Below, in pieces: positions 1 to 54,885 of a stretch of 54,885 bases of DNA. The stretch covers positions 1-54,885 of the forward strand of contig NZ_JADGFC010000006.1 in NCBI RefSeq assembly GCF_016744025.1, read 5' to 3'. The position numbers and the translations under genes were made by a program. The notes below the pieces were generated by a model, which saw only the letters and a list, made by a program, of their open reading frames with translations, ran no database searches and was not told the origin of the DNA. The stretch comes from Sulfurimonas sp. Lineage in GTDB: Bacteria; Campylobacterota; Campylobacteria; Campylobacterales; Sulfurimonadaceae. How positions within the stretch are numbered: the stretch's first letter is position 1; each line of letters starts with the position of its first letter.

Positions 1-1403
1 CTTTCCAATAAAACATTTTTTGCATTATTTAAAATATTTAAGATTACTTGTGAGTACTCATTTTTATGCCCTAATATTTTTGAATCTTTTATAATCATAA
101 AGTCTACTTTTATTTCATGATACTTAAGAGATGATTCTATGATAAAAAGAGCCTCTTTACATGCTGTTTCTGTTGAAAACAGTTCTTTTTCACCATGTGG
201 TTTAAAGAAATTTTGAAAGTCATTAATTGTGTTGGACATATATTGAGTAAGTTTATTGGCTTCTTCTACTTTTTCATTTAAATATTTTTTAGAAAAATTA
301 TCAAAATCATATGTCACTTTCATGTTCATAAAAATAGCTGATACCTGAGCTAAAGGTTGTCTCCACTGATGAGCAATATTACCTATCATTTCACCCATAG
401 ATGCAAGCTTAGACTGCTGTATTAGCATCTGTTCTTGGTCTAGTCTTTTATTTATCTCTTCTTGAATTTTATCTTCAAGGTTATCTATCATATTATTGAT
501 CATAACCTTTAACTCATTTAAGGTAGGGCTATCCGTTTCTTTACTCAGCCTATTTCCCATATTTCCACTTTTAATGTTTTCAAGAACTCTTGTAGCATTT
601 TTTATTAAAGCTTCATCTTTTTCAATATTATTTTGTATAGTTTGTACATTGTTATTGATTATCTTTGCCATTTCACTAAATTCATCATTTGATACAAGCT
701 TAATCTTGCTTGCTTTTTCTCTTTTGTTATTAAGATATTCAAAAAATTCTTTTAGTCCATTTTGAACAGTATGAATAGAGCAAATAATATTATTAGTTAC
801 AAGGGAACCTGTTATTATTGAGAATAGCAAAATTAAAAAGAGTGAGGAGAATACCTCGATTTTAATATCTCTTGCCTCTTCAACAGCATTATCATATGCT
901 TCTGTAGATTTATGTAGGGAATCACTTTGTATAGACAACAACTCTTTCATAAGTAAATTAAACTGTTCCCTACTTACTGTCGTTACATTGATATATGCAC
1001 CCTCTTCAAATTCTGAGTTTAGATACTGCATCGTTATACCTATTAAAGATTTATAGCTAATCCACATATTTAAAATTTCTTCATCATTATCAACAAAATC
1101 ATGCAGTTTTGCATTTAACTCATCTACAACTAATCCCAAATCTATTTCGATCGAGTTTCTAATCTTTTTATTTGGAGCCATTACAAGTGACTGACTCAAT
1201 TCCCTTATATGATACAGAGGAGTTATTATCTTTTCTTGCATATTTAACGCAGTTTGAGATTTGCTATGTACTACTTCTAATGTATCTTTATTTTGTTGAC
1301 TGATATCTATTGATTTGTAACTTACAACAATGATTGATGTCAGTAATATAAAAAAAAGAATTCTTAGTTTGAATTTTATATTTAATCTATTAATTATTTT
1401 CAT
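1..1403 (-). CDS. Sensor histidine kinase (partial, C-terminus off the window): TM, periplasmic helical region, HAMP-like region, HisKA with SMGEMIGNIAHQWRQPL
   Basis: Reverse-strand reading from ATG at 1403 (MKIINRLNIKFKLRILFFILLTSIIVVSYKS...) is open to position 1 and contains the H-box 'GNIAHQWRQPLAQVSAIFMN'. Confidence 0.85.
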   Translation of the reverse strand, partial: MKIINRLNIKFKLRILFFILLTSIIVVSYKSIDISQQNKDTLEVVHSKSQTALNMQEKIITPLYHIRELSQSLVMAPNKKIRNSIEIDLGLVVDELNAKLHDFVDNDEEILNMWISYKSLIGITMQYLNSEFEEGAYINVTTVSREQFNLLMKELLSIQSDSLHKSTEAYDNAVEEARDIKIEVFSSLFLILLFSIITGSLVTNNIICSIHTVQNGLKEFFEYLNNKREKASKIKLVSNDEFSEMAKIINNNVQTIQNNIEKDEALIKNATRVLENIKSGNMGNRLSKETDSPTLNELKVMINNMIDNLEDKIQEEINKRLDQEQMLIQQSKLASMGEMIGNIAHQWRQPLAQVSAIFMNMKVTYDFDNFSKKYLNEKVEEANKLTQYMSNTINDFQNFFKPHGEKELFSTETACKEALFIIESSLKYHEIKVDFMIIKDSKILGHKNEYSQVILNILNNAKNVLLE

Positions 1404-3045
1404 TTTCTATTCTTTGTGCTTTAATAGGTGCATGTAAGTCCTTTGGATAAGGTTTTTCACCTCGTATTGACCAATGATCTTTTGTAATTTGAATATTCCA
1501 AAGAGGAATAATTGCACCCTTATATGGTTTAAATACGACTTCTTTATTTACTGCTATAACTTTGTTTGGTGAAGGAACTCTCAGTGTGTATGCCTTATCT
1601 CTTGCTCTGTAAAGGATTTTAGAAACTATCTTTTCATATTTTTTTGTACCTATCTTAGTTTCAAAAAAGGTATTGATATATTTAGACATTAAATCATCTT
1701 TACCTATAGTTGACCAAGCACTATCATTTTCATAAATAAAAAATACTGTCCATGGATTTGCATAGTACCAATCATCATCACCCCATATAAGAAGATCCCA
1801 TTCCTTGGTATTTTTAGATTTATTAGTCGTTAAAAGTTGAGCATATATGTCTTTTTCACTATTGGTTATAGTGTAGTTTAGTGTAACTCCATACTCTCTT
1901 AGCTGGTATTCTATTCCCTTCCATAAAAACATAAAACGATCTTGAGTGAAAACATTTAATTGAAGTCCACTAAGCAGTTCAATCATTTTATCTTTTGAAA
2001 ATTTACTATCATTTACTTCACAGTTCTCTAATACTTTTTTAACTATCTTATAGTTAACCGATGTAGCAAAAGGAGAAAAAAATCCTTCATTTTTATAAAC
2101 AAAATTCAGTAGATTTTCTTGATTAATTGCTTGGTTTAGGGCAACTCTTAATTCTGTATTTCTTAATTTTTTATTTCCATTAATAAGATTGAAAAAAACT
2201 ATAAAATTATTAGTAGATTCACTAATAATAAGCTTTGCATATTTTGATCTTAAAACTTCAATTTTTTTGTTAAATGGTATCGGTACAATATCTAGTTTAC
2301 CTTCTTCTTGGGTAATCATTTTGATTGCTTCATTTGTATTTAGCTGTGTATATACTGTAACTCTTTTTATTTTTGGAAAATCTGCATTCCAGTAGTAAGG
2401 ATTAGCCTCAAGTTCAAGTTTAGAGGTTTGTTTTTCACCCAAAGCAAAACCTTGAGCAAGGATATAAGGTCCCATGCCAAAAGGTCCTGGAGCTTGTATG
2501 GCAGAACCTGTTTCTGCTCCTTTGAAACCATATGTATCTAAATATTTTTTAGAGTAAAAGTATATCCTTGCTAAGTCTGAAAAAAACATCTCATACTTTT
2601 GCTTTAGGAGTATTTTAAATCTATGTTTGTCTAGCTTAATAACATCAAAATCAATATTATCTATATTTGTATAAAGTATAGGAGATTTTTTAAAATAGTC
2701 TAAATTTTCTACTACAGAATCTGTATCAAAGTCAGTTCCATCTTGAAACTTCAAACCTTCTCTAAGCTCAAACTCATAAGTATAATCATCAACTCTTGTA
2801 TGAGTTTTGGCAAGATCATAAACCCAACCTTTATTATTATCGGATGAACGTATAAGTCCAGCATTTGTATTTTTTGCAATATATGAATAGGGAATACTTG
2901 GAAGAAATATATTTATATGAGATTTTGGATGAAGTTTTTCGACAACTCTTTGGGAAGAAGAATCATCGATAAACTTTAAGGGCTTTATTACTACGGCGTT
3001 CAAGTTATCAAGTAATAAAATAAAAAATAAAAAATATTTAAACAA
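1390..3045 (-). CDS. Periplasmic solute-binding protein, family 5 (peptide/nickel type), probably a sensory accessory protein
   Basis: Signal peptide; SBP_bac_5-like text (YTYEFELREGLKFQDGTDFDTDSVVENLDYF...); overlaps the histidine kinase and RR ORFs; no permease genes nearby. Confidence 0.8.
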   Translation of the reverse strand: MFKYFLFFILLLDNLNAVVIKPLKFIDDSSSQRVVEKLHPKSHINIFLPSIPYSYIAKNTNAGLIRSSDNNKGWVYDLAKTHTRVDDYTYEFELREGLKFQDGTDFDTDSVVENLDYFKKSPILYTNIDNIDFDVIKLDKHRFKILLKQKYEMFFSDLARIYFYSKKYLDTYGFKGAETGSAIQAPGPFGMGPYILAQGFALGEKQTSKLELEANPYYWNADFPKIKRVTVYTQLNTNEAIKMITQEEGKLDIVPIPFNKKIEVLRSKYAKLIISESTNNFIVFFNLINGNKKLRNTELRVALNQAINQENLLNFVYKNEGFFSPFATSVNYKIVKKVLENCEVNDSKFSKDKMIELLSGLQLNVFTQDRFMFLWKGIEYQLREYGVTLNYTITNSEKDIYAQLLTTNKSKNTKEWDLLIWGDDDWYYANPWTVFFIYENDSAWSTIGKDDLMSKYINTFFETKIGTKKYEKIVSKILYRARDKAYTLRVPSPNKVIAVNKEVVFKPYKGAIIPLWNIQITKDHWSIRGEKPYPKDLHAPIKAQRIENENN

Positions 3046-3724
3046 GTCGATATCCTACTCCAGAAAGATTAAAAATTATATCAGTAGGTATTTTCTTTCT
3101 AAGGTTTCTCACTAAGGAACGCAATGCACTGTCTGTCATCACATCATCTCCCCAGACATACTCTTGTAACTCTTCATAGGTAACTATTCTATTTTGATTT
3201 GAAATCAATACTTCAAAAAAACACATCTCTTTTTTGTTTAGAATAATATGATTTTCTTTATAAAGTAATTCTTTTTTATCATAGTCGTAAATATAATCTT
3301 TATCAACTTTTAAAACTTCTATCATATTAACATCTATTAAAGCGACGCATTTTTCCAAGGTGTTTAAAAGATCTTCTAAAATAAGAGGTTTTACTATGTA
3401 CTTTTCCATATGCAACTCGACTGCATCTAGAAGGTACTCTTTATCTGTATGAGCAGTTATCATAACAACAGGAACTTTTTTATTTTCTGCTCTTACTTTT
3501 TTAATAAACTCTATCCCATTTAGAATAGGCATATGTATATCACTTAAAATGATATCTGGTTTTTTATCTTTATATATCTCAAAAGCTTCTTGCCCATTTG
3601 AAGCTTGATAAACCTCTTTGGCATAGTAACCCAAAGAGTCTGCAATATTTTTTCTTATACCTATTTCATCTTCAGCATAAAGAATACTCAAATTTTGAAG
3701 TCTTATAATAAATTCATTTTGCAT
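3038..3724 (-). CDS. OmpR-family response regulator (REC + winged helix)
   Basis: LYAEDEIGIRKNIADSL...DIILSDIHMPILNGIEF...VKPL; C-terminal wHTH 'YEELQEYVWGDDVMTDSALRSLVRNLRKKIP'. Confidence 0.92.
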   Translation of the reverse strand: MQNEFIIRLQNLSILYAEDEIGIRKNIADSLGYYAKEVYQASNGQEAFEIYKDKKPDIILSDIHMPILNGIEFIKKVRAENKKVPVVMITAHTDKEYLLDAVELHMEKYIVKPLILEDLLNTLEKCVALIDVNMIEVLKVDKDYIYDYDKKELLYKENHIILNKKEMCFFEVLISNQNRIVTYEELQEYVWGDDVMTDSALRSLVRNLRKKIPTDIIFNLSGVGYRLV

Positions 3725-3760
3725 AAGATACTCCTATATATTAATTGTACTATTTTGTCT

Positions 3761-4321
3761 TTAATGTTTGGCTTTAACTAAACCATTTAAAGCATTTGAC
3801 TTAATATATCTAAGTAAATATTCTGATTCTTCTGCATCTATTTTAGCAAAACCCTTCATAGGCTCAAATAATGCTTCCCACTCTAACATACTGTGATGTG
3901 GAACTTGTGGAGCGGCATGACATACAGAACACATATCGAAGTAAAATTCTTCTTGTTCTTCCCATACCTCACTACTTGTTGCAGTTAAAGAATCTGTTTG
4001 CATTGAACCACTTAATTCTATTTCATTGTCACTTTTTGTACTTACCTTAAAGCCTTCATCTAAAGTAGCAATCAAAAGTTCTTTATTTTTAGTAGAATAT
4101 AGTTTTGAGCCAAAAAGAAAACCTTTTAGCACAACTTGTGTATTTTCACCTTTTTCTTTGAGAACCTTAACCGGTACACCTAAAAAAAGTTTAGCAACTT
4201 TGCCATCCTTTGATTTTAGAGATGTATCACTTAGCAGTACATACTTTTCACTAGCACTTACTTGGACAAAAAGTCCAAGTAAAAGCAGTGAGAAGACTGA
4301 AGTTTTTAGCCACTTACTCAT
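3761..4321 (-). CDS. Monohaem c-type cytochrome partner of the TorA-like reductase (SH3-like N-terminal part, one CxxCH)
   Basis: Signal peptide, single haem motif CSVCH, directly downstream of the reductase; resembles the Campylobacter Cj0265-type arrangement. Confidence 0.75.
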   Translation of the reverse strand: MSKWLKTSVFSLLLLGLFVQVSASEKYVLLSDTSLKSKDGKVAKLFLGVPVKVLKEKGENTQVVLKGFLFGSKLYSTKNKELLIATLDEGFKVSTKSDNEIELSGSMQTDSLTATSSEVWEEQEEFYFDMCSVCHAAPQVPHHSMLEWEALFEPMKGFAKIDAEESEYLLRYIKSNALNGLVKAKH

Positions 4322-4322
4322 C

Positions 4323-6731
4323 TTAAGCTCCTAATATTTTTGGTGCGCTGTATGCCAAGTTTGGTTTAACTACACCTGCTTTTCTTATAGAAACTAAAAC
4401 TGTGTTTGCAGTTGTTGCTTGTGCCATTTGAGATGTAGGACGTGATGAAGTAAGTAAATTCGCTTGACCACTATTACATCTAGTTTTATTTTCTGTAGCG
4501 TCTTCAGGAGAATACCAAGCACCCTCTTCTATAGCAACAACACCATCTCTAATTGTTTTAGTTACAACAACACCTGCTAAAACAGCTCCTCTATCATTAT
4601 AAACTTCTACTATCTCGCCATCTTTTACACCAAATTTCTTAGCATCATTTGGAGAGATTCTAATTGGTTCTCTACCTTGAACCTTATGTAGGTTTTGTAC
4701 CCAAGTATTATCTAACTGAGAGTGAACTCTGTATGTTGGATGCGGAGAAACTAAGTGTAATGGATACTTTTTAGTTAACTCTTCATTTCCTAACCACTCT
4801 GCTGGTTCCATCCACATTGGGTGACCTTTAAAGTCGTCATATCCAAAACTAGCAAACTTATCAGAGAAGATTTGAATCTTTCCAGTTTCTGTTTTTAAAG
4901 GATTTTTAACTGGGTCATTTCTAAATGCTGAGTGTCTTACATACTTTCTAGCACTATCAGGCACATCATATTTAACAACACCTTTAGCCCAAAACTCTTT
5001 AAAAGAAATCTTCATTGTTTTCTTCGCATAACTTCTAGCATATAGTTTTTCTATCCACTGTAATGTAGTTCTGCCCTTAGTAAAGTTTTTCTCTTTACCA
5101 AATCTTTTTGATAGTTGTGCAAAAATCCAATAATCATCTTTTGATTCATATCTTGCATCTATAACTTTTTTCATTGCAAACACTCTATCATTTGAGTAAG
5201 ACATACCAGATGTAATATCATCTCTTTCCATAGTTGTTGTAGCTGGTAAGATAATATCAGACATTTTTGCAGTTGGAGTCCACCAAGGATCAACTGTAAT
5301 AACTGTATCAAGTGTTCTCATTGCGCCAACTAACTCATTAATATCTGGTTGATGACTAACAGGTGAAGCACCAGCACTTAGCATAACTTCAACCTTAGGA
5401 TAAGTAACCTTACCACCTTTAAATGTAACTGTTTTACCAGGATTTAAAATTAAATCACTCATTCTAGATGCTGGGATATTGATATTTACTTTATTACCAC
5501 CACCTTGACTCATACCACCAACAGTAGTTTTACCAGATGCTGCGTCTCCACCACCTGCATAATGCATAGAAAAACCGAAACCTCCACCAGGAAGACCAAT
5601 TTGTCCTATCATAGATGCTAGTGTAATAATAGACCAGTCTACTTGCTCACCGTGATGTGCTCTTTGCATAGCCCAGTTACCAGCGATGAATGTTCTGTTT
5701 GAAACCATAGTATCAGCTAATTCTCTAATAGTACTAGCAGAGATTTCTGTTAATTTTGCAGCCCACTCAGGAGTTTTTGCTACGCCATCTTCTTTACCTA
5801 ATAGGTATGGTAAAAATTTGTCAAAACCATGCGTATATTTTTTAATAAATGCAGAATCATATTTTTTAGATGTATATAGATAGTTCATCATACCCATCAT
5901 TAAAGCAACATCTGTATTTGGTCTAATTTTAATCCAATCAGCTCCGAATTCTTGTGCAGATTTTGTATAAATAGGATCAATAGAAATAAATTTGATTCCT
6001 GCTTTTTTATACTCTTCATATGCATCTATATTTCTATGATTTGGAACAGCCCAACCAATTCTATTTGTTTTATAAAGGTCAGTTCCCCATAAAATCATCA
6101 CCTTAGTATTTGCTATGATTTGTTCATGTGCAGTTTGAATAGAATAAACTTCCATATCTCCTACAATTACAGGATTAGTTGGACCAGCAGCACCATTTGA
6201 GTACTCACCAGAAGTACCAACAGCACCACCAATTTGATTTAAGAATCTACCAGCCATTGCATTTGGTTTAAATGCACCAGGATGAGCCCAACCAGAATAA
6301 CAAGAGTTATAAATAGCCTTGTTTCCATTTTTCTTTTGTGCTTTTTTAATAGCTTTAGTTGCTAAATCTAAGGCAGTATCCCAAGAAACTCTAACAAATT
6401 CTTCTTTACCTCTTAAGTCGCCTCTATCTTTACCCTCTAAATAACTTTTTCTAACACAAGGATACTTAACTCTAGAGTCAGTCATAACTCTATCAGTGAT
6501 ACCTTTCATCATAGCAGTTGGGTTAGCATCTGAATCCAATTGAGGAGTAATATCTACAATTTTTCCTTCTCTAACATGTGCGAAAAATGGACCAAAATGT
6601 GAAGCATGTGGAATCTTCACTGTTCTAACTGCAAACTCTTTTGCCATAGCACCACTCATCGTTCCACTACCTATAACAGCCGCTGCACCTACAGCACTTG
6701 TTTTTAAAAAACCTCTTCTTGAAGTATCCAT
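4323..6731 (-). CDS. torA: Tat-exported molybdopterin TMAO/DMSO/BSO-type reductase; the ORF extends to 6839 but the likely start is ATG at 6731
   Basis: MDTSRRGFLKTSAVGAAAVIGSG Tat signal; molybdopterin oxidoreductase motifs (MILWGTDLYKTNRIGW, VTVDPWWTPTAKMSDIILPATTTMERDDI). Confidence 0.85.
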   Translation of the reverse strand: MDTSRRGFLKTSAVGAAAVIGSGTMSGAMAKEFAVRTVKIPHASHFGPFFAHVREGKIVDITPQLDSDANPTAMMKGITDRVMTDSRVKYPCVRKSYLEGKDRGDLRGKEEFVRVSWDTALDLATKAIKKAQKKNGNKAIYNSCYSGWAHPGAFKPNAMAGRFLNQIGGAVGTSGEYSNGAAGPTNPVIVGDMEVYSIQTAHEQIIANTKVMILWGTDLYKTNRIGWAVPNHRNIDAYEEYKKAGIKFISIDPIYTKSAQEFGADWIKIRPNTDVALMMGMMNYLYTSKKYDSAFIKKYTHGFDKFLPYLLGKEDGVAKTPEWAAKLTEISASTIRELADTMVSNRTFIAGNWAMQRAHHGEQVDWSIITLASMIGQIGLPGGGFGFSMHYAGGGDAASGKTTVGGMSQGGGNKVNINIPASRMSDLILNPGKTVTFKGGKVTYPKVEVMLSAGASPVSHQPDINELVGAMRTLDTVITVDPWWTPTAKMSDIILPATTTMERDDITSGMSYSNDRVFAMKKVIDARYESKDDYWIFAQLSKRFGKEKNFTKGRTTLQWIEKLYARSYAKKTMKISFKEFWAKGVVKYDVPDSARKYVRHSAFRNDPVKNPLKTETGKIQIFSDKFASFGYDDFKGHPMWMEPAEWLGNEELTKKYPLHLVSPHPTYRVHSQLDNTWVQNLHKVQGREPIRISPNDAKKFGVKDGEIVEVYNDRGAVLAGVVVTKTIRDGVVAIEEGAWYSPEDATENKTRCNSGQANLLTSSRPTSQMAQATTANTVLVSIRKAGVVKPNLAYSAPKILGA

Positions 6732-6771
6732 ATTATCATTCCTTGCTATTAATTTTAAAAATACTAACAAG

Positions 6772-6793
6772 AATAAGTAGCAAATAAGTCGAA
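6772..6793 (-). promoter_or_regulatory. Candidate response-regulator operator upstream of the torA-like gene
   Basis: Minus strand reads TTCGACTTATTTGCTACTTATT, identical to the copy at 6910-6931; internal ACTTATT repeated at 11-bp spacing. Confidence 0.6.
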
Positions 6794-6909
6794 TAACTAA
6801 TCTTCTTGTACTTCTGCATAAATTAATCAATAGAAGCATTTTTACATACTATATATATGAGATTAATCATCTAAGCAAATGTAAACAAATTGTCTATATA
6901 TTTTAATCT

Positions 6910-6931
6910 TTCGACTTATTTGCTACTTATT
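6910..6931 (+). promoter_or_regulatory. Candidate response-regulator operator upstream of the porin gene
   Basis: TTCGACTTATTTGCTACTTATT, perfect inverted copy of 6772-6793. Confidence 0.6.
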
Positions 6932-7010
6932 TTTTATAATCTTTGAGCATGAAACAAAGACTAATAAGCTTTTGTTAGTTTAAAGTTCAATTTTAAAAGA
7001 GGATGAGATT

Positions 7011-8213
7011 ATGAAAAGTACAAAACTAAGTTTAGTAGCTACTATAGCTATTATGGGAATGTTTTCTGGGGTAAATGCAAATGAGTTTGATGAGGCATTT
7101 ACAAAAGGTACCCTTACTGGAGATGCAACTGTCACATATGAGACAAGAGATCAAAAAGACGACGATAAAGGTGCATATTATACTGATGAAGCATATTCAG
7201 TTGCTTCTGCTGAGTTAATTTACAAGACTGCTAAATTTTATGACTTCTCACTTACTTATGGTATGAGAGGATATAAAGTACTTTGGGAAGATGATGCTAA
7301 CAGTGCACCTGCTAACGGTACTGGTGATGCAAGTTCAAGATTTTATAATATTGATGGTGGAGATACTGCACAAATAAGCAATGCTTACCTTGCATATAAT
7401 ACAAAGATTATTGATGCGAAATTTGGTCGTCAAAAAATATCTGGTGATTGGATAAATAAAACTCACGATGCTGTTAATATCACAGTAAATCCAATGGAAA
7501 AACTTGCAGTTGGGCTTATTTGGACAAATACTAAAGATATGAGAGTATTAGCAAGAGATTTACGTGCTTTAAACAATGATATCAACGGAAATGATGGTAT
7601 TTATAAGCTTGATGTAACTTATAAAATAATGGATTCTCTAAAAGCAACAGCTTATGCTCTACATGCTCCAACTAGCCACTCAGTATATGGTGGTAAAGTT
7701 ATGTTAGATTCAAAAGCAAATGATGTTAGCTTCGGTGGTTTTGCTCACTATATGCAGACAGACGAAATTGCTAAGAATACAGATGGTTCAGCTAAAGACG
7801 ATGGTTCTATGTACTACGCAAAAGCTTACGTAGGATACTCAGGAGTAACAGCAGCATTAGGATATATCAAAACAGGTAAAGATGCTGGTTGGGCTTCTGC
7901 TAATGCAGCTGGTGAGACTATCGATCCATTCGAAGAAGGTGATGCCCTATTTTATGTTGACGCTGCTACTACATATGCAACACTTTCAACAACTCTAGCT
8001 GGAGTAAGCTTAAGTGGTATTTACGGTATGTCAGAATATAGTGCTTCTAAAGGTTCAGATACATTAAAAGAAAATGAATTTTGTTTATGGGCTGGTTATG
8101 ACTTAACTAAACAGTTAAACCTAAGTGCAATCGTAACTCTTTTATCAGTAGATGATGATGCTCCTAATAGTGACATGACTCAATTAAGTTCAACACTAAC
8201 TTACAAGTTTTAA
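7011..8213 (+). CDS. Outer-membrane porin (Opr/OprD-like beta barrel)
   Basis: Signal peptide (MKSTKLSLVATIAIMGMFSGVNA), alternating beta-strand pattern, aromatic C-terminus ending TLTYKF. Confidence 0.8.
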   Translation: MKSTKLSLVATIAIMGMFSGVNANEFDEAFTKGTLTGDATVTYETRDQKDDDKGAYYTDEAYSVASAELIYKTAKFYDFSLTYGMRGYKVLWEDDANSAPANGTGDASSRFYNIDGGDTAQISNAYLAYNTKIIDAKFGRQKISGDWINKTHDAVNITVNPMEKLAVGLIWTNTKDMRVLARDLRALNNDINGNDGIYKLDVTYKIMDSLKATAYALHAPTSHSVYGGKVMLDSKANDVSFGGFAHYMQTDEIAKNTDGSAKDDGSMYYAKAYVGYSGVTAALGYIKTGKDAGWASANAAGETIDPFEEGDALFYVDAATTYATLSTTLAGVSLSGIYGMSEYSASKGSDTLKENEFCLWAGYDLTKQLNLSAIVTLLSVDDDAPNSDMTQLSSTLTYKF

Positions 8214-8234
8214 TCACAAGACTTTAATACTAAA

Positions 8235-8256
8235 CAGAGATGCCCTTGCATCTCTG
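8235..8256. terminator. Perfect 9-bp stem-loop downstream of the porin gene, candidate terminator
   Basis: CAGAGATGC-CCTT-GCATCTCTG; no strong T-run on the + strand. Confidence 0.5.
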
Positions 8257-8264
8257 CTCCATAC

Positions 8265-8377
8265 AGACTATATATAGATACGGTTTAAGAGACAGAGCAA
8301 ACAAAACAATTTTTTACACTCATTCTTTCTCCTGAAATTGATAATTTTTTTGCTTAAACCGTATCTCTATATAGTCT
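8265..8377. repeat. 113-bp element bounded by 25-bp inverted repeats (one mismatch)
   Basis: AGACTATATATAGATACGGTTTAAG (8265-8289) versus CTTAAACCGTATCTCTATATAGTCT (8353-8377). Confidence 0.85.
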
Positions 8378-8413
8378 AGCTTAAGGTAATATTTTTATGC
8401 TAAAATATACTTA

Positions 8414-9355
8414 ATGACAAATACAAAACTACTAGAACAATTTCGTTCATTTTATTTTAGAAATTATCCAGATGATATGGAAATTCAAATCGAGTACTTT
8501 GCCATCTTTGGTGGTCTTGGTTTAGAAATAGATACAACAAAACCAATAGCCTTTCTTATAGAAGAACATATCCTCCAAAACTTTAACTATCTCAATGAAA
8601 AAATAGAGCAACTAACATTAAACGAACCAAATAATAAAAGACTTTTAACTGCACTTGCTGTTGGAGATAGAAGAATCTTTTCTGCTTTTAATAGAGCTGG
8701 ACTAAACAATGGAAATGGTGGAGGCGCACTTAATTATCTTCAAGAAAAAGGTCTATTACAGATAGAATATTCAAGAGAAGAGTCTGCAAAAAGCTTAAAC
8801 CCAAAAGGCAAACTAAAAAAAGAGATAGCAAGACATAGAATATCTCATAAAGTTCTCTTTACTTACCCATTTATCAGATTCTGGTTTTACTTTATTAACC
8901 CACATATACAAGAAATTAAGAATGGAGATTATGAAAAATTATTTAAGAGTTTTGAGACTAAACAAAACAGTTATACAAGTTTAGTTTTTGAAGAGCTTTC
9001 CGAAGTACTACTTAACTATAATCTTCGAGATGCACAGATACTAAGTTCAGGCAGTTACTGGGATGCTAAAATAGAGATAGATATACTAACTATTACTGAT
9101 GATGATAAAGTTTATGTTGGAGAGTGTAAGTGGACTAATCATCGTGTAAATAAAAAAGAGTTACATAAACTTCAAGAAAAGTGTGAAAGATTAGAGATTG
9201 AACCTTCTCAAACAATACTTTTTTCTAAGAGAGGTTTCTCAAAAGAGTTAAAACTATCTCAGGGAAAAGATTTAGCACTTTATAGTTGTAAACATTTTGA
9301 AGCACTTGTAAAAAATGCTTCAAATACAGAACTTATAGATAATTTGTTTAGTTAA
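8414..9355 (+). CDS. DUF234-type protein with a PD-(D/E)XK-like C-terminus; no ATPase domain in the ORF
   Basis: RRIFSAFNRAGLNNGNGGGALNYLQEKGLL (wHTH-like) and YWDAKIEIDILTITDDDKVYVGECKWTN (D...ExK). Confidence 0.65.
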   Translation: MTNTKLLEQFRSFYFRNYPDDMEIQIEYFAIFGGLGLEIDTTKPIAFLIEEHILQNFNYLNEKIEQLTLNEPNNKRLLTALAVGDRRIFSAFNRAGLNNGNGGGALNYLQEKGLLQIEYSREESAKSLNPKGKLKKEIARHRISHKVLFTYPFIRFWFYFINPHIQEIKNGDYEKLFKSFETKQNSYTSLVFEELSEVLLNYNLRDAQILSSGSYWDAKIEIDILTITDDDKVYVGECKWTNHRVNKKELHKLQEKCERLEIEPSQTILFSKRGFSKELKLSQGKDLALYSCKHFEALVKNASNTELIDNLFS

Positions 9356-9360
9356 ACTCT

Positions 9361-10164
9361 CTAACTAACTATCCGAAGTGCTGTATATGCTTCTTGTAGA
9401 AGTTGAAACTTCTGCGTGTAGTGTTTTATCATATTTGGATTTTCATGAATTATCTTATCAGGATGATAAACTTTAGCTAGTTTTTTATAGCTCTTCTTAA
9501 GTGCATCTTGACTCGCCCCAACTGGACATTCAAGTACTGTATAGAGACGCATATTTTCATCATTTGTCTGATTTTTACACAGATCACCAAAACTAAAGCT
9601 TGCATAATCACTATAAAGTTTACTCATAAAACGATTGTCATAACTGTACTGAATCTGATAGTGTAGTATATGACGTTTATTAAGAGCTCTCTCTAGTCGA
9701 GCTTTTGCCTTAAAATCACTTACATCAACGACTAAAGAGACATCTGTACCACGTTCAACATAGACTTCTAACTGAGAACGTAAATAGTTTAGTACCCATA
9801 AGTTTGGTCTATCAACTGAGATAAGAACTGTATTTTTATCATAAGCATAAAGGTTTACTTTTACAGTTTGAGGATCTTCAAGTTTTTCTAGTTCTATCTT
9901 TATGGGTTGAGTACCATACTTTAGCATCGAACGAAGAAAAAATTTATGGTCGAAGTCATGCGTTTTTGCATGGTGTTGTGAAAGTTCATTTAAAAATTCT
10001 TCTCTAACTTCAGTAAGGGTTTCATTTCTAAATACCAGTACTGCTTTTGGTAAAAAAAGCATACCGCGTGCATGATGATTTAGAAAGTCTTTCATCCACG
10101 GAGTATTTAAAGTATCAAACCCTGTAGTGATAAGAATAAGATTATTGCGAAGTACAATTTCCAT
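9361..10164 (-). CDS. Protein with a C-terminal J domain
   Basis: C-terminus LYTVLECPVGASQDALKKSYKKLAKVYHPDKI...FQLLQEAYTAL with the HPD motif. Confidence 0.85.
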   Translation of the reverse strand: MEIVLRNNLILITTGFDTLNTPWMKDFLNHHARGMLFLPKAVLVFRNETLTEVREEFLNELSQHHAKTHDFDHKFFLRSMLKYGTQPIKIELEKLEDPQTVKVNLYAYDKNTVLISVDRPNLWVLNYLRSQLEVYVERGTDVSLVVDVSDFKAKARLERALNKRHILHYQIQYSYDNRFMSKLYSDYASFSFGDLCKNQTNDENMRLYTVLECPVGASQDALKKSYKKLAKVYHPDKIIHENPNMIKHYTQKFQLLQEAYTALRIVS

Positions 10165-10254
10165 AGACCTACCTTTTTTGAGATATTTTCATATATCAAG
10201 CAAAAAAAGTTCCATAAGTACTCTTTTATATACAGAGCACTTATTTTTATGTTA

Positions 10255-11862
10255 TTAAACTTTAAATTTACTCAATTCCCCAGTTAAAGTTTCTGTCATA
10301 TTATTTAAATGTTCACTTGCACTTGCAACTTCTCGAACACTGCTGGCGTTTGATGAAGCTATTTCGTTTATATTTTCTATCTGTTTGATAATGATGTCAA
10401 TTTTCTCTGCTGTACTAATATAATCATTAACAGTTTTTTGAGCACCTACTGTGCTTTCTACAATAATCGAGACAGTATCATTTACTTTATTTTCAACATC
10501 CTCAGAAGTCTCAGATATATTCAGAATTTCTTTAGAATTTTGATCCATATCTGAAGCAACTTCTATGATTGATTGAACTACTACATTTATGGTTGCATTG
10601 ATTTCTGAGAGTGTTTTTTGAGTACGTTCAGCAAGCTTTCTTACTTCATCAGCAACAACCGCAAATCCTCGACCATGCTCACCTGCACGTGCTGCTTCAA
10701 TAGCTGCATTTAATGCTAGTAGATTTGTTTGATCAGCAATATCTCCTATTACCAGTAAAACATCTTTAACCTGTGTTGTATCACGACTAACATCACTTAA
10801 TCTTGAAGCTAGTTCAACCTCTTTAGTGGAACTATCTTGAAGCATTTGAGTAAGTTTTATGATATCAACTTTTACATCTTCTAAATTATTATTTGCACTT
10901 TGCATATCTTTACTTGAGTTTTCAGCATCTTTAACAGATTCAATCAAATCATTTTGTAAATTTTTTCCCTCTAAAGTTGTTTTAGAGACAATTTGTGTTT
11001 CTTCATCTACTAGTTTACCAACCGAAACAGCTGTTTGAGAAAGTTCATTTGATACCGAAGCATTTTCATTACTGATTTTTGTAGAACTGCGTATAAGTTC
11101 TTGAAGATTACTGAGTAGTTCATTTACAGCTTTTGCAATTTGACTTAACTCATCATTTGAATAATCATCTAATCTTTTTGTCAAATTTGACTTGTCCTCT
11201 CCTATTATTTTAAGCATTTTGTGAAGTGGTGTTTTAATTGACTTAATTAAAAATAAACCCGTCAAAATAATAAGGATAGTTGCAATTGTAACGACAGAAA
11301 CAATCGCAAATTGTCCTTCATTTTTTACTTCCATTGCATTTTCTCTAAAGCCTTTTGCTTGATTTGTAGCAAATTCTTCGATTCGTTTTACTTTGATGCT
11401 GAGTTCTTTAGTCTTTTGTGCAAATTCACCTTCTAAAAGCTCAGTAGCTGCATCAGTATCATAATCTTTAGTAGACTTAATTACACTATCAATAAGCACT
11501 TTTAACTTTTTGTATATTTCTAAAGAATTATTTATTTCTGTTTTATCTCCCAAAAATCTTTCATCTATTATTTTAAAAAGTTCAAAACCTTTTTGATAGT
11601 TTTTCTTAATCAATACTTCATCTGCTTCTAGAGCGGCATCTTCTTCAAAGATTATATTTTTTAAAATAATTTGTGTTTGTAAGAGATTAGAATTTAATTC
11701 TAAAACGGAAGTACTTACTGTATATGGGTGTTTGTAGAACTTTTCAATAAGCTTTGCTTCAGTGTTAAACTTATCTATTGAAAATATTCCAACACCTATA
11801 AAAGCAACAACTATAAGGATATAACTAAATGTGACCTTTTTTACAATTGTCATAACGTCCAC
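10255..11862 (-). CDS. Methyl-accepting chemotaxis protein
   Basis: Two TMs, HAMP, signalling hairpin '[41 protein letters not shown]'. Confidence 0.95.
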
Positions 11863-11967
11863 CTTTTATTTGATATACTTATATCATATCAGATAAGGAT
11901 TAAAAAACAATTAAGGCTCTAATTATGTCACAATACAAAGACATACTTTAATTAAAAACTATTAAAA

Positions 11968-12819
11968 TTATCCTTTTTGACATAAAATTTTGTACTGATT
12001 TGGCTTTCTATCTCTTATAAGTCCCCAATATTCTCTTTGTTTAGCATTTTCTTCTAAATCAAACTCAGCGTAGATTATCTCTTGCTTATCTCTAGACGCT
12101 TCTGCGATTTTTTCGCCTGTGTAATCAGTGATAAAAGAAGAACCATAAAAAGTTAAAGAACAACTCTTTCCTGTCTCTTCACCAATTCTATTTGCTACTA
12201 CTACTGGAACTGTATTTGTAGCAGCATGTCCCATCTGAACACGTTGCCAATGCTCTTTTGAATCAAGAAGAATCTCAGGCTCACTTCCTATAGCAGTAGG
12301 GTAAAAAATAATCTCTGCACCCATAAGTGCCATAGCTCTTGCACTTTCGCAAAACCACTGATCCCAACAGATGCCAGCACCTATTTTTGCGTAAGCGGTT
12401 TCGTAAACTTTAAAGCCAGTATTTCCAGGTTTAAAGTAAAACTTTTCTTCATATCCTGGTCCATCTGGTATGTGAGTTTTACGGTAATTGTCCATCACCT
12501 CTCCGCTTGCATCTATAACAACCAAAGAGTTAAAATAGCCATCTTCACTCTTTTCAAAATAACTAACTAATATAACCACACTAAGCTCTTTTGCCAGTAA
12601 AGAAAACTGTTTTATTAATTTGTTATTTTTTAGGGGAGTTGCTAATGAAAAGTACTTTTCATCCATATCTTTACAAAAGTAAAGATATGAAAAAAGTTCT
12701 GGTAAAAGTATGATTTGTGCACCATTTGCATGAGAGAGACGAACAAGAGCTTCTGCCTTTGCGACATTGGCATCTACATCATCACACATCTGCATCTGAA
12801 TAGCACTAACTTTTACCAT
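11968..12819 (-). CDS. aguB: Carbon-nitrogen hydrolase, N-carbamoylputrescine amidase-like
   Basis: Nitrilase-fold residues: LLPELFSYLYFC, YRKTHIPDGPGYEEKFYF, GAGICWDQWFCESAR. Confidence 0.85.
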   Translation of the reverse strand: MVKVSAIQMQMCDDVDANVAKAEALVRLSHANGAQIILLPELFSYLYFCKDMDEKYFSLATPLKNNKLIKQFSLLAKELSVVILVSYFEKSEDGYFNSLVVIDASGEVMDNYRKTHIPDGPGYEEKFYFKPGNTGFKVYETAYAKIGAGICWDQWFCESARAMALMGAEIIFYPTAIGSEPEILLDSKEHWQRVQMGHAATNTVPVVVANRIGEETGKSCSLTFYGSSFITDYTGEKIAEASRDKQEIIYAEFDLEENAKQREYWGLIRDRKPNQYKILCQKG

Positions 12820-12826
12820 GGTAAAA

Positions 12827-13105
12827 TTATCCTCTAGATGTAACTTCTAGAAGGTGGTAGCCAAACTGAGTTTTAACTGGTCCGTAAAGAACACCAACAT
12901 CACCACTAAAAACAACTTTATCAAATTCAGGAACCATTTGTCCAGGACCAAATTTACCTAAATCTCCACCTGAAGCACCTGATGGACACTGAGAGTTAGC
13001 CTGAGCTACGCTTTCAAATGAAGCTCCATTTTCGATTTCTGCTTTTAACGTATTACACGCATCTTCACTATCTACTAAAATATGTCTTGCTGTTGCATGA
13101 GCCAT
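12827..13105 (-). CDS. ppiC: Parvulin-type peptidylprolyl isomerase
   Basis: ATARHILVDSEDAC...CPSGASGGDLGKFGPGQMVPEFDKVVF...VKTQFGYHLLEV. Confidence 0.93.
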   Translation of the reverse strand: MAHATARHILVDSEDACNTLKAEIENGASFESVAQANSQCPSGASGGDLGKFGPGQMVPEFDKVVFSGDVGVLYGPVKTQFGYHLLEVTSRG

Positions 13106-13120
13106 TTATAATCCTTTTCT

Positions 13121-13166
13121 GGCACTAAATGCCGATACTCCCGTGGCTAAAGCCTAAGTGGGGTAT
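13121..13166 (-). promoter_or_regulatory. Tandem hairpins in the ppiC leader
   Basis: GGCA-CTAAA-TGCC (13121-13133) and ATACTCCCGTGGCTAAAGCCTAAGTGGGGTAT (13135-13166), outer arms ATAC/GTAT and CCC/GGG, inner GGC/GCC. Confidence 0.4.
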
Positions 13167-13350
13167 TTCACCTTGTATTTTACAATAATTTATTTAATAA
13201 CTTAAGCAATATTTTACAAATCAACTAACCCTTTGTTCAAATAAGGTCTTTATTTGTATTAAACATACATGATTTATTTAAGCTTATAAAGCTATATCTG
13301 ACAATATTGTACTTTTCATCACTTATTTAAAATTTATCGCTAATTAACAG

Positions 13351-13369
13351 AACACATTGTTGATGTGTT
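13351..13369. terminator. Perfect 7-bp stem-loop about 70 bp upstream of the HEPN/Toprim gene (terminator or operator)
   Basis: AACACAT-TGTTG-ATGTGTT followed by ATTTTAG. Confidence 0.4.
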
Positions 13370-13438
13370 ATTTTAGTATTTAAGGTTATTATCCATATAA
13401 TGTTCGTTGAATACATGTTAGAGTAGAGAAGGAATATA

Positions 13439-14680
13439 ATGGGATCGTATACAACATTAACAATAGATGAATATCCTGTTTATTCTTCAAAAAGTTATGT
13501 TTCTGATATTAGTTATATTTTTTGTGAGTCAGATAAAAAAATATTTAATAGAAACATCAAGGATAGAAATATAATTGTTTGGGGTAATTCAAATGATGAA
13601 GATATAGAAATAGCATATGAATATCAAACTACAGTAGGTATAGCTATTGAAAGATTAGAAATCATGGGTTACTCTTTAAATAAAGCTCAAGAAGATTTTA
13701 CTAAATCTAAAAATAAATTAATTGAAGAATTAACTTCTTTTTTAGAATATCCTGACACTGCATTTATGAATAAATATTATAAATATGAAATTAAATTATT
13801 AGAAAATTCAGATTTTAATGACTTCATTAAAGCCTTTATTGAAATAAGAACAAAAAAAGTACCAAACTACAAAACAGATAAAGATTACAATCTATCAAAT
13901 ATATCAAAATATTTAATAGATGATGGTTGGTTTTTAAATTATCCTTGTAGTGAATTTGGTTTTTACTATAGAGCCTTTCTTGGATCTTGCAATAAAGATT
14001 CTTTAGTTATTCAAGATGTAACAGAAGTTATAAATGCTGGTTATTATAAACCAGAAGATGAAATTATAAATAACTTAATAGAAAGTCAAGAAAAAATAAC
14101 AATCTTAACTGAAGGCACATCAGATATTAATATAATTTCTAAATCAATGCAATTACTCCATCCTCATTTATTTAATTATTACAATTTTAAAGATTTTAAA
14201 ATTTCTAATGCGTCAGGTAGTGCAAATCAATTAACTTTAGAAATCAAAAGTCTTATTGCTATCAATCATAAAAATAAAGTTATAGCTTTATTTGATAATG
14301 ATGGAGAAGGATTAACACAAATCAATCTCCTAAAAAAAATAAATATTCCTAAGAATTTTGTTATTTATACTTACCCAGATTTACCATTGTTAGAAAGTTA
14401 TCCAACATCTAATAATAAATTCGAGAATGTAAATGGCATAGCAGGAAGTATAGAAATGTGTCTAGGAAAAGATATTTTACAGGAAGAAGGAAAGTTTATT
14501 TCAATTGAATTAAATCATCATAAAATAGCTCATGGTAAAATTATGTCTAAAAATAACCTACAAAAACAATATTATAAGAAGATAAAAAATTGCAAAAAAG
14601 ATAGCAATATGATTGAAGAATTTGATTGGAGTGAGATGAAACTACTATTAAATAAAATATTTCAAGCTTTTAAAACCTAA
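13439..14680 (+). CDS. HEPN/Toprim-associated-domain-like protein, candidate defence or conflict gene
   Basis: N-terminal MGSYTTLTIDEYPVYSSKSYV...ESDKKIF and AYEYQTTVGIAIERLEIMGYSL; Toprim-like TILTEGTSDINIISK and VIALFDNDGEG. Confidence 0.7.
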   Translation: MGSYTTLTIDEYPVYSSKSYVSDISYIFCESDKKIFNRNIKDRNIIVWGNSNDEDIEIAYEYQTTVGIAIERLEIMGYSLNKAQEDFTKSKNKLIEELTSFLEYPDTAFMNKYYKYEIKLLENSDFNDFIKAFIEIRTKKVPNYKTDKDYNLSNISKYLIDDGWFLNYPCSEFGFYYRAFLGSCNKDSLVIQDVTEVINAGYYKPEDEIINNLIESQEKITILTEGTSDINIISKSMQLLHPHLFNYYNFKDFKISNASGSANQLTLEIKSLIAINHKNKVIALFDNDGEGLTQINLLKKINIPKNFVIYTYPDLPLLESYPTSNNKFENVNGIAGSIEMCLGKDILQEEGKFISIELNHHKIAHGKIMSKNNLQKQYYKKIKNCKKDSNMIEEFDWSEMKLLLNKIFQAFKT

Positions 14681-14735
14681 CAAAACCTCGTAGCTAATAA
14701 ATACCCTAGCGGTCATTCATAGCTAGAGTCAACCG

Positions 14736-16349
14736 TTACAAAACACCCTTTAAATAATCAGCAACTCTAAAAGAGTTTGCATATATTGTCCATGTGTATG
14801 GAACACTTCCACCTGTTGGCATAAAGCTGGCATCTGTAACGTAAAGATTATCTAGCTCATGTGCTTTACAGTTTATATCTAAAACTGAGCTCTTCGCATC
14901 TATACCAAAACGACAGCCACCTGCGACTAAGTTTGGTGGAGGTGAGCTTGAAACACTTGTAACTATTTCAGTTGCTCCCATATTTTTTAAAACTAGTTCA
15001 GCCTTAGATGCAAGGTGTTCTCCCACCTCAACATCTCTTTTATGTCCATAAAGATTTAAAGCACCAACTGCTACTCCATACTTATCTTTTACCTTATCAT
15101 CAATACTTACAAAAGTATGGTCTGTTGGAAGCCAATCATTAAACACTTCAAATGTTAAAACTCTTGAAGTGGTCAGAGTATTGTGAATCTTCTTTTGAAG
15201 TTTTGCTCCCCACATTATGTTGCCATTTTCATCATAAAACTCTCTAGATGTACGAGAGATAATATTTGAATGCTCAAAGAGAAAGTCTATAACTCCACCC
15301 TTATATTTTGTCCCTTCTTTTTCATACTCATACCAGTCTAGAAGTGAGCGATTGAAAAATAGACCTGGAGTCATAAGCTCTTTAAATTCTGCCTCACTTA
15401 AGTTCTCTTTGTTTATGCGACCTGTTCCAGCACCGCCTCCTGAGAAGATGAGATTTTTCCCAACTTGTCCTGAGTTATTTGCCAGACCATTTGGGAAATG
15501 CTTATTTTTAGAGTTGAGAAGAAGTCTTGAGCTTTCTATAGCCTGACCTGCAACTACAAATATCTTTGCATCTATAGAGTGAGTCTTCATATCTTTGTCG
15601 TAGTAGTGTGCTTTAGTTATTTTTTTATCATCACTGTCTAGTTTGTATACAAATGCTTCGCTGATTATCTTTGCATCACATTTTTGAAGCAGAGCAGCTC
15701 TTGCACTCCCTTTTGCCCCTGTAGCACAGGCATAACTACCACAAAAGTTAGAATATGAACAACTGTTCCTACCTAACGCAGGCTTAGAAAGTATGGCTCT
15801 TGGAGTATTTATACTTTTATATCCTAACTCCTTACACGACTTATCAAACCATTTTGTAGCACCGTTAACTGCTAAGGCTTCATAATCCATACCATCACCA
15901 GAAACTCCAACAACCTTTTTTACTTTTTCATAATATGGGTCTAAGTCATCTAAAGAGATAGGCCAGTCAACAACATTTGCACCTTCTATCTCTCCATAAG
16001 CACTTTTAAGAATGAAGTCATTTTTATGTAACTTGTGAAAGTAACCACTCATAAGGTTTGAAGAACCACCGACCATAGAACCATTCCAAAAGTTCCATCC
16101 ACTCTCGGCACCTTCATATCTTTCTATCGTTCCATCTTCTTCACGAGAGTTTATAACATGCTGTTCATCTTTGAGTAAAGGTGTAAACTTATCTCTACGT
16201 GAGACTCCAAGTTCATCTTTGGAAAAATCTTCTTCTTTGTAGTACTTACCTTTTTCAAGAACGACTACATTAAAACCTGCATTAGATAACTCATAAGCTA
16301 TAGGAGAAGCTCCTGCTCCACTTCCTACTATACAAACATCATACTTCAT
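14736..16349 (-). CDS. GMC-family FAD oxidoreductase; the ORF extends to 16403 but the likely start is ATG at 16349
   Basis: MKYDVCIVGSGAGASPIAYELSNAGFNVVVLEKG; C-terminal NLYVTDASFMPTGGSVPYTWTIYANSFRVAD. Confidence 0.88.
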   Translation of the reverse strand: MKYDVCIVGSGAGASPIAYELSNAGFNVVVLEKGKYYKEEDFSKDELGVSRRDKFTPLLKDEQHVINSREEDGTIERYEGAESGWNFWNGSMVGGSSNLMSGYFHKLHKNDFILKSAYGEIEGANVVDWPISLDDLDPYYEKVKKVVGVSGDGMDYEALAVNGATKWFDKSCKELGYKSINTPRAILSKPALGRNSCSYSNFCGSYACATGAKGSARAALLQKCDAKIISEAFVYKLDSDDKKITKAHYYDKDMKTHSIDAKIFVVAGQAIESSRLLLNSKNKHFPNGLANNSGQVGKNLIFSGGGAGTGRINKENLSEAEFKELMTPGLFFNRSLLDWYEYEKEGTKYKGGVIDFLFEHSNIISRTSREFYDENGNIMWGAKLQKKIHNTLTTSRVLTFEVFNDWLPTDHTFVSIDDKVKDKYGVAVGALNLYGHKRDVEVGEHLASKAELVLKNMGATEIVTSVSSSPPPNLVAGGCRFGIDAKSSVLDINCKAHELDNLYVTDASFMPTGGSVPYTWTIYANSFRVADYLKGVL

Positions 16350-16849
16350 AGTAGAGGCTCCTTCGGGCGAGGTAGACCTGAAATATGATTTAGCCAGTTC
16401 CATCCGCTTTCATCTTTGTTTATACCGTAGATAGTATCACCCAGAACTGCTTCATAAATATATCTGAGCATCGTAGATATCCATCTTTCACCCCAGTTAT
16501 AAGTTGCCATAGACTCTAGAGTTTTTTGACGTTGTACTTCATCAAGTTCAATGTATGGTTTTTTGTAAAGCTTCTGTGCTTCTTCTTCTAACCAACCTGC
16601 CCCATTTTTTATATACTGTTTTGAATCATCATCTATGCGAGAGTGAGTCAAAATAAGACTCAAATAAGCTCTTGAGTTTATCTGTGTAAAACTAGGAGCA
16701 CTAGATAAATCTCCATATAAGTCTTTTTGCGCAAGAGCAAGCGTATCAAGAGTAGATGCAGATGCTAAGAGTTCTGTTTGGGCAAGAGCAAGGGTAGTAG
16801 TGCTAAGGGCTGTCTTTTGTAAAAAAGTACGTCTGGTTTTTAAAAACAT
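16346..16849 (-). CDS. Gluconate 2-dehydrogenase subunit 3-like Tat protein
   Basis: Tat-like RRTFLQKTALSTTTLALA; C-terminal GDTIYGINKDESGWNWLNHISGLPRPKEPL; 4-bp overlap with the GMC gene. Confidence 0.8.
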   Translation of the reverse strand: MFLKTRRTFLQKTALSTTTLALAQTELLASASTLDTLALAQKDLYGDLSSAPSFTQINSRAYLSLILTHSRIDDDSKQYIKNGAGWLEEEAQKLYKKPYIELDEVQRQKTLESMATYNWGERWISTMLRYIYEAVLGDTIYGINKDESGWNWLNHISGLPRPKEPLL

Positions 16850-16876
16850 GTTCCTATTATACTGAAGATAACATTA

Positions 16877-18274
16877 CTAATTATTAATCTTACAGTACCC
16901 AGAATCAGACCCAGAATCATCATACTTATGTACAACTTTCATAAAGCAGTTTATATTTGATAAAAATAATTTTACAATCTTTGGATCAAAATGTTTTCCT
17001 GCATTATCTGCTATATAGGCAAGAGTATCATCATATGTCCAAGAGTCTTTATAGATTCTCTTGTTAATTAAAGCATCAAAAACATCAACCAAACCTACTA
17101 TTCTCGCATGGATAGGAATATCTTCTCCTGCTAATCCCTTAGGATAACCTGTACCATCCCATTTTTCATGATGATAGAGTGATATCTCACGTGCAATTTT
17201 TCCGACTTTAGGATCACCATGAAAAGCACTTTCTAGTAGTTTATGACCATTTATCGTATGCGCTTTCATAACCTCATACTCAGCATCAGTTAGCTTTGCA
17301 GGTTTACATAAAATAGCATCTGCAATTGTAACCTTACCTATATCATGAAGTATAGACATTTTCCCACACATCTTTGCTTCTTCATCAAACATGCCCAATA
17401 GTTTTGAGAGAAGATATGTGTACTCACTTATACGCTTAACATGTGATGATGTCTCTGAGCTTTTAAACTCTGTTACTTCTGAGAGTAGTTCTATAACATC
17501 TTCATTAAACGATGTACGCATTGACTCAAAAAGCTCAACGGTTTCTACATTTTGATAAATCCTAGCGTAGAACTCATCACGAGAAAAAGGTTTTGTGATG
17601 TAGTCATTTGCTCCATCTTTTAAAAAGCGGCTAGTAGTGTATGAGTTAGTATCTGAAGTTAAGACCACGATGCTTAACTCTTTTCTACTCTTCTTTTTTC
17701 TAACTTCTCTAACAAATTCTAAACCATCCATAACAGGCATATGATAATCAGTAATAATTAACTCTATCTCTGGATGTAATTCTAACTTCTCCAATCCCTC
17801 TTTTCCATTACTCGCACTTATAACTTTAAAATAATGAAGCATAAAGTTTTGTTTTAAAAAGCTTGAATATAGAGCAGAATCATCTACAACTAGTACCATT
17901 TTGTCTTTATTTGCCTGTAGCTGTTTTAGCTTCTCCACTACATATATTATATTTTCAAAACGCTCTTTTAGTACATAGTCTACTATTTTAGATGTTTCAA
18001 AACCCTCTCTAAAAGATTCGTCAAATATAGCTGTAAAGACTATGGGTGCAATATTATGTTTATTTAATAGAGCAATAATCTCACCATTATGTGCATCTGG
18101 AAGATTCATATCAGCAACTGCAAATTCATAACGAGTGGTTTGTAAAAACTTTTTTGCTTGTGCATATGTAGTCGCAATATCAAAATTAAAATTTGTATAT
18201 TTTTTTAGTAGTTCATTAAAAATCCCACAAAGCATTTTTGAATCTTCTATAATTAGTAACTTAGACATTTGCAT
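16877..18274 (-). CDS. REC-REC-HD-GYP response regulator (candidate c-di-GMP phosphodiesterase)
   Basis: Two receiver domains; HDIGKVTIADAILCKP and HHEKWDGTGYPKGL. Confidence 0.92.
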   Translation of the reverse strand: MQMSKLLIIEDSKMLCGIFNELLKKYTNFNFDIATTYAQAKKFLQTTRYEFAVADMNLPDAHNGEIIALLNKHNIAPIVFTAIFDESFREGFETSKIVDYVLKERFENIIYVVEKLKQLQANKDKMVLVVDDSALYSSFLKQNFMLHYFKVISASNGKEGLEKLELHPEIELIITDYHMPVMDGLEFVREVRKKKSRKELSIVVLTSDTNSYTTSRFLKDGANDYITKPFSRDEFYARIYQNVETVELFESMRTSFNEDVIELLSEVTEFKSSETSSHVKRISEYTYLLSKLLGMFDEEAKMCGKMSILHDIGKVTIADAILCKPAKLTDAEYEVMKAHTINGHKLLESAFHGDPKVGKIAREISLYHHEKWDGTGYPKGLAGEDIPIHARIVGLVDVFDALINKRIYKDSWTYDDTLAYIADNAGKHFDPKIVKLFLSNINCFMKVVHKYDDSGSDSGYCKINN

Positions 18275-18368
18275 ACCCTTTTTACGTTGTTAAAGCACTA
18301 AGATTATACATTAATATTATTAAACTGTTTTTAATTATTGACATCTTTATTTTAAAGTGATAACATAG

Positions 18369-18388
18369 CGTTATATATTTTTATATAC
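18369..18388 (+). promoter_or_regulatory. Candidate ModE-type operator upstream of modE
   Basis: cGTTATATAttttTATATAC, imperfect dyad 12 bp upstream of the GTG start. Confidence 0.4.
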
Positions 18389-18399
18389 AAAGGTTTAGT

Positions 18400-19179
18400 G
18401 TGGAAATAGAAGGTCGTATCTGGTTTAAAAAAAAGGGAAAAAATCTACTTGGCAATGGTCGAGTTGAACTTCTTGAAAGGATTGATGAACATGGTTCTAT
18501 ATCAAAAGCTTCTAAGTCTATGAAGATGAGTTACAAGGCTGCTTGGGATATGGTAGATGCTATGAACAACCTCTCAGATGAACCTCTTGTGCAAAAAGTT
18601 ACAGGTGGTAAAAATGGTGGTGGCGCACAGGTAACAGAGGTTGGTAAAGAGCTTATAAATACATTTAAAAAGTTTAAAGAGTTTTATAACGCTCTCCTTC
18701 TTAAAGTCGATGAAGATGAACTTAGCAACGATAACCACCTCTCTCTTATACGCAAACTTCATATGAAAAGTAGTTCTAGAAACATGATAAGTGGACATAT
18801 AAAAGAGTTTAATACAGCTGAGTACAACACAAAAGTAGAACTTAGCATCTCAGATACAAGCTCACTATTTGCCATTATCCCGACTGCTACCTTTGTAGAT
18901 ATGGATTTGAAAAAAGGCGATAAAGCCTTTGCCCTTGTCCAAGAGAGCTCTATCATGTTATCAACTCAGGAGCCTCATGGTATCAGTGCGAGAAATATTT
19001 TAAAAAGCACTATCTCAGCCCTTAAGACAGATGCTGTAAGTACCGAGGTCAAACTATCTATCGGTAAAAACACTCTAACATCAGCAATCAGCAATGATGC
19101 ACTTGAATCACTTGAACTCAAGATTGGACAAGAAGTATATTCCATCATTAAAGCTACCGACATTATCATAAGTATCTAA
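18400..19179 (+). CDS. modE: ModE-like molybdate-responsive regulator (HTH plus two TOBE-like repeats); GTG start
   Basis: GNGRVELLERIDEHGSISKASKSMKMSYKAAWDMVDAMNN; SARNILKSTIS... TOBE-like repeats. Confidence 0.9.
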   Translation: MEIEGRIWFKKKGKNLLGNGRVELLERIDEHGSISKASKSMKMSYKAAWDMVDAMNNLSDEPLVQKVTGGKNGGGAQVTEVGKELINTFKKFKEFYNALLLKVDEDELSNDNHLSLIRKLHMKSSSRNMISGHIKEFNTAEYNTKVELSISDTSSLFAIIPTATFVDMDLKKGDKAFALVQESSIMLSTQEPHGISARNILKSTISALKTDAVSTEVKLSIGKNTLTSAISNDALESLELKIGQEVYSIIKATDIIISI

Positions 19180-19188
19180 GGAGATTCA

Positions 19189-19926
19189 ATGAAAAGATTA
19201 TTAATATTACTAGCACTTAGCATCTCAGTTGTTCATGCAGGAACTATTAGCATAGCCGTAGCGGCAAATGTAAGTTACGCGATACAAGACTTAAAAAAAG
19301 AGTTTAACAAAACTCACCCTGAGACAAAAGTACGCATAACTCTTGGAAGTAGTGGAAAACTTACAGCTCAGATAAAACATGGTGCTCCATACCAGTTGTT
19401 TATGTCTGCAAATATGAAATATCCAAAAGCGTTGTATCAAGAAAAAATAGCGATAAAAGCACCTAAAGTTTATGCTTTAGGCTCTTTAGCCATCTTAAGT
19501 AATAAAAAAAGAGATTTAAGTGATGGCATCTATATACTCAAAAATAAAAAAATATCAAAAATAGCAATAGCAAACCCAAAAACAGCTCCTTATGGAATAG
19601 CTGCTTTTGAGGCTCTTGCAAATGCTAAGATTAAAAATGAGATTAAGAGTAAGTTTGTATATGGAGAGTCTATCTCTCAAACTGTTTCTTATACAGTTAC
19701 TGCCGCAGATATAGGAATCATCGCCAAGTCTTCACTTTATTCAAAAAATATGTCAAAATACAAAAAGAACATAAACTGGGTAGCAGTTGATCCAAAACTA
19801 TATACTCCAATAAAACAAGGTATCGTTATGTTAGAAGAAGACAAAGAGGTAAAAGCTTTTTATGACTTTATACTCTCAGAAGATGCAAAGAAAATATTTA
19901 AAAACTATGGATATCTACTACCATGA
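19189..19926 (+). CDS. modA: Molybdate ABC transporter substrate-binding protein
   Basis: Signal peptide; ISIAVAANVSYAIQDLKKEFNKTHPETKVRITLGSSGKLTAQIKHGAPYQLFMSAN. Confidence 0.93.
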   Translation: MKRLLILLALSISVVHAGTISIAVAANVSYAIQDLKKEFNKTHPETKVRITLGSSGKLTAQIKHGAPYQLFMSANMKYPKALYQEKIAIKAPKVYALGSLAILSNKKRDLSDGIYILKNKKISKIAIANPKTAPYGIAAFEALANAKIKNEIKSKFVYGESISQTVSYTVTAADIGIIAKSSLYSKNMSKYKKNINWVAVDPKLYTPIKQGIVMLEEDKEVKAFYDFILSEDAKKIFKNYGYLLP

Positions 19927-20324
19927 ACAAGTTCAAAGCGACCATAACAAAAATTCAAAGCGTAGATAATCTAAACATAGTTAACTTTGACTTTGGCGGT
20001 CAAGGTCTAAGTATGATGAGTCTAGATTTAAATGAAAAGATAAAAGTAGGAACTCAGGTTTTACTAACTGCAAAACCTACTCACATAGCTATAGCAAAAG
20101 AGTTTAGCGGAGATATCAGTTACTCAAATCAGTTAGATGCAAAGATAGTTGAGATAAACAACGGTGAGCTTTTAAGTAGCATAAAACTTAGCACGGGAGA
20201 TGCAACTTGTGAGAGTATCATCACAAAAAACTCATCTCTTAGAATGAAGCTAAAAAAAGATGATAAAGTTCTTCTTTTTATAAAAGCAAGTGAGTTATCT
20301 ATAAAAGAAGTTCTATCATGTTAG
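19923..20324 (+). CDS. TOBE-domain molybdate-binding (Mop-like) protein
   Basis: Located between modA and modB; TOBE-like repeats. Confidence 0.65.
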
Positions 20325-21007
20325 AGATGCTCCAAGCCATAGAGTTTGCTCCATTTATACTATCTTTTAAACTAGCAGGTATTACAACCCTTATACTTTT
20401 TACTCTATCTCTGCCTCTTGCTTGGTGGCTTTCTCAAACTCGTTCAAAAGCTAAACCAGTACTCGAAGCAATAACTGCTCTTCCAATAGTTTTACCTCCA
20501 TCTGTTTTAGGTTTTTACATACTTATAGTTCTTTCTCAAAACTCTCCTTTTGGTGCTTTTTTTGATGAGTACTTTGGAATAAAGTTAGTTTTTAACTTTA
20601 CAGGTCTTGTCATCGCAAGTTCATTTTACTCTCTACCATTTATGGTTCAACCTCTTCAAAGCGGATTTGAGTCTATAAACAAGAACATGCTAGAAGCTTC
20701 ATATATAAGCGGTAAAAGTAAATTAGAAACAATTCTAAAAGTAGCACTTCCAAATATGAAACCAGCTCTTATAACTGCAATAATCGTAACATTTGCTCAT
20801 ACAGTCGGAGAGTTTGGAGTAGTTCTAATGGTAGGTGGAAGTATCCCAGATGAAACAAAGGTTGCATCTGTAGCCATCTATGAAATGGTTGAAATACTAG
20901 ACTACACTTCTGCGCATATCTATAGTGCAATAATGGTAATAATGAGCTTTTTGGTTCTGCTGAGTGTTTATATTTTTAATCATAAACAGTCGAAAAGTTT
21001 TATGTAA
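20318..21007 (+). CDS. modB: Molybdate ABC transporter permease
   Basis: [63 protein letters not shown]. Confidence 0.95.
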
Positions 21008-21010
21008 AAG
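20964..21010 (+). repeat. Left copy of the modB 3'-end repeat (intact modB tail)
   Basis: gtgtttatatttttaatcataaacagtcgaaaagttttatgtaaaag; diverged copy at 22106-22150. Confidence 0.75.
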
Positions 21011-21019
21011 GTTTAAAAA

Positions 21020-22017
21020 ATGAGTGATATTGTAATTTATGAAGATGGGAATGTTGAGTTAAATACAACCGTTAAAAATGAAACTATTTGGTTGTCACAA
21101 AAGCAAATAGCAGAACTATTTGATGTTCAAAGACCAGCTGTTACAAAGCATTTGAGTAATATATTTAAAAGTGGTGAATTAGATGAAAAAGTGGTATGTT
21201 CCATTTTGGAACATACCACTCCACATGGTGCAATAAAAGAGAAAAAACAAGAACTAAGTTTTATAACCTTGATACAATTATATCTATCGGATATAGAGTA
21301 AATAGTAAAAAGGCAACACAGTTTAGAATATGGGCAACAAATATATTAAAAGAGTATCTTATAAAAGGATATGTGCTTAATAAAGATAAACTTCAAGAAG
21401 AAAAGTTACAAGAACTAGACAACACACTAAAGCTTATAAGAAATAGTATAGATGAAAAACAGATAGGTTTAGATGAAGCAAAAGGGCTTGTAGATATAGT
21501 CTCAAACTATGCAAAAAGTTGGGCTTTATTACAAGGGTATGATGAGCAAAGTTTAGAAGATATTTCAGTATCTAAAGAAGAGAACTTTATACTTGATTAC
21601 GATGAAGCAAAAGATGCCATAGCTGAGTTTAAAAAAGTACTTATGGAAAAAGGAGAAGCAACAAATCTTTTTGGACAAGAAAAAGCAAATGAATTTAAAG
21701 GAAATCTTTTAAATATTTATCAAAGCTTTGGAGGTGTTGATTTATTAGCTTCTATCGAACATAAGGCTTCAAACCTACTCTACTATGTGATAAAAGGACA
21801 TGCTTTTAATGATGGAAACAAACGCATCGGGGCATATCTTTTTATACTATTTTTATCTAAAAACAAAGCTCTACATAAAGCAAATGACGAGTTGAAGATA
21901 AACGACAATGCCCTAGCTTCACTAGCTCTCTTAGTAGCCACAAGTAAACCAGAACAAAAAGACATCATTATAAAACTAATCATGAACATCTTATATGATG
22001 GCAATAATGAAGTATAG
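21020..22017 (+). pseudogene. RhuM-Fic protein split by a -1 frameshift (ORFs 21020-21301 and 21196-22017)
   Basis: WLSQKQIAELFDVQRPAVTKHLSNIF...TTPHGAIKEKKQE then KFYNLDTIISIGYRVNSKKATQFRIWATNILKEYLIKGYVLN; Fic-like HAFNDGNKRIGAYLF. Confidence 0.85.
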
Positions 22018-22029
22018 GGAGAAATAAAT

Positions 22030-22161
22030 ATGGAACTAGTTTATTTATGGGTAGAAGATTATAAGAATATCAAGAAACAAGGTTTAACTTTTCGCCTAGG
22101 TTTGGGTGTTTATATTTTTATCATAAGCGGAAGAAGAGTTTTATATAAAGGAGGATGTTAA
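22030..22161 (+). pseudogene. 43-codon chimeric ORF: ATPase-like N-terminal stub (MELVYLWVEDYKNIKKQGLTF) joined to a frameshifted modB tail
   Basis: Translation MELVYLWVEDYKNIKKQGLTFRLGLGVYIFIISGRRVLYKGGC; not in the supplied ORF track (short). Confidence 0.5.
22106..22150 (+). repeat. Right, decayed copy of the modB 3' end
   Basis: gtgtttatatttttatcataagcggaagaagagttttatataaag; restoring one A gives VYIFNHKRKKSFI*, versus [13 protein letters not shown] in modB. Confidence 0.75.
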
Positions 22162-22164
22162 TAT

Positions 22165-23628
22165 ATGTCAAAAGAATTTTATAGAATAAGAAGTTTAGAG
22201 AGTTTAATTGGTAAACATAAAGAACTTGATAATCAAGAAATTTTTTTTCAAACTCCTGAAAAACTAAATGACCCAATGGAAGGATTTATAGAATTTGTAT
22301 TTAATGGAGATAAAATAGTTTGGAAAAACTTTTTTAAGCATTATATTATCTGTTTTGAATGGATATTTCAAAATTATATAATTTATGGAGAAAATGGTAT
22401 TCAATTAGGAGTAGAATATATTCCTATTTTTAAAACATTTGAAGAATTAGAATCTCCAGAATATAAACAGTTAATTTCAAAAATAACAGAATCTTTTTTT
22501 GAAAATTCTGGAGAATTAGTCAATGAAATTTCTCAAATAACGACAGATATTTCAAAAGATGAATTACTTAGGTATTTATATTTTTCACATAATGTGTTAT
22601 TAGAAATTGTTCAAAGAACTTATGAAGATCAAGAATTAATGCCAAGAAGAAAACAAATAACAAAAATAGATATTAACAATATTAAAAATATTAGTAAATA
22701 CATAAATGCTATTGAAAAGTTAAGAGAAGAATATGGACATGAAAAAGTAAATATACTTCACCAAGATTCAGTAGCATGGTATGAGAAGATGATGCTAGAA
22801 CTTAACTGCAATACAGTTATGGGTAAAGAGACTCCAAACAAAAATTTTATATTAAATTTTAATAGTCATTATTTAGAGGCATTAAAAAAGCTAACTTATC
22901 CAAAAGTTTATGTAGCTAGTTTTTTAGAAAACCCATATAATTCATCAACTTGGGGAAATTATGGAGAGAATCATACAGGGGTTTGTTTAATTTTTAAGTC
23001 AGATAAAGAACAACTAGAATTTTCTAATGTTCTCTCAGGAGATAGACCAATAACTCAATCCTTGAAATTTAAAAAAGTTAATTATGATAGTGACTTTAAG
23101 GAAATTAATTTTTTTGAATCTTTTGGATTATTAACTTATCAAAAAATTTACTCATGGTATATAGATGAATCTAACAATGAAAGTATTTTATTTGACAAAA
23201 TGTTTAAAAATGAAGATTCATGGAGAGAAGAATTTTGGGGAAAATTTGAAAAGAATAAATTGATAAAAACAAAAGATTGGCATTATGAGAAAGAGTATAG
23301 ATTAACTTACCATAGACTTTCAGACTATGAGGTTCCAAAAGAACATAGAAAATTAAAATATGATTTTAATAGCTTAAAAGGCTTAATTTTTGGGATAAAA
23401 ACTCCTTTAGACAAAAAATGTGAAATTATTGAAATTATAAAAAATAAATGTAAAGAAAGAAATAGAAATGATTTTGAATTTAATCAGGCTTATTATTGCA
23501 ACAGTGAAAAAGAAATACGTTACAGAAATCTAAATTTAAAGTTTAACGATACTATTCAAAAATCAAAAAAAGTGACGAAGTCTATTAAAAAGGTGAAAAC
23601 AATCAATGATAAAAATAAATATAACTAA
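22165..23628 (+). CDS. DUF2971-type protein
   Basis: FYRIRSLESLIGKHKELDNQEIFFQTPEKLNDPMEGF and VASFLENPYNSSTWGNYGENHTGVCLIF; RBS aaaggagg; 3' end overlaps the modC start. Confidence 0.7.
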   Translation: MSKEFYRIRSLESLIGKHKELDNQEIFFQTPEKLNDPMEGFIEFVFNGDKIVWKNFFKHYIICFEWIFQNYIIYGENGIQLGVEYIPIFKTFEELESPEYKQLISKITESFFENSGELVNEISQITTDISKDELLRYLYFSHNVLLEIVQRTYEDQELMPRRKQITKIDINNIKNISKYINAIEKLREEYGHEKVNILHQDSVAWYEKMMLELNCNTVMGKETPNKNFILNFNSHYLEALKKLTYPKVYVASFLENPYNSSTWGNYGENHTGVCLIFKSDKEQLEFSNVLSGDRPITQSLKFKKVNYDSDFKEINFFESFGLLTYQKIYSWYIDESNNESILFDKMFKNEDSWREEFWGKFEKNKLIKTKDWHYEKEYRLTYHRLSDYEVPKEHRKLKYDFNSLKGLIFGIKTPLDKKCEIIEIIKNKCKERNRNDFEFNQAYYCNSEKEIRYRNLNLKFNDTIQKSKKVTKSIKKVKTINDKNKYN

Positions 23629-24460
23629 AAAACTTCACGGTTCACTCTCAGATATGAACTTAGATATAGACCTCAACATCAAAGAGGGAGAGTTCTTAGC
23701 ACTTAGTGGGAAGAGTGGAAGTGGAAAGACTACACTTCTTCGCATCTTGGCAGGACTCGAAGATGCAAGCGGAGATATAAGTGTAGGTGAAGAGAGTTGG
23801 TTAAGCTCCACTATGAAACTTTCACCTCAAAAAAGAGCCATTGGTTTTGTTTTTCAAGACTACGCTCTTTTTGATAATATGAGTGTTTTGAACAATCTTT
23901 TGTATGTAAAAAAAGATATAAAACTAGCTCAGCATCTACTTGGCATAACTGAACTTCTTGAGCTAAAAGAGCGACTTCCAAATACTCTAAGTGGTGGTCA
24001 AAAACAAAGAGTTGCACTTTGTCGTGCGATGATGAACAGACCCAAACTTCTACTTATGGATGAGCCACTCTCAGCTCTAGATCCAGCCATGAGAACCAAA
24101 CTACAAAACGAGATACTAACTCTTCATCGTGAGTTTAATACAACTACCATCATGGTAAGTCACGACCCAAGTGAGATTTATAGACTTGCGTCTAAAGTGG
24201 TTGTTTTAGAAAATGGAAAAATCACAAACGAGGGTAAACCAAAAGATATACTCTTAAGAACACAGGGAAGTCAAAAGTTCTCGTTTAGCGGAGAGCTTTT
24301 AGATATAAAAAAAGTAGATGTAATCTTTGTAGCCATCATAGCCATTGGTCAGCAACTTGTAGAAGTAGTAGTGAGTGAGTATGAAGCACAAAACCTAAAC
24401 ATCGGAGATGCCATAGAAGTTAGTACTAAAGCATTTACTCCAATAGTTAGTAGTGTATAG
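23606..24460 (+). CDS. modC: Molybdate ABC transporter ATP-binding protein
   Basis: Walker A GKSGSGKTT, signature LSGGQKQRVALCRAM, Walker B LLLMDEP. Confidence 0.93.
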   Translation: MIKINITKKLHGSLSDMNLDIDLNIKEGEFLALSGKSGSGKTTLLRILAGLEDASGDISVGEESWLSSTMKLSPQKRAIGFVFQDYALFDNMSVLNNLLYVKKDIKLAQHLLGITELLELKERLPNTLSGGQKQRVALCRAMMNRPKLLLMDEPLSALDPAMRTKLQNEILTLHREFNTTTIMVSHDPSEIYRLASKVVVLENGKITNEGKPKDILLRTQGSQKFSFSGELLDIKKVDVIFVAIIAIGQQLVEVVVSEYEAQNLNIGDAIEVSTKAFTPIVSSV

Positions 24461-24764
24461 CTAACCAAACAGTCTCTTGATTTTGTATAGTCCAAGAGAC
24501 TCTGTGTTTTGTGCCTGCTGTGATGTTAAGATAATCACCCTCTTGAAGTTTTATATCCTCTGCATCTTCAAACTCTAAAATAGCTTCGCCCTTAAGAACT
24601 ATTACCCATTCATCGCTCTTTTGATTGTACCACTCAAACTCATCTGTTGTGTGACCTTTTGAGATTATTCTTTCAATCTTAAGTCCATCTTTTGATATGA
24701 TATCTTCAAAGAGTTCTTCTTTTATCTCTGATGGAATATTTGCAAATATATTAGACTTTTTCAT
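24447..24764 (-). CDS. Cupin-domain protein
   Basis: WVIVLKGEAILEFEDAEDIKLQEGDYLNITAGTKHRVSWT. Confidence 0.85.
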   Translation of the reverse strand: MKKSNIFANIPSEIKEELFEDIISKDGLKIERIISKGHTTDEFEWYNQKSDEWVIVLKGEAILEFEDAEDIKLQEGDYLNITAGTKHRVSWTIQNQETVWLAIHY

Positions 24765-25633
24765 GGAAAGTATGCGCTCATATATCCAACCACCCTACTC
24801 TCATCTTCGCTCGCATCTGCACTTGTTCTATAATCAAGTATATTAGATGTCAAAGAAAGTTTCTTTGCACTCATCATCATAGCTTCTACTCCTGTAATAC
24901 CACAAGCTTCACATCCATTACGGAGTTCTTGCATATCAAGTTTGGATACTGCTTCTAAACAAATATTGTCTAGTTTATTTGCATCTTCAAGGTTATAAAA
25001 ATGACTTAAATCAGTACTAATAATAACTCCATAATCATCATCTGCTAAAACAAAATCTATAATATCTGAGATATCACTTGCATCTACTCTCCCATAAACT
25101 AGCTCAACTATTTGTGCATCTGGTATATAGAACTTTATAAATGGAAATTGAACTTCTGTAGAGTATTCCTTATGTGCATCTTTAACACTCCCAAGTGAAA
25201 ACTTCTCTTTTAATTCTTGCGCAATTTCTGTCGCAGAATTTAAATCTCCAAAAGGTGTTTCATAGTCACATACGTCCAAAAGGCTGATACCATCAAAAGC
25301 CACCTTATGAGAAGGTCCTATGACTACAAACTTTTTTACTCCACTTTTTTGTAAAACTCTGTAGGCAATATTTGCCGTATATCCTGAAAAAACATAACCA
25401 GCATGAGGAACAATTACCGCTCTACTTTTTACATCTGGTAGAGTAAAGTTCTCCTCATATATTTTGTTAAAATGTTCAAAGTATCTTTCAAGTTCTACTG
25501 ATCTTGCAGGGTAAAAACTTCCTACAACACTCATATTTCTTTTCATAATCCCCTCTCCATTAAAGTTTTTGTATCTTGTCAAATTCTTCTTGTATATGCT
25601 CAACCTCATATCTATAAACAGTTGGGTGTTCAC
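24761..25633 (-). CDS. amrB: AmmeMemoRadiSam system protein B (MEMO1 family); likely true start near 25546
   Basis: MSVVGSFYPARSVELERYF...VPHAGYVFSGYTANIAYRVL...GPSHKVAFDGISL. Confidence 0.9.
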   Translation of the reverse strand: MNTQLFIDMRLSIYKKNLTRYKNFNGEGIMKRNMSVVGSFYPARSVELERYFEHFNKIYEENFTLPDVKSRAVIVPHAGYVFSGYTANIAYRVLQKSGVKKFVVIGPSHKVAFDGISLLDVCDYETPFGDLNSATEIAQELKEKFSLGSVKDAHKEYSTEVQFPFIKFYIPDAQIVELVYGRVDASDISDIIDFVLADDDYGVIISTDLSHFYNLEDANKLDNICLEAVSKLDMQELRNGCEACGITGVEAMMMSAKKLSLTSNILDYRTSADASEDESRVVGYMSAYFP

Positions 25634-26144
25634 TATATATAGAAGGTGTTGCTCCAGCCTTAGTACTAAGGTGTTCTAAAAACTCTTTTGCACTGCTTAA
25701 CTGCTCCCAAACCTGAGGTAAGAAAGTACCTTGGTGCCCTTTATGAGTTAAGATAAGTCCATCTATATTAGGCCTGACTTTTTGAAGTAAATCTTCATAA
25801 TCCTCATACTCTAAAATCTCTGGCTCACTTAAAATGGAGACTTCAAGGTTTAGATGCGAGAATTCAGCACTGCTTATAGCATTAAACCTAGGGTCTTTAA
25901 AGGATGCCGAAATTGCATTTAAAACTATATCATCTATAAGTCTTCTGTGAGGAACTATTGAGCCTATGCATCCTCGTAAATTACCATCATACTTTAATGT
26001 TACAAAACTAGCTCCATCTTTTTGCAAGTATGGATATTCTCTTAAAAGAGAATATCCATCTACACTACTTGTATCCTCAAACTTACTTAGTATTGCAGTC
26101 TTAGCAATTCGTAGTAAAATATTTTCAACCATATCTTTTCCCAC
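25560..26144 (-). CDS. amrA: AmmeMemoRadiSam system protein A (AMMECR1 family)
   Basis: ASFVTLKYDGNLRGCIGSIVPHRRLIDDIVLNAISASFKDPRF. Confidence 0.9.
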   Translation of the reverse strand: MGKDMVENILLRIAKTAILSKFEDTSSVDGYSLLREYPYLQKDGASFVTLKYDGNLRGCIGSIVPHRRLIDDIVLNAISASFKDPRFNAISSAEFSHLNLEVSILSEPEILEYEDYEDLLQKVRPNIDGLILTHKGHQGTFLPQVWEQLSSAKEFLEHLSTKAGATPSIYSEHPTVYRYEVEHIQEEFDKIQKL

Positions 26145-26150
26145 CTTTTT

Positions 26151-27398
26151 TTAGTCACCGTGGCGACGTTTATGCTTTTTACTTTTTTTATCTACTGTTT
26201 TGTGATGGCACTCTCCACTTTTTTGCAGGGCATACTTAGTCATAAAAGGACCTAGCATCTCATGAACGAATGTAGTCGCAATAATAACATTAAGTATGAA
26301 AGGAGCGATGCTATCGAGTTGTGCATGGTTTTGTATAGATAGAGCAAGTCCAATCGCTACACCCGCTTGAGGGAAGAGTGCTATTCCCATATATTTTTTA
26401 ATAGTGTTTGAGCTTTTTGAAACTACTGCTCCAAGATAGCTTCCAAGAACCTTACCTATAACTCTTAAAAGTGTATACATAGCTATTATGAGAGGAACAC
26501 TTACCAACGAATCTAACTTTAAATACATTGCAGATAAGATGAAAAAAAGCATAAATATAATATTTGCTAGATGCTTATCAATCTCTTCTTGAATCAAATC
26601 AAAATGACGTGAAGTATTTACCATGACTATACCCATAACCATAGCACTTAAAAGAGGTTCAAGTGCGTATAACTCACTTATGCTGTAAACTAAAAATATA
26701 AGACCAATAGTTGCGATAGTTTCCATAGTTTTAGAGCTTACAAATACTCTCTCTAGTAGTGTATTTGTAAGACCTGCAATCGTTCCAAAAAGTATGCTCA
26801 TAGCTAAGATTACAACAGCATCTAAGATATTTACCCACTCAAAAACTGCACTAGCAATCAATGATGTTCCAACAGTAAGAGCAAAGGTTAATATCATCAA
26901 AGAGATTACATCATCAAGAGCAACAATGGCTAAAAAAGTTGAAGTAAAAATTCCCTTTGCTCTAAGTTCATGAACTATGGCAAGAGGAGTAGCGGGAGCA
27001 GTTGCAGTTGCGATACCTGCTAAAAGCAGAGCAATGAGAACTACTTCTCTTGTATCAAAAGGAAAAATTCCTCCCAAGATAATAAAACCAACTGACACAA
27101 CTACAAAAGTTCCTATAGCTTGAAAAAGAGTGATATAAACAACTTCTTTTGCATGCCCACGAAATGATGAAAACTTTAGTGTAGCTCCGACAAGAACGGC
27201 TATGATAGACAGAGAAATATCAATTATAAGATGCGAATGTTCAACGAAGTTTGTAGGAATTATTCCAAGCACTTCTGGTCCTATGAATAAACCAAGAAGT
27301 AAGTAACCGACTACACGAGGAATTCCAATCTTAGGGCTAATCCAGCCAATTATGCTTCCTAAGACAAAGATGATTCCTATATTAAATAGCATCTCCAT
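26151..27398 (-). CDS. CPA2-type cation:proton antiporter
   Basis: Multi-TM; GWISPKIGIPRVVGYLLLGLFIGPEVLG; ALDDVISLMILTFAL. Confidence 0.88.
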   Translation of the reverse strand: MEMLFNIGIIFVLGSIIGWISPKIGIPRVVGYLLLGLFIGPEVLGIIPTNFVEHSHLIIDISLSIIAVLVGATLKFSSFRGHAKEVVYITLFQAIGTFVVVSVGFIILGGIFPFDTREVVLIALLLAGIATATAPATPLAIVHELRAKGIFTSTFLAIVALDDVISLMILTFALTVGTSLIASAVFEWVNILDAVVILAMSILFGTIAGLTNTLLERVFVSSKTMETIATIGLIFLVYSISELYALEPLLSAMVMGIVMVNTSRHFDLIQEEIDKHLANIIFMLFFILSAMYLKLDSLVSVPLIIAMYTLLRVIGKVLGSYLGAVVSKSSNTIKKYMGIALFPQAGVAIGLALSIQNHAQLDSIAPFILNVIIATTFVHEMLGPFMTKYALQKSGECHHKTVDKKSKKHKRRHGD

Positions 27399-27410
27399 AA
27401 TAACACAAAC

Positions 27411-28283
27411 TTACTCAACTATATTACGAAGAGCATCTTCAAATTTATCAAACTTAAACTCAAACCCACTATCTAAAAGCTTTTTAGGATATGCGTCTTT
27501 AGAATCAAGCATTACACTAGAGCCTTCGCCAAAAATCATCTTTACAAGAAAAGCAGGAAGAGGTAAAAATGTTGGGCGACTAAGAACTTTTCCAAGTATT
27601 TTTGTTTGCTCAATATTTGAAAGAGTATGCTTTGTTGTAAAGTTTATAGGACCATTTAACTCAGGAGTCTTAACTATAAACTCAAAGGCATGAACTAGGT
27701 CATCTATATGTATCCATGAGATAATCTGATTACCCTCACCAACTTTTCCCCCCATACCCATTTTAAAAGCAGGAAGCATCTTTTGCATTGCTCCACCTTC
27801 TTTTGCATAGATGACACCAAATCTAGTCTGTACACTTCTAACACCAAACTCCTCTGCTCTCATAGCCTGGGCTTCCCAATCTTTACATATATGTGCAAGA
27901 TAGTCAGTCCCATAATCACTAGAGTTCTCATCATGTTTTGCTTGTGAGTCATAGATGCCAACCGCAGATGCTGATATAAAAAGTTTTGGTTTTTCTTCAC
28001 ATAGAGCCATCGCATCTACGAGTTTTTTAGTAGTATCTATTCTAGAGTTATAAAGTAAATCTTTATAAGCTTCATCCCATCTTGCCAAGATAGATGCACC
28101 ACTTAGATTTATTAGAACATCGCACTTATTTATCTCTTTAGCAATATCTTCTATTGTTGAATTTTTTCTTACTTTTATACCAAAAACATCATTATGCTTT
28201 GAAGAAAAATACTCTTCAAGTTTTGAACCTACAAGCCCACTTTTACCGCAAATTATTATTTTTAATCTGTATCCTTTAGACAT
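27411..28283 (-). CDS. TIGR01777-type NAD-dependent epimerase
   Basis: IIICGKSGLVGSKLEEYF...LINLSGASILARWDEAYKDLLYNSRIDTTKKLV. Confidence 0.85.
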   Translation of the reverse strand: MSKGYRLKIIICGKSGLVGSKLEEYFSSKHNDVFGIKVRKNSTIEDIAKEINKCDVLINLSGASILARWDEAYKDLLYNSRIDTTKKLVDAMALCEEKPKLFISASAVGIYDSQAKHDENSSDYGTDYLAHICKDWEAQAMRAEEFGVRSVQTRFGVIYAKEGGAMQKMLPAFKMGMGGKVGEGNQIISWIHIDDLVHAFEFIVKTPELNGPINFTTKHTLSNIEQTKILGKVLSRPTFLPLPAFLVKMIFGEGSSVMLDSKDAYPKKLLDSGFEFKFDKFEDALRNIVE

Positions 28284-28343
28284 TAGATACTCCTTTATGA
28301 GTATAATAAATAATTTTACCTAAATAATGTTATGAAAATCCTA

Positions 28344-31300
28344 CTATGCATTTTCTATTTCTTTAAAAATTATTGTCAAATCTTTACTAAGCTCTTTGAT
28401 ATGATCGATAGTGGCTTCTAAATCTATTAACGCATTATTATCATATTTTTCTATAAGTATGTTAGTTACTTCATGTAGTTCACGGTGTAGCACTTCAATT
28501 TTATTATACGCAGGATGTTTAGAATACAAGCGCTTACCATCTTCATATAACCACTCACCAAAACGACACTCTGTATGATTTAGTTTAGGTGGTGTTTTAT
28601 GTATGTCATTAAGATACGAAAATATGTTTTGTAACCATGCTTTATGTTCTACAAGAGCATATAATAATGGTAAATCATCACGATTTATAGGATTGGTATT
28701 TTTCCATTTTTCATTTGGCTTATACTCTTGTATCCAACCTGAAATCTCATTTGCTGGCATCGGATAAGCAATAATATAACCCTGAGCAACTTCGCATCCA
28801 AGCTTAAGCAGTATCTCACCATGCTCTATACTCTCTACACCCTCAGCAATAACTTCGCGTCTAAATGCACTTGATAATCCAAGGATACCATCTAAAATAG
28901 CCAAATCATCAGGGTCTTCCAACATACCACATACAAAACTACGGTCAATTTTGAGCTCTTTTGCAGGAAGACGTTTAAGATAGGTAAGAGAAGAGTAACC
29001 AGTACCAAAGTCATCAAGTGAAAAGAATATTCCTAGATCACTACACTCTTGCATAATATGTGAGATATGCACAACATCTGATAAGGCACTTGTCTCAAGA
29101 ACTTCAAGTATAAAATCTTTTGGTTTTATACTTGGGTAATTTTTGAGTAGACATTTTAATTGCTTTACAAAATCAATCTCTTGAAGCTGCATTGCATCTA
29201 CGTTTATACTTATTGGAAAGTTTATACCGTTTAGTTGAAACTCTTCAATCTGTTGCATCACACGGTCTAATACCCATTTTCCAAGTTTTACACAAAGAAC
29301 ATGATCTTGAATAATGGGTAAGAATCTACCTGGAGCAAGAATGCCATATTTTGGATGGTTCCATCGAATCAAGGCTTCTGCCCCAACTACTTCACCACTT
29401 TTCATGTTGATCTTTGGTTGATAATACATTACAAACTCATCATTTGTAAGTGCTATTGCTATCTCTTCTAAGCTCTCATGATGCGTTCTTAGCTTCTTGT
29501 CTTTTTGCGCGTCAAAAATACAATAACGATTTTTACCTAGGAGTTTTGCTTGGTACATTGCTTGGTCCGCTTGACGAAGAAGTTGATCTGCATCTGTCTC
29601 ATCACCAGCATCATAAAATGCCACTCCCAAACTTGCAGTTAAATGCATCTCGATATCGTCTATAACAACTTGCTGTGAGCTCGCATGCAGGAGTCTTTTT
29701 AACATAGGAGTACTATCTTCATGAGTTTTCAAGTCTAGTAAAACAGCAACAAACTCATCTCCACCTAAACGTGCAATAGTATCTCCATCACGAAGAGTAT
29801 TTTTCATGCGTTGTGCAACTAGAGCTAAGAGTTTGTCTCCATTGGCATGTCCGTGTGTGTCATTTACAGCTTTAAATCCATCTAGATCTAGATAAACAAC
29901 TGCTAAAGATAAGTTATGCCTAGCAGTTTGAGCTAAAGCTTGTTGAATACGGTCTGATAATAAAACACGATTTGGAAGTCCTGTTAAAGCATCATAGTGT
30001 GCAATATATTCTAAATGATGTTGATGTTGTTGACGTTCAGTAATATCCTCTCCTGCACTAAGACTTCCAAAAATCTTTCCATCCTCATCAAACTCATAAG
30101 AGCTATGCCATGCTATGAGACGTTTATCTCCTGATTTTGTTTCAATTGTATTTTCATAATATTCTGTACCTTCTTGCTTACCTGCCATAATATCAAGATA
30201 TATAGGATAAATAACTTCCATTCCTACTGGTTGTGATAGACATAATTCAAACCATAATTGCCCAATCAGTTCTTCTTGCGTATAACCAAGAAGCTCACAG
30301 CCTTTACGATTTATGAGGGTTATTATGCCATTGGCATCTAGCAAAACTATCATAGCTTCTACCGTTTCAAGATAATGCTCAAAACGATCTCTCTCTATAA
30401 TAAGCTTCTTTTGTAGTTCTTGTTTATGCGTGATATCACGGGCTGTGCCAAGAACTCCCATAAGTTTACCTTCAGCACTATACATAGCAACTTTTGTAGT
30501 TTGCAGAACCTCTTTGTGTCCATCACTCGCAAATATCAATTCTTTTTCTTCAACATACTCTTTAGAGTTTTCAATTGCTAATTGATCTTTTTTACGAAAA
30601 AAATCTGCGAGTTCTTTAGTAACAAAATCATAATCGTTTTTTCCAATAATTTCTGATTCTTTAGCTCCAAAAAATTCCTCAAAACGCGTATTACATGCCA
30701 AGAAATTACCATCTACATCTTTTAACCAAACTAAATCAGGAATTGTTTGTACTAATGTTTTAAGTAAATTTTTCTCATGATAAAGTTCTAATTCTATATG
30801 CTTACGCTCATCAATATTTACAAGTAACTTACTAAAAAGTTTAAGAAGTTCTGTATCATTATTAGTAAATGCATATTTTCTGCTTACTGTTTCAAAACCT
30901 ACAAAACCCTTACAAGCAGAATCTTTCATTAAAGGAAAAGTTATTAAACTTCTAATCTCTTTAGAAAGTAACATATCACGTAATTCTATATCTGCTAATA
31001 GAAAAACATCTTCTGATAATATTGGTTCACCACTTAAATGGATTTTCAACCACTTTGGGGCAATATCTAGTGAAATATTTTGAAGACTGTCAATTTTCGA
31101 TAAAATTCCTTCATTACACCATTCATAAGTATTAGATGATGTGTTTTTAGTAAAATCATAGTCAAATATATAAGCACGATCTGCTTCTACAAATGTAGCC
31201 ATAGTTTCAAGTGCAGAATTTATTGCAGGATCAATCTTCTCTAGAGGTAAGTTAATAAAAGAAGTAGAAAGATTTAAAAGAAGCTGTCTATATTCTTCTT

Positions 31301-31889
31301 GATACTCGACTTTTTTTTCAAAGTTTTTATGTGCTTTTAGTTCACGCATCAGACTTAAAGTATTTGAAGAAAATGCGCTGTAAATTGATATAATTATATC
31401 AGTTAATAAAGTACTTGAATTATTCACTTTATCATCTGAAATCATTCTAGCTTCTTCTATACTATTACCATCTTGGAGTGCGAAAACTATATAAGACATT
31501 TCACGATCTGATTCTAAAATATGTGAAGCAAGCCACTTTACTAAAAATTCTATAGCTTCACTTGCAAGTTCACAAAGAGTTTTAACATCCCTTTGTGATT
31601 TTAGTTTTAGAACTTTTTCTGAAAAGCTCTGATGTCCTTTTACATGTTCTTCATTAATAGAATCTAAAAGAATATGTTTTTCCCAAATTGCTTCTTCTGT
31701 TTGGAAATGATAATGTGTATAATCTATAAGTTCATCAAAAATAGTTTCTAGTTCTTCTTCATTTGAGTTATAAATCACATATCTGGCAAATCGATTAAGT
31801 ATTTCAACTAACTTACAATGTTGTTGATCTATCGTATCAAGACCTGTATTAAAATGATCATCCCATGGGAAGATATCAATAGATTGCAT
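28344..31889 (-). CDS. Hemerythrin-GAF-PAS-PAS-GGDEF-EAL-CZB c-di-GMP signalling protein
   Basis: HFNTGLDTIDQQHCKLVEILN...HYHFQTEEAIWEKH; RLGGDEFVAVL; EALIRWNHPKYG; C-terminal VEHKAWLQNIF...ECRFGEWLYEDGKRLYSKHPAYNKIEVLHRELHE. Confidence 0.88.
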   Translation of the reverse strand: MQSIDIFPWDDHFNTGLDTIDQQHCKLVEILNRFARYVIYNSNEEELETIFDELIDYTHYHFQTEEAIWEKHILLDSINEEHVKGHQSFSEKVLKLKSQRDVKTLCELASEAIEFLVKWLASHILESDREMSYIVFALQDGNSIEEARMISDDKVNNSSTLLTDIIISIYSAFSSNTLSLMRELKAHKNFEKKVEYQEEYRQLLLNLSTSFINLPLEKIDPAINSALETMATFVEADRAYIFDYDFTKNTSSNTYEWCNEGILSKIDSLQNISLDIAPKWLKIHLSGEPILSEDVFLLADIELRDMLLSKEIRSLITFPLMKDSACKGFVGFETVSRKYAFTNNDTELLKLFSKLLVNIDERKHIELELYHEKNLLKTLVQTIPDLVWLKDVDGNFLACNTRFEEFFGAKESEIIGKNDYDFVTKELADFFRKKDQLAIENSKEYVEEKELIFASDGHKEVLQTTKVAMYSAEGKLMGVLGTARDITHKQELQKKLIIERDRFEHYLETVEAMIVLLDANGIITLINRKGCELLGYTQEELIGQLWFELCLSQPVGMEVIYPIYLDIMAGKQEGTEYYENTIETKSGDKRLIAWHSSYEFDEDGKIFGSLSAGEDITERQQHQHHLEYIAHYDALTGLPNRVLLSDRIQQALAQTARHNLSLAVVYLDLDGFKAVNDTHGHANGDKLLALVAQRMKNTLRDGDTIARLGGDEFVAVLLDLKTHEDSTPMLKRLLHASSQQVVIDDIEMHLTASLGVAFYDAGDETDADQLLRQADQAMYQAKLLGKNRYCIFDAQKDKKLRTHHESLEEIAIALTNDEFVMYYQPKINMKSGEVVGAEALIRWNHPKYGILAPGRFLPIIQDHVLCVKLGKWVLDRVMQQIEEFQLNGINFPISINVDAMQLQEIDFVKQLKCLLKNYPSIKPKDFILEVLETSALSDVVHISHIMQECSDLGIFFSLDDFGTGYSSLTYLKRLPAKELKIDRSFVCGMLEDPDDLAILDGILGLSSAFRREVIAEGVESIEHGEILLKLGCEVAQGYIIAYPMPANEISGWIQEYKPNEKWKNTNPINRDDLPLLYALVEHKAWLQNIFSYLNDIHKTPPKLNHTECRFGEWLYEDGKRLYSKHPAYNKIEVLHRELHEVTNILIEKYDNNALIDLEATIDHIKELSKDLTIIFKEIENA

Positions 31890-31972
31890 ATATTCACTTT
31901 TTGTTAAAATTAATTAATTAAATATATATTATCAAATGTATACGAAATATTCACTTAGATTATTAAGAAATT

Positions 31973-34210
31973 TTATAATTCCAGTAAAACAGTATCTCTT
32001 CTTGTGACTTCAAATTTCTTACAAGCACTCTCAAAAGCACCGCTCTCACCTATGAGAATACACTTGTGTTTTGCTCTTGTGATAGCTGTATAAATTAGTT
32101 TAGTATTATGCATAATAAAGTGTGAAAAAGTCATTGGAATAACCACGATATCATATTCCATACCTTGAACTTTATGGATAGTAAGAGCGTATGAAAGCAT
32201 CAGATGTGATTTTATCTCTTCATACTCGTAAACTACTACTACATCTTCATTTGGATAGAATACGAACACTTGTTCATCATCCTCTTCTATCTTAAATAGG
32301 AGTCCACTCATACCGTTAAATATACGTCTTTGGTTTGAGTCTTCACCCATCTTAAAGCCATCAGCACTCCACGATGTCATATTCTCATTTTTAGTATGAA
32401 CTACCTTATCCATAAGTCTAAATTCACCGCCACCTTTTTTAACGCACTTTTTAGGATTTGGATTGAAGTACTCTTGTAAAACTACATTTAAATTATTAGA
32501 ACCAAGTGTTCCACCTTTCATCGGAGTAATAACTTGAAAGTAATTTAAATACTCTTTTATCTGTTTATTTTTTAGTCTATACCTTGCTTTTTCAACAGAA
32601 TCTACAACTTTATGAACTATCTCGGTAACTATCGCTTGAGCATTACCTTCTCTCATATCTTGCTGTTCTTGCGTAGAGAGTTGATTTTTTATAGCATAAT
32701 AATTTTGGATGCTAATATCTGTAAACTCAAAATCTTCATAAGTATCTCTATAGTTAGGAACTATGCCTTTACGGATATCGTTTGCTATAAGAGTTATGGC
32801 TTGGTCTTCGCTTTGTCTATAAATCTTTGTAAGTTTTACAGTAGGAGCTAACTCTAAAGTTAGTACATCACTTAGAACATTTCCTGCCCCTATTGGAGGA
32901 AGTTGAGCGTCATCACCTACAACTATAACAATAGCATCTCGGTGAACCTTTGCCATAAGTCTTGCAAATAATGATGAGTTAATCATAGATGCTTCGTCTA
33001 TCAAAACTACACGAAAAGGAAAGTCATCTCTATCTTCATACTTAACTATAAGAGATTGTATAGTTGCACTCTCATAACCTGTAGTATCTGCGATTCTCTG
33101 AGATGCAATACCACTCAAAGCACAAGTCATTATCTCTTTTTCTTCATATCTTGTGTTTAATAAATCAAGTATAGTTTTTGAAGTTGTACTTTTTCCTGTT
33201 CCCGCGTAACCAACTAAGAAAAGAAGAGAAGCACCTTCGTTTATTTTTTGTACTGCTTCTTTTTGCTGATCTCCAAGTTTAAGCTCTTTGGTTGCCAAGA
33301 ACTCATCTAAGTTTTTAACATATCCACCGCTATCTTTTTTAGCTCTTGATGTAAAAGTATCATATAGATATTTCTCTGAGTCATAAAGCCTAGCAGGAGA
33401 GACTCTATCGTTTTTCATAATTACAATACTTTGCTCACTAACTCTCTCAATTAGTGCTGCTTCGTAAAGATTGTTTTTAGAGTTAAAGCCTAAAAGCTCA
33501 TTGAGTCCTGAGAAGAGTATATCTTTTGCAACACAACTATTTCCTTGCTGTTCGCAGTAATTCATAAGAACATAGTCCATCGCTGAACTTATACGATTTT
33601 CATCTTCAGCAGTTACTCCCATCTTTAGTGCAAGTTCATCTGCTCTTTTAAAACCTATAGAATTTATGGAAGTAAGAATGTAAGGATTTTCTTTTATCTT
33701 TGAACATGGCTCATCCACATCTTTCATAGCAGATGCAATGGTAGTAAGAAGTGCTTGAGAGACATCAAAAGGGCTTAAAAATTCACCAAGTTTTCGCATA
33801 GAACGAAACTTTTTCCATGAAGCCTGAATCTTTTTAAGACGCTTCTCTTTGATGCCTTTAAACTCTAAAAGTCTCTCTATATCATTGTCTAAAATTTCAC
33901 ATAGTTTTTCATTTTCGAAGTGTTCTATGAGGTCACTAGAAATCTTTTTTGTAAAACCTTTTACGATTTTATTTAAGAAGAAAAAGAGTTGATTTTGATT
34001 TACTTTGATAGATTCAAATTTGAAAGTCTTACCGTACTTTTTATGTTCTTCGAAGTAACCGCTAAGAGTTATGGCAGAGCCTTTTATATGAGAGACTTCA
34101 CTCTCTAAGTAAGTACCACTTATCTTTTCACCAGTCATTAGGACTGCGATGAAAAAACCCTCATCTTCAAATAGAATACGGTCTATTTGACCAATGAGAG
34201 TTGTACTCAA
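31973..34210 (-). CDS. RecD2-like ATP-dependent DNA helicase (likely TTG start at 34210; ORF extends to 34339)
   Basis: LVGYAGTGKSTTSKTIL, VVLIDEASMINSSLF, YALTIHKVQGMEYD. Confidence 0.88.
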   Translation of the reverse strand: MSTTLIGQIDRILFEDEGFFIAVLMTGEKISGTYLESEVSHIKGSAITLSGYFEEHKKYGKTFKFESIKVNQNQLFFFLNKIVKGFTKKISSDLIEHFENEKLCEILDNDIERLLEFKGIKEKRLKKIQASWKKFRSMRKLGEFLSPFDVSQALLTTIASAMKDVDEPCSKIKENPYILTSINSIGFKRADELALKMGVTAEDENRISSAMDYVLMNYCEQQGNSCVAKDILFSGLNELLGFNSKNNLYEAALIERVSEQSIVIMKNDRVSPARLYDSEKYLYDTFTSRAKKDSGGYVKNLDEFLATKELKLGDQQKEAVQKINEGASLLFLVGYAGTGKSTTSKTILDLLNTRYEEKEIMTCALSGIASQRIADTTGYESATIQSLIVKYEDRDDFPFRVVLIDEASMINSSLFARLMAKVHRDAIVIVVGDDAQLPPIGAGNVLSDVLTLELAPTVKLTKIYRQSEDQAITLIANDIRKGIVPNYRDTYEDFEFTDISIQNYYAIKNQLSTQEQQDMREGNAQAIVTEIVHKVVDSVEKARYRLKNKQIKEYLNYFQVITPMKGGTLGSNNLNVVLQEYFNPNPKKCVKKGGGEFRLMDKVVHTKNENMTSWSADGFKMGEDSNQRRIFNGMSGLLFKIEEDDEQVFVFYPNEDVVVVYEYEEIKSHLMLSYALTIHKVQGMEYDIVVIPMTFSHFIMHNTKLIYTAITRAKHKCILIGESGAFESACKKFEVTRRDTVLLEL

Positions 34211-34211
34211 G

Positions 34212-35093
34212 TTATGCCTTAACTCTCTGTATTCTATCAGCCTCTTGAGCTTTGTAAAGCTCTGCACAACCTTTTGAAAGATCACGTATTTTAAGGATGT
34301 AGTTTTGTCTTTCTGTTTGAGAAATAGCTTTTCTAGCATCTAAAACGTTAAATGTGTTAGATGCAAGCATGCATAAGTCATAAGCAGGAAGAGGAAGTCC
34401 AGCTTCAAGTGCTCTTACACACTCTTGGCTTTTTGCTGTAAAATCAGCAAATAACATATCAGTATCTGCTACTTCAAAGTTGTACTTTGAGAACTGGATT
34501 TCACTCTCTTTATGAACATCTTTGTAAAGTGTTTTTCCATGCTCATTTTCATTCCAAACGATGTCAAAAATATTGTCAACACCTTGAAGATACATTGCAA
34601 GTCTCTCAGTTCCGTAAGTAATCTCAACTGCAACTGGATTACACTCTATACCGCCAACTTGTTGAAAGTAAGTAAACTGAGTAACTTCCATACCATTTAA
34701 CCACACTTCCCAGCCAAGACCCCAAGCACCAAGTGTTGGAGATTCCCAGTTATCTTCTACGAAACGAATGTCATGCTGTGATACATCAAGACCTAGGTAC
34801 TCTAAAGATTTTAAGTAAAGCTCTTGAATATTATCTGGAGATGGTTTTATAAGTGCTTGAAACTGATAGTAGCTTCCAAGTCTGTTAGGGTTTTCACCAT
34901 ATCTACCATCTGTAGGACGACGTGATGGAGCTACATAAGCAACGGACCACGGTTGTGAATCTAGTGAACGTAAAAAAGTAGCTGGGTGAAATGTTCCTGC
35001 CCCTGCTGGAATATCATAAGGCTGAACGATATTACACCCTTGTTTCATCCAAAATTCTTGAAGTTTTAGTAGCATTTCGCTGAAAGTAATCAT
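34212..35093 (-). CDS. glyQ: Glycyl-tRNA synthetase alpha subunit
   Basis: [50 protein letters not shown]. Confidence 0.97.
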
Positions 35094-35124
35094 CTTATAA
35101 AGTACCTATATTAAATTTTTGGCA

Positions 35125-35982
35125 TTATACCATTTTACAAACTATATCGCCTACTTCTTTAGACAAAGAGTTTGCAACAACATCACATTTTACTTTGAGA
35201 AGAAAACATATATCTTTTCTGTGCGATGGACTCATACATTCGTAGTTTCCCATACCTTTAGATATAACCAAATCAACACTATCAAAAAGCTCTTTAGACT
35301 CAGCGTTTGCGCGGTTATATGTAAAACCAGGAGTATTTACTCCACTATCTACTAAAGAACAAAGCTTATCAAAACCTGCTTCTTTTGCCTCTTTCATAGT
35401 CACATCATTTATGATTGGATTTCCTCTAACCATATATGAGTACTTTGCATCTGGATATATATCTTTTAGTGTCTCAATGAAAAGATAGTCGAAGATATGT
35501 TCACCTACATTATCACCGATGATTAAAACATTTTTAGCGTTAGAGAGTTTCTCTCTAAACTTATCAAAGTCATTGTAAGCAAACTCTGTATGAAATACTT
35601 TTGATAGTTCTTCTTCTAGACAAAACTCAACAGCAGCAGCAAGATCTATAACATTTCCTGCAACGGCAGTTTTTGTAGCAGTTAGAAGCTTGTCATTAGA
35701 GTTACGAAGTTCTTCTTTTACCAGTGGGATAAAGGAGATTGCTTTTTTAGTAGAGAGTTCTTTTACTTCATCATAAAGGTCAGTTTTGTTGGCTATTTCA
35801 GCTATTTTTTCATAAACATAAGATGCTATTTCAGGAGGGTTGTCATCAAAGGAGAAGTCAGAACTCATCTCTTTAACTGTAGAGGTCATTTTATCTTTTA
35901 AAGATTCAGATGCATTTATAGCATCTGCGACTTTAACACTTTGGTTTATTATGCAACCAACACAAGCTTCGTCTATCGTCAT
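35125..35982 (-). CDS. DUF89 (ARMT1-like) family protein
   Basis: CVGCIINQSVKVAD; NVLIIGDNVGEHIFDYLFIETL; DLVISKGMGNYE. Confidence 0.85.
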   Translation of the reverse strand: MTIDEACVGCIINQSVKVADAINASESLKDKMTSTVKEMSSDFSFDDNPPEIASYVYEKIAEIANKTDLYDEVKELSTKKAISFIPLVKEELRNSNDKLLTATKTAVAGNVIDLAAAVEFCLEEELSKVFHTEFAYNDFDKFREKLSNAKNVLIIGDNVGEHIFDYLFIETLKDIYPDAKYSYMVRGNPIINDVTMKEAKEAGFDKLCSLVDSGVNTPGFTYNRANAESKELFDSVDLVISKGMGNYECMSPSHRKDICFLLKVKCDVVANSLSKEVGDIVCKMV

Positions 35983-36458
35983 TAGTTAGTATGTTCGTCG
36001 ATTGCTTTGTTCCACATTAGTTTATATTTTCTTCTCATGAACTCAACTTCTTGTTGAGAAAGTTTTAGTTGTTCTTGAAGTGTGTGGATAGTTTTACGAT
36101 CTTCGTCGTATAGTTCTTGAAGTGAACCTAGTGCTTCTCTTAAAAACTCATTTTCATTTTTTACAGAGACTATAGTCTCATCTTTAGCATCTAGGACTTT
36201 TTCATGAAGGTTTATGATAGTACCAATTGTTTTTTCAACAAACTGAGGTTGTACTAGCATCTCTTTAGTGTTATGAGCAGAGAGTTCTTTTAGTTGAGCA
36301 GGAACTACTTGATCTGAGCCTTTAGATGGGTCAATCATTCTAACACCGTCTTCTACTTTTACAGTTAGCTTTCCACGTTCGCATAAATCATCGATCGCTT
36401 TAATATCTAAACCTGTAAGTTCCATATACTCTTCATCACTCATCCACTTCATATCCAC
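35982..36458 (-). CDS. Campylobacterota-conserved DUF3972-like protein
   Basis: MDMKWMSDEEYMELTGLDIKAIDDLCERGKL plus a coiled coil; position between DUF89 and purE. Confidence 0.6.
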   Translation of the reverse strand: MDMKWMSDEEYMELTGLDIKAIDDLCERGKLTVKVEDGVRMIDPSKGSDQVVPAQLKELSAHNTKEMLVQPQFVEKTIGTIINLHEKVLDAKDETIVSVKNENEFLREALGSLQELYDEDRKTIHTLQEQLKLSQQEVEFMRRKYKLMWNKAIDEHTN

Positions 36459-36479
36459 CCCTTATGTAGGAAAAATCTA

Positions 36480-36977
36480 CTAAGCTATAATAGTTTCTAT
36501 TTCTAAAGAATCCATTTCAACTTTTTTAGCTTTAGCAATTCTATCTTCTTTTAGTTTTACTGATAACTCTTCATTATCAAGTGCTAACATCTGCATTGCT
36601 AAGTAAGCAGAGTTAATAGCTCCAGCTTTTCCTATAGCTACCGTAGCAACTGGCATTCCAGCTGGCATCTGAACAGTTGAAAGTAATGCGTCGATTCCAC
36701 TTAAAGCAGAAGCTGACATTGGAACACCAATAATTGGCTTAACAGTTTTAGAAGAAAGTACACCAGCTAAGTGTGCAGCCATACCGGCAGCAGCGATAAA
36801 ACACTGAGCACCTTTAGCTTCAGCTTCAGCGATATAAGTTGCTGTTCTCTCAGGTGAACGGTGAGCAGAAGAGATAATCATCTCAAAGTTAACACCAAAA
36901 GCTTCTAACGTGTCTGAACAAGACTTCATTACTTCATAATCACTTTTTGAACCCATTACGATTGATACAAATTTCAT
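36480..36977 (-). CDS. purE: N5-carboxyaminoimidazole ribonucleotide mutase
   Basis: IVMGSKSDYEVMKSCSDTL; SAHRSPERT; IAAAGMAAHLAGVLSSKT. Confidence 0.96.
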   Translation of the reverse strand: MKFVSIVMGSKSDYEVMKSCSDTLEAFGVNFEMIISSAHRSPERTATYIAEAEAKGAQCFIAAAGMAAHLAGVLSSKTVKPIIGVPMSASALSGIDALLSTVQMPAGMPVATVAIGKAGAINSAYLAMQMLALDNEELSVKLKEDRIAKAKKVEMDSLEIETIIA

Positions 36978-37017
36978 TTATTGTCCTATATTATTTTTTT
37001 AAAATTATACACTTTTT

Positions 37018-38310
37018 TTATTTCTTTTGATATGTATCCATTTCTGAATTTGCTGGAACTCTAAAGAACGTATATGATGGAAAGACTGTAGGCAGAGTTA
37101 TAGGGTTTACATTCCCACTATGAACTTCTTCCAAAATTTTTCCATTTTGAGCTTTTAACTCTTTTAGTTTCAAATAAAATTTTCCATCTCTTTCATAAGT
37201 AGAACCAATTTCATTATCAACTATATCAACTTTTGAACCAAGAGGATATACTACTTCCATCTCATCATTTGGCAAAGTTTTGTACTTACATAAAAAGTGT
37301 GTTCCATCTTCATTGACTTGACCAGACACTTGATGCGTTCCAAGTTGCATAGTAAAATCCAAACTCTGTGTATCGTGTTTTTCAAAAGGTCTTGATATAA
37401 GATAAGCATCTGTGTAACCGCGATTTTGAAGAGATTGTAATTCATACTGATAAGCTTCTGTATTACTCTCACCCTTATAAAAATCATTCAATGCCATTCT
37501 ATATGCTTTAGTAGTTGTTGCGGCATAATAAGCAGTTTTAGTTCTACCTTCGACTTTAATAGAATCAATTACACCACTTTCTAAGACTTCTTGCATGTGA
37601 GAAGCAAGGTTTAGATCTTTTGAATTCATGACATAAGTTCCAATGCCCTCTTCTTCTTCAAGCCTAAAGAGTGTTCCAGTCTCTGGATTTGCTGCATATA
37701 TTTCATAAGGAAATCTACAGTCATTTGCGCATGAACCACGATTTGGCACTCGTCCACTTTGAAGAGTAGAGATTAGACATCTTCCACTATATGCAAAACA
37801 CATTGAACCATGTACAAAAACTTCAAGTTCTAAATCTGGAAGTTCTTTTTTTATTGCTATGAGATCTTTTAGTGAAATTTCACGCGCTGTTATTATTCTT
37901 ACAGCTCCCATATCATAAAATATTTTTGCATCTAAAACATTCAAAACATTTGCCTGCGTTGAGAGATGCAAAGGAATCTGAGGAGCAAGATCATTACAAA
38001 GTTTTAAAACACCAGGAGTTGCTACAATAAAAGCATCAGGACCAAGTTCTGCCATAGCTAATATATGTTTTTTTAGTAGTGAAATCTGAGAATTAAATGG
38101 AAAACCATTTATTGTTGTATAGACTTTTTTACCACGAGTATGAGCGTAATCTATACCTTCTTTAAATTCTTCCATACTAAACTCTTTACCAGAACGTATA
38201 CGAAGTGAAAAATGACTCACTCCACCATAAACAGCATCTGCACCAAAATCAATTGCAATTTTTAATTTCTCTAACGTTCCTGCTGGAGATAATAGTTCTA
38301 CTTTATGCAT
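37018..38310 (-). CDS. Peptidase U32 family protein
   Basis: VELLSPAGTLEKLKIAIDFGADAVYGG; EVFVHGSMCFAYSGRCLIS; RGSCANDCRFPY. Confidence 0.92.
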   Translation of the reverse strand: MHKVELLSPAGTLEKLKIAIDFGADAVYGGVSHFSLRIRSGKEFSMEEFKEGIDYAHTRGKKVYTTINGFPFNSQISLLKKHILAMAELGPDAFIVATPGVLKLCNDLAPQIPLHLSTQANVLNVLDAKIFYDMGAVRIITAREISLKDLIAIKKELPDLELEVFVHGSMCFAYSGRCLISTLQSGRVPNRGSCANDCRFPYEIYAANPETGTLFRLEEEEGIGTYVMNSKDLNLASHMQEVLESGVIDSIKVEGRTKTAYYAATTTKAYRMALNDFYKGESNTEAYQYELQSLQNRGYTDAYLISRPFEKHDTQSLDFTMQLGTHQVSGQVNEDGTHFLCKYKTLPNDEMEVVYPLGSKVDIVDNEIGSTYERDGKFYLKLKELKAQNGKILEEVHSGNVNPITLPTVFPSYTFFRVPANSEMDTYQKK

Positions 38311-39002
38311 TAGTTTCCAAACTGCGCTAATAACGCTTCTATATCATCAGTAGATGCTACATCATTGTGTGTATCACCTGCGATGTGTGTTGCTGATGAG
38401 ACTCTTTTGTCATCATCTACCTTACCTTCAAACAGAGTATTCATATACTTAGAAAGTGCGCGCATTACATTTATAACACGTTCAATTTTCTGACGATGAA
38501 TATCTTGATACTGCATAATATCCATAACATTCATGATTGAATCACCACTATTTTGAAGCATCTCTAAAGTCTCATTTGCATCATGAAGTGCAGATTCATT
38601 TTTTTCTAACTGAGTTTTAAAAGCTTCAACTTCAGGGAATTTTTCACTAAGAGTAGTAAATAGTTCTATATTTGAACCTATTACTTCAATAACATTACTA
38701 ATATTTTCTTCTTTATCCATTAAATCATTACTAATAATCTCTATAATGTCAAAAATCTCTGTAGCTTTTTCTTCACTCTCTTTTGTTACATCATCAAGTT
38801 GATGTACCATTTTGTTCTCATCGGTTGCTGGAAGTGGCCATTGATGAGAAGTGTCATCATTGTATCCAGGAGGAAGACCTGTTTCTTGTGAGTCCTCTGA
38901 AGGTGCCGGTTCTTCTTCAATCTCTGCTGAGCTATCTTCTTCTAGTCCATCTATATTATCGATTTCCCCATTCATCATAGCATCTAGTTCTTCTTGAGTC
39001 AT
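38310..39002 (-). CDS. cheZ: CheZ-like chemotaxis phosphatase
   Basis: SIMNVMDIMQYQDIHRQKIERVINVMRALS catalytic-helix-like region; C-terminal STDDIEALLAQFGN. Confidence 0.7.
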   Translation of the reverse strand: MTQEELDAMMNGEIDNIDGLEEDSSAEIEEEPAPSEDSQETGLPPGYNDDTSHQWPLPATDENKMVHQLDDVTKESEEKATEIFDIIEIISNDLMDKEENISNVIEVIGSNIELFTTLSEKFPEVEAFKTQLEKNESALHDANETLEMLQNSGDSIMNVMDIMQYQDIHRQKIERVINVMRALSKYMNTLFEGKVDDDKRVSSATHIAGDTHNDVASTDDIEALLAQFGN

Positions 39003-39080
39003 TTTAATTCCCTAGCAAAATTTATTTATTGTCACTATAATAGCATAAAAACCTATAAGTTTTATTTCGGAGGTACAAAA

Positions 39081-39863
39081 ATGATCGTCGATTTACACAA
39101 CCACACTCCACTTTGTAATCATGCCCAAGGGGAAATATTTGAGTATGTTGAACAAGCAATAAAGTCAGGTACAAAATATTTTGGATTTTCAGATCACGCA
39201 CCTATAATAGATTTTGATCCTAAATATCGTATGAAATTCACTCAGATGCAAGAGTATGAAAAAGCAGTATTGGATGCAAAAGAAAAGTACAAAGATAAGA
39301 TAGAGATACTACTAGCATATGAAGTTGATTATTTAAAAGGCCATATGGATGAAAGAGTTCTAAATGCCGATGTTGATTATCTTATAGGTTCTGTTCACTT
39401 TATAGATGAGTGGGGCTTTGATAATCCTGAATTTATAGGTAATTATGAGCATGAAGACATAGATGTTATTTGGCAAAAATACTTTAATGCAATAGAAGAG
39501 TTAGCTAATAGCGGTCACTTTGATATTGTTGGGCATCTCGACCTTATAAAAGTTTTTAAATTTATGCCAAAAAAAGATATAAGTTTGATTGCTAAAAATG
39601 CTCTTTTAGCGATAAAAAAAGCAGATATGGTTTTAGAGTTAAATGTAGCTGGGTATAGAAAACCTGTTGCAGAGGCATATCCATCTGTTTCACTTTTAAA
39701 GCAGGCTTTCGAACTTGGTATTCCTATCACTTTTAGTTCTGATGCACACGAGCCAGAACAAGTTTCTCTATTTAGTGATGAGATAACTAAAATTGCAAAA
39801 GATGCCGGTTATACAGAGTGTGCCATTTTTAGAAAAAGAAAAAGAGAGATGCTAAGCTTTTAG
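39081..39863 (+). CDS. PHP-domain histidinol-phosphatase-like protein (start ATG 39081 after AGGAGG-like RBS)
   Basis: MIVDLHNHTPLCNHAQGEIFEYVEQAIKSGTKYFGFSDHAP; SSDAHEPEQV. Confidence 0.85.
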   Translation: MIVDLHNHTPLCNHAQGEIFEYVEQAIKSGTKYFGFSDHAPIIDFDPKYRMKFTQMQEYEKAVLDAKEKYKDKIEILLAYEVDYLKGHMDERVLNADVDYLIGSVHFIDEWGFDNPEFIGNYEHEDIDVIWQKYFNAIEELANSGHFDIVGHLDLIKVFKFMPKKDISLIAKNALLAIKKADMVLELNVAGYRKPVAEAYPSVSLLKQAFELGIPITFSSDAHEPEQVSLFSDEITKIAKDAGYTECAIFRKRKREMLSF

Positions 39864-39868
39864 CATCT
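39847..39868 (+). terminator. Perfect 9-bp stem-loop overlapping the stop of the PHP gene
   Basis: AGATGCTAA-GCTT-TTAGCATCT followed by TTATCTCT. Confidence 0.6.
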
Positions 39869-39874
39869 TTATCT

Positions 39875-40429
39875 CTAGTCAAAAGGTACTGTTCTACCAA
39901 CCATTTTTTCTAGAATTCTAAGCTCAGAATCAGTGTGATTTTCCATATTCTTAGTAGCTTTTATTTTGTCTTTTGTAATCCAAACCATGTTGTGATGAGT
40001 CGCTTTTAGATTTTTCGTCTCTCCATGTGCGCCAACTTCAGTATGTCCATAACATGTACAAAAGTATGTCTTACCATCTTTAACTAAAGTATATGTTCCT
40101 GTTCCACGAATACCAGCAGTCATATTTGGAGTAACTACACCATGATTACCCTTACCAAATACAGCCATAACTCCACCATTAAACACATTAAGAATTTTCT
40201 TATTTCCTAATTTTTCTAGTTTAAATTTTGTATTTGATTTTGCAGAAAATGCTTCATTTGCAACATTAAATCTTATACTAGAGTTAGATTTAGTCTCTAT
40301 AGTGTCTCCGTGTTTTATCTTTGTAGTTTTATTTAAAACCTTGCCATTTACAAAGACTTCTCCACTGCTTACAATCTCACCGGCACTTAGCATACTCACT
40401 AAGCTTAAAAAAATCAAATATTTTTTCAT
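39875..40429 (-). CDS. FecR-domain periplasmic protein
   Basis: Signal peptide; GDTIETKSNSSIRFNV...VVTPNMTAGIRGTGTYTLV. Confidence 0.85.
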   Translation of the reverse strand: MKKYLIFLSLVSMLSAGEIVSSGEVFVNGKVLNKTTKIKHGDTIETKSNSSIRFNVANEAFSAKSNTKFKLEKLGNKKILNVFNGGVMAVFGKGNHGVVTPNMTAGIRGTGTYTLVKDGKTYFCTCYGHTEVGAHGETKNLKATHHNMVWITKDKIKATKNMENHTDSELRILEKMVGRTVPFD

Positions 40430-40479
40430 AATATTCCTTATTCAGTATATTCACATAGAAAAAAGTATAACATAAAACT

Positions 40480-42389
40480 ATGCAAAAGAATTACATTTTA
40501 TCTATTATCACAGCACTTATCTTTGTCACGATGGAGTTTTCATATGTTAATTTCTCATCAATCTATAAAACTACTGATGATAAAATTACTTCAATATTTT
40601 TAAAATTACAAAAGCCAAAAACTGCATCTAATCATATAACCATCATAGATATAGATGCAAAGAGTATTGATCAACTTGGACAGTGGCCCTTTCCAAGAGA
40701 CCTAATTTCTAAGGCTCTTATAAACTTAACAAACTCTGGTGCTGGGATTATAGGATTTGATATGGTTTTTTCAAATCCAGACAGACTTAGTCCACATAAT
40801 ATGGCTAAAAGATTAGATGTTAGCGGAGATTTCAAAAACAATGATTTACTCTTTGCATCTATTTTGCAACAAACTCCAACAATTTTAGGTTACTTTTTTG
40901 ACATGGCAACTCCAAATAATCAACCTGCACCAAAACATCTTGCAAATATTGATTTAGAAGGTTCAAAAAACTTAGAATATTTTAACAATGCAAAAGGCGT
41001 AGTCGACAATATTAAAGAGCTCAAAAGTGCAGCTTACTCTAGTGGTTATTTTAACCTTACAAACATCACAAGTGGAGTTGTTGATAGTGCTCCACTTTTT
41101 ATAAGTTTTAAGGATAAGTTATATCCATCACTTAGTTTAGAAATGATACGAATAGCCTCATCACAAGAGAGTGTAAAAGTTTTAAACTCAGGCTTAGGAG
41201 TACAAGGTATACAACTAGCAGATTTAAATATTCCTACAAATAGACAATCGGAAATAACACTTAACTTTAGAGGAAAAGGGTTTAGTTACAAATATATCTC
41301 TTTTTATGATGTACTTACTAATAACTATGATGACAATGATGTTAATGGTAAATTTATCTTGGTAGGAACAAGTGACATAGGCCTAAATGATTGGTCACAA
41401 CGCTTTACAATCCAGCTATGCCAGGGGTTGAAGTTCACGCTACAACTATTGATAATATCTTAAATACTGACTTTTTTTATACGCCTATTGATAGTTATAC
41501 ATATGGAATGCTACTTATATTTTTTTCTAGTGTAATAGTTGGTTTAATACTATATTTCTTACCTGCAATTTTTAGTTTGATAGTTTTTTTCTTATCATTT
41601 GCTCTACTTGTATTTGTAAACTACTACCTTATTTTCACAGAGCATATAATTATAGGTTTTACAGCACCCTTTATTACCCTCTTTTTAACTACTGGTTTTT
41701 TTGCACTTCTTTCTTATTACTTTGAAAATATTCAGCGTAAAAAAATATTTTCTAAACTAAGTTCTAAGGTTTCTAAGAGTGTTGCACAGGAAATTTTAAA
41801 GCATGATGAAGACATATTAAGGGTTGAAAAAAAAGAAGTAACTGTTCTCTTTAGCGATATTAGAGGTTTTACAACTCTCAGCGAAGATATAAAAGATCCA
41901 ATCATTCTTATTGGGATACTAAATAGATATATGTCACCAATGGTTGAATCCATTACAGAGTTTAATGGAACTGTAGATAAATTTTTTGGAGATGCAATCA
42001 TGGCTTACTTTAATGCGCCATTACCATTAAAAAATCATGCAGACATGGCTTTAAAATCAGCACTAAGACAACTTCAAAGACTTGATACACTAAATATTGA
42101 ACTTAAAAAAGAGTTTGGTATAGAGCTTAAAATCGGTATTGGTATCAACAGTGGTGAAGCTATTGTTGGAGAGATGGGAAGTAGCGGTAGAAGTGACTAT
42201 ACACTTATTGGCGATACAGTAAATGTAGCTGCTAGAGTTGAGCAACTTACAAAAGACTACAATTGTAAACTCTTAATCACTCAACAGACTAAAGATTTAC
42301 TCAAAGATACATACAACATGAAAAAGTTAGATGTTCTTAGAGTAAAAGGGAAAAAAGAAGAGACTATTATTTATGAAGTAACATCTTAG
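40480..42389 (+). pseudogene. CHASE2 + class III adenylate/guanylate cyclase, split by a -1 frameshift near 41380-41395 (ORFs 40480-41463 and 41391-42389)
   Basis: CHASE2-like IDIDAKSIDQLGQWPFPRDLISKALINL...GFDMVFSNPD; FILVGTSDIGLND | (L)VTTLYNPAMPGVEVHATTIDNIL; cyclase VTVLFSDIRGFTTLSE...IGDTVNVAARVEQL. Confidence 0.88.
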
Positions 42390-42829
42390 CTTTTTGTATT
42401 AATAAGCCACATAGAAAATACATCTAAATAGTCCCAAAAACTTTGAATATATTCCTCTGAAATACCTTCTTCAACAAGAGCTTCTAAGAGTGGTGCATAA
42501 AGAGACAACCAAGCTTTACGCCCTTCTTCATCAATACGAAATGGGGCATGTCTTCCAACCATTCTAGGTTCACCACGACTTTTTTCAAAATATCTAGGTC
42601 CTCCAGATATCTGAATAAGAAAATCAAAAGCATGTTGTTTTGCATCATTAAAATCTTCTTCATCATGAACAGGGAAAAGAAATGCTATCTCACTTGTCTT
42701 CACTAAATCGTAATGATCAAAAACCAATTTTTTAAATCTTTCTTCACCAACTTCATGTAAAAAACCAGGATGTGGTTTAGTAACAGGAGGTCTTACTCCT
42801 ATTTGTCCATCATTTATTGTCAATTTCAT
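42386..42829 (-). CDS. Truncated (2-on-2) haemoglobin-like protein
   Basis: HAFDFLIQISGGPRYFEKSRGEPRMVGRHAPFRIDEEGRKAWLSLY. Confidence 0.85.
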   Translation of the reverse strand: MKLTINDGQIGVRPPVTKPHPGFLHEVGEERFKKLVFDHYDLVKTSEIAFLFPVHDEEDFNDAKQHAFDFLIQISGGPRYFEKSRGEPRMVGRHAPFRIDEEGRKAWLSLYAPLLEALVEEGISEEYIQSFWDYLDVFSMWLINTKS

Positions 42830-42885
42830 TCAAATCCTTTAAAAATTTGTTAAAATTATACAAAAATTATTATTAAGAAATATAA

Positions 42886-44118
42886 ATGAATATATCACCT
42901 GACTTTTCACCATCTATAAAAATAATGAAACCATACTTTATGCTATCAGGCTTTTTTTATCTACTAAGTATGATTTGGCTATTTTTCATCAATCCTCAGA
43001 ATGAACTTGAGGACTTACATATAATTGCTTGGGTTCATATCTACATGCTAGGCTTTGTAATGATGGCTATTTTCTCAGCTATGGCTCAACTTGGTCCAGT
43101 AGTTGTTGAAACCAAACACTACAATGTTAATGTCTTCAAATATATATGGATTTTTCTAACACTTGGACTTATTTTAATGATTGGGGGCTTTTACATAAAT
43201 ATGGAGCTTTTAACATATGGTGGTTTTTTAGTTCTAATTGCTATGAGCATCTACTCAATTGAGTTTTTACTGACTCTAAAAAATGCGAGAAGAAAAACTA
43301 GTATAACGAATGCAATGAAGATGAGTAGTCTTTTTTTACTTCTTGGTATTATCAGTGGTTTAGTGATGGCATCTGGGTTCAATGGATATATTGATATAAA
43401 CCCTCATTCTATTTTAAAAACTCATACATTTGGGCTTGTTGTAGGCTTTGTAATACTTTTAATAATGGGAATATCAATCATCCTTGTTCCAATGTTTGGA
43501 TCAGCAAAACGAATTAGTGACAACGAATTTTCTAACAGTTTTCATACTCTTTGTATTGGAGTTATAACTATGCTTTTATCTCCATTTTTTTTAACCATAT
43601 ATTTAGAATACATGGCCTATGCACTAACTGTATCAGCAATCCTTCTTTATTTTTATCAACTATTTAAAATGACAACTTCTAGAAAAAAAGCAGTACATGA
43701 CATATGGGCAAAATCTATGTATGTTGGGTTCAGTTCTTTTGTTGTCTCTTTTTTATTACTGATTTCATATATATTTACAAACGATGCTCATATACTAAAA
43801 CTTGCCATGTGGATTATGCTTGTTGGTTTTTTTGGTTTTTTAATTATTGGTAATTTTTATAAGATAATCCCTTTTCTTATTTGGTTTCAAATCTACTCAC
43901 CTCTGATTGAAGAACAAGAGGTTCCAATGCTTCATGAACTCTTACCTCAAAAGTTAACAAATTTACAATTCTTATTTTCCTCTATAGGGCTTGGAGTATC
44001 GGTGCTTGGTCTATCAATCAGCACTTATAGTATATTTTATACTGGCGCTGTATTACTCATAGTTGGAGCTATACTATTCTTTATATCTATATATAAAATA
44101 TTCGAAAGAAATTTATAA
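42886..44118 (+). CDS. Polytopic membrane protein, NnrS/haem-copper-oxidase-subunit-I-like in appearance
   Basis: About 12 TMs with intramembrane histidines (AWVHIYMLGFVMMAIFSAMAQLGPVVV; LKTHTFGLVVGFVILLIMG). Confidence 0.5.
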   Translation: MNISPDFSPSIKIMKPYFMLSGFFYLLSMIWLFFINPQNELEDLHIIAWVHIYMLGFVMMAIFSAMAQLGPVVVETKHYNVNVFKYIWIFLTLGLILMIGGFYINMELLTYGGFLVLIAMSIYSIEFLLTLKNARRKTSITNAMKMSSLFLLLGIISGLVMASGFNGYIDINPHSILKTHTFGLVVGFVILLIMGISIILVPMFGSAKRISDNEFSNSFHTLCIGVITMLLSPFFLTIYLEYMAYALTVSAILLYFYQLFKMTTSRKKAVHDIWAKSMYVGFSSFVVSFLLLISYIFTNDAHILKLAMWIMLVGFFGFLIIGNFYKIIPFLIWFQIYSPLIEEQEVPMLHELLPQKLTNLQFLFSSIGLGVSVLGLSISTYSIFYTGAVLLIVGAILFFISIYKIFERNL

Positions 44119-44180
44119 AGCGATTTTAAAGATTAGCTTTGTATAATACTTCTATATTAATATTTAATAAAGGAATTATA

Positions 44181-44501
44181 ATGGGCAAATATATAGAATT
44201 AACTGGTGCAGATTTTGAAGCAACTTTAAGTGAAGGCGTATCTCTTGTAGACTTTTGGGCACCTTGGTGTGGACCATGTCGTATGATCGCTCCTGTAATC
44301 GAAGAGTTAGCTGAAGACTTTGATGGAAAAGCTAAAATCTGTAAGGTAAATACTGATGAAGAGCAAGATATTGCTGTTAAATTTGGTATTCGTTCTATCC
44401 CTACAATCATGTTCTTCAAAGATGGAGAAATGGTTGACCAAGTTGTTGGAGCACAATCGAAACAAGCTCTAGCTGAAAAAATAGACGCTTTACTAGCGTA
44501 A
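44181..44501 (+). CDS. trxA: Thioredoxin
   Basis: VDFWAPWCGPCRMIAPVIEELA; start ATG 44181 after AAAGGA. Confidence 0.97.
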   Translation: MGKYIELTGADFEATLSEGVSLVDFWAPWCGPCRMIAPVIEELAEDFDGKAKICKVNTDEEQDIAVKFGIRSIPTIMFFKDGEMVDQVVGAQSKQALAEKIDALLA

Positions 44502-44515
44502 TCTAACAAAGAGCT

Positions 44516-45010
44516 TTGAGCGTGGCAAAGAGGAGAGGTAAGAGCCTCTTTTCAGTATCTACACTTTTAGCTTCATTCTTTGGCGCAGCTATGATTGCTG
44601 CTGCCTTTGCTTACTTCAACTACAAATTCTCAGAATACAAATTTATTGACTTCAAAGAGTGGATTTTTTACGAAAAAAGTGACATCTTTTCTCCTACTGC
44701 AGAGAAATATGTAGTGGTCTTTTATAGTTCAAAAGACAAAGACACAATGGAACTACTTTCAAAAACTACACTTAAACTGCCAATACTAGCAATTGACTAC
44801 TATAACCAAGTTAGAAAAAACAGCACAGGCACGACATTTTTAAGAGGTGGAACGAAGACCTCACTTAGCTTTATTCAGAGGTTTAATATCTATGAATCCC
44901 CATCTATTTTTTTTATAAAGAAATCAAAAGAGTCTCTTTATAAACAAGATAGTATGATACGAAAATTAGATAATCTTGAAGAGTTGACTTCTCAGGTAAA
45001 AGCTTTATAA
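44516..45010 (+). CDS. Membrane-anchored protein, possibly thioredoxin-like without CxxC, between trxA and trxB
   Basis: One N-terminal TM; KYVVVFYSSKDKDTMELL ... RFNIYESPSIFFIKK. Confidence 0.5.
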   Translation: MSVAKRRGKSLFSVSTLLASFFGAAMIAAAFAYFNYKFSEYKFIDFKEWIFYEKSDIFSPTAEKYVVVFYSSKDKDTMELLSKTTLKLPILAIDYYNQVRKNSTGTTFLRGGTKTSLSFIQRFNIYESPSIFFIKKSKESLYKQDSMIRKLDNLEELTSQVKAL

Positions 45011-45050
45011 CAAGAACAAAACTTATAAAATAAAATTAAGGAATAAATAA

Positions 45051-45992
45051 ATGATATTAGATTGTGCAATTATCGGTGGTGGGCCTGCTGGTCTTACAGC
45101 TGGATTATATACAACTCGTGGTGGTTTAGAAAATGTAACAATGTTTGAAAAAGGTATGCCTGGTGGCCAAATTACTTCAAGTTCAGAAATAGAAAATTAC
45201 CCAGGTGTTACTGGTGAAGTTACTGGTATGGAATTTATGATGCCATGGCAAGAACAGTGTCAAAGATTTGGACTAAAACACGAGATGGTAGAAGTTACAA
45301 GAGTTAGTAAAGATGGTGATATTTTTAAAGTTCACAAGGGTGATGGAAGTGTTACTGAAGCTCATAGTGTAATCATTGGGACTGGTTCATCTCCACGTCG
45401 TGCAGGCTTTAAAGGTGAAGATGAATTATTTGGCAAAGGTGTTAGTACTTGTGCTACTTGTGACGGTTTTTTCTATAAAGGAAAAGAAGTTGCAGTTATA
45501 GGTGGTGGAGACACTGCTTTAGAAGAAGCTCTTTATTTAGCAAAGATATGTTCTAAGGTCTATGTTATTCATAGAAGAGATACATTTCGCTCTGCTCCAA
45601 ACACAGTTGAGAGATTAAAAAATACTGAAAATATTGAACTTATATTAAACTCAGTACCTGACGAAGTTTATGGTGACAACATGGGTGTAACAGGAATCCG
45701 TATTAAAAATAATAATGGTGAGCTTCGTGATCTTGAAGTTCCAGGTGTATTTACATTTGTTGGAAATGACGTTAATAATCAAGCTCTTATCCAAGAAGAC
45801 GGTAGCTTCTTATGTGACATGAATGAACAAGGTGAAGTTATAGTTGACATTAGTATGAGAACTTCTGTAAAAGGACTATATGCTACAGGTGATATGCGTA
45901 TAGCTGCTCCTAAACAAGTTGTTAGTGCTGCAGGTGATGGTTCTGTTGCTGCATTACAAGCTATTTCATATGTTGATGAGCTATTAAATTAA
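45051..45992 (+). CDS. trxB: Thioredoxin-disulfide reductase
   Basis: [49 protein letters not shown]. Confidence 0.97.
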
Positions 45993-46117
45993 TCATAAGA
46001 TTTAAATAGTTTTTTCGCTTTAGCGTAACCAAAAAAGTCGTTAAGGCAGGCTTTAAACGAAGCATAAAAAAAGCAAATTTTTGGTACTATTCATAAAAAT
46101 ATTTTTAAGGCTATACA

Positions 46118-46885
46118 ATGGTAAGAGTTGGTGTATTTGGTGCAAATGGCAGAGTTGGACAATTAATAATAGATGATTTAAAAGAGAGTGAAAATATAAG
46201 CTTAAGTTCTGTTTTCGTTAGAAACAAACTTAATTTTTCAATTGATCCCTCGGTATTAGTAAGTACAGATATAAAATCATTTTTGAATGCTTGCGACATA
46301 GTTATAGACTTTTCACTTCCTGAGGCATGCGAATCTCTTTTAGAAGCTGCTATTAAAACTCCTACCCCACTTGTTATAGGTACAACTAGCTTAAGTGCAC
46401 ATCAACTAAACCTATTAAAACAAGCCAGTGAAAACATGCCTATCCTTTATGCTACAAATATGTCTTTAGGTGTAGCACTGTTAAATAAACTGGTTTACCA
46501 AGCTGCAGCTGCACTTGATGGTTTTGACATTGAAATAGTTGAAATGCATCATAAACACAAAAAAGATGCACCAAGTGGAACGGCACTTACTTTAGGTGAG
46601 TCTGCGGCATCTGGCCGTGGTCTTGACTTAGATAAAGTACGTGTAAGCGGAAGAGATGGCAATATAGGTGAAAGAAGCGAAAATGAAATTGCAGTAATGG
46701 CTATTAGAGGTGGAGATATAGTTGGTCGCCACACTGTAGGTTTTTACAATGATGGTGAGTTTATAGAACTTAACCATACAGCAACATCTAGAAATACTTT
46801 TTCTAAGGGTGCTATTAGAGCTGGAGCTTGGTTAGCAGACAAAGAACCTGGTCTATATTCAATTAGTGATTGTCTAGAGTTATAA
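46118..46885 (+). CDS. dapB: 4-hydroxy-tetrahydrodipicolinate reductase
   Basis: VGVFGANGRVGQLI; EIVEMHHKHKKDAPSGTALTLGE. Confidence 0.96.
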   Translation: MVRVGVFGANGRVGQLIIDDLKESENISLSSVFVRNKLNFSIDPSVLVSTDIKSFLNACDIVIDFSLPEACESLLEAAIKTPTPLVIGTTSLSAHQLNLLKQASENMPILYATNMSLGVALLNKLVYQAAAALDGFDIEIVEMHHKHKKDAPSGTALTLGESAASGRGLDLDKVRVSGRDGNIGERSENEIAVMAIRGGDIVGRHTVGFYNDGEFIELNHTATSRNTFSKGAIRAGAWLADKEPGLYSISDCLEL

Positions 46886-46979
46886 ACATTATAAATAATT
46901 TAAGACAAATTCAGTATAATTCGCGAAATAGCTTGTATAGGCTAAGTCGTACAAACTAACTGCGAAACAAGGAAAAAAA

Positions 46980-48335
46980 TTGCGAGAAGATGTTAATGAA
47001 AAATGTGCGGTTGTAGGAATTTATGGTCATAAAGAAGCTTCTAGACTAGCTTACTTTTCACTTCACGCTCTTCAACATCGTGGACAAGAAGCAGCTGGAA
47101 TAAGTTCTTCAGATGGTGAAAAACTACGAACTATCAAAAAACGTGGTCTAGTTATGCGTGTTTTTGATGAAGCAAAACTAAAAACTTTAAGTGGCTCTAG
47201 CGCTATCGGTCATACTCGTTATTCAACTGCCGGAGATGACTCAATTCTTGATGCTCAGCCGGTATTTGCTAGATATGATCTAGGTGAAATGGCTATTGTT
47301 CACAATGGAAACCTTACAAATGCTGAAGAAGTTCGTAATCAACTTATTCAAAAAGGTGCAATTTTTCAAACTTTTATGGATACAGAAAATCTTATTCACC
47401 TTATTGCAAAGAGTGAGCAGAAAAAACTACTAGACAGAATAATAGACGCTGTTCAAAAAATAGAAGGTGCTTTTTCACTTGTATTTTTAAGTAGAACAAA
47501 AATGTTTGCTATGCGTGATCGTTTTGGTTTTCGTCCTCTTAGTCTAGGAAAATTACCAAATGGTGGCTACATCGTAGCATCTGAGACTTGTGCATTTGAC
47601 CTTGTAAGTGCTGAGTTTGTTAGAGATGTAGAACCAGGTGAGCTTCTGATATTTGAAGAAAGTCAAGAACCTATTAGTATAAAAGTTTTTGAGCCAACTC
47701 CAAAACACTGTATTTTTGAGTATGTTTATTTTGCAAGACCAGATTCAAAAGTATTTGGACAGTCAGTATACCAAACAAGAAAAAATATGGGTAAAGAACT
47801 AGCACAGATGAAACCTATAGAAGCTGACATGGTCATTCCTGTTCCAGATGGTGGTGTTCCTGCATCTATCGGATATGCTCAAGAAAGTGGTATCCCATAC
47901 GAAATGGGAATAATGAGAAACCACTATATTGGTCGTACTTTCATTGAGCCTACTCAAGAGATGCGTGACCTTAAAGTTAAAATGAAACTCTCTCCAATGA
48001 CTGATATCATCAAAGGCAAAAAAATTATTGTTGTAGATGATTCAATTGTTCGTGGAACGACTTCAAGAAGAATAATTAGAATGTTAAAAGAGGCAGGAGC
48101 AAGTGAAGTTCATATGAGAGTATCTTCTCCTCCCACAACTGATCCTTGTTTTTACGGTGTTGATACTCCAGATAAAGAGAATCTTATCGCTGCTAACATG
48201 ACAACAGATGAAATATGCGAGTATATAGAAGCTGATTCTCTAGCCTACCTAGACGAAGCTTCACTCCTTAAAAGCGTTAATACAGAAGAAGACAATTACT
48301 GTACTGCTTGTTTTACAGGGAAGTATATAGTTTAA
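46980..48335 (+). CDS. purF: Amidophosphoribosyltransferase
   Basis: CAVVGIYGHKEASRLAYFSLHALQHRGQEAAGI; VVDDSIVRGTTSRRIIRML. Confidence 0.97.
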   Translation: MREDVNEKCAVVGIYGHKEASRLAYFSLHALQHRGQEAAGISSSDGEKLRTIKKRGLVMRVFDEAKLKTLSGSSAIGHTRYSTAGDDSILDAQPVFARYDLGEMAIVHNGNLTNAEEVRNQLIQKGAIFQTFMDTENLIHLIAKSEQKKLLDRIIDAVQKIEGAFSLVFLSRTKMFAMRDRFGFRPLSLGKLPNGGYIVASETCAFDLVSAEFVRDVEPGELLIFEESQEPISIKVFEPTPKHCIFEYVYFARPDSKVFGQSVYQTRKNMGKELAQMKPIEADMVIPVPDGGVPASIGYAQESGIPYEMGIMRNHYIGRTFIEPTQEMRDLKVKMKLSPMTDIIKGKKIIVVDDSIVRGTTSRRIIRMLKEAGASEVHMRVSSPPTTDPCFYGVDTPDKENLIAANMTTDEICEYIEADSLAYLDEASLLKSVNTEEDNYCTACFTGKYIV

Positions 48336-48356
48336 TACAACTATATACTTTCTTTC

Positions 48357-49352
48357 TTGGCTTTAGCCAAAGCTTTAGTGAGGAAAATAAAAGTGCAACA
48401 AATATATACCTTTGGTAACTACTTAAAATCTAAGTTCTCTTGCAAAGTTTACAAAGTCGGAATAAATATTTCCGGTTTTACTTGTCCAAATATAGATGGA
48501 ACAGTAGCTAAGGGTGGCTGTACATTTTGCGAAAACGACTCTTTTAGTGCTAGTACAGGTAAAACGAAAGAGCTTAAAGGCTTTCACCTAAACCTAGACT
48601 CAAAATCAAATCCTAATCTTGACAAACAACTTGATCAATTAGAAATACAATTTAATGCTATTAGTAAGAGACAAAAAGACGAATATGGTGCCCAAAAGTT
48701 TTTAGTATACTTTCAATCCTTTACTAATACGTATGCTCCATTTGATACTTTAAAAGCTCTATATGATAAGGCTTTATCTTTTGATAATGTTGTCGGCCTA
48801 AGTATAGGTACACGCTCTGATAGTGTAACAGATGAAACACTGGAGTATCTAGCCGAGTTAAACAAAGATAAAGAGATTTGGATCGAATTTGGAATCCAAT
48901 CTGTTTATGATGAAACTTTAAAGACAATAAATCGTGGTCACTCTAGCGATAATGTTAAAGAGTGGATTTTAAAGTCTAAAGAGAAGGGTCTAAACGTTTG
49001 CGGGCACTTAATCTTTGGTTTGCCAAATGAAGATGAAAAAATGATGTTAGAAACTTCAAGACAAGCATATTCATGGGGAATAGATTCTGTAAAATATCAT
49101 CCACTCTATGTAGTAAAAAAGACTGCTCTTGCAAATGATTTTAGAAAAGGGGAATTTACTCCCATTAGTGAAGATGAATATCTTGATGTTTTGGTAAAAT
49201 CAATAGTAATGAAACCTGATAATGTGTCAGTTCAAAGAGTTACAGCAGGAATTGATGATGATTCACTTCTAAGTCCAGATTGGTGTAGAAATAAAAATAT
49301 ACAAATAAAAAATATAAATAAAGCCCTAAAACCACTAGTCCTTAAATATTAG
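48357..49352 (+). CDS. TIGR01212-type radical SAM protein (true start probably the GTG near 48391)
   Basis: VQQIYTFGNYLKSKF...CPNIDGTVAKGGCTFCENDSF. Confidence 0.88.
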   Translation: MALAKALVRKIKVQQIYTFGNYLKSKFSCKVYKVGINISGFTCPNIDGTVAKGGCTFCENDSFSASTGKTKELKGFHLNLDSKSNPNLDKQLDQLEIQFNAISKRQKDEYGAQKFLVYFQSFTNTYAPFDTLKALYDKALSFDNVVGLSIGTRSDSVTDETLEYLAELNKDKEIWIEFGIQSVYDETLKTINRGHSSDNVKEWILKSKEKGLNVCGHLIFGLPNEDEKMMLETSRQAYSWGIDSVKYHPLYVVKKTALANDFRKGEFTPISEDEYLDVLVKSIVMKPDNVSVQRVTAGIDDDSLLSPDWCRNKNIQIKNINKALKPLVLKY

Positions 49353-49366
49353 TAGATACTTTTCTA

Positions 49367-49915
49367 CTAATGTCCAGATACTTCAACAAACTGTGAAACA
49401 CTTCTAAAATATGGCGGCCATCCAAAATAGACTCTAAATGCTTTTGCTTCTCCAGGTTTCAAATTTTTAGCAACAGTAAACTCTTTTATGACTGTTTGAG
49501 GCTTATATAAAATCCCTGATCCTCCACTAAAAAAATCGAAGAAACCACTTGCTTTATAAAAGTTACCACCCTTTACATTACCTGTCGCATGACCTTTATT
49601 TACAAGTTTAATATTTATAGTAACCGTGCCAATTTCATGATTTCCTTCATTCTTTACTACACCAGTATAAATAATCTTTTCTACTGAGAGAAGTCTTTTA
49701 TTCTTTAATCTATAGATTTTAGGAATTTTTGTATATTTATCTACTACTACAATTGAAAAACCTGCTAATAGTATGCTAATTAGTGAAACTGATATTAACA
49801 TAGGAATAAAAAGCTTTTTATTTGTTTGCTTTTTAGCAGAATATATACCTCCAATAAAGATACATAAAATTATTATAAGAACTAGATAGTGCCAGTAATT
49901 AAAAAGTGTTGTCAT
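49367..49915 (-). CDS. DUF2393-like membrane protein
   Basis: N-terminal TMs, then beta-rich region YTGVVKNEGNHEIGTVTINIKLVNKG. Confidence 0.6.
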   Translation of the reverse strand: MTTLFNYWHYLVLIIILCIFIGGIYSAKKQTNKKLFIPMLISVSLISILLAGFSIVVVDKYTKIPKIYRLKNKRLLSVEKIIYTGVVKNEGNHEIGTVTINIKLVNKGHATGNVKGGNFYKASGFFDFFSGGSGILYKPQTVIKEFTVAKNLKPGEAKAFRVYFGWPPYFRSVSQFVEVSGH

Positions 49916-50424
49916 TTGCAGTTTGCTCCAATTGAAACATTAAAATCTTTTGAATATGTAAAAGGTTCAATGATTATTTTAAATTCTCGTATCTCACCAA
50001 TTGCTATGTCTTGTTCTAAAATCGACATTTTTGCAAATGTTTTAAAAGAATATAAATAGTTCTTTAACTCATTTTTACTTACTTTATTAGCACTTGCAGT
50101 TATTTTACAAGTCTTGAAAAATCGTTTAGAAGTATTTGTAACTTTACCTTTGACTACTACAGCCTGTGTAAAATTTAACTTTTTTTTACTTGTTAATTCT
50201 GTGGTATTTTTAAATACATATTCATGCATCTTTATGTAACCAAGTGTTGGCCCTACGATAAGAATACTAAATGATAAAAGTATGAGAAGGATAGCTAATG
50301 CAGTCTTTTTTCTAAGTAATATACCTGAGATTATAAAGAGGATAAAGATAACAAATACACTGCCAAAAAGAATATAGTCATATACAATCAATTCATTTAT
50401 AAAGGCAGTTATTTTTGCTTTCAT
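49912..50424 (-). CDS. DUF2393-like membrane protein, tandem paralogue
   Basis: TMs plus VVKGKVTNTSKRFFKTCKITASANK; overlaps 49367-49915. Confidence 0.6.
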   Translation of the reverse strand: MKAKITAFINELIVYDYILFGSVFVIFILFIISGILLRKKTALAILLILLSFSILIVGPTLGYIKMHEYVFKNTTELTSKKKLNFTQAVVVKGKVTNTSKRFFKTCKITASANKVSKNELKNYLYSFKTFAKMSILEQDIAIGEIREFKIIIEPFTYSKDFNVSIGANCK

Positions 50425-50428
50425 TTAT

Positions 50429-51115
50429 CTACTTATCTCTTGAATTTTTCTCAGCTATTCCACTCATATCAAATCTGCGAGCAAGCTCTTGTTTAATACG
50501 ATCAGGAGAAATATTTTTAACAGCTAATGCAACAAGCATATGGTAAGTAAGATCAGCAGCTTCATATACCATCTCATCTTCATCATCATCTTTATATGCA
50601 AAACTAAACTCACCGGCTTCTTCTACAACTTTTTTCAAAATTGTATTGTCACCCTTACTCATTAGTTTAGCTGTCCAAGATGTCTCAGCATCAGCATTTT
50701 TACGCTCTTGAATAATATGATAAAGTGTATCAATTACTCCATAAAGAGCCTCTGAACTAACTTCTACTTCAGAGTTAGCTTCTCCTGATTCTAGCTCAGT
50801 AAAGAAACACGAACGACGTCCTGTATGACAGGCAACACCCTCCTGAGTAACTTTTATAAGAAGGGTGTCATTATCACAGTCAATATTAAAAGAGTGTATG
50901 TTTTGAATATGTCCACTGCTCTCACCCTTTTTCCAGATGCGTTGTTTGCTTCTTGAAAAATAGTGAGCAATATGTGTTGATAAAGAAAGTTCTAATGCTT
51001 CTTTATTCATATAAGCCATCATAAGAACTTCATTGTTCGCATTGTCTTGAACAATAACAGGCAAAAGATCACTCTTTTGCCAATCTACTCTATTTAAGAC
51101 TTTTTCTATACTCAT
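50429..51115 (-). CDS. hisIE: Bifunctional phosphoribosyl-AMP cyclohydrolase/phosphoribosyl-ATP pyrophosphatase
   Basis: VLMMAYMNKEALELS; CHTGRRSCFF; KKVVEEAGEFSFA. Confidence 0.96.
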   Translation of the reverse strand: MSIEKVLNRVDWQKSDLLPVIVQDNANNEVLMMAYMNKEALELSLSTHIAHYFSRSKQRIWKKGESSGHIQNIHSFNIDCDNDTLLIKVTQEGVACHTGRRSCFFTELESGEANSEVEVSSEALYGVIDTLYHIIQERKNADAETSWTAKLMSKGDNTILKKVVEEAGEFSFAYKDDDEDEMVYEAADLTYHMLVALAVKNISPDRIKQELARRFDMSGIAEKNSRDK

Positions 51116-52200
51116 TATTGTGCCGTAGTTCTTTGTTTAACATTTTTAGTATCAACCCAAATATTTGGAGTTGAACCACCAGGTGTTAAGAATATCTTTG
51201 CATCTTTATTCACTTGAAGTGCTTCATTAAACTTACCTTGAACTTTTAGTTGCTCTAATTGTAAAAGTCTTGGAGTTAGTGATTGAGCAATAATCTTATT
51301 TGCTTTTGCATTTGCAGCAGCTTCAATTGTTATTGCATCTGCTATACCTTGAGACTCAATTCTCTTCTTTTGCGCAATACCCTGTGCTTCTGCAGCAAGC
51401 TTAAGTGCCTCTTGTTTTACACGTTGCACATCTTGTTCTGCTTTTTGAACTTCTTGTTTAGCAATTTGGACACGCTCGATTTGCTCTTTTACTTTCGTAG
51501 GAAGAACGATATCACGAAGTTGCACTGACTGTAAAATAGCCGGAGAATTTTCTTGTTCCATTACACTTTTACGTATTCCAGCTTCTATTTCTGTACCTAA
51601 ATTATTTCTCATTTGAGTAAGAGCTTCAGCATCATATTTACCTATTACATTACGAACAACATCACGAACAACAGGGTTAATTATTTTATCTTCCCAAGAG
51701 AAGCCCCAGTTTGAAATTGTCTGTGCTGCAAACTGAGAATTTAGTCTGTACTGTACAGTTAATTCAATAGAAACAGGAAGTGAACGTTTATCAAGTACTG
51801 TAACTGCAGGCTTAGAAACTATTCCCGATGTGTTAGAGTTTGCCTCTATACGAGATGCATAGTTAATAATACGAATTTTCGTATCAACAACATAAACTTT
51901 TTGAATTACTGGTAGAATAAAGTGTAGACCAGGTAAAAGTGCTTGATCTTGATACTTACCATTTGTACTTAAAATACCACGTTCACCCTCTTGAATAATT
52001 GTAAATGGTTTTGCTAAGATTAGCATTACTACTACAGCTACTATAAAGTAAACTATTCCAGCTTTACCACCACCAAAATTTAAATCTATCTTTGGCATTT
52101 GTGGACCACCACCTCCGCCTGAACCGCCAGTAGATTTTTTACCAAATCCACCATTTTCACTTTTTTTCTTGTTAAAATAATCATTCATATCTGATGCCAT
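51115..52200 (-). CDS. SPFH/Band 7 (prohibitin/HflK-like) protein
   Basis: Gly-rich N-terminus, TM, IIQEGERGILSTNGKYQDQALLPGLHFILPVIQKVYVVDTKIRI. Confidence 0.9.
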   Translation of the reverse strand: MASDMNDYFNKKKSENGGFGKKSTGGSGGGGGPQMPKIDLNFGGGKAGIVYFIVAVVVMLILAKPFTIIQEGERGILSTNGKYQDQALLPGLHFILPVIQKVYVVDTKIRIINYASRIEANSNTSGIVSKPAVTVLDKRSLPVSIELTVQYRLNSQFAAQTISNWGFSWEDKIINPVVRDVVRNVIGKYDAEALTQMRNNLGTEIEAGIRKSVMEQENSPAILQSVQLRDIVLPTKVKEQIERVQIAKQEVQKAEQDVQRVKQEALKLAAEAQGIAQKKRIESQGIADAITIEAAANAKANKIIAQSLTPRLLQLEQLKVQGKFNEALQVNKDAKIFLTPGGSTPNIWVDTKNVKQRTTAQ

Positions 52201-52228
52201 TAAAATTCCTTTATTTTGTAATTTATTT

Positions 52229-53161
52229 TTAATCTATATACGTTAAATAGTGCTCATACTGTTTGTTACGACCAAAAACAATATCAAAATAAGTTGACTG
52301 AATTTTCTCAGTCATCTCACCACGAGAAGCACAACCAATTTCTCTAGCATCAACCATTGCAACAGGTGTTATTTCTGCAGCTGTTCCTGTTAAAAATGCT
52401 TCATCCGCAACATAAACTTCTTCTCTAGTAATACGACGACGACTAACCTTGATACCAAAGTTTTCTGCCATCTCAATAACCATCTTTTGAGTTATAGATG
52501 CTAAAGAGTTGTCATTTGGAGGAGTAATTAACTCTCCATTTTTAACCATGAAAAAACATGCTCCACTTGCTTCTGCCACATAACCTTGGTCATCTAAAAG
52601 AAGAGCTTCATCATAACCACAATCAACAGCTTCATATTTAGCCATTTGAGAGTTTAAGTAATTTGCAGATGCCTTTGCCTTACCCATATTTGAAGTATTT
52701 GCAGGTCTAGTCATAGAAGCTATCTTAAGCTTTATACCTTTTTCAAGACCTTCTTCACCAAGATAAGCGCCCCATTCCCAAGCTGACATTACAGTCTCAA
52801 CTGGAGCGTCTTTATGATAAACTCCCATAACACCGTAACCTAAAAATGCAAAAGGACGAAGATATACATTGTCCCCTGTGAATTCATTTTTTCTAACTAA
52901 ATCAATTTGTGCTTGATTCATTTCCTCAACTGAGTATGGGATATCAATAAGAGTCATTTTAGCAGACTCTTTTAATCTTTTTGTATGCTCATCTAGGCGA
53001 AAAATCGCATAACCTTTTTCAGTTTTATAAGCTTTAGTACCTTCTATTACACCATTACCATAGTGTAAGGTGTGTGATAGTACATGAATCTTGGCATCTT
53101 CCCAAGCTACAAATTTTCCATTCATCCAAATATATTTGGCTGCGTCCATTGAAATCTCCAA
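52229..53161 (-). CDS. ilvE: Branched-chain amino acid aminotransferase
   Basis: YIWMNGKFVAWEDAKIHVLSHTLHYGNGVIEGTKAY; EAFLTGTAAEITPV. Confidence 0.96.
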   Translation of the reverse strand: MEISMDAAKYIWMNGKFVAWEDAKIHVLSHTLHYGNGVIEGTKAYKTEKGYAIFRLDEHTKRLKESAKMTLIDIPYSVEEMNQAQIDLVRKNEFTGDNVYLRPFAFLGYGVMGVYHKDAPVETVMSAWEWGAYLGEEGLEKGIKLKIASMTRPANTSNMGKAKASANYLNSQMAKYEAVDCGYDEALLLDDQGYVAEASGACFFMVKNGELITPPNDNSLASITQKMVIEMAENFGIKVSRRRITREEVYVADEAFLTGTAAEITPVAMVDAREIGCASRGEMTEKIQSTYFDIVFGRNKQYEHYLTYID

Positions 53162-53258
53162 TAATTATGACTTTATAAATTCCTGATATTCTATCCAAAA
53201 TGCTGTTTATTATATATTAAGAGCTATATATAAGTGATTTTAAGTACTTTTAATTATA

Positions 53259-54650
53259 ATGTCGTTTATAATTTTTTTAAATAAAAGGAAACTTTTGTCA
53301 GCTATAGAAAATAAAGCAATGGAAGATATACTAGAAGCGAGAGAATCAATCATTTCTGCAGAAGAAGCAGAGGAACTTGCAAGTCAAGAAAAAATCCTAA
53401 AATTCAACGAAGAAGTTGAAGAAAAAAAATCTTTTATTGACTCTAAGCATATTAAAGAACCTCTCATTAAAGAGCAAATATCTCAAACACATGTTTATGC
53501 TAAATATGAAGATGTAGATAAAGATCAACTTCAGCGTGATTTAGAAGAGATTAAAGCTAACCTTGGGCCAGTGGGTGAAGAAGATTACCAGCATCTATTA
53601 AAACTAGAGAGATGGGGAAGAGGAGCAACTCTTAGCGGCTTCTTTATGATTTATGTAATTACTGCATTGGAAGTTTCTATAGGCTTGAGCACTTTTGGCT
53701 TTTGGACACTTGGAATTATTGCAGCTGTATTAATTGGTGTTGGAAACGTTGGTAGATGGGCAAATGTAACTCACCCTATTTTACATGGTGCTTATGATAA
53801 GGTTCCTAATATTCCTAAACAATACACAAAATCAGGTTATGCAAGAGGTAACAACAGATATATTCACTGGCTTGATTGGATTAAACCTGAAGCATGGGAG
53901 TATGAGCATAATATAATGCATCACTACCATTTAGGTGAAGATGAGGATCCGGATAATGTTGAGAAAAACCTTCAATGGTTAATACAATCCAATATTCCAA
54001 TGTGGTTAAGAAGAGTGATAGTATATGCTTTTGCAGCAGTTTGGAAACCAGTTTATTATGCTCCAAATACATTAAGAATTTTAGAAAATAAAGAGCGTAG
54101 AAAAAAGAGACTTCCTGAGATTACTAAATATCAACTTTCACCATTTTCTGTAAATGGTGAACAACTATGGAAAGATTTTTATATGCCTTATTTTGTTGTT
54201 AAATTTATTATATTACCACTTTTATTTTTACCACTTGGAACAAGTGCTGTTTTTAGTGCTTTTATTATTATTATTATGGCTGAAGTTTATGCAAATCTTC
54301 ATTCATTTTTAGTAATAGTACCAAACCACTCTGCTGAAGATATTTACCAATTTAGTGAACCTCATAAATCTCAAGGTGAGTTTTATCTAAGACAAATTAT
54401 GGGTAGTGTTAACTACAATACTGGAACAGATCTAATTGACTTTTCACATGGTTTTTTAAACTATCAGATAGAGCATCACCTTTTTCCAAATACACCTCAG
54501 AGTTTTCAGCAAAAAATGCAGCCTCTTGTAAAAGAAGTTTGTAAAAAGCATAACATTGAGTATAGACAAGAAAGTGTATTTAAAAGAATAGCTATGACTA
54601 TTGATTTAATGGTTGGAAAGACTAAAGTTCTTAGAGTAGATGGTGTTTAA
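53259..54650 (+). CDS. Fatty acid desaturase-family membrane protein (TTG at LSAIENK may be the true start)
   Basis: Histidine boxes HPILHGAYD, EHNIMHHYHLGED and QIEHHLFP. Confidence 0.88.
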   Translation: MSFIIFLNKRKLLSAIENKAMEDILEARESIISAEEAEELASQEKILKFNEEVEEKKSFIDSKHIKEPLIKEQISQTHVYAKYEDVDKDQLQRDLEEIKANLGPVGEEDYQHLLKLERWGRGATLSGFFMIYVITALEVSIGLSTFGFWTLGIIAAVLIGVGNVGRWANVTHPILHGAYDKVPNIPKQYTKSGYARGNNRYIHWLDWIKPEAWEYEHNIMHHYHLGEDEDPDNVEKNLQWLIQSNIPMWLRRVIVYAFAAVWKPVYYAPNTLRILENKERRKKRLPEITKYQLSPFSVNGEQLWKDFYMPYFVVKFIILPLLFLPLGTSAVFSAFIIIIMAEVYANLHSFLVIVPNHSAEDIYQFSEPHKSQGEFYLRQIMGSVNYNTGTDLIDFSHGFLNYQIEHHLFPNTPQSFQQKMQPLVKEVCKKHNIEYRQESVFKRIAMTIDLMVGKTKVLRVDGV

Positions 54651-54772
54651 TCTCTTTTAAAAAAACTATAAGCATCCTTACCACTTGACTTAGCTCTATA
54701 CATAGCAATATCTGCATAGTGAATTAACACTTCACTATTTGTAGAGTTAGCTGGTGATAGAGAGATGCGACT
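54647..54772 (-). pseudogene. C-terminal remnant of a GGDEF-domain diguanylate cyclase
   Basis: Minus-strand reading ...ISLSPANSTNSEVLIHYADIAMYRAKSSGKDAYSFFKRD*; in-frame stop immediately upstream. Confidence 0.75.
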
Positions 54773-54785
54773 TAATTAAAAATAT

Positions 54786-54796
54786 GGGGGGGGGGG
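54786..54796 (+). repeat. Homopolymeric G tract, 11 nt
   Basis: aatat-GGGGGGGGGGG-tttg read directly. Confidence 0.95.
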
Positions 54797-54885
54797 TTTG
54801 AAAACCCTTGCAAACTTCTGTATATTGGTAAGAAACCAAGGTATTTCTATAATGGATTATAAAAAAGCTCTAAAAACTGTCCAAA

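Follow-up and report, generated by a model that had tools for sequence, protein, structure and literature searches.

The DNA stretch analysed here (hereafter the window; 54,885 nt of Sulfurimonas sp., starting at base 1 of contig C79) carries the same 22-bp sequence, TTCGACTTATTTGCTACTTATT, before a reductase gene and, in mirror orientation, before a divergent porin gene. This raises the question of whether the two copies are operators of the response regulator (RR) encoded in the reductase operon, and whether enzyme and porin are controlled together. The features discussed below are listed in Table 1.

Table 1. Features of the window: operators, predicted promoter elements and surrounding genes
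Feature	Position	Strand	Remarks
Sensor histidine kinase (HK)	3..1403	-	3' end cut by contig end; weak HisKA
Family-5 periplasmic solute-binding protein (SBP), proposed signal receptor	1390..3045	-	SBP_bac_5, E 1.7e-32; gene order conserved
OmpR/PhoB-family RR, proposed binder of both operators	3038..3724	-	Response_reg + Trans_reg_C; box co-occurrence; recognition helix comparison
Small c-type cytochrome, TorB-like	3761..4321	-	Matches TorC C-terminal part (TorC profile positions 227-379)
Molybdenum S/N-oxide reductase, TorA/BisC group, Tat signal	4323..6731	-	Start 6731, not longer ORF start 6839
Predicted torA operon +1, A	6754	-	Alignment column 39; inference
Predicted torA operon -10, TAGTAT	6761..6766	-	Register of conserved TANAMT (alignment columns 27-32); inference
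Operator copy 1, torA side	6772..6793	-	Half-sites TTCGACTTATT (6783-6793) and TGCTACTTATT (6772-6782); aligned with 32 orthologous promoters
Operator copy 2, porin side	6910..6931	+	Identical 22-mer; relatives' porin promoters have the same box
Porin -10 candidates	6935..6942	+	TAATCT 6937-6942 (conserved register) or TATAAT 6935-6940 (better hexamer, 2 bases nearer the box)
Opr-family outer-membrane porin, divergent from torA	7011..8213	+	NCBIfam opr_proin_2, 389.6 bits versus cut-off 150

The minus-strand gene order torA, cytochrome, RR, SBP, HK was also found in Arcobacteraceae and in Sulfurimonas-labelled records. The reductase scored below the cut-offs of the TorA NCBIfam equivalogs (777.6 versus 909 and 743.4 versus 1465 bits), so that TMAO is a candidate substrate only, and also below that of the BisC subfamily model (998.9 versus 1017.55 bits). 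Both RR domains, PF00072 and PF00486, exceeded their gathering scores, and the full-length HK orthologue exhibited HisKA and HATPase_c. The window torA was 83-86% identical to Arcobacteraceae copies and, among the members of the genus listed, a close RR orthologue was found only in this genome and in G239; the locus at 3-6731 may have arrived by horizontal transfer. The same genome encodes a second TorA-type reductase of about 45% identity (L165:3293-8864, contig C180), with its own cytochrome, a different RR/HK pair, and no box of the type described below. Just 3' of the porin gene, at 8265-8377, we observed a 25-bp inverted repeat (arms 96% complementary, 63 nt between them), which possibly forms a large hairpin; each arm occurred once in the genome, so this is not a dispersed element.

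The initial annotation had described the 22-mers as identical and mirrored, about 40 bp before the reductase ATG and about 80 bp before the porin ATG. Both copies were indeed exact, lying 41 bp from the torA start and about 80 bp from the porin start, 116 bp apart from each other. Their flanks did not align beyond the box, identity ending at the edges of the 22-mer, and a search allowing up to three mismatches returned only these two sites in the window (0.01 expected from shuffles). The same annotation had read each copy as ACTTATT repeated around a TGCT spacer. The tandem with an 11-bp period was retained, but the spacer was not: in relatives the repeat unit is an 11-mer, whose G/C-containing 5' bases are part of the conserved core, and the family consensus from the relatives' alignment is TTCGAYTTTTT-TKCKMYTTTTT.

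Scans of the own genome (2.9 Mb assembly) were pattern searches only. Searched without mismatches, the 18-bp core ACTTATTNNNNACTTATT occurred twice in the 2,925,274 bases, at the two operator copies. With mismatches it performed no better than chance (nine matches at one mismatch, the same as the reversed-control count), and on its own this short core is uninformative. A degenerate 21-mer with three mismatches gave 37 matches, versus 56 for its reversed control. Looser patterns drown in the A/T-rich background, and functional evidence must therefore come from comparison. A single near match turned up in the own genome, at C220:5257-5277; it lies antisense where one ORF ends, with a recombinase-like gene alongside, and we did not accept it as a target.

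For this comparison, we collected the promoters of torA orthologues sharing at least 50% identity, 59 distinct sequences in all, and scored them with a 22-bp matrix by leave-one-out, a box being called at a score above 9. Such a box was present in 32 of the 33 promoters linked to an RR gene, versus 1 of the 26 unlinked ones. One RR-linked promoter (L119) showed a degenerate box at best, and the sole unlinked box (L177) preceded a second torA copy in G187, a genome in which the RR is located elsewhere. The same contrast was observed within a single genome, G232, where the RR-linked torA (L036) had a box and the unlinked torA (L178) had none. The 11-mer tandem was often perfect, consisting of TTCGATTTTTT twice, GCCTCTTTTTT twice, or CTGACTTTTTT twice. 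In L032 (5811-5832) and L033 (5808-5829), a mirrored second box was observed 5' of torA on the minus strand. The 350 bp downstream of this box yielded no ORF; its target may have disappeared, be a short gene, or lie at a greater distance.

When the RR-linked torA promoters were aligned, the box was followed after 5 bp by TANAMT, with an A seven bases past this -10 element, in 32 promoters out of 33. If the conserved A is taken as +1, the half-sites are predicted to span -39 to -29 and -28 to -18. A downstream -10 candidate (alignment columns 38-43), partly kept in Arcobacteraceae and missing in GCCTC-type promoters, was not preferred. We found several features of an OmpR/PhoB-type operator: head-to-tail half-sites of about 11 bp in the window and 32 relatives, a fixed distance to the -10, and an RR with a receiver and a Trans_reg_C domain.

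From this promoter geometry we infer activation rather than repression. The same RR could instead bind the boxes to repress torA and the porin until the signal relieves repression, and the overlap of the box with the promoter (the -35/spacer region), where repressors also bind, is compatible with such a role. We nevertheless regard repression as unlikely: the torA promoters had no conserved -35 of their own beyond the box, a geometry that fits an activator replacing the -35, as in the definition of the PHO box (PMC4415409), and sites of the regulator PceP that lie over the -35 were judged activating by its authors (PMC7755780).

To whom the box belongs is suggested by its distribution. The relatedness of genomes inflates formal P values, and comparisons within genomes and within families therefore matter. 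Among 104 Arcobacteraceae genomes, an exact box was found in 24 of the 26 with an RR orthologue, versus 3 of the 78 without. The two RR-bearing genomes lacking an exact box were G431, with a box at one mismatch, and G226, whose torA is cut by a contig end; one of the three RR-less genomes with an exact box, G446 (locus L032), has its RR gene cut by a contig end. Moreover, GCCTC-type boxes were paired with the recognition helices MSDDALKSLVRNIRHK or close variants, and TTCGA types with MTDSALRSLVRNLRKK, a comparison that involves few clades and carries supporting weight only. Taken together, genome co-occurrence, promoter linkage and the helix shift point to the linked RR as the likely binder of the box. 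That another DNA-binding protein uses the box, with incidental linkage to the RR, might be proposed from the many OmpR-family paralogues per genome and from the three exact matches in RR-less genomes. We consider this slightly less probable still than repression, since box and RR are found together at the level of individual genomes, the box is lost at torA copies without the RR but persists where the RR cassette joins a different enzyme, and the recognition helix shifts with the box type.

That different enzyme was found in Sulfurospirillum-type genomes, in which the RR-SBP-HK cassette lies behind an operon encoding a TorD/DmsD-like chaperone, a 758-aa molybdoenzyme and an Fe-S subunit. In 44 Sulfurospirillaceae genomes, KKCGATTTTTTTGCTCTTTTTT at one mismatch gave 26 matches, all of which were checked: 14 were located before the TorD-molybdoenzyme operon and 12 before an Opr-type porin, versus no match for the reversed sequence in the same genomes. 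In L103 (6050-9903), the cassette with the same box type accompanies an operon encoding the chaperone, the 758-aa molybdoenzyme with an Fe4S4 domain, a DmsB-like Fe-S subunit, and a 122-aa protein without a family; the gene order was the same in L102, L104-L110, L121, L124 and L125, and divergent in L101. A small cytochrome c gene with its own box was observed downstream of the kinase in two of these loci (L102:1104-1464 and L103:14081-14441). A paralogous set, with an RR 46-49% identical, an HK, a cytochrome and a TorA of about 41%, was observed in L171 (2028-9132), where the SBP was also found, and in L172 (5088-10637). Both carried CCCAC/GCCAT-type boxes before the cytochrome gene, and the cassette family is thus wider than its close orthologues.

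The porin was assessed with a matrix trained solely on torA promoters and scanned over 1.1 Mb of loci. This matrix found a box before all 13 TorD-molybdoenzyme operons and before 15 of the 21 porin genes, versus 7 of 440 unrelated ORFs, one of which (L168) is by sequence a truncated Opr-type porin. Some of the six porins without a box in the sampled loci were extra copies or located within an operon (L036, L119). The porin with its own mirrored box was divergent from torA in the window, L016, L019, L096, L098 and L099, and it lay kilobases from torA, again with its own box, in L093, L011, L012 and L025. Enzyme and porin boxes differed by a mean of 2.2 positions within a genome versus 3.7 between genomes, and none of 20,000 permutations was as low. 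Downstream of most porin boxes lay a -10-like sequence in the torA register. In the window the best porin -10 hexamer, TATAAT, is two bases off this register; it was also picked paired with a first hexamer that falls within the box. On these comparisons, the porin is a member of the predicted box regulon.

Other genes near torA also had boxes. In L012 (2646-4995, plus strand), a dCache chemoreceptor gene beside torA had a good box 52 bp upstream, which suggests that chemotaxis towards the acceptor may be part of the regulon. A DJ-1/PfpI-family gene near torA had a box about 200 bp upstream in L018 (3865-4787) and L021 (3819-4751).

An origin of the two copies as an inverted repeat from a mobile element, a duplication or a hairpin without regulatory role, to which their exact identity, inverted orientation and 116-bp separation might point, is scarcely credible and was rejected, as identity stops at the box edges, the own genome has no further exact copies, and relatives' boxes are single or kilobases apart, always at promoters.

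The initial annotation had linked the RR encoded at 3038-3724 to both operators, and through them to reductase and porin; this link is now supported, as the box tracks the RR and marks porin promoters, including those unlinked to torA. It had asked for an alignment of the orthologous regions, in which the box was kept at a fixed position of the RR-linked torA promoters, and for the genome-wide distribution of the motif, which was non-random, every Sulfurospirillaceae match lying at the enzyme operon or the porin. A motif that was unconserved and randomly distributed was to count against the proposal, which survived the part of this test that could be computed.

We therefore return to activation by the linked RR, and consider it highly probable that both 22-bp elements are operators through which the operon's own RR activates reductase and porin together. 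In the proposed mechanism, the family-5 SBP would bind a periplasmic compound and thereby activate the membrane kinase, which would phosphorylate the RR. Two RR subunits would then bind head-to-tail on the two 11-bp half-sites, at about -39 to -18, replacing the -35 element and recruiting sigma-70 polymerase as PhoB does. Operator copy 1 would drive the reductase, cytochrome, RR, SBP and HK genes, generating positive feedback, and operator copy 2 the porin, so that reductase and porin would be induced together and the porin would admit the electron acceptor.

In its spacing to the -10, the PHO box agrees with the torA boxes described here. The PHO box is made of two 11-nt direct repeats, each with about seven better-conserved and four A/T-rich bases (PMC4415409). 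Likeness to PhoB and its box extends to the 11-nt head-to-tail repeats, the RR domain make-up, and a box just upstream of the -10; however, the half-site sequence and the signal differ (no phosphate genes here), and the RR reached 93 bits versus a PhoB equivalog cut-off of 296. In E. coli, torCAD is controlled via direct repeats by the TorT-TorS-TorR system of an SBP, a kinase and a regulator (PMC8534201; Simon et al. 1995, cited in PMC10662104). The window shares this layout, with a TorA-type reductase predicted to be controlled through direct repeats, but its SBP belongs to family 5 (SBP_bac_5) and is not TorT-like, its HK orthologues have a plain HisKA-HATPase layout, its RR scored 61.5 bits versus a TorR equivalog cut-off of 275, and a porin is included in the predicted regulon. 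AioX-AioS-AioR likewise comprises a periplasmic SBP, a kinase and a regulator, for arsenite oxidase, and AioR acts at RpoN promoters (PMC5908839); the likeness lies in this trio next to a molybdoenzyme, whereas AioX belongs to another SBP family and the -10 here is of the sigma-70 type.

Within the phylum, PceP is the nearest experimentally tested regulator that we found. This OmpR-family protein of Sulfurospirillum tetrachloroethene respiration was studied by gel shift on direct repeats with 11-nt periodicity over the -35 (PMC7755780). It resembles the present RR as an OmpR-family regulator of a respiratory system with that periodicity, but its operator, CTATW-N17-CTATW, is unrelated and the box does not fit it; moreover, PceS itself carries a periplasmic domain, and the paper mentions no family-5 SBP (PMC7755780). 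In C. jejuni TorA-TorB, the small monohaem cytochrome TorB is equivalent to the TorC C-terminal domain (PMC6195509), and the window cytochrome corresponds to TorB, but the Campylobacter- and Helicobacter-type torA loci sampled had neither a linked RR-SBP-HK set nor a box. Our literature search, a weak guide as it covered few subscription journals, returned no earlier description and no torA regulator named for these groups. What is new is a well-defined regulon; the type of control system is already known.

Overall, the comparisons support well a Campylobacterota regulator family that would pair respiratory molybdoenzymes with an Opr porin, more generally than initially proposed. The chances seem to us evenly balanced that RR, family-5 SBP and HK form a modular acceptor-sensing cassette, attached to different Campylobacterota molybdoenzymes and each time commanding a dedicated Opr porin; if so, inducing anaerobic respiration would routinely include opening a matched outer-membrane pore. 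For periplasmic S/N-oxide respiration in Campylobacterota, the result is a regulon that is defined by sequence and open to testing; its box provides a search handle and has already led to other molybdoenzymes, a chemoreceptor and a cytochrome c. The result also ties respiratory molybdoenzymes to one porin type in several genera and several gene arrangements, and so suggests that entry of the acceptor through the outer membrane belongs to the induced pathway.
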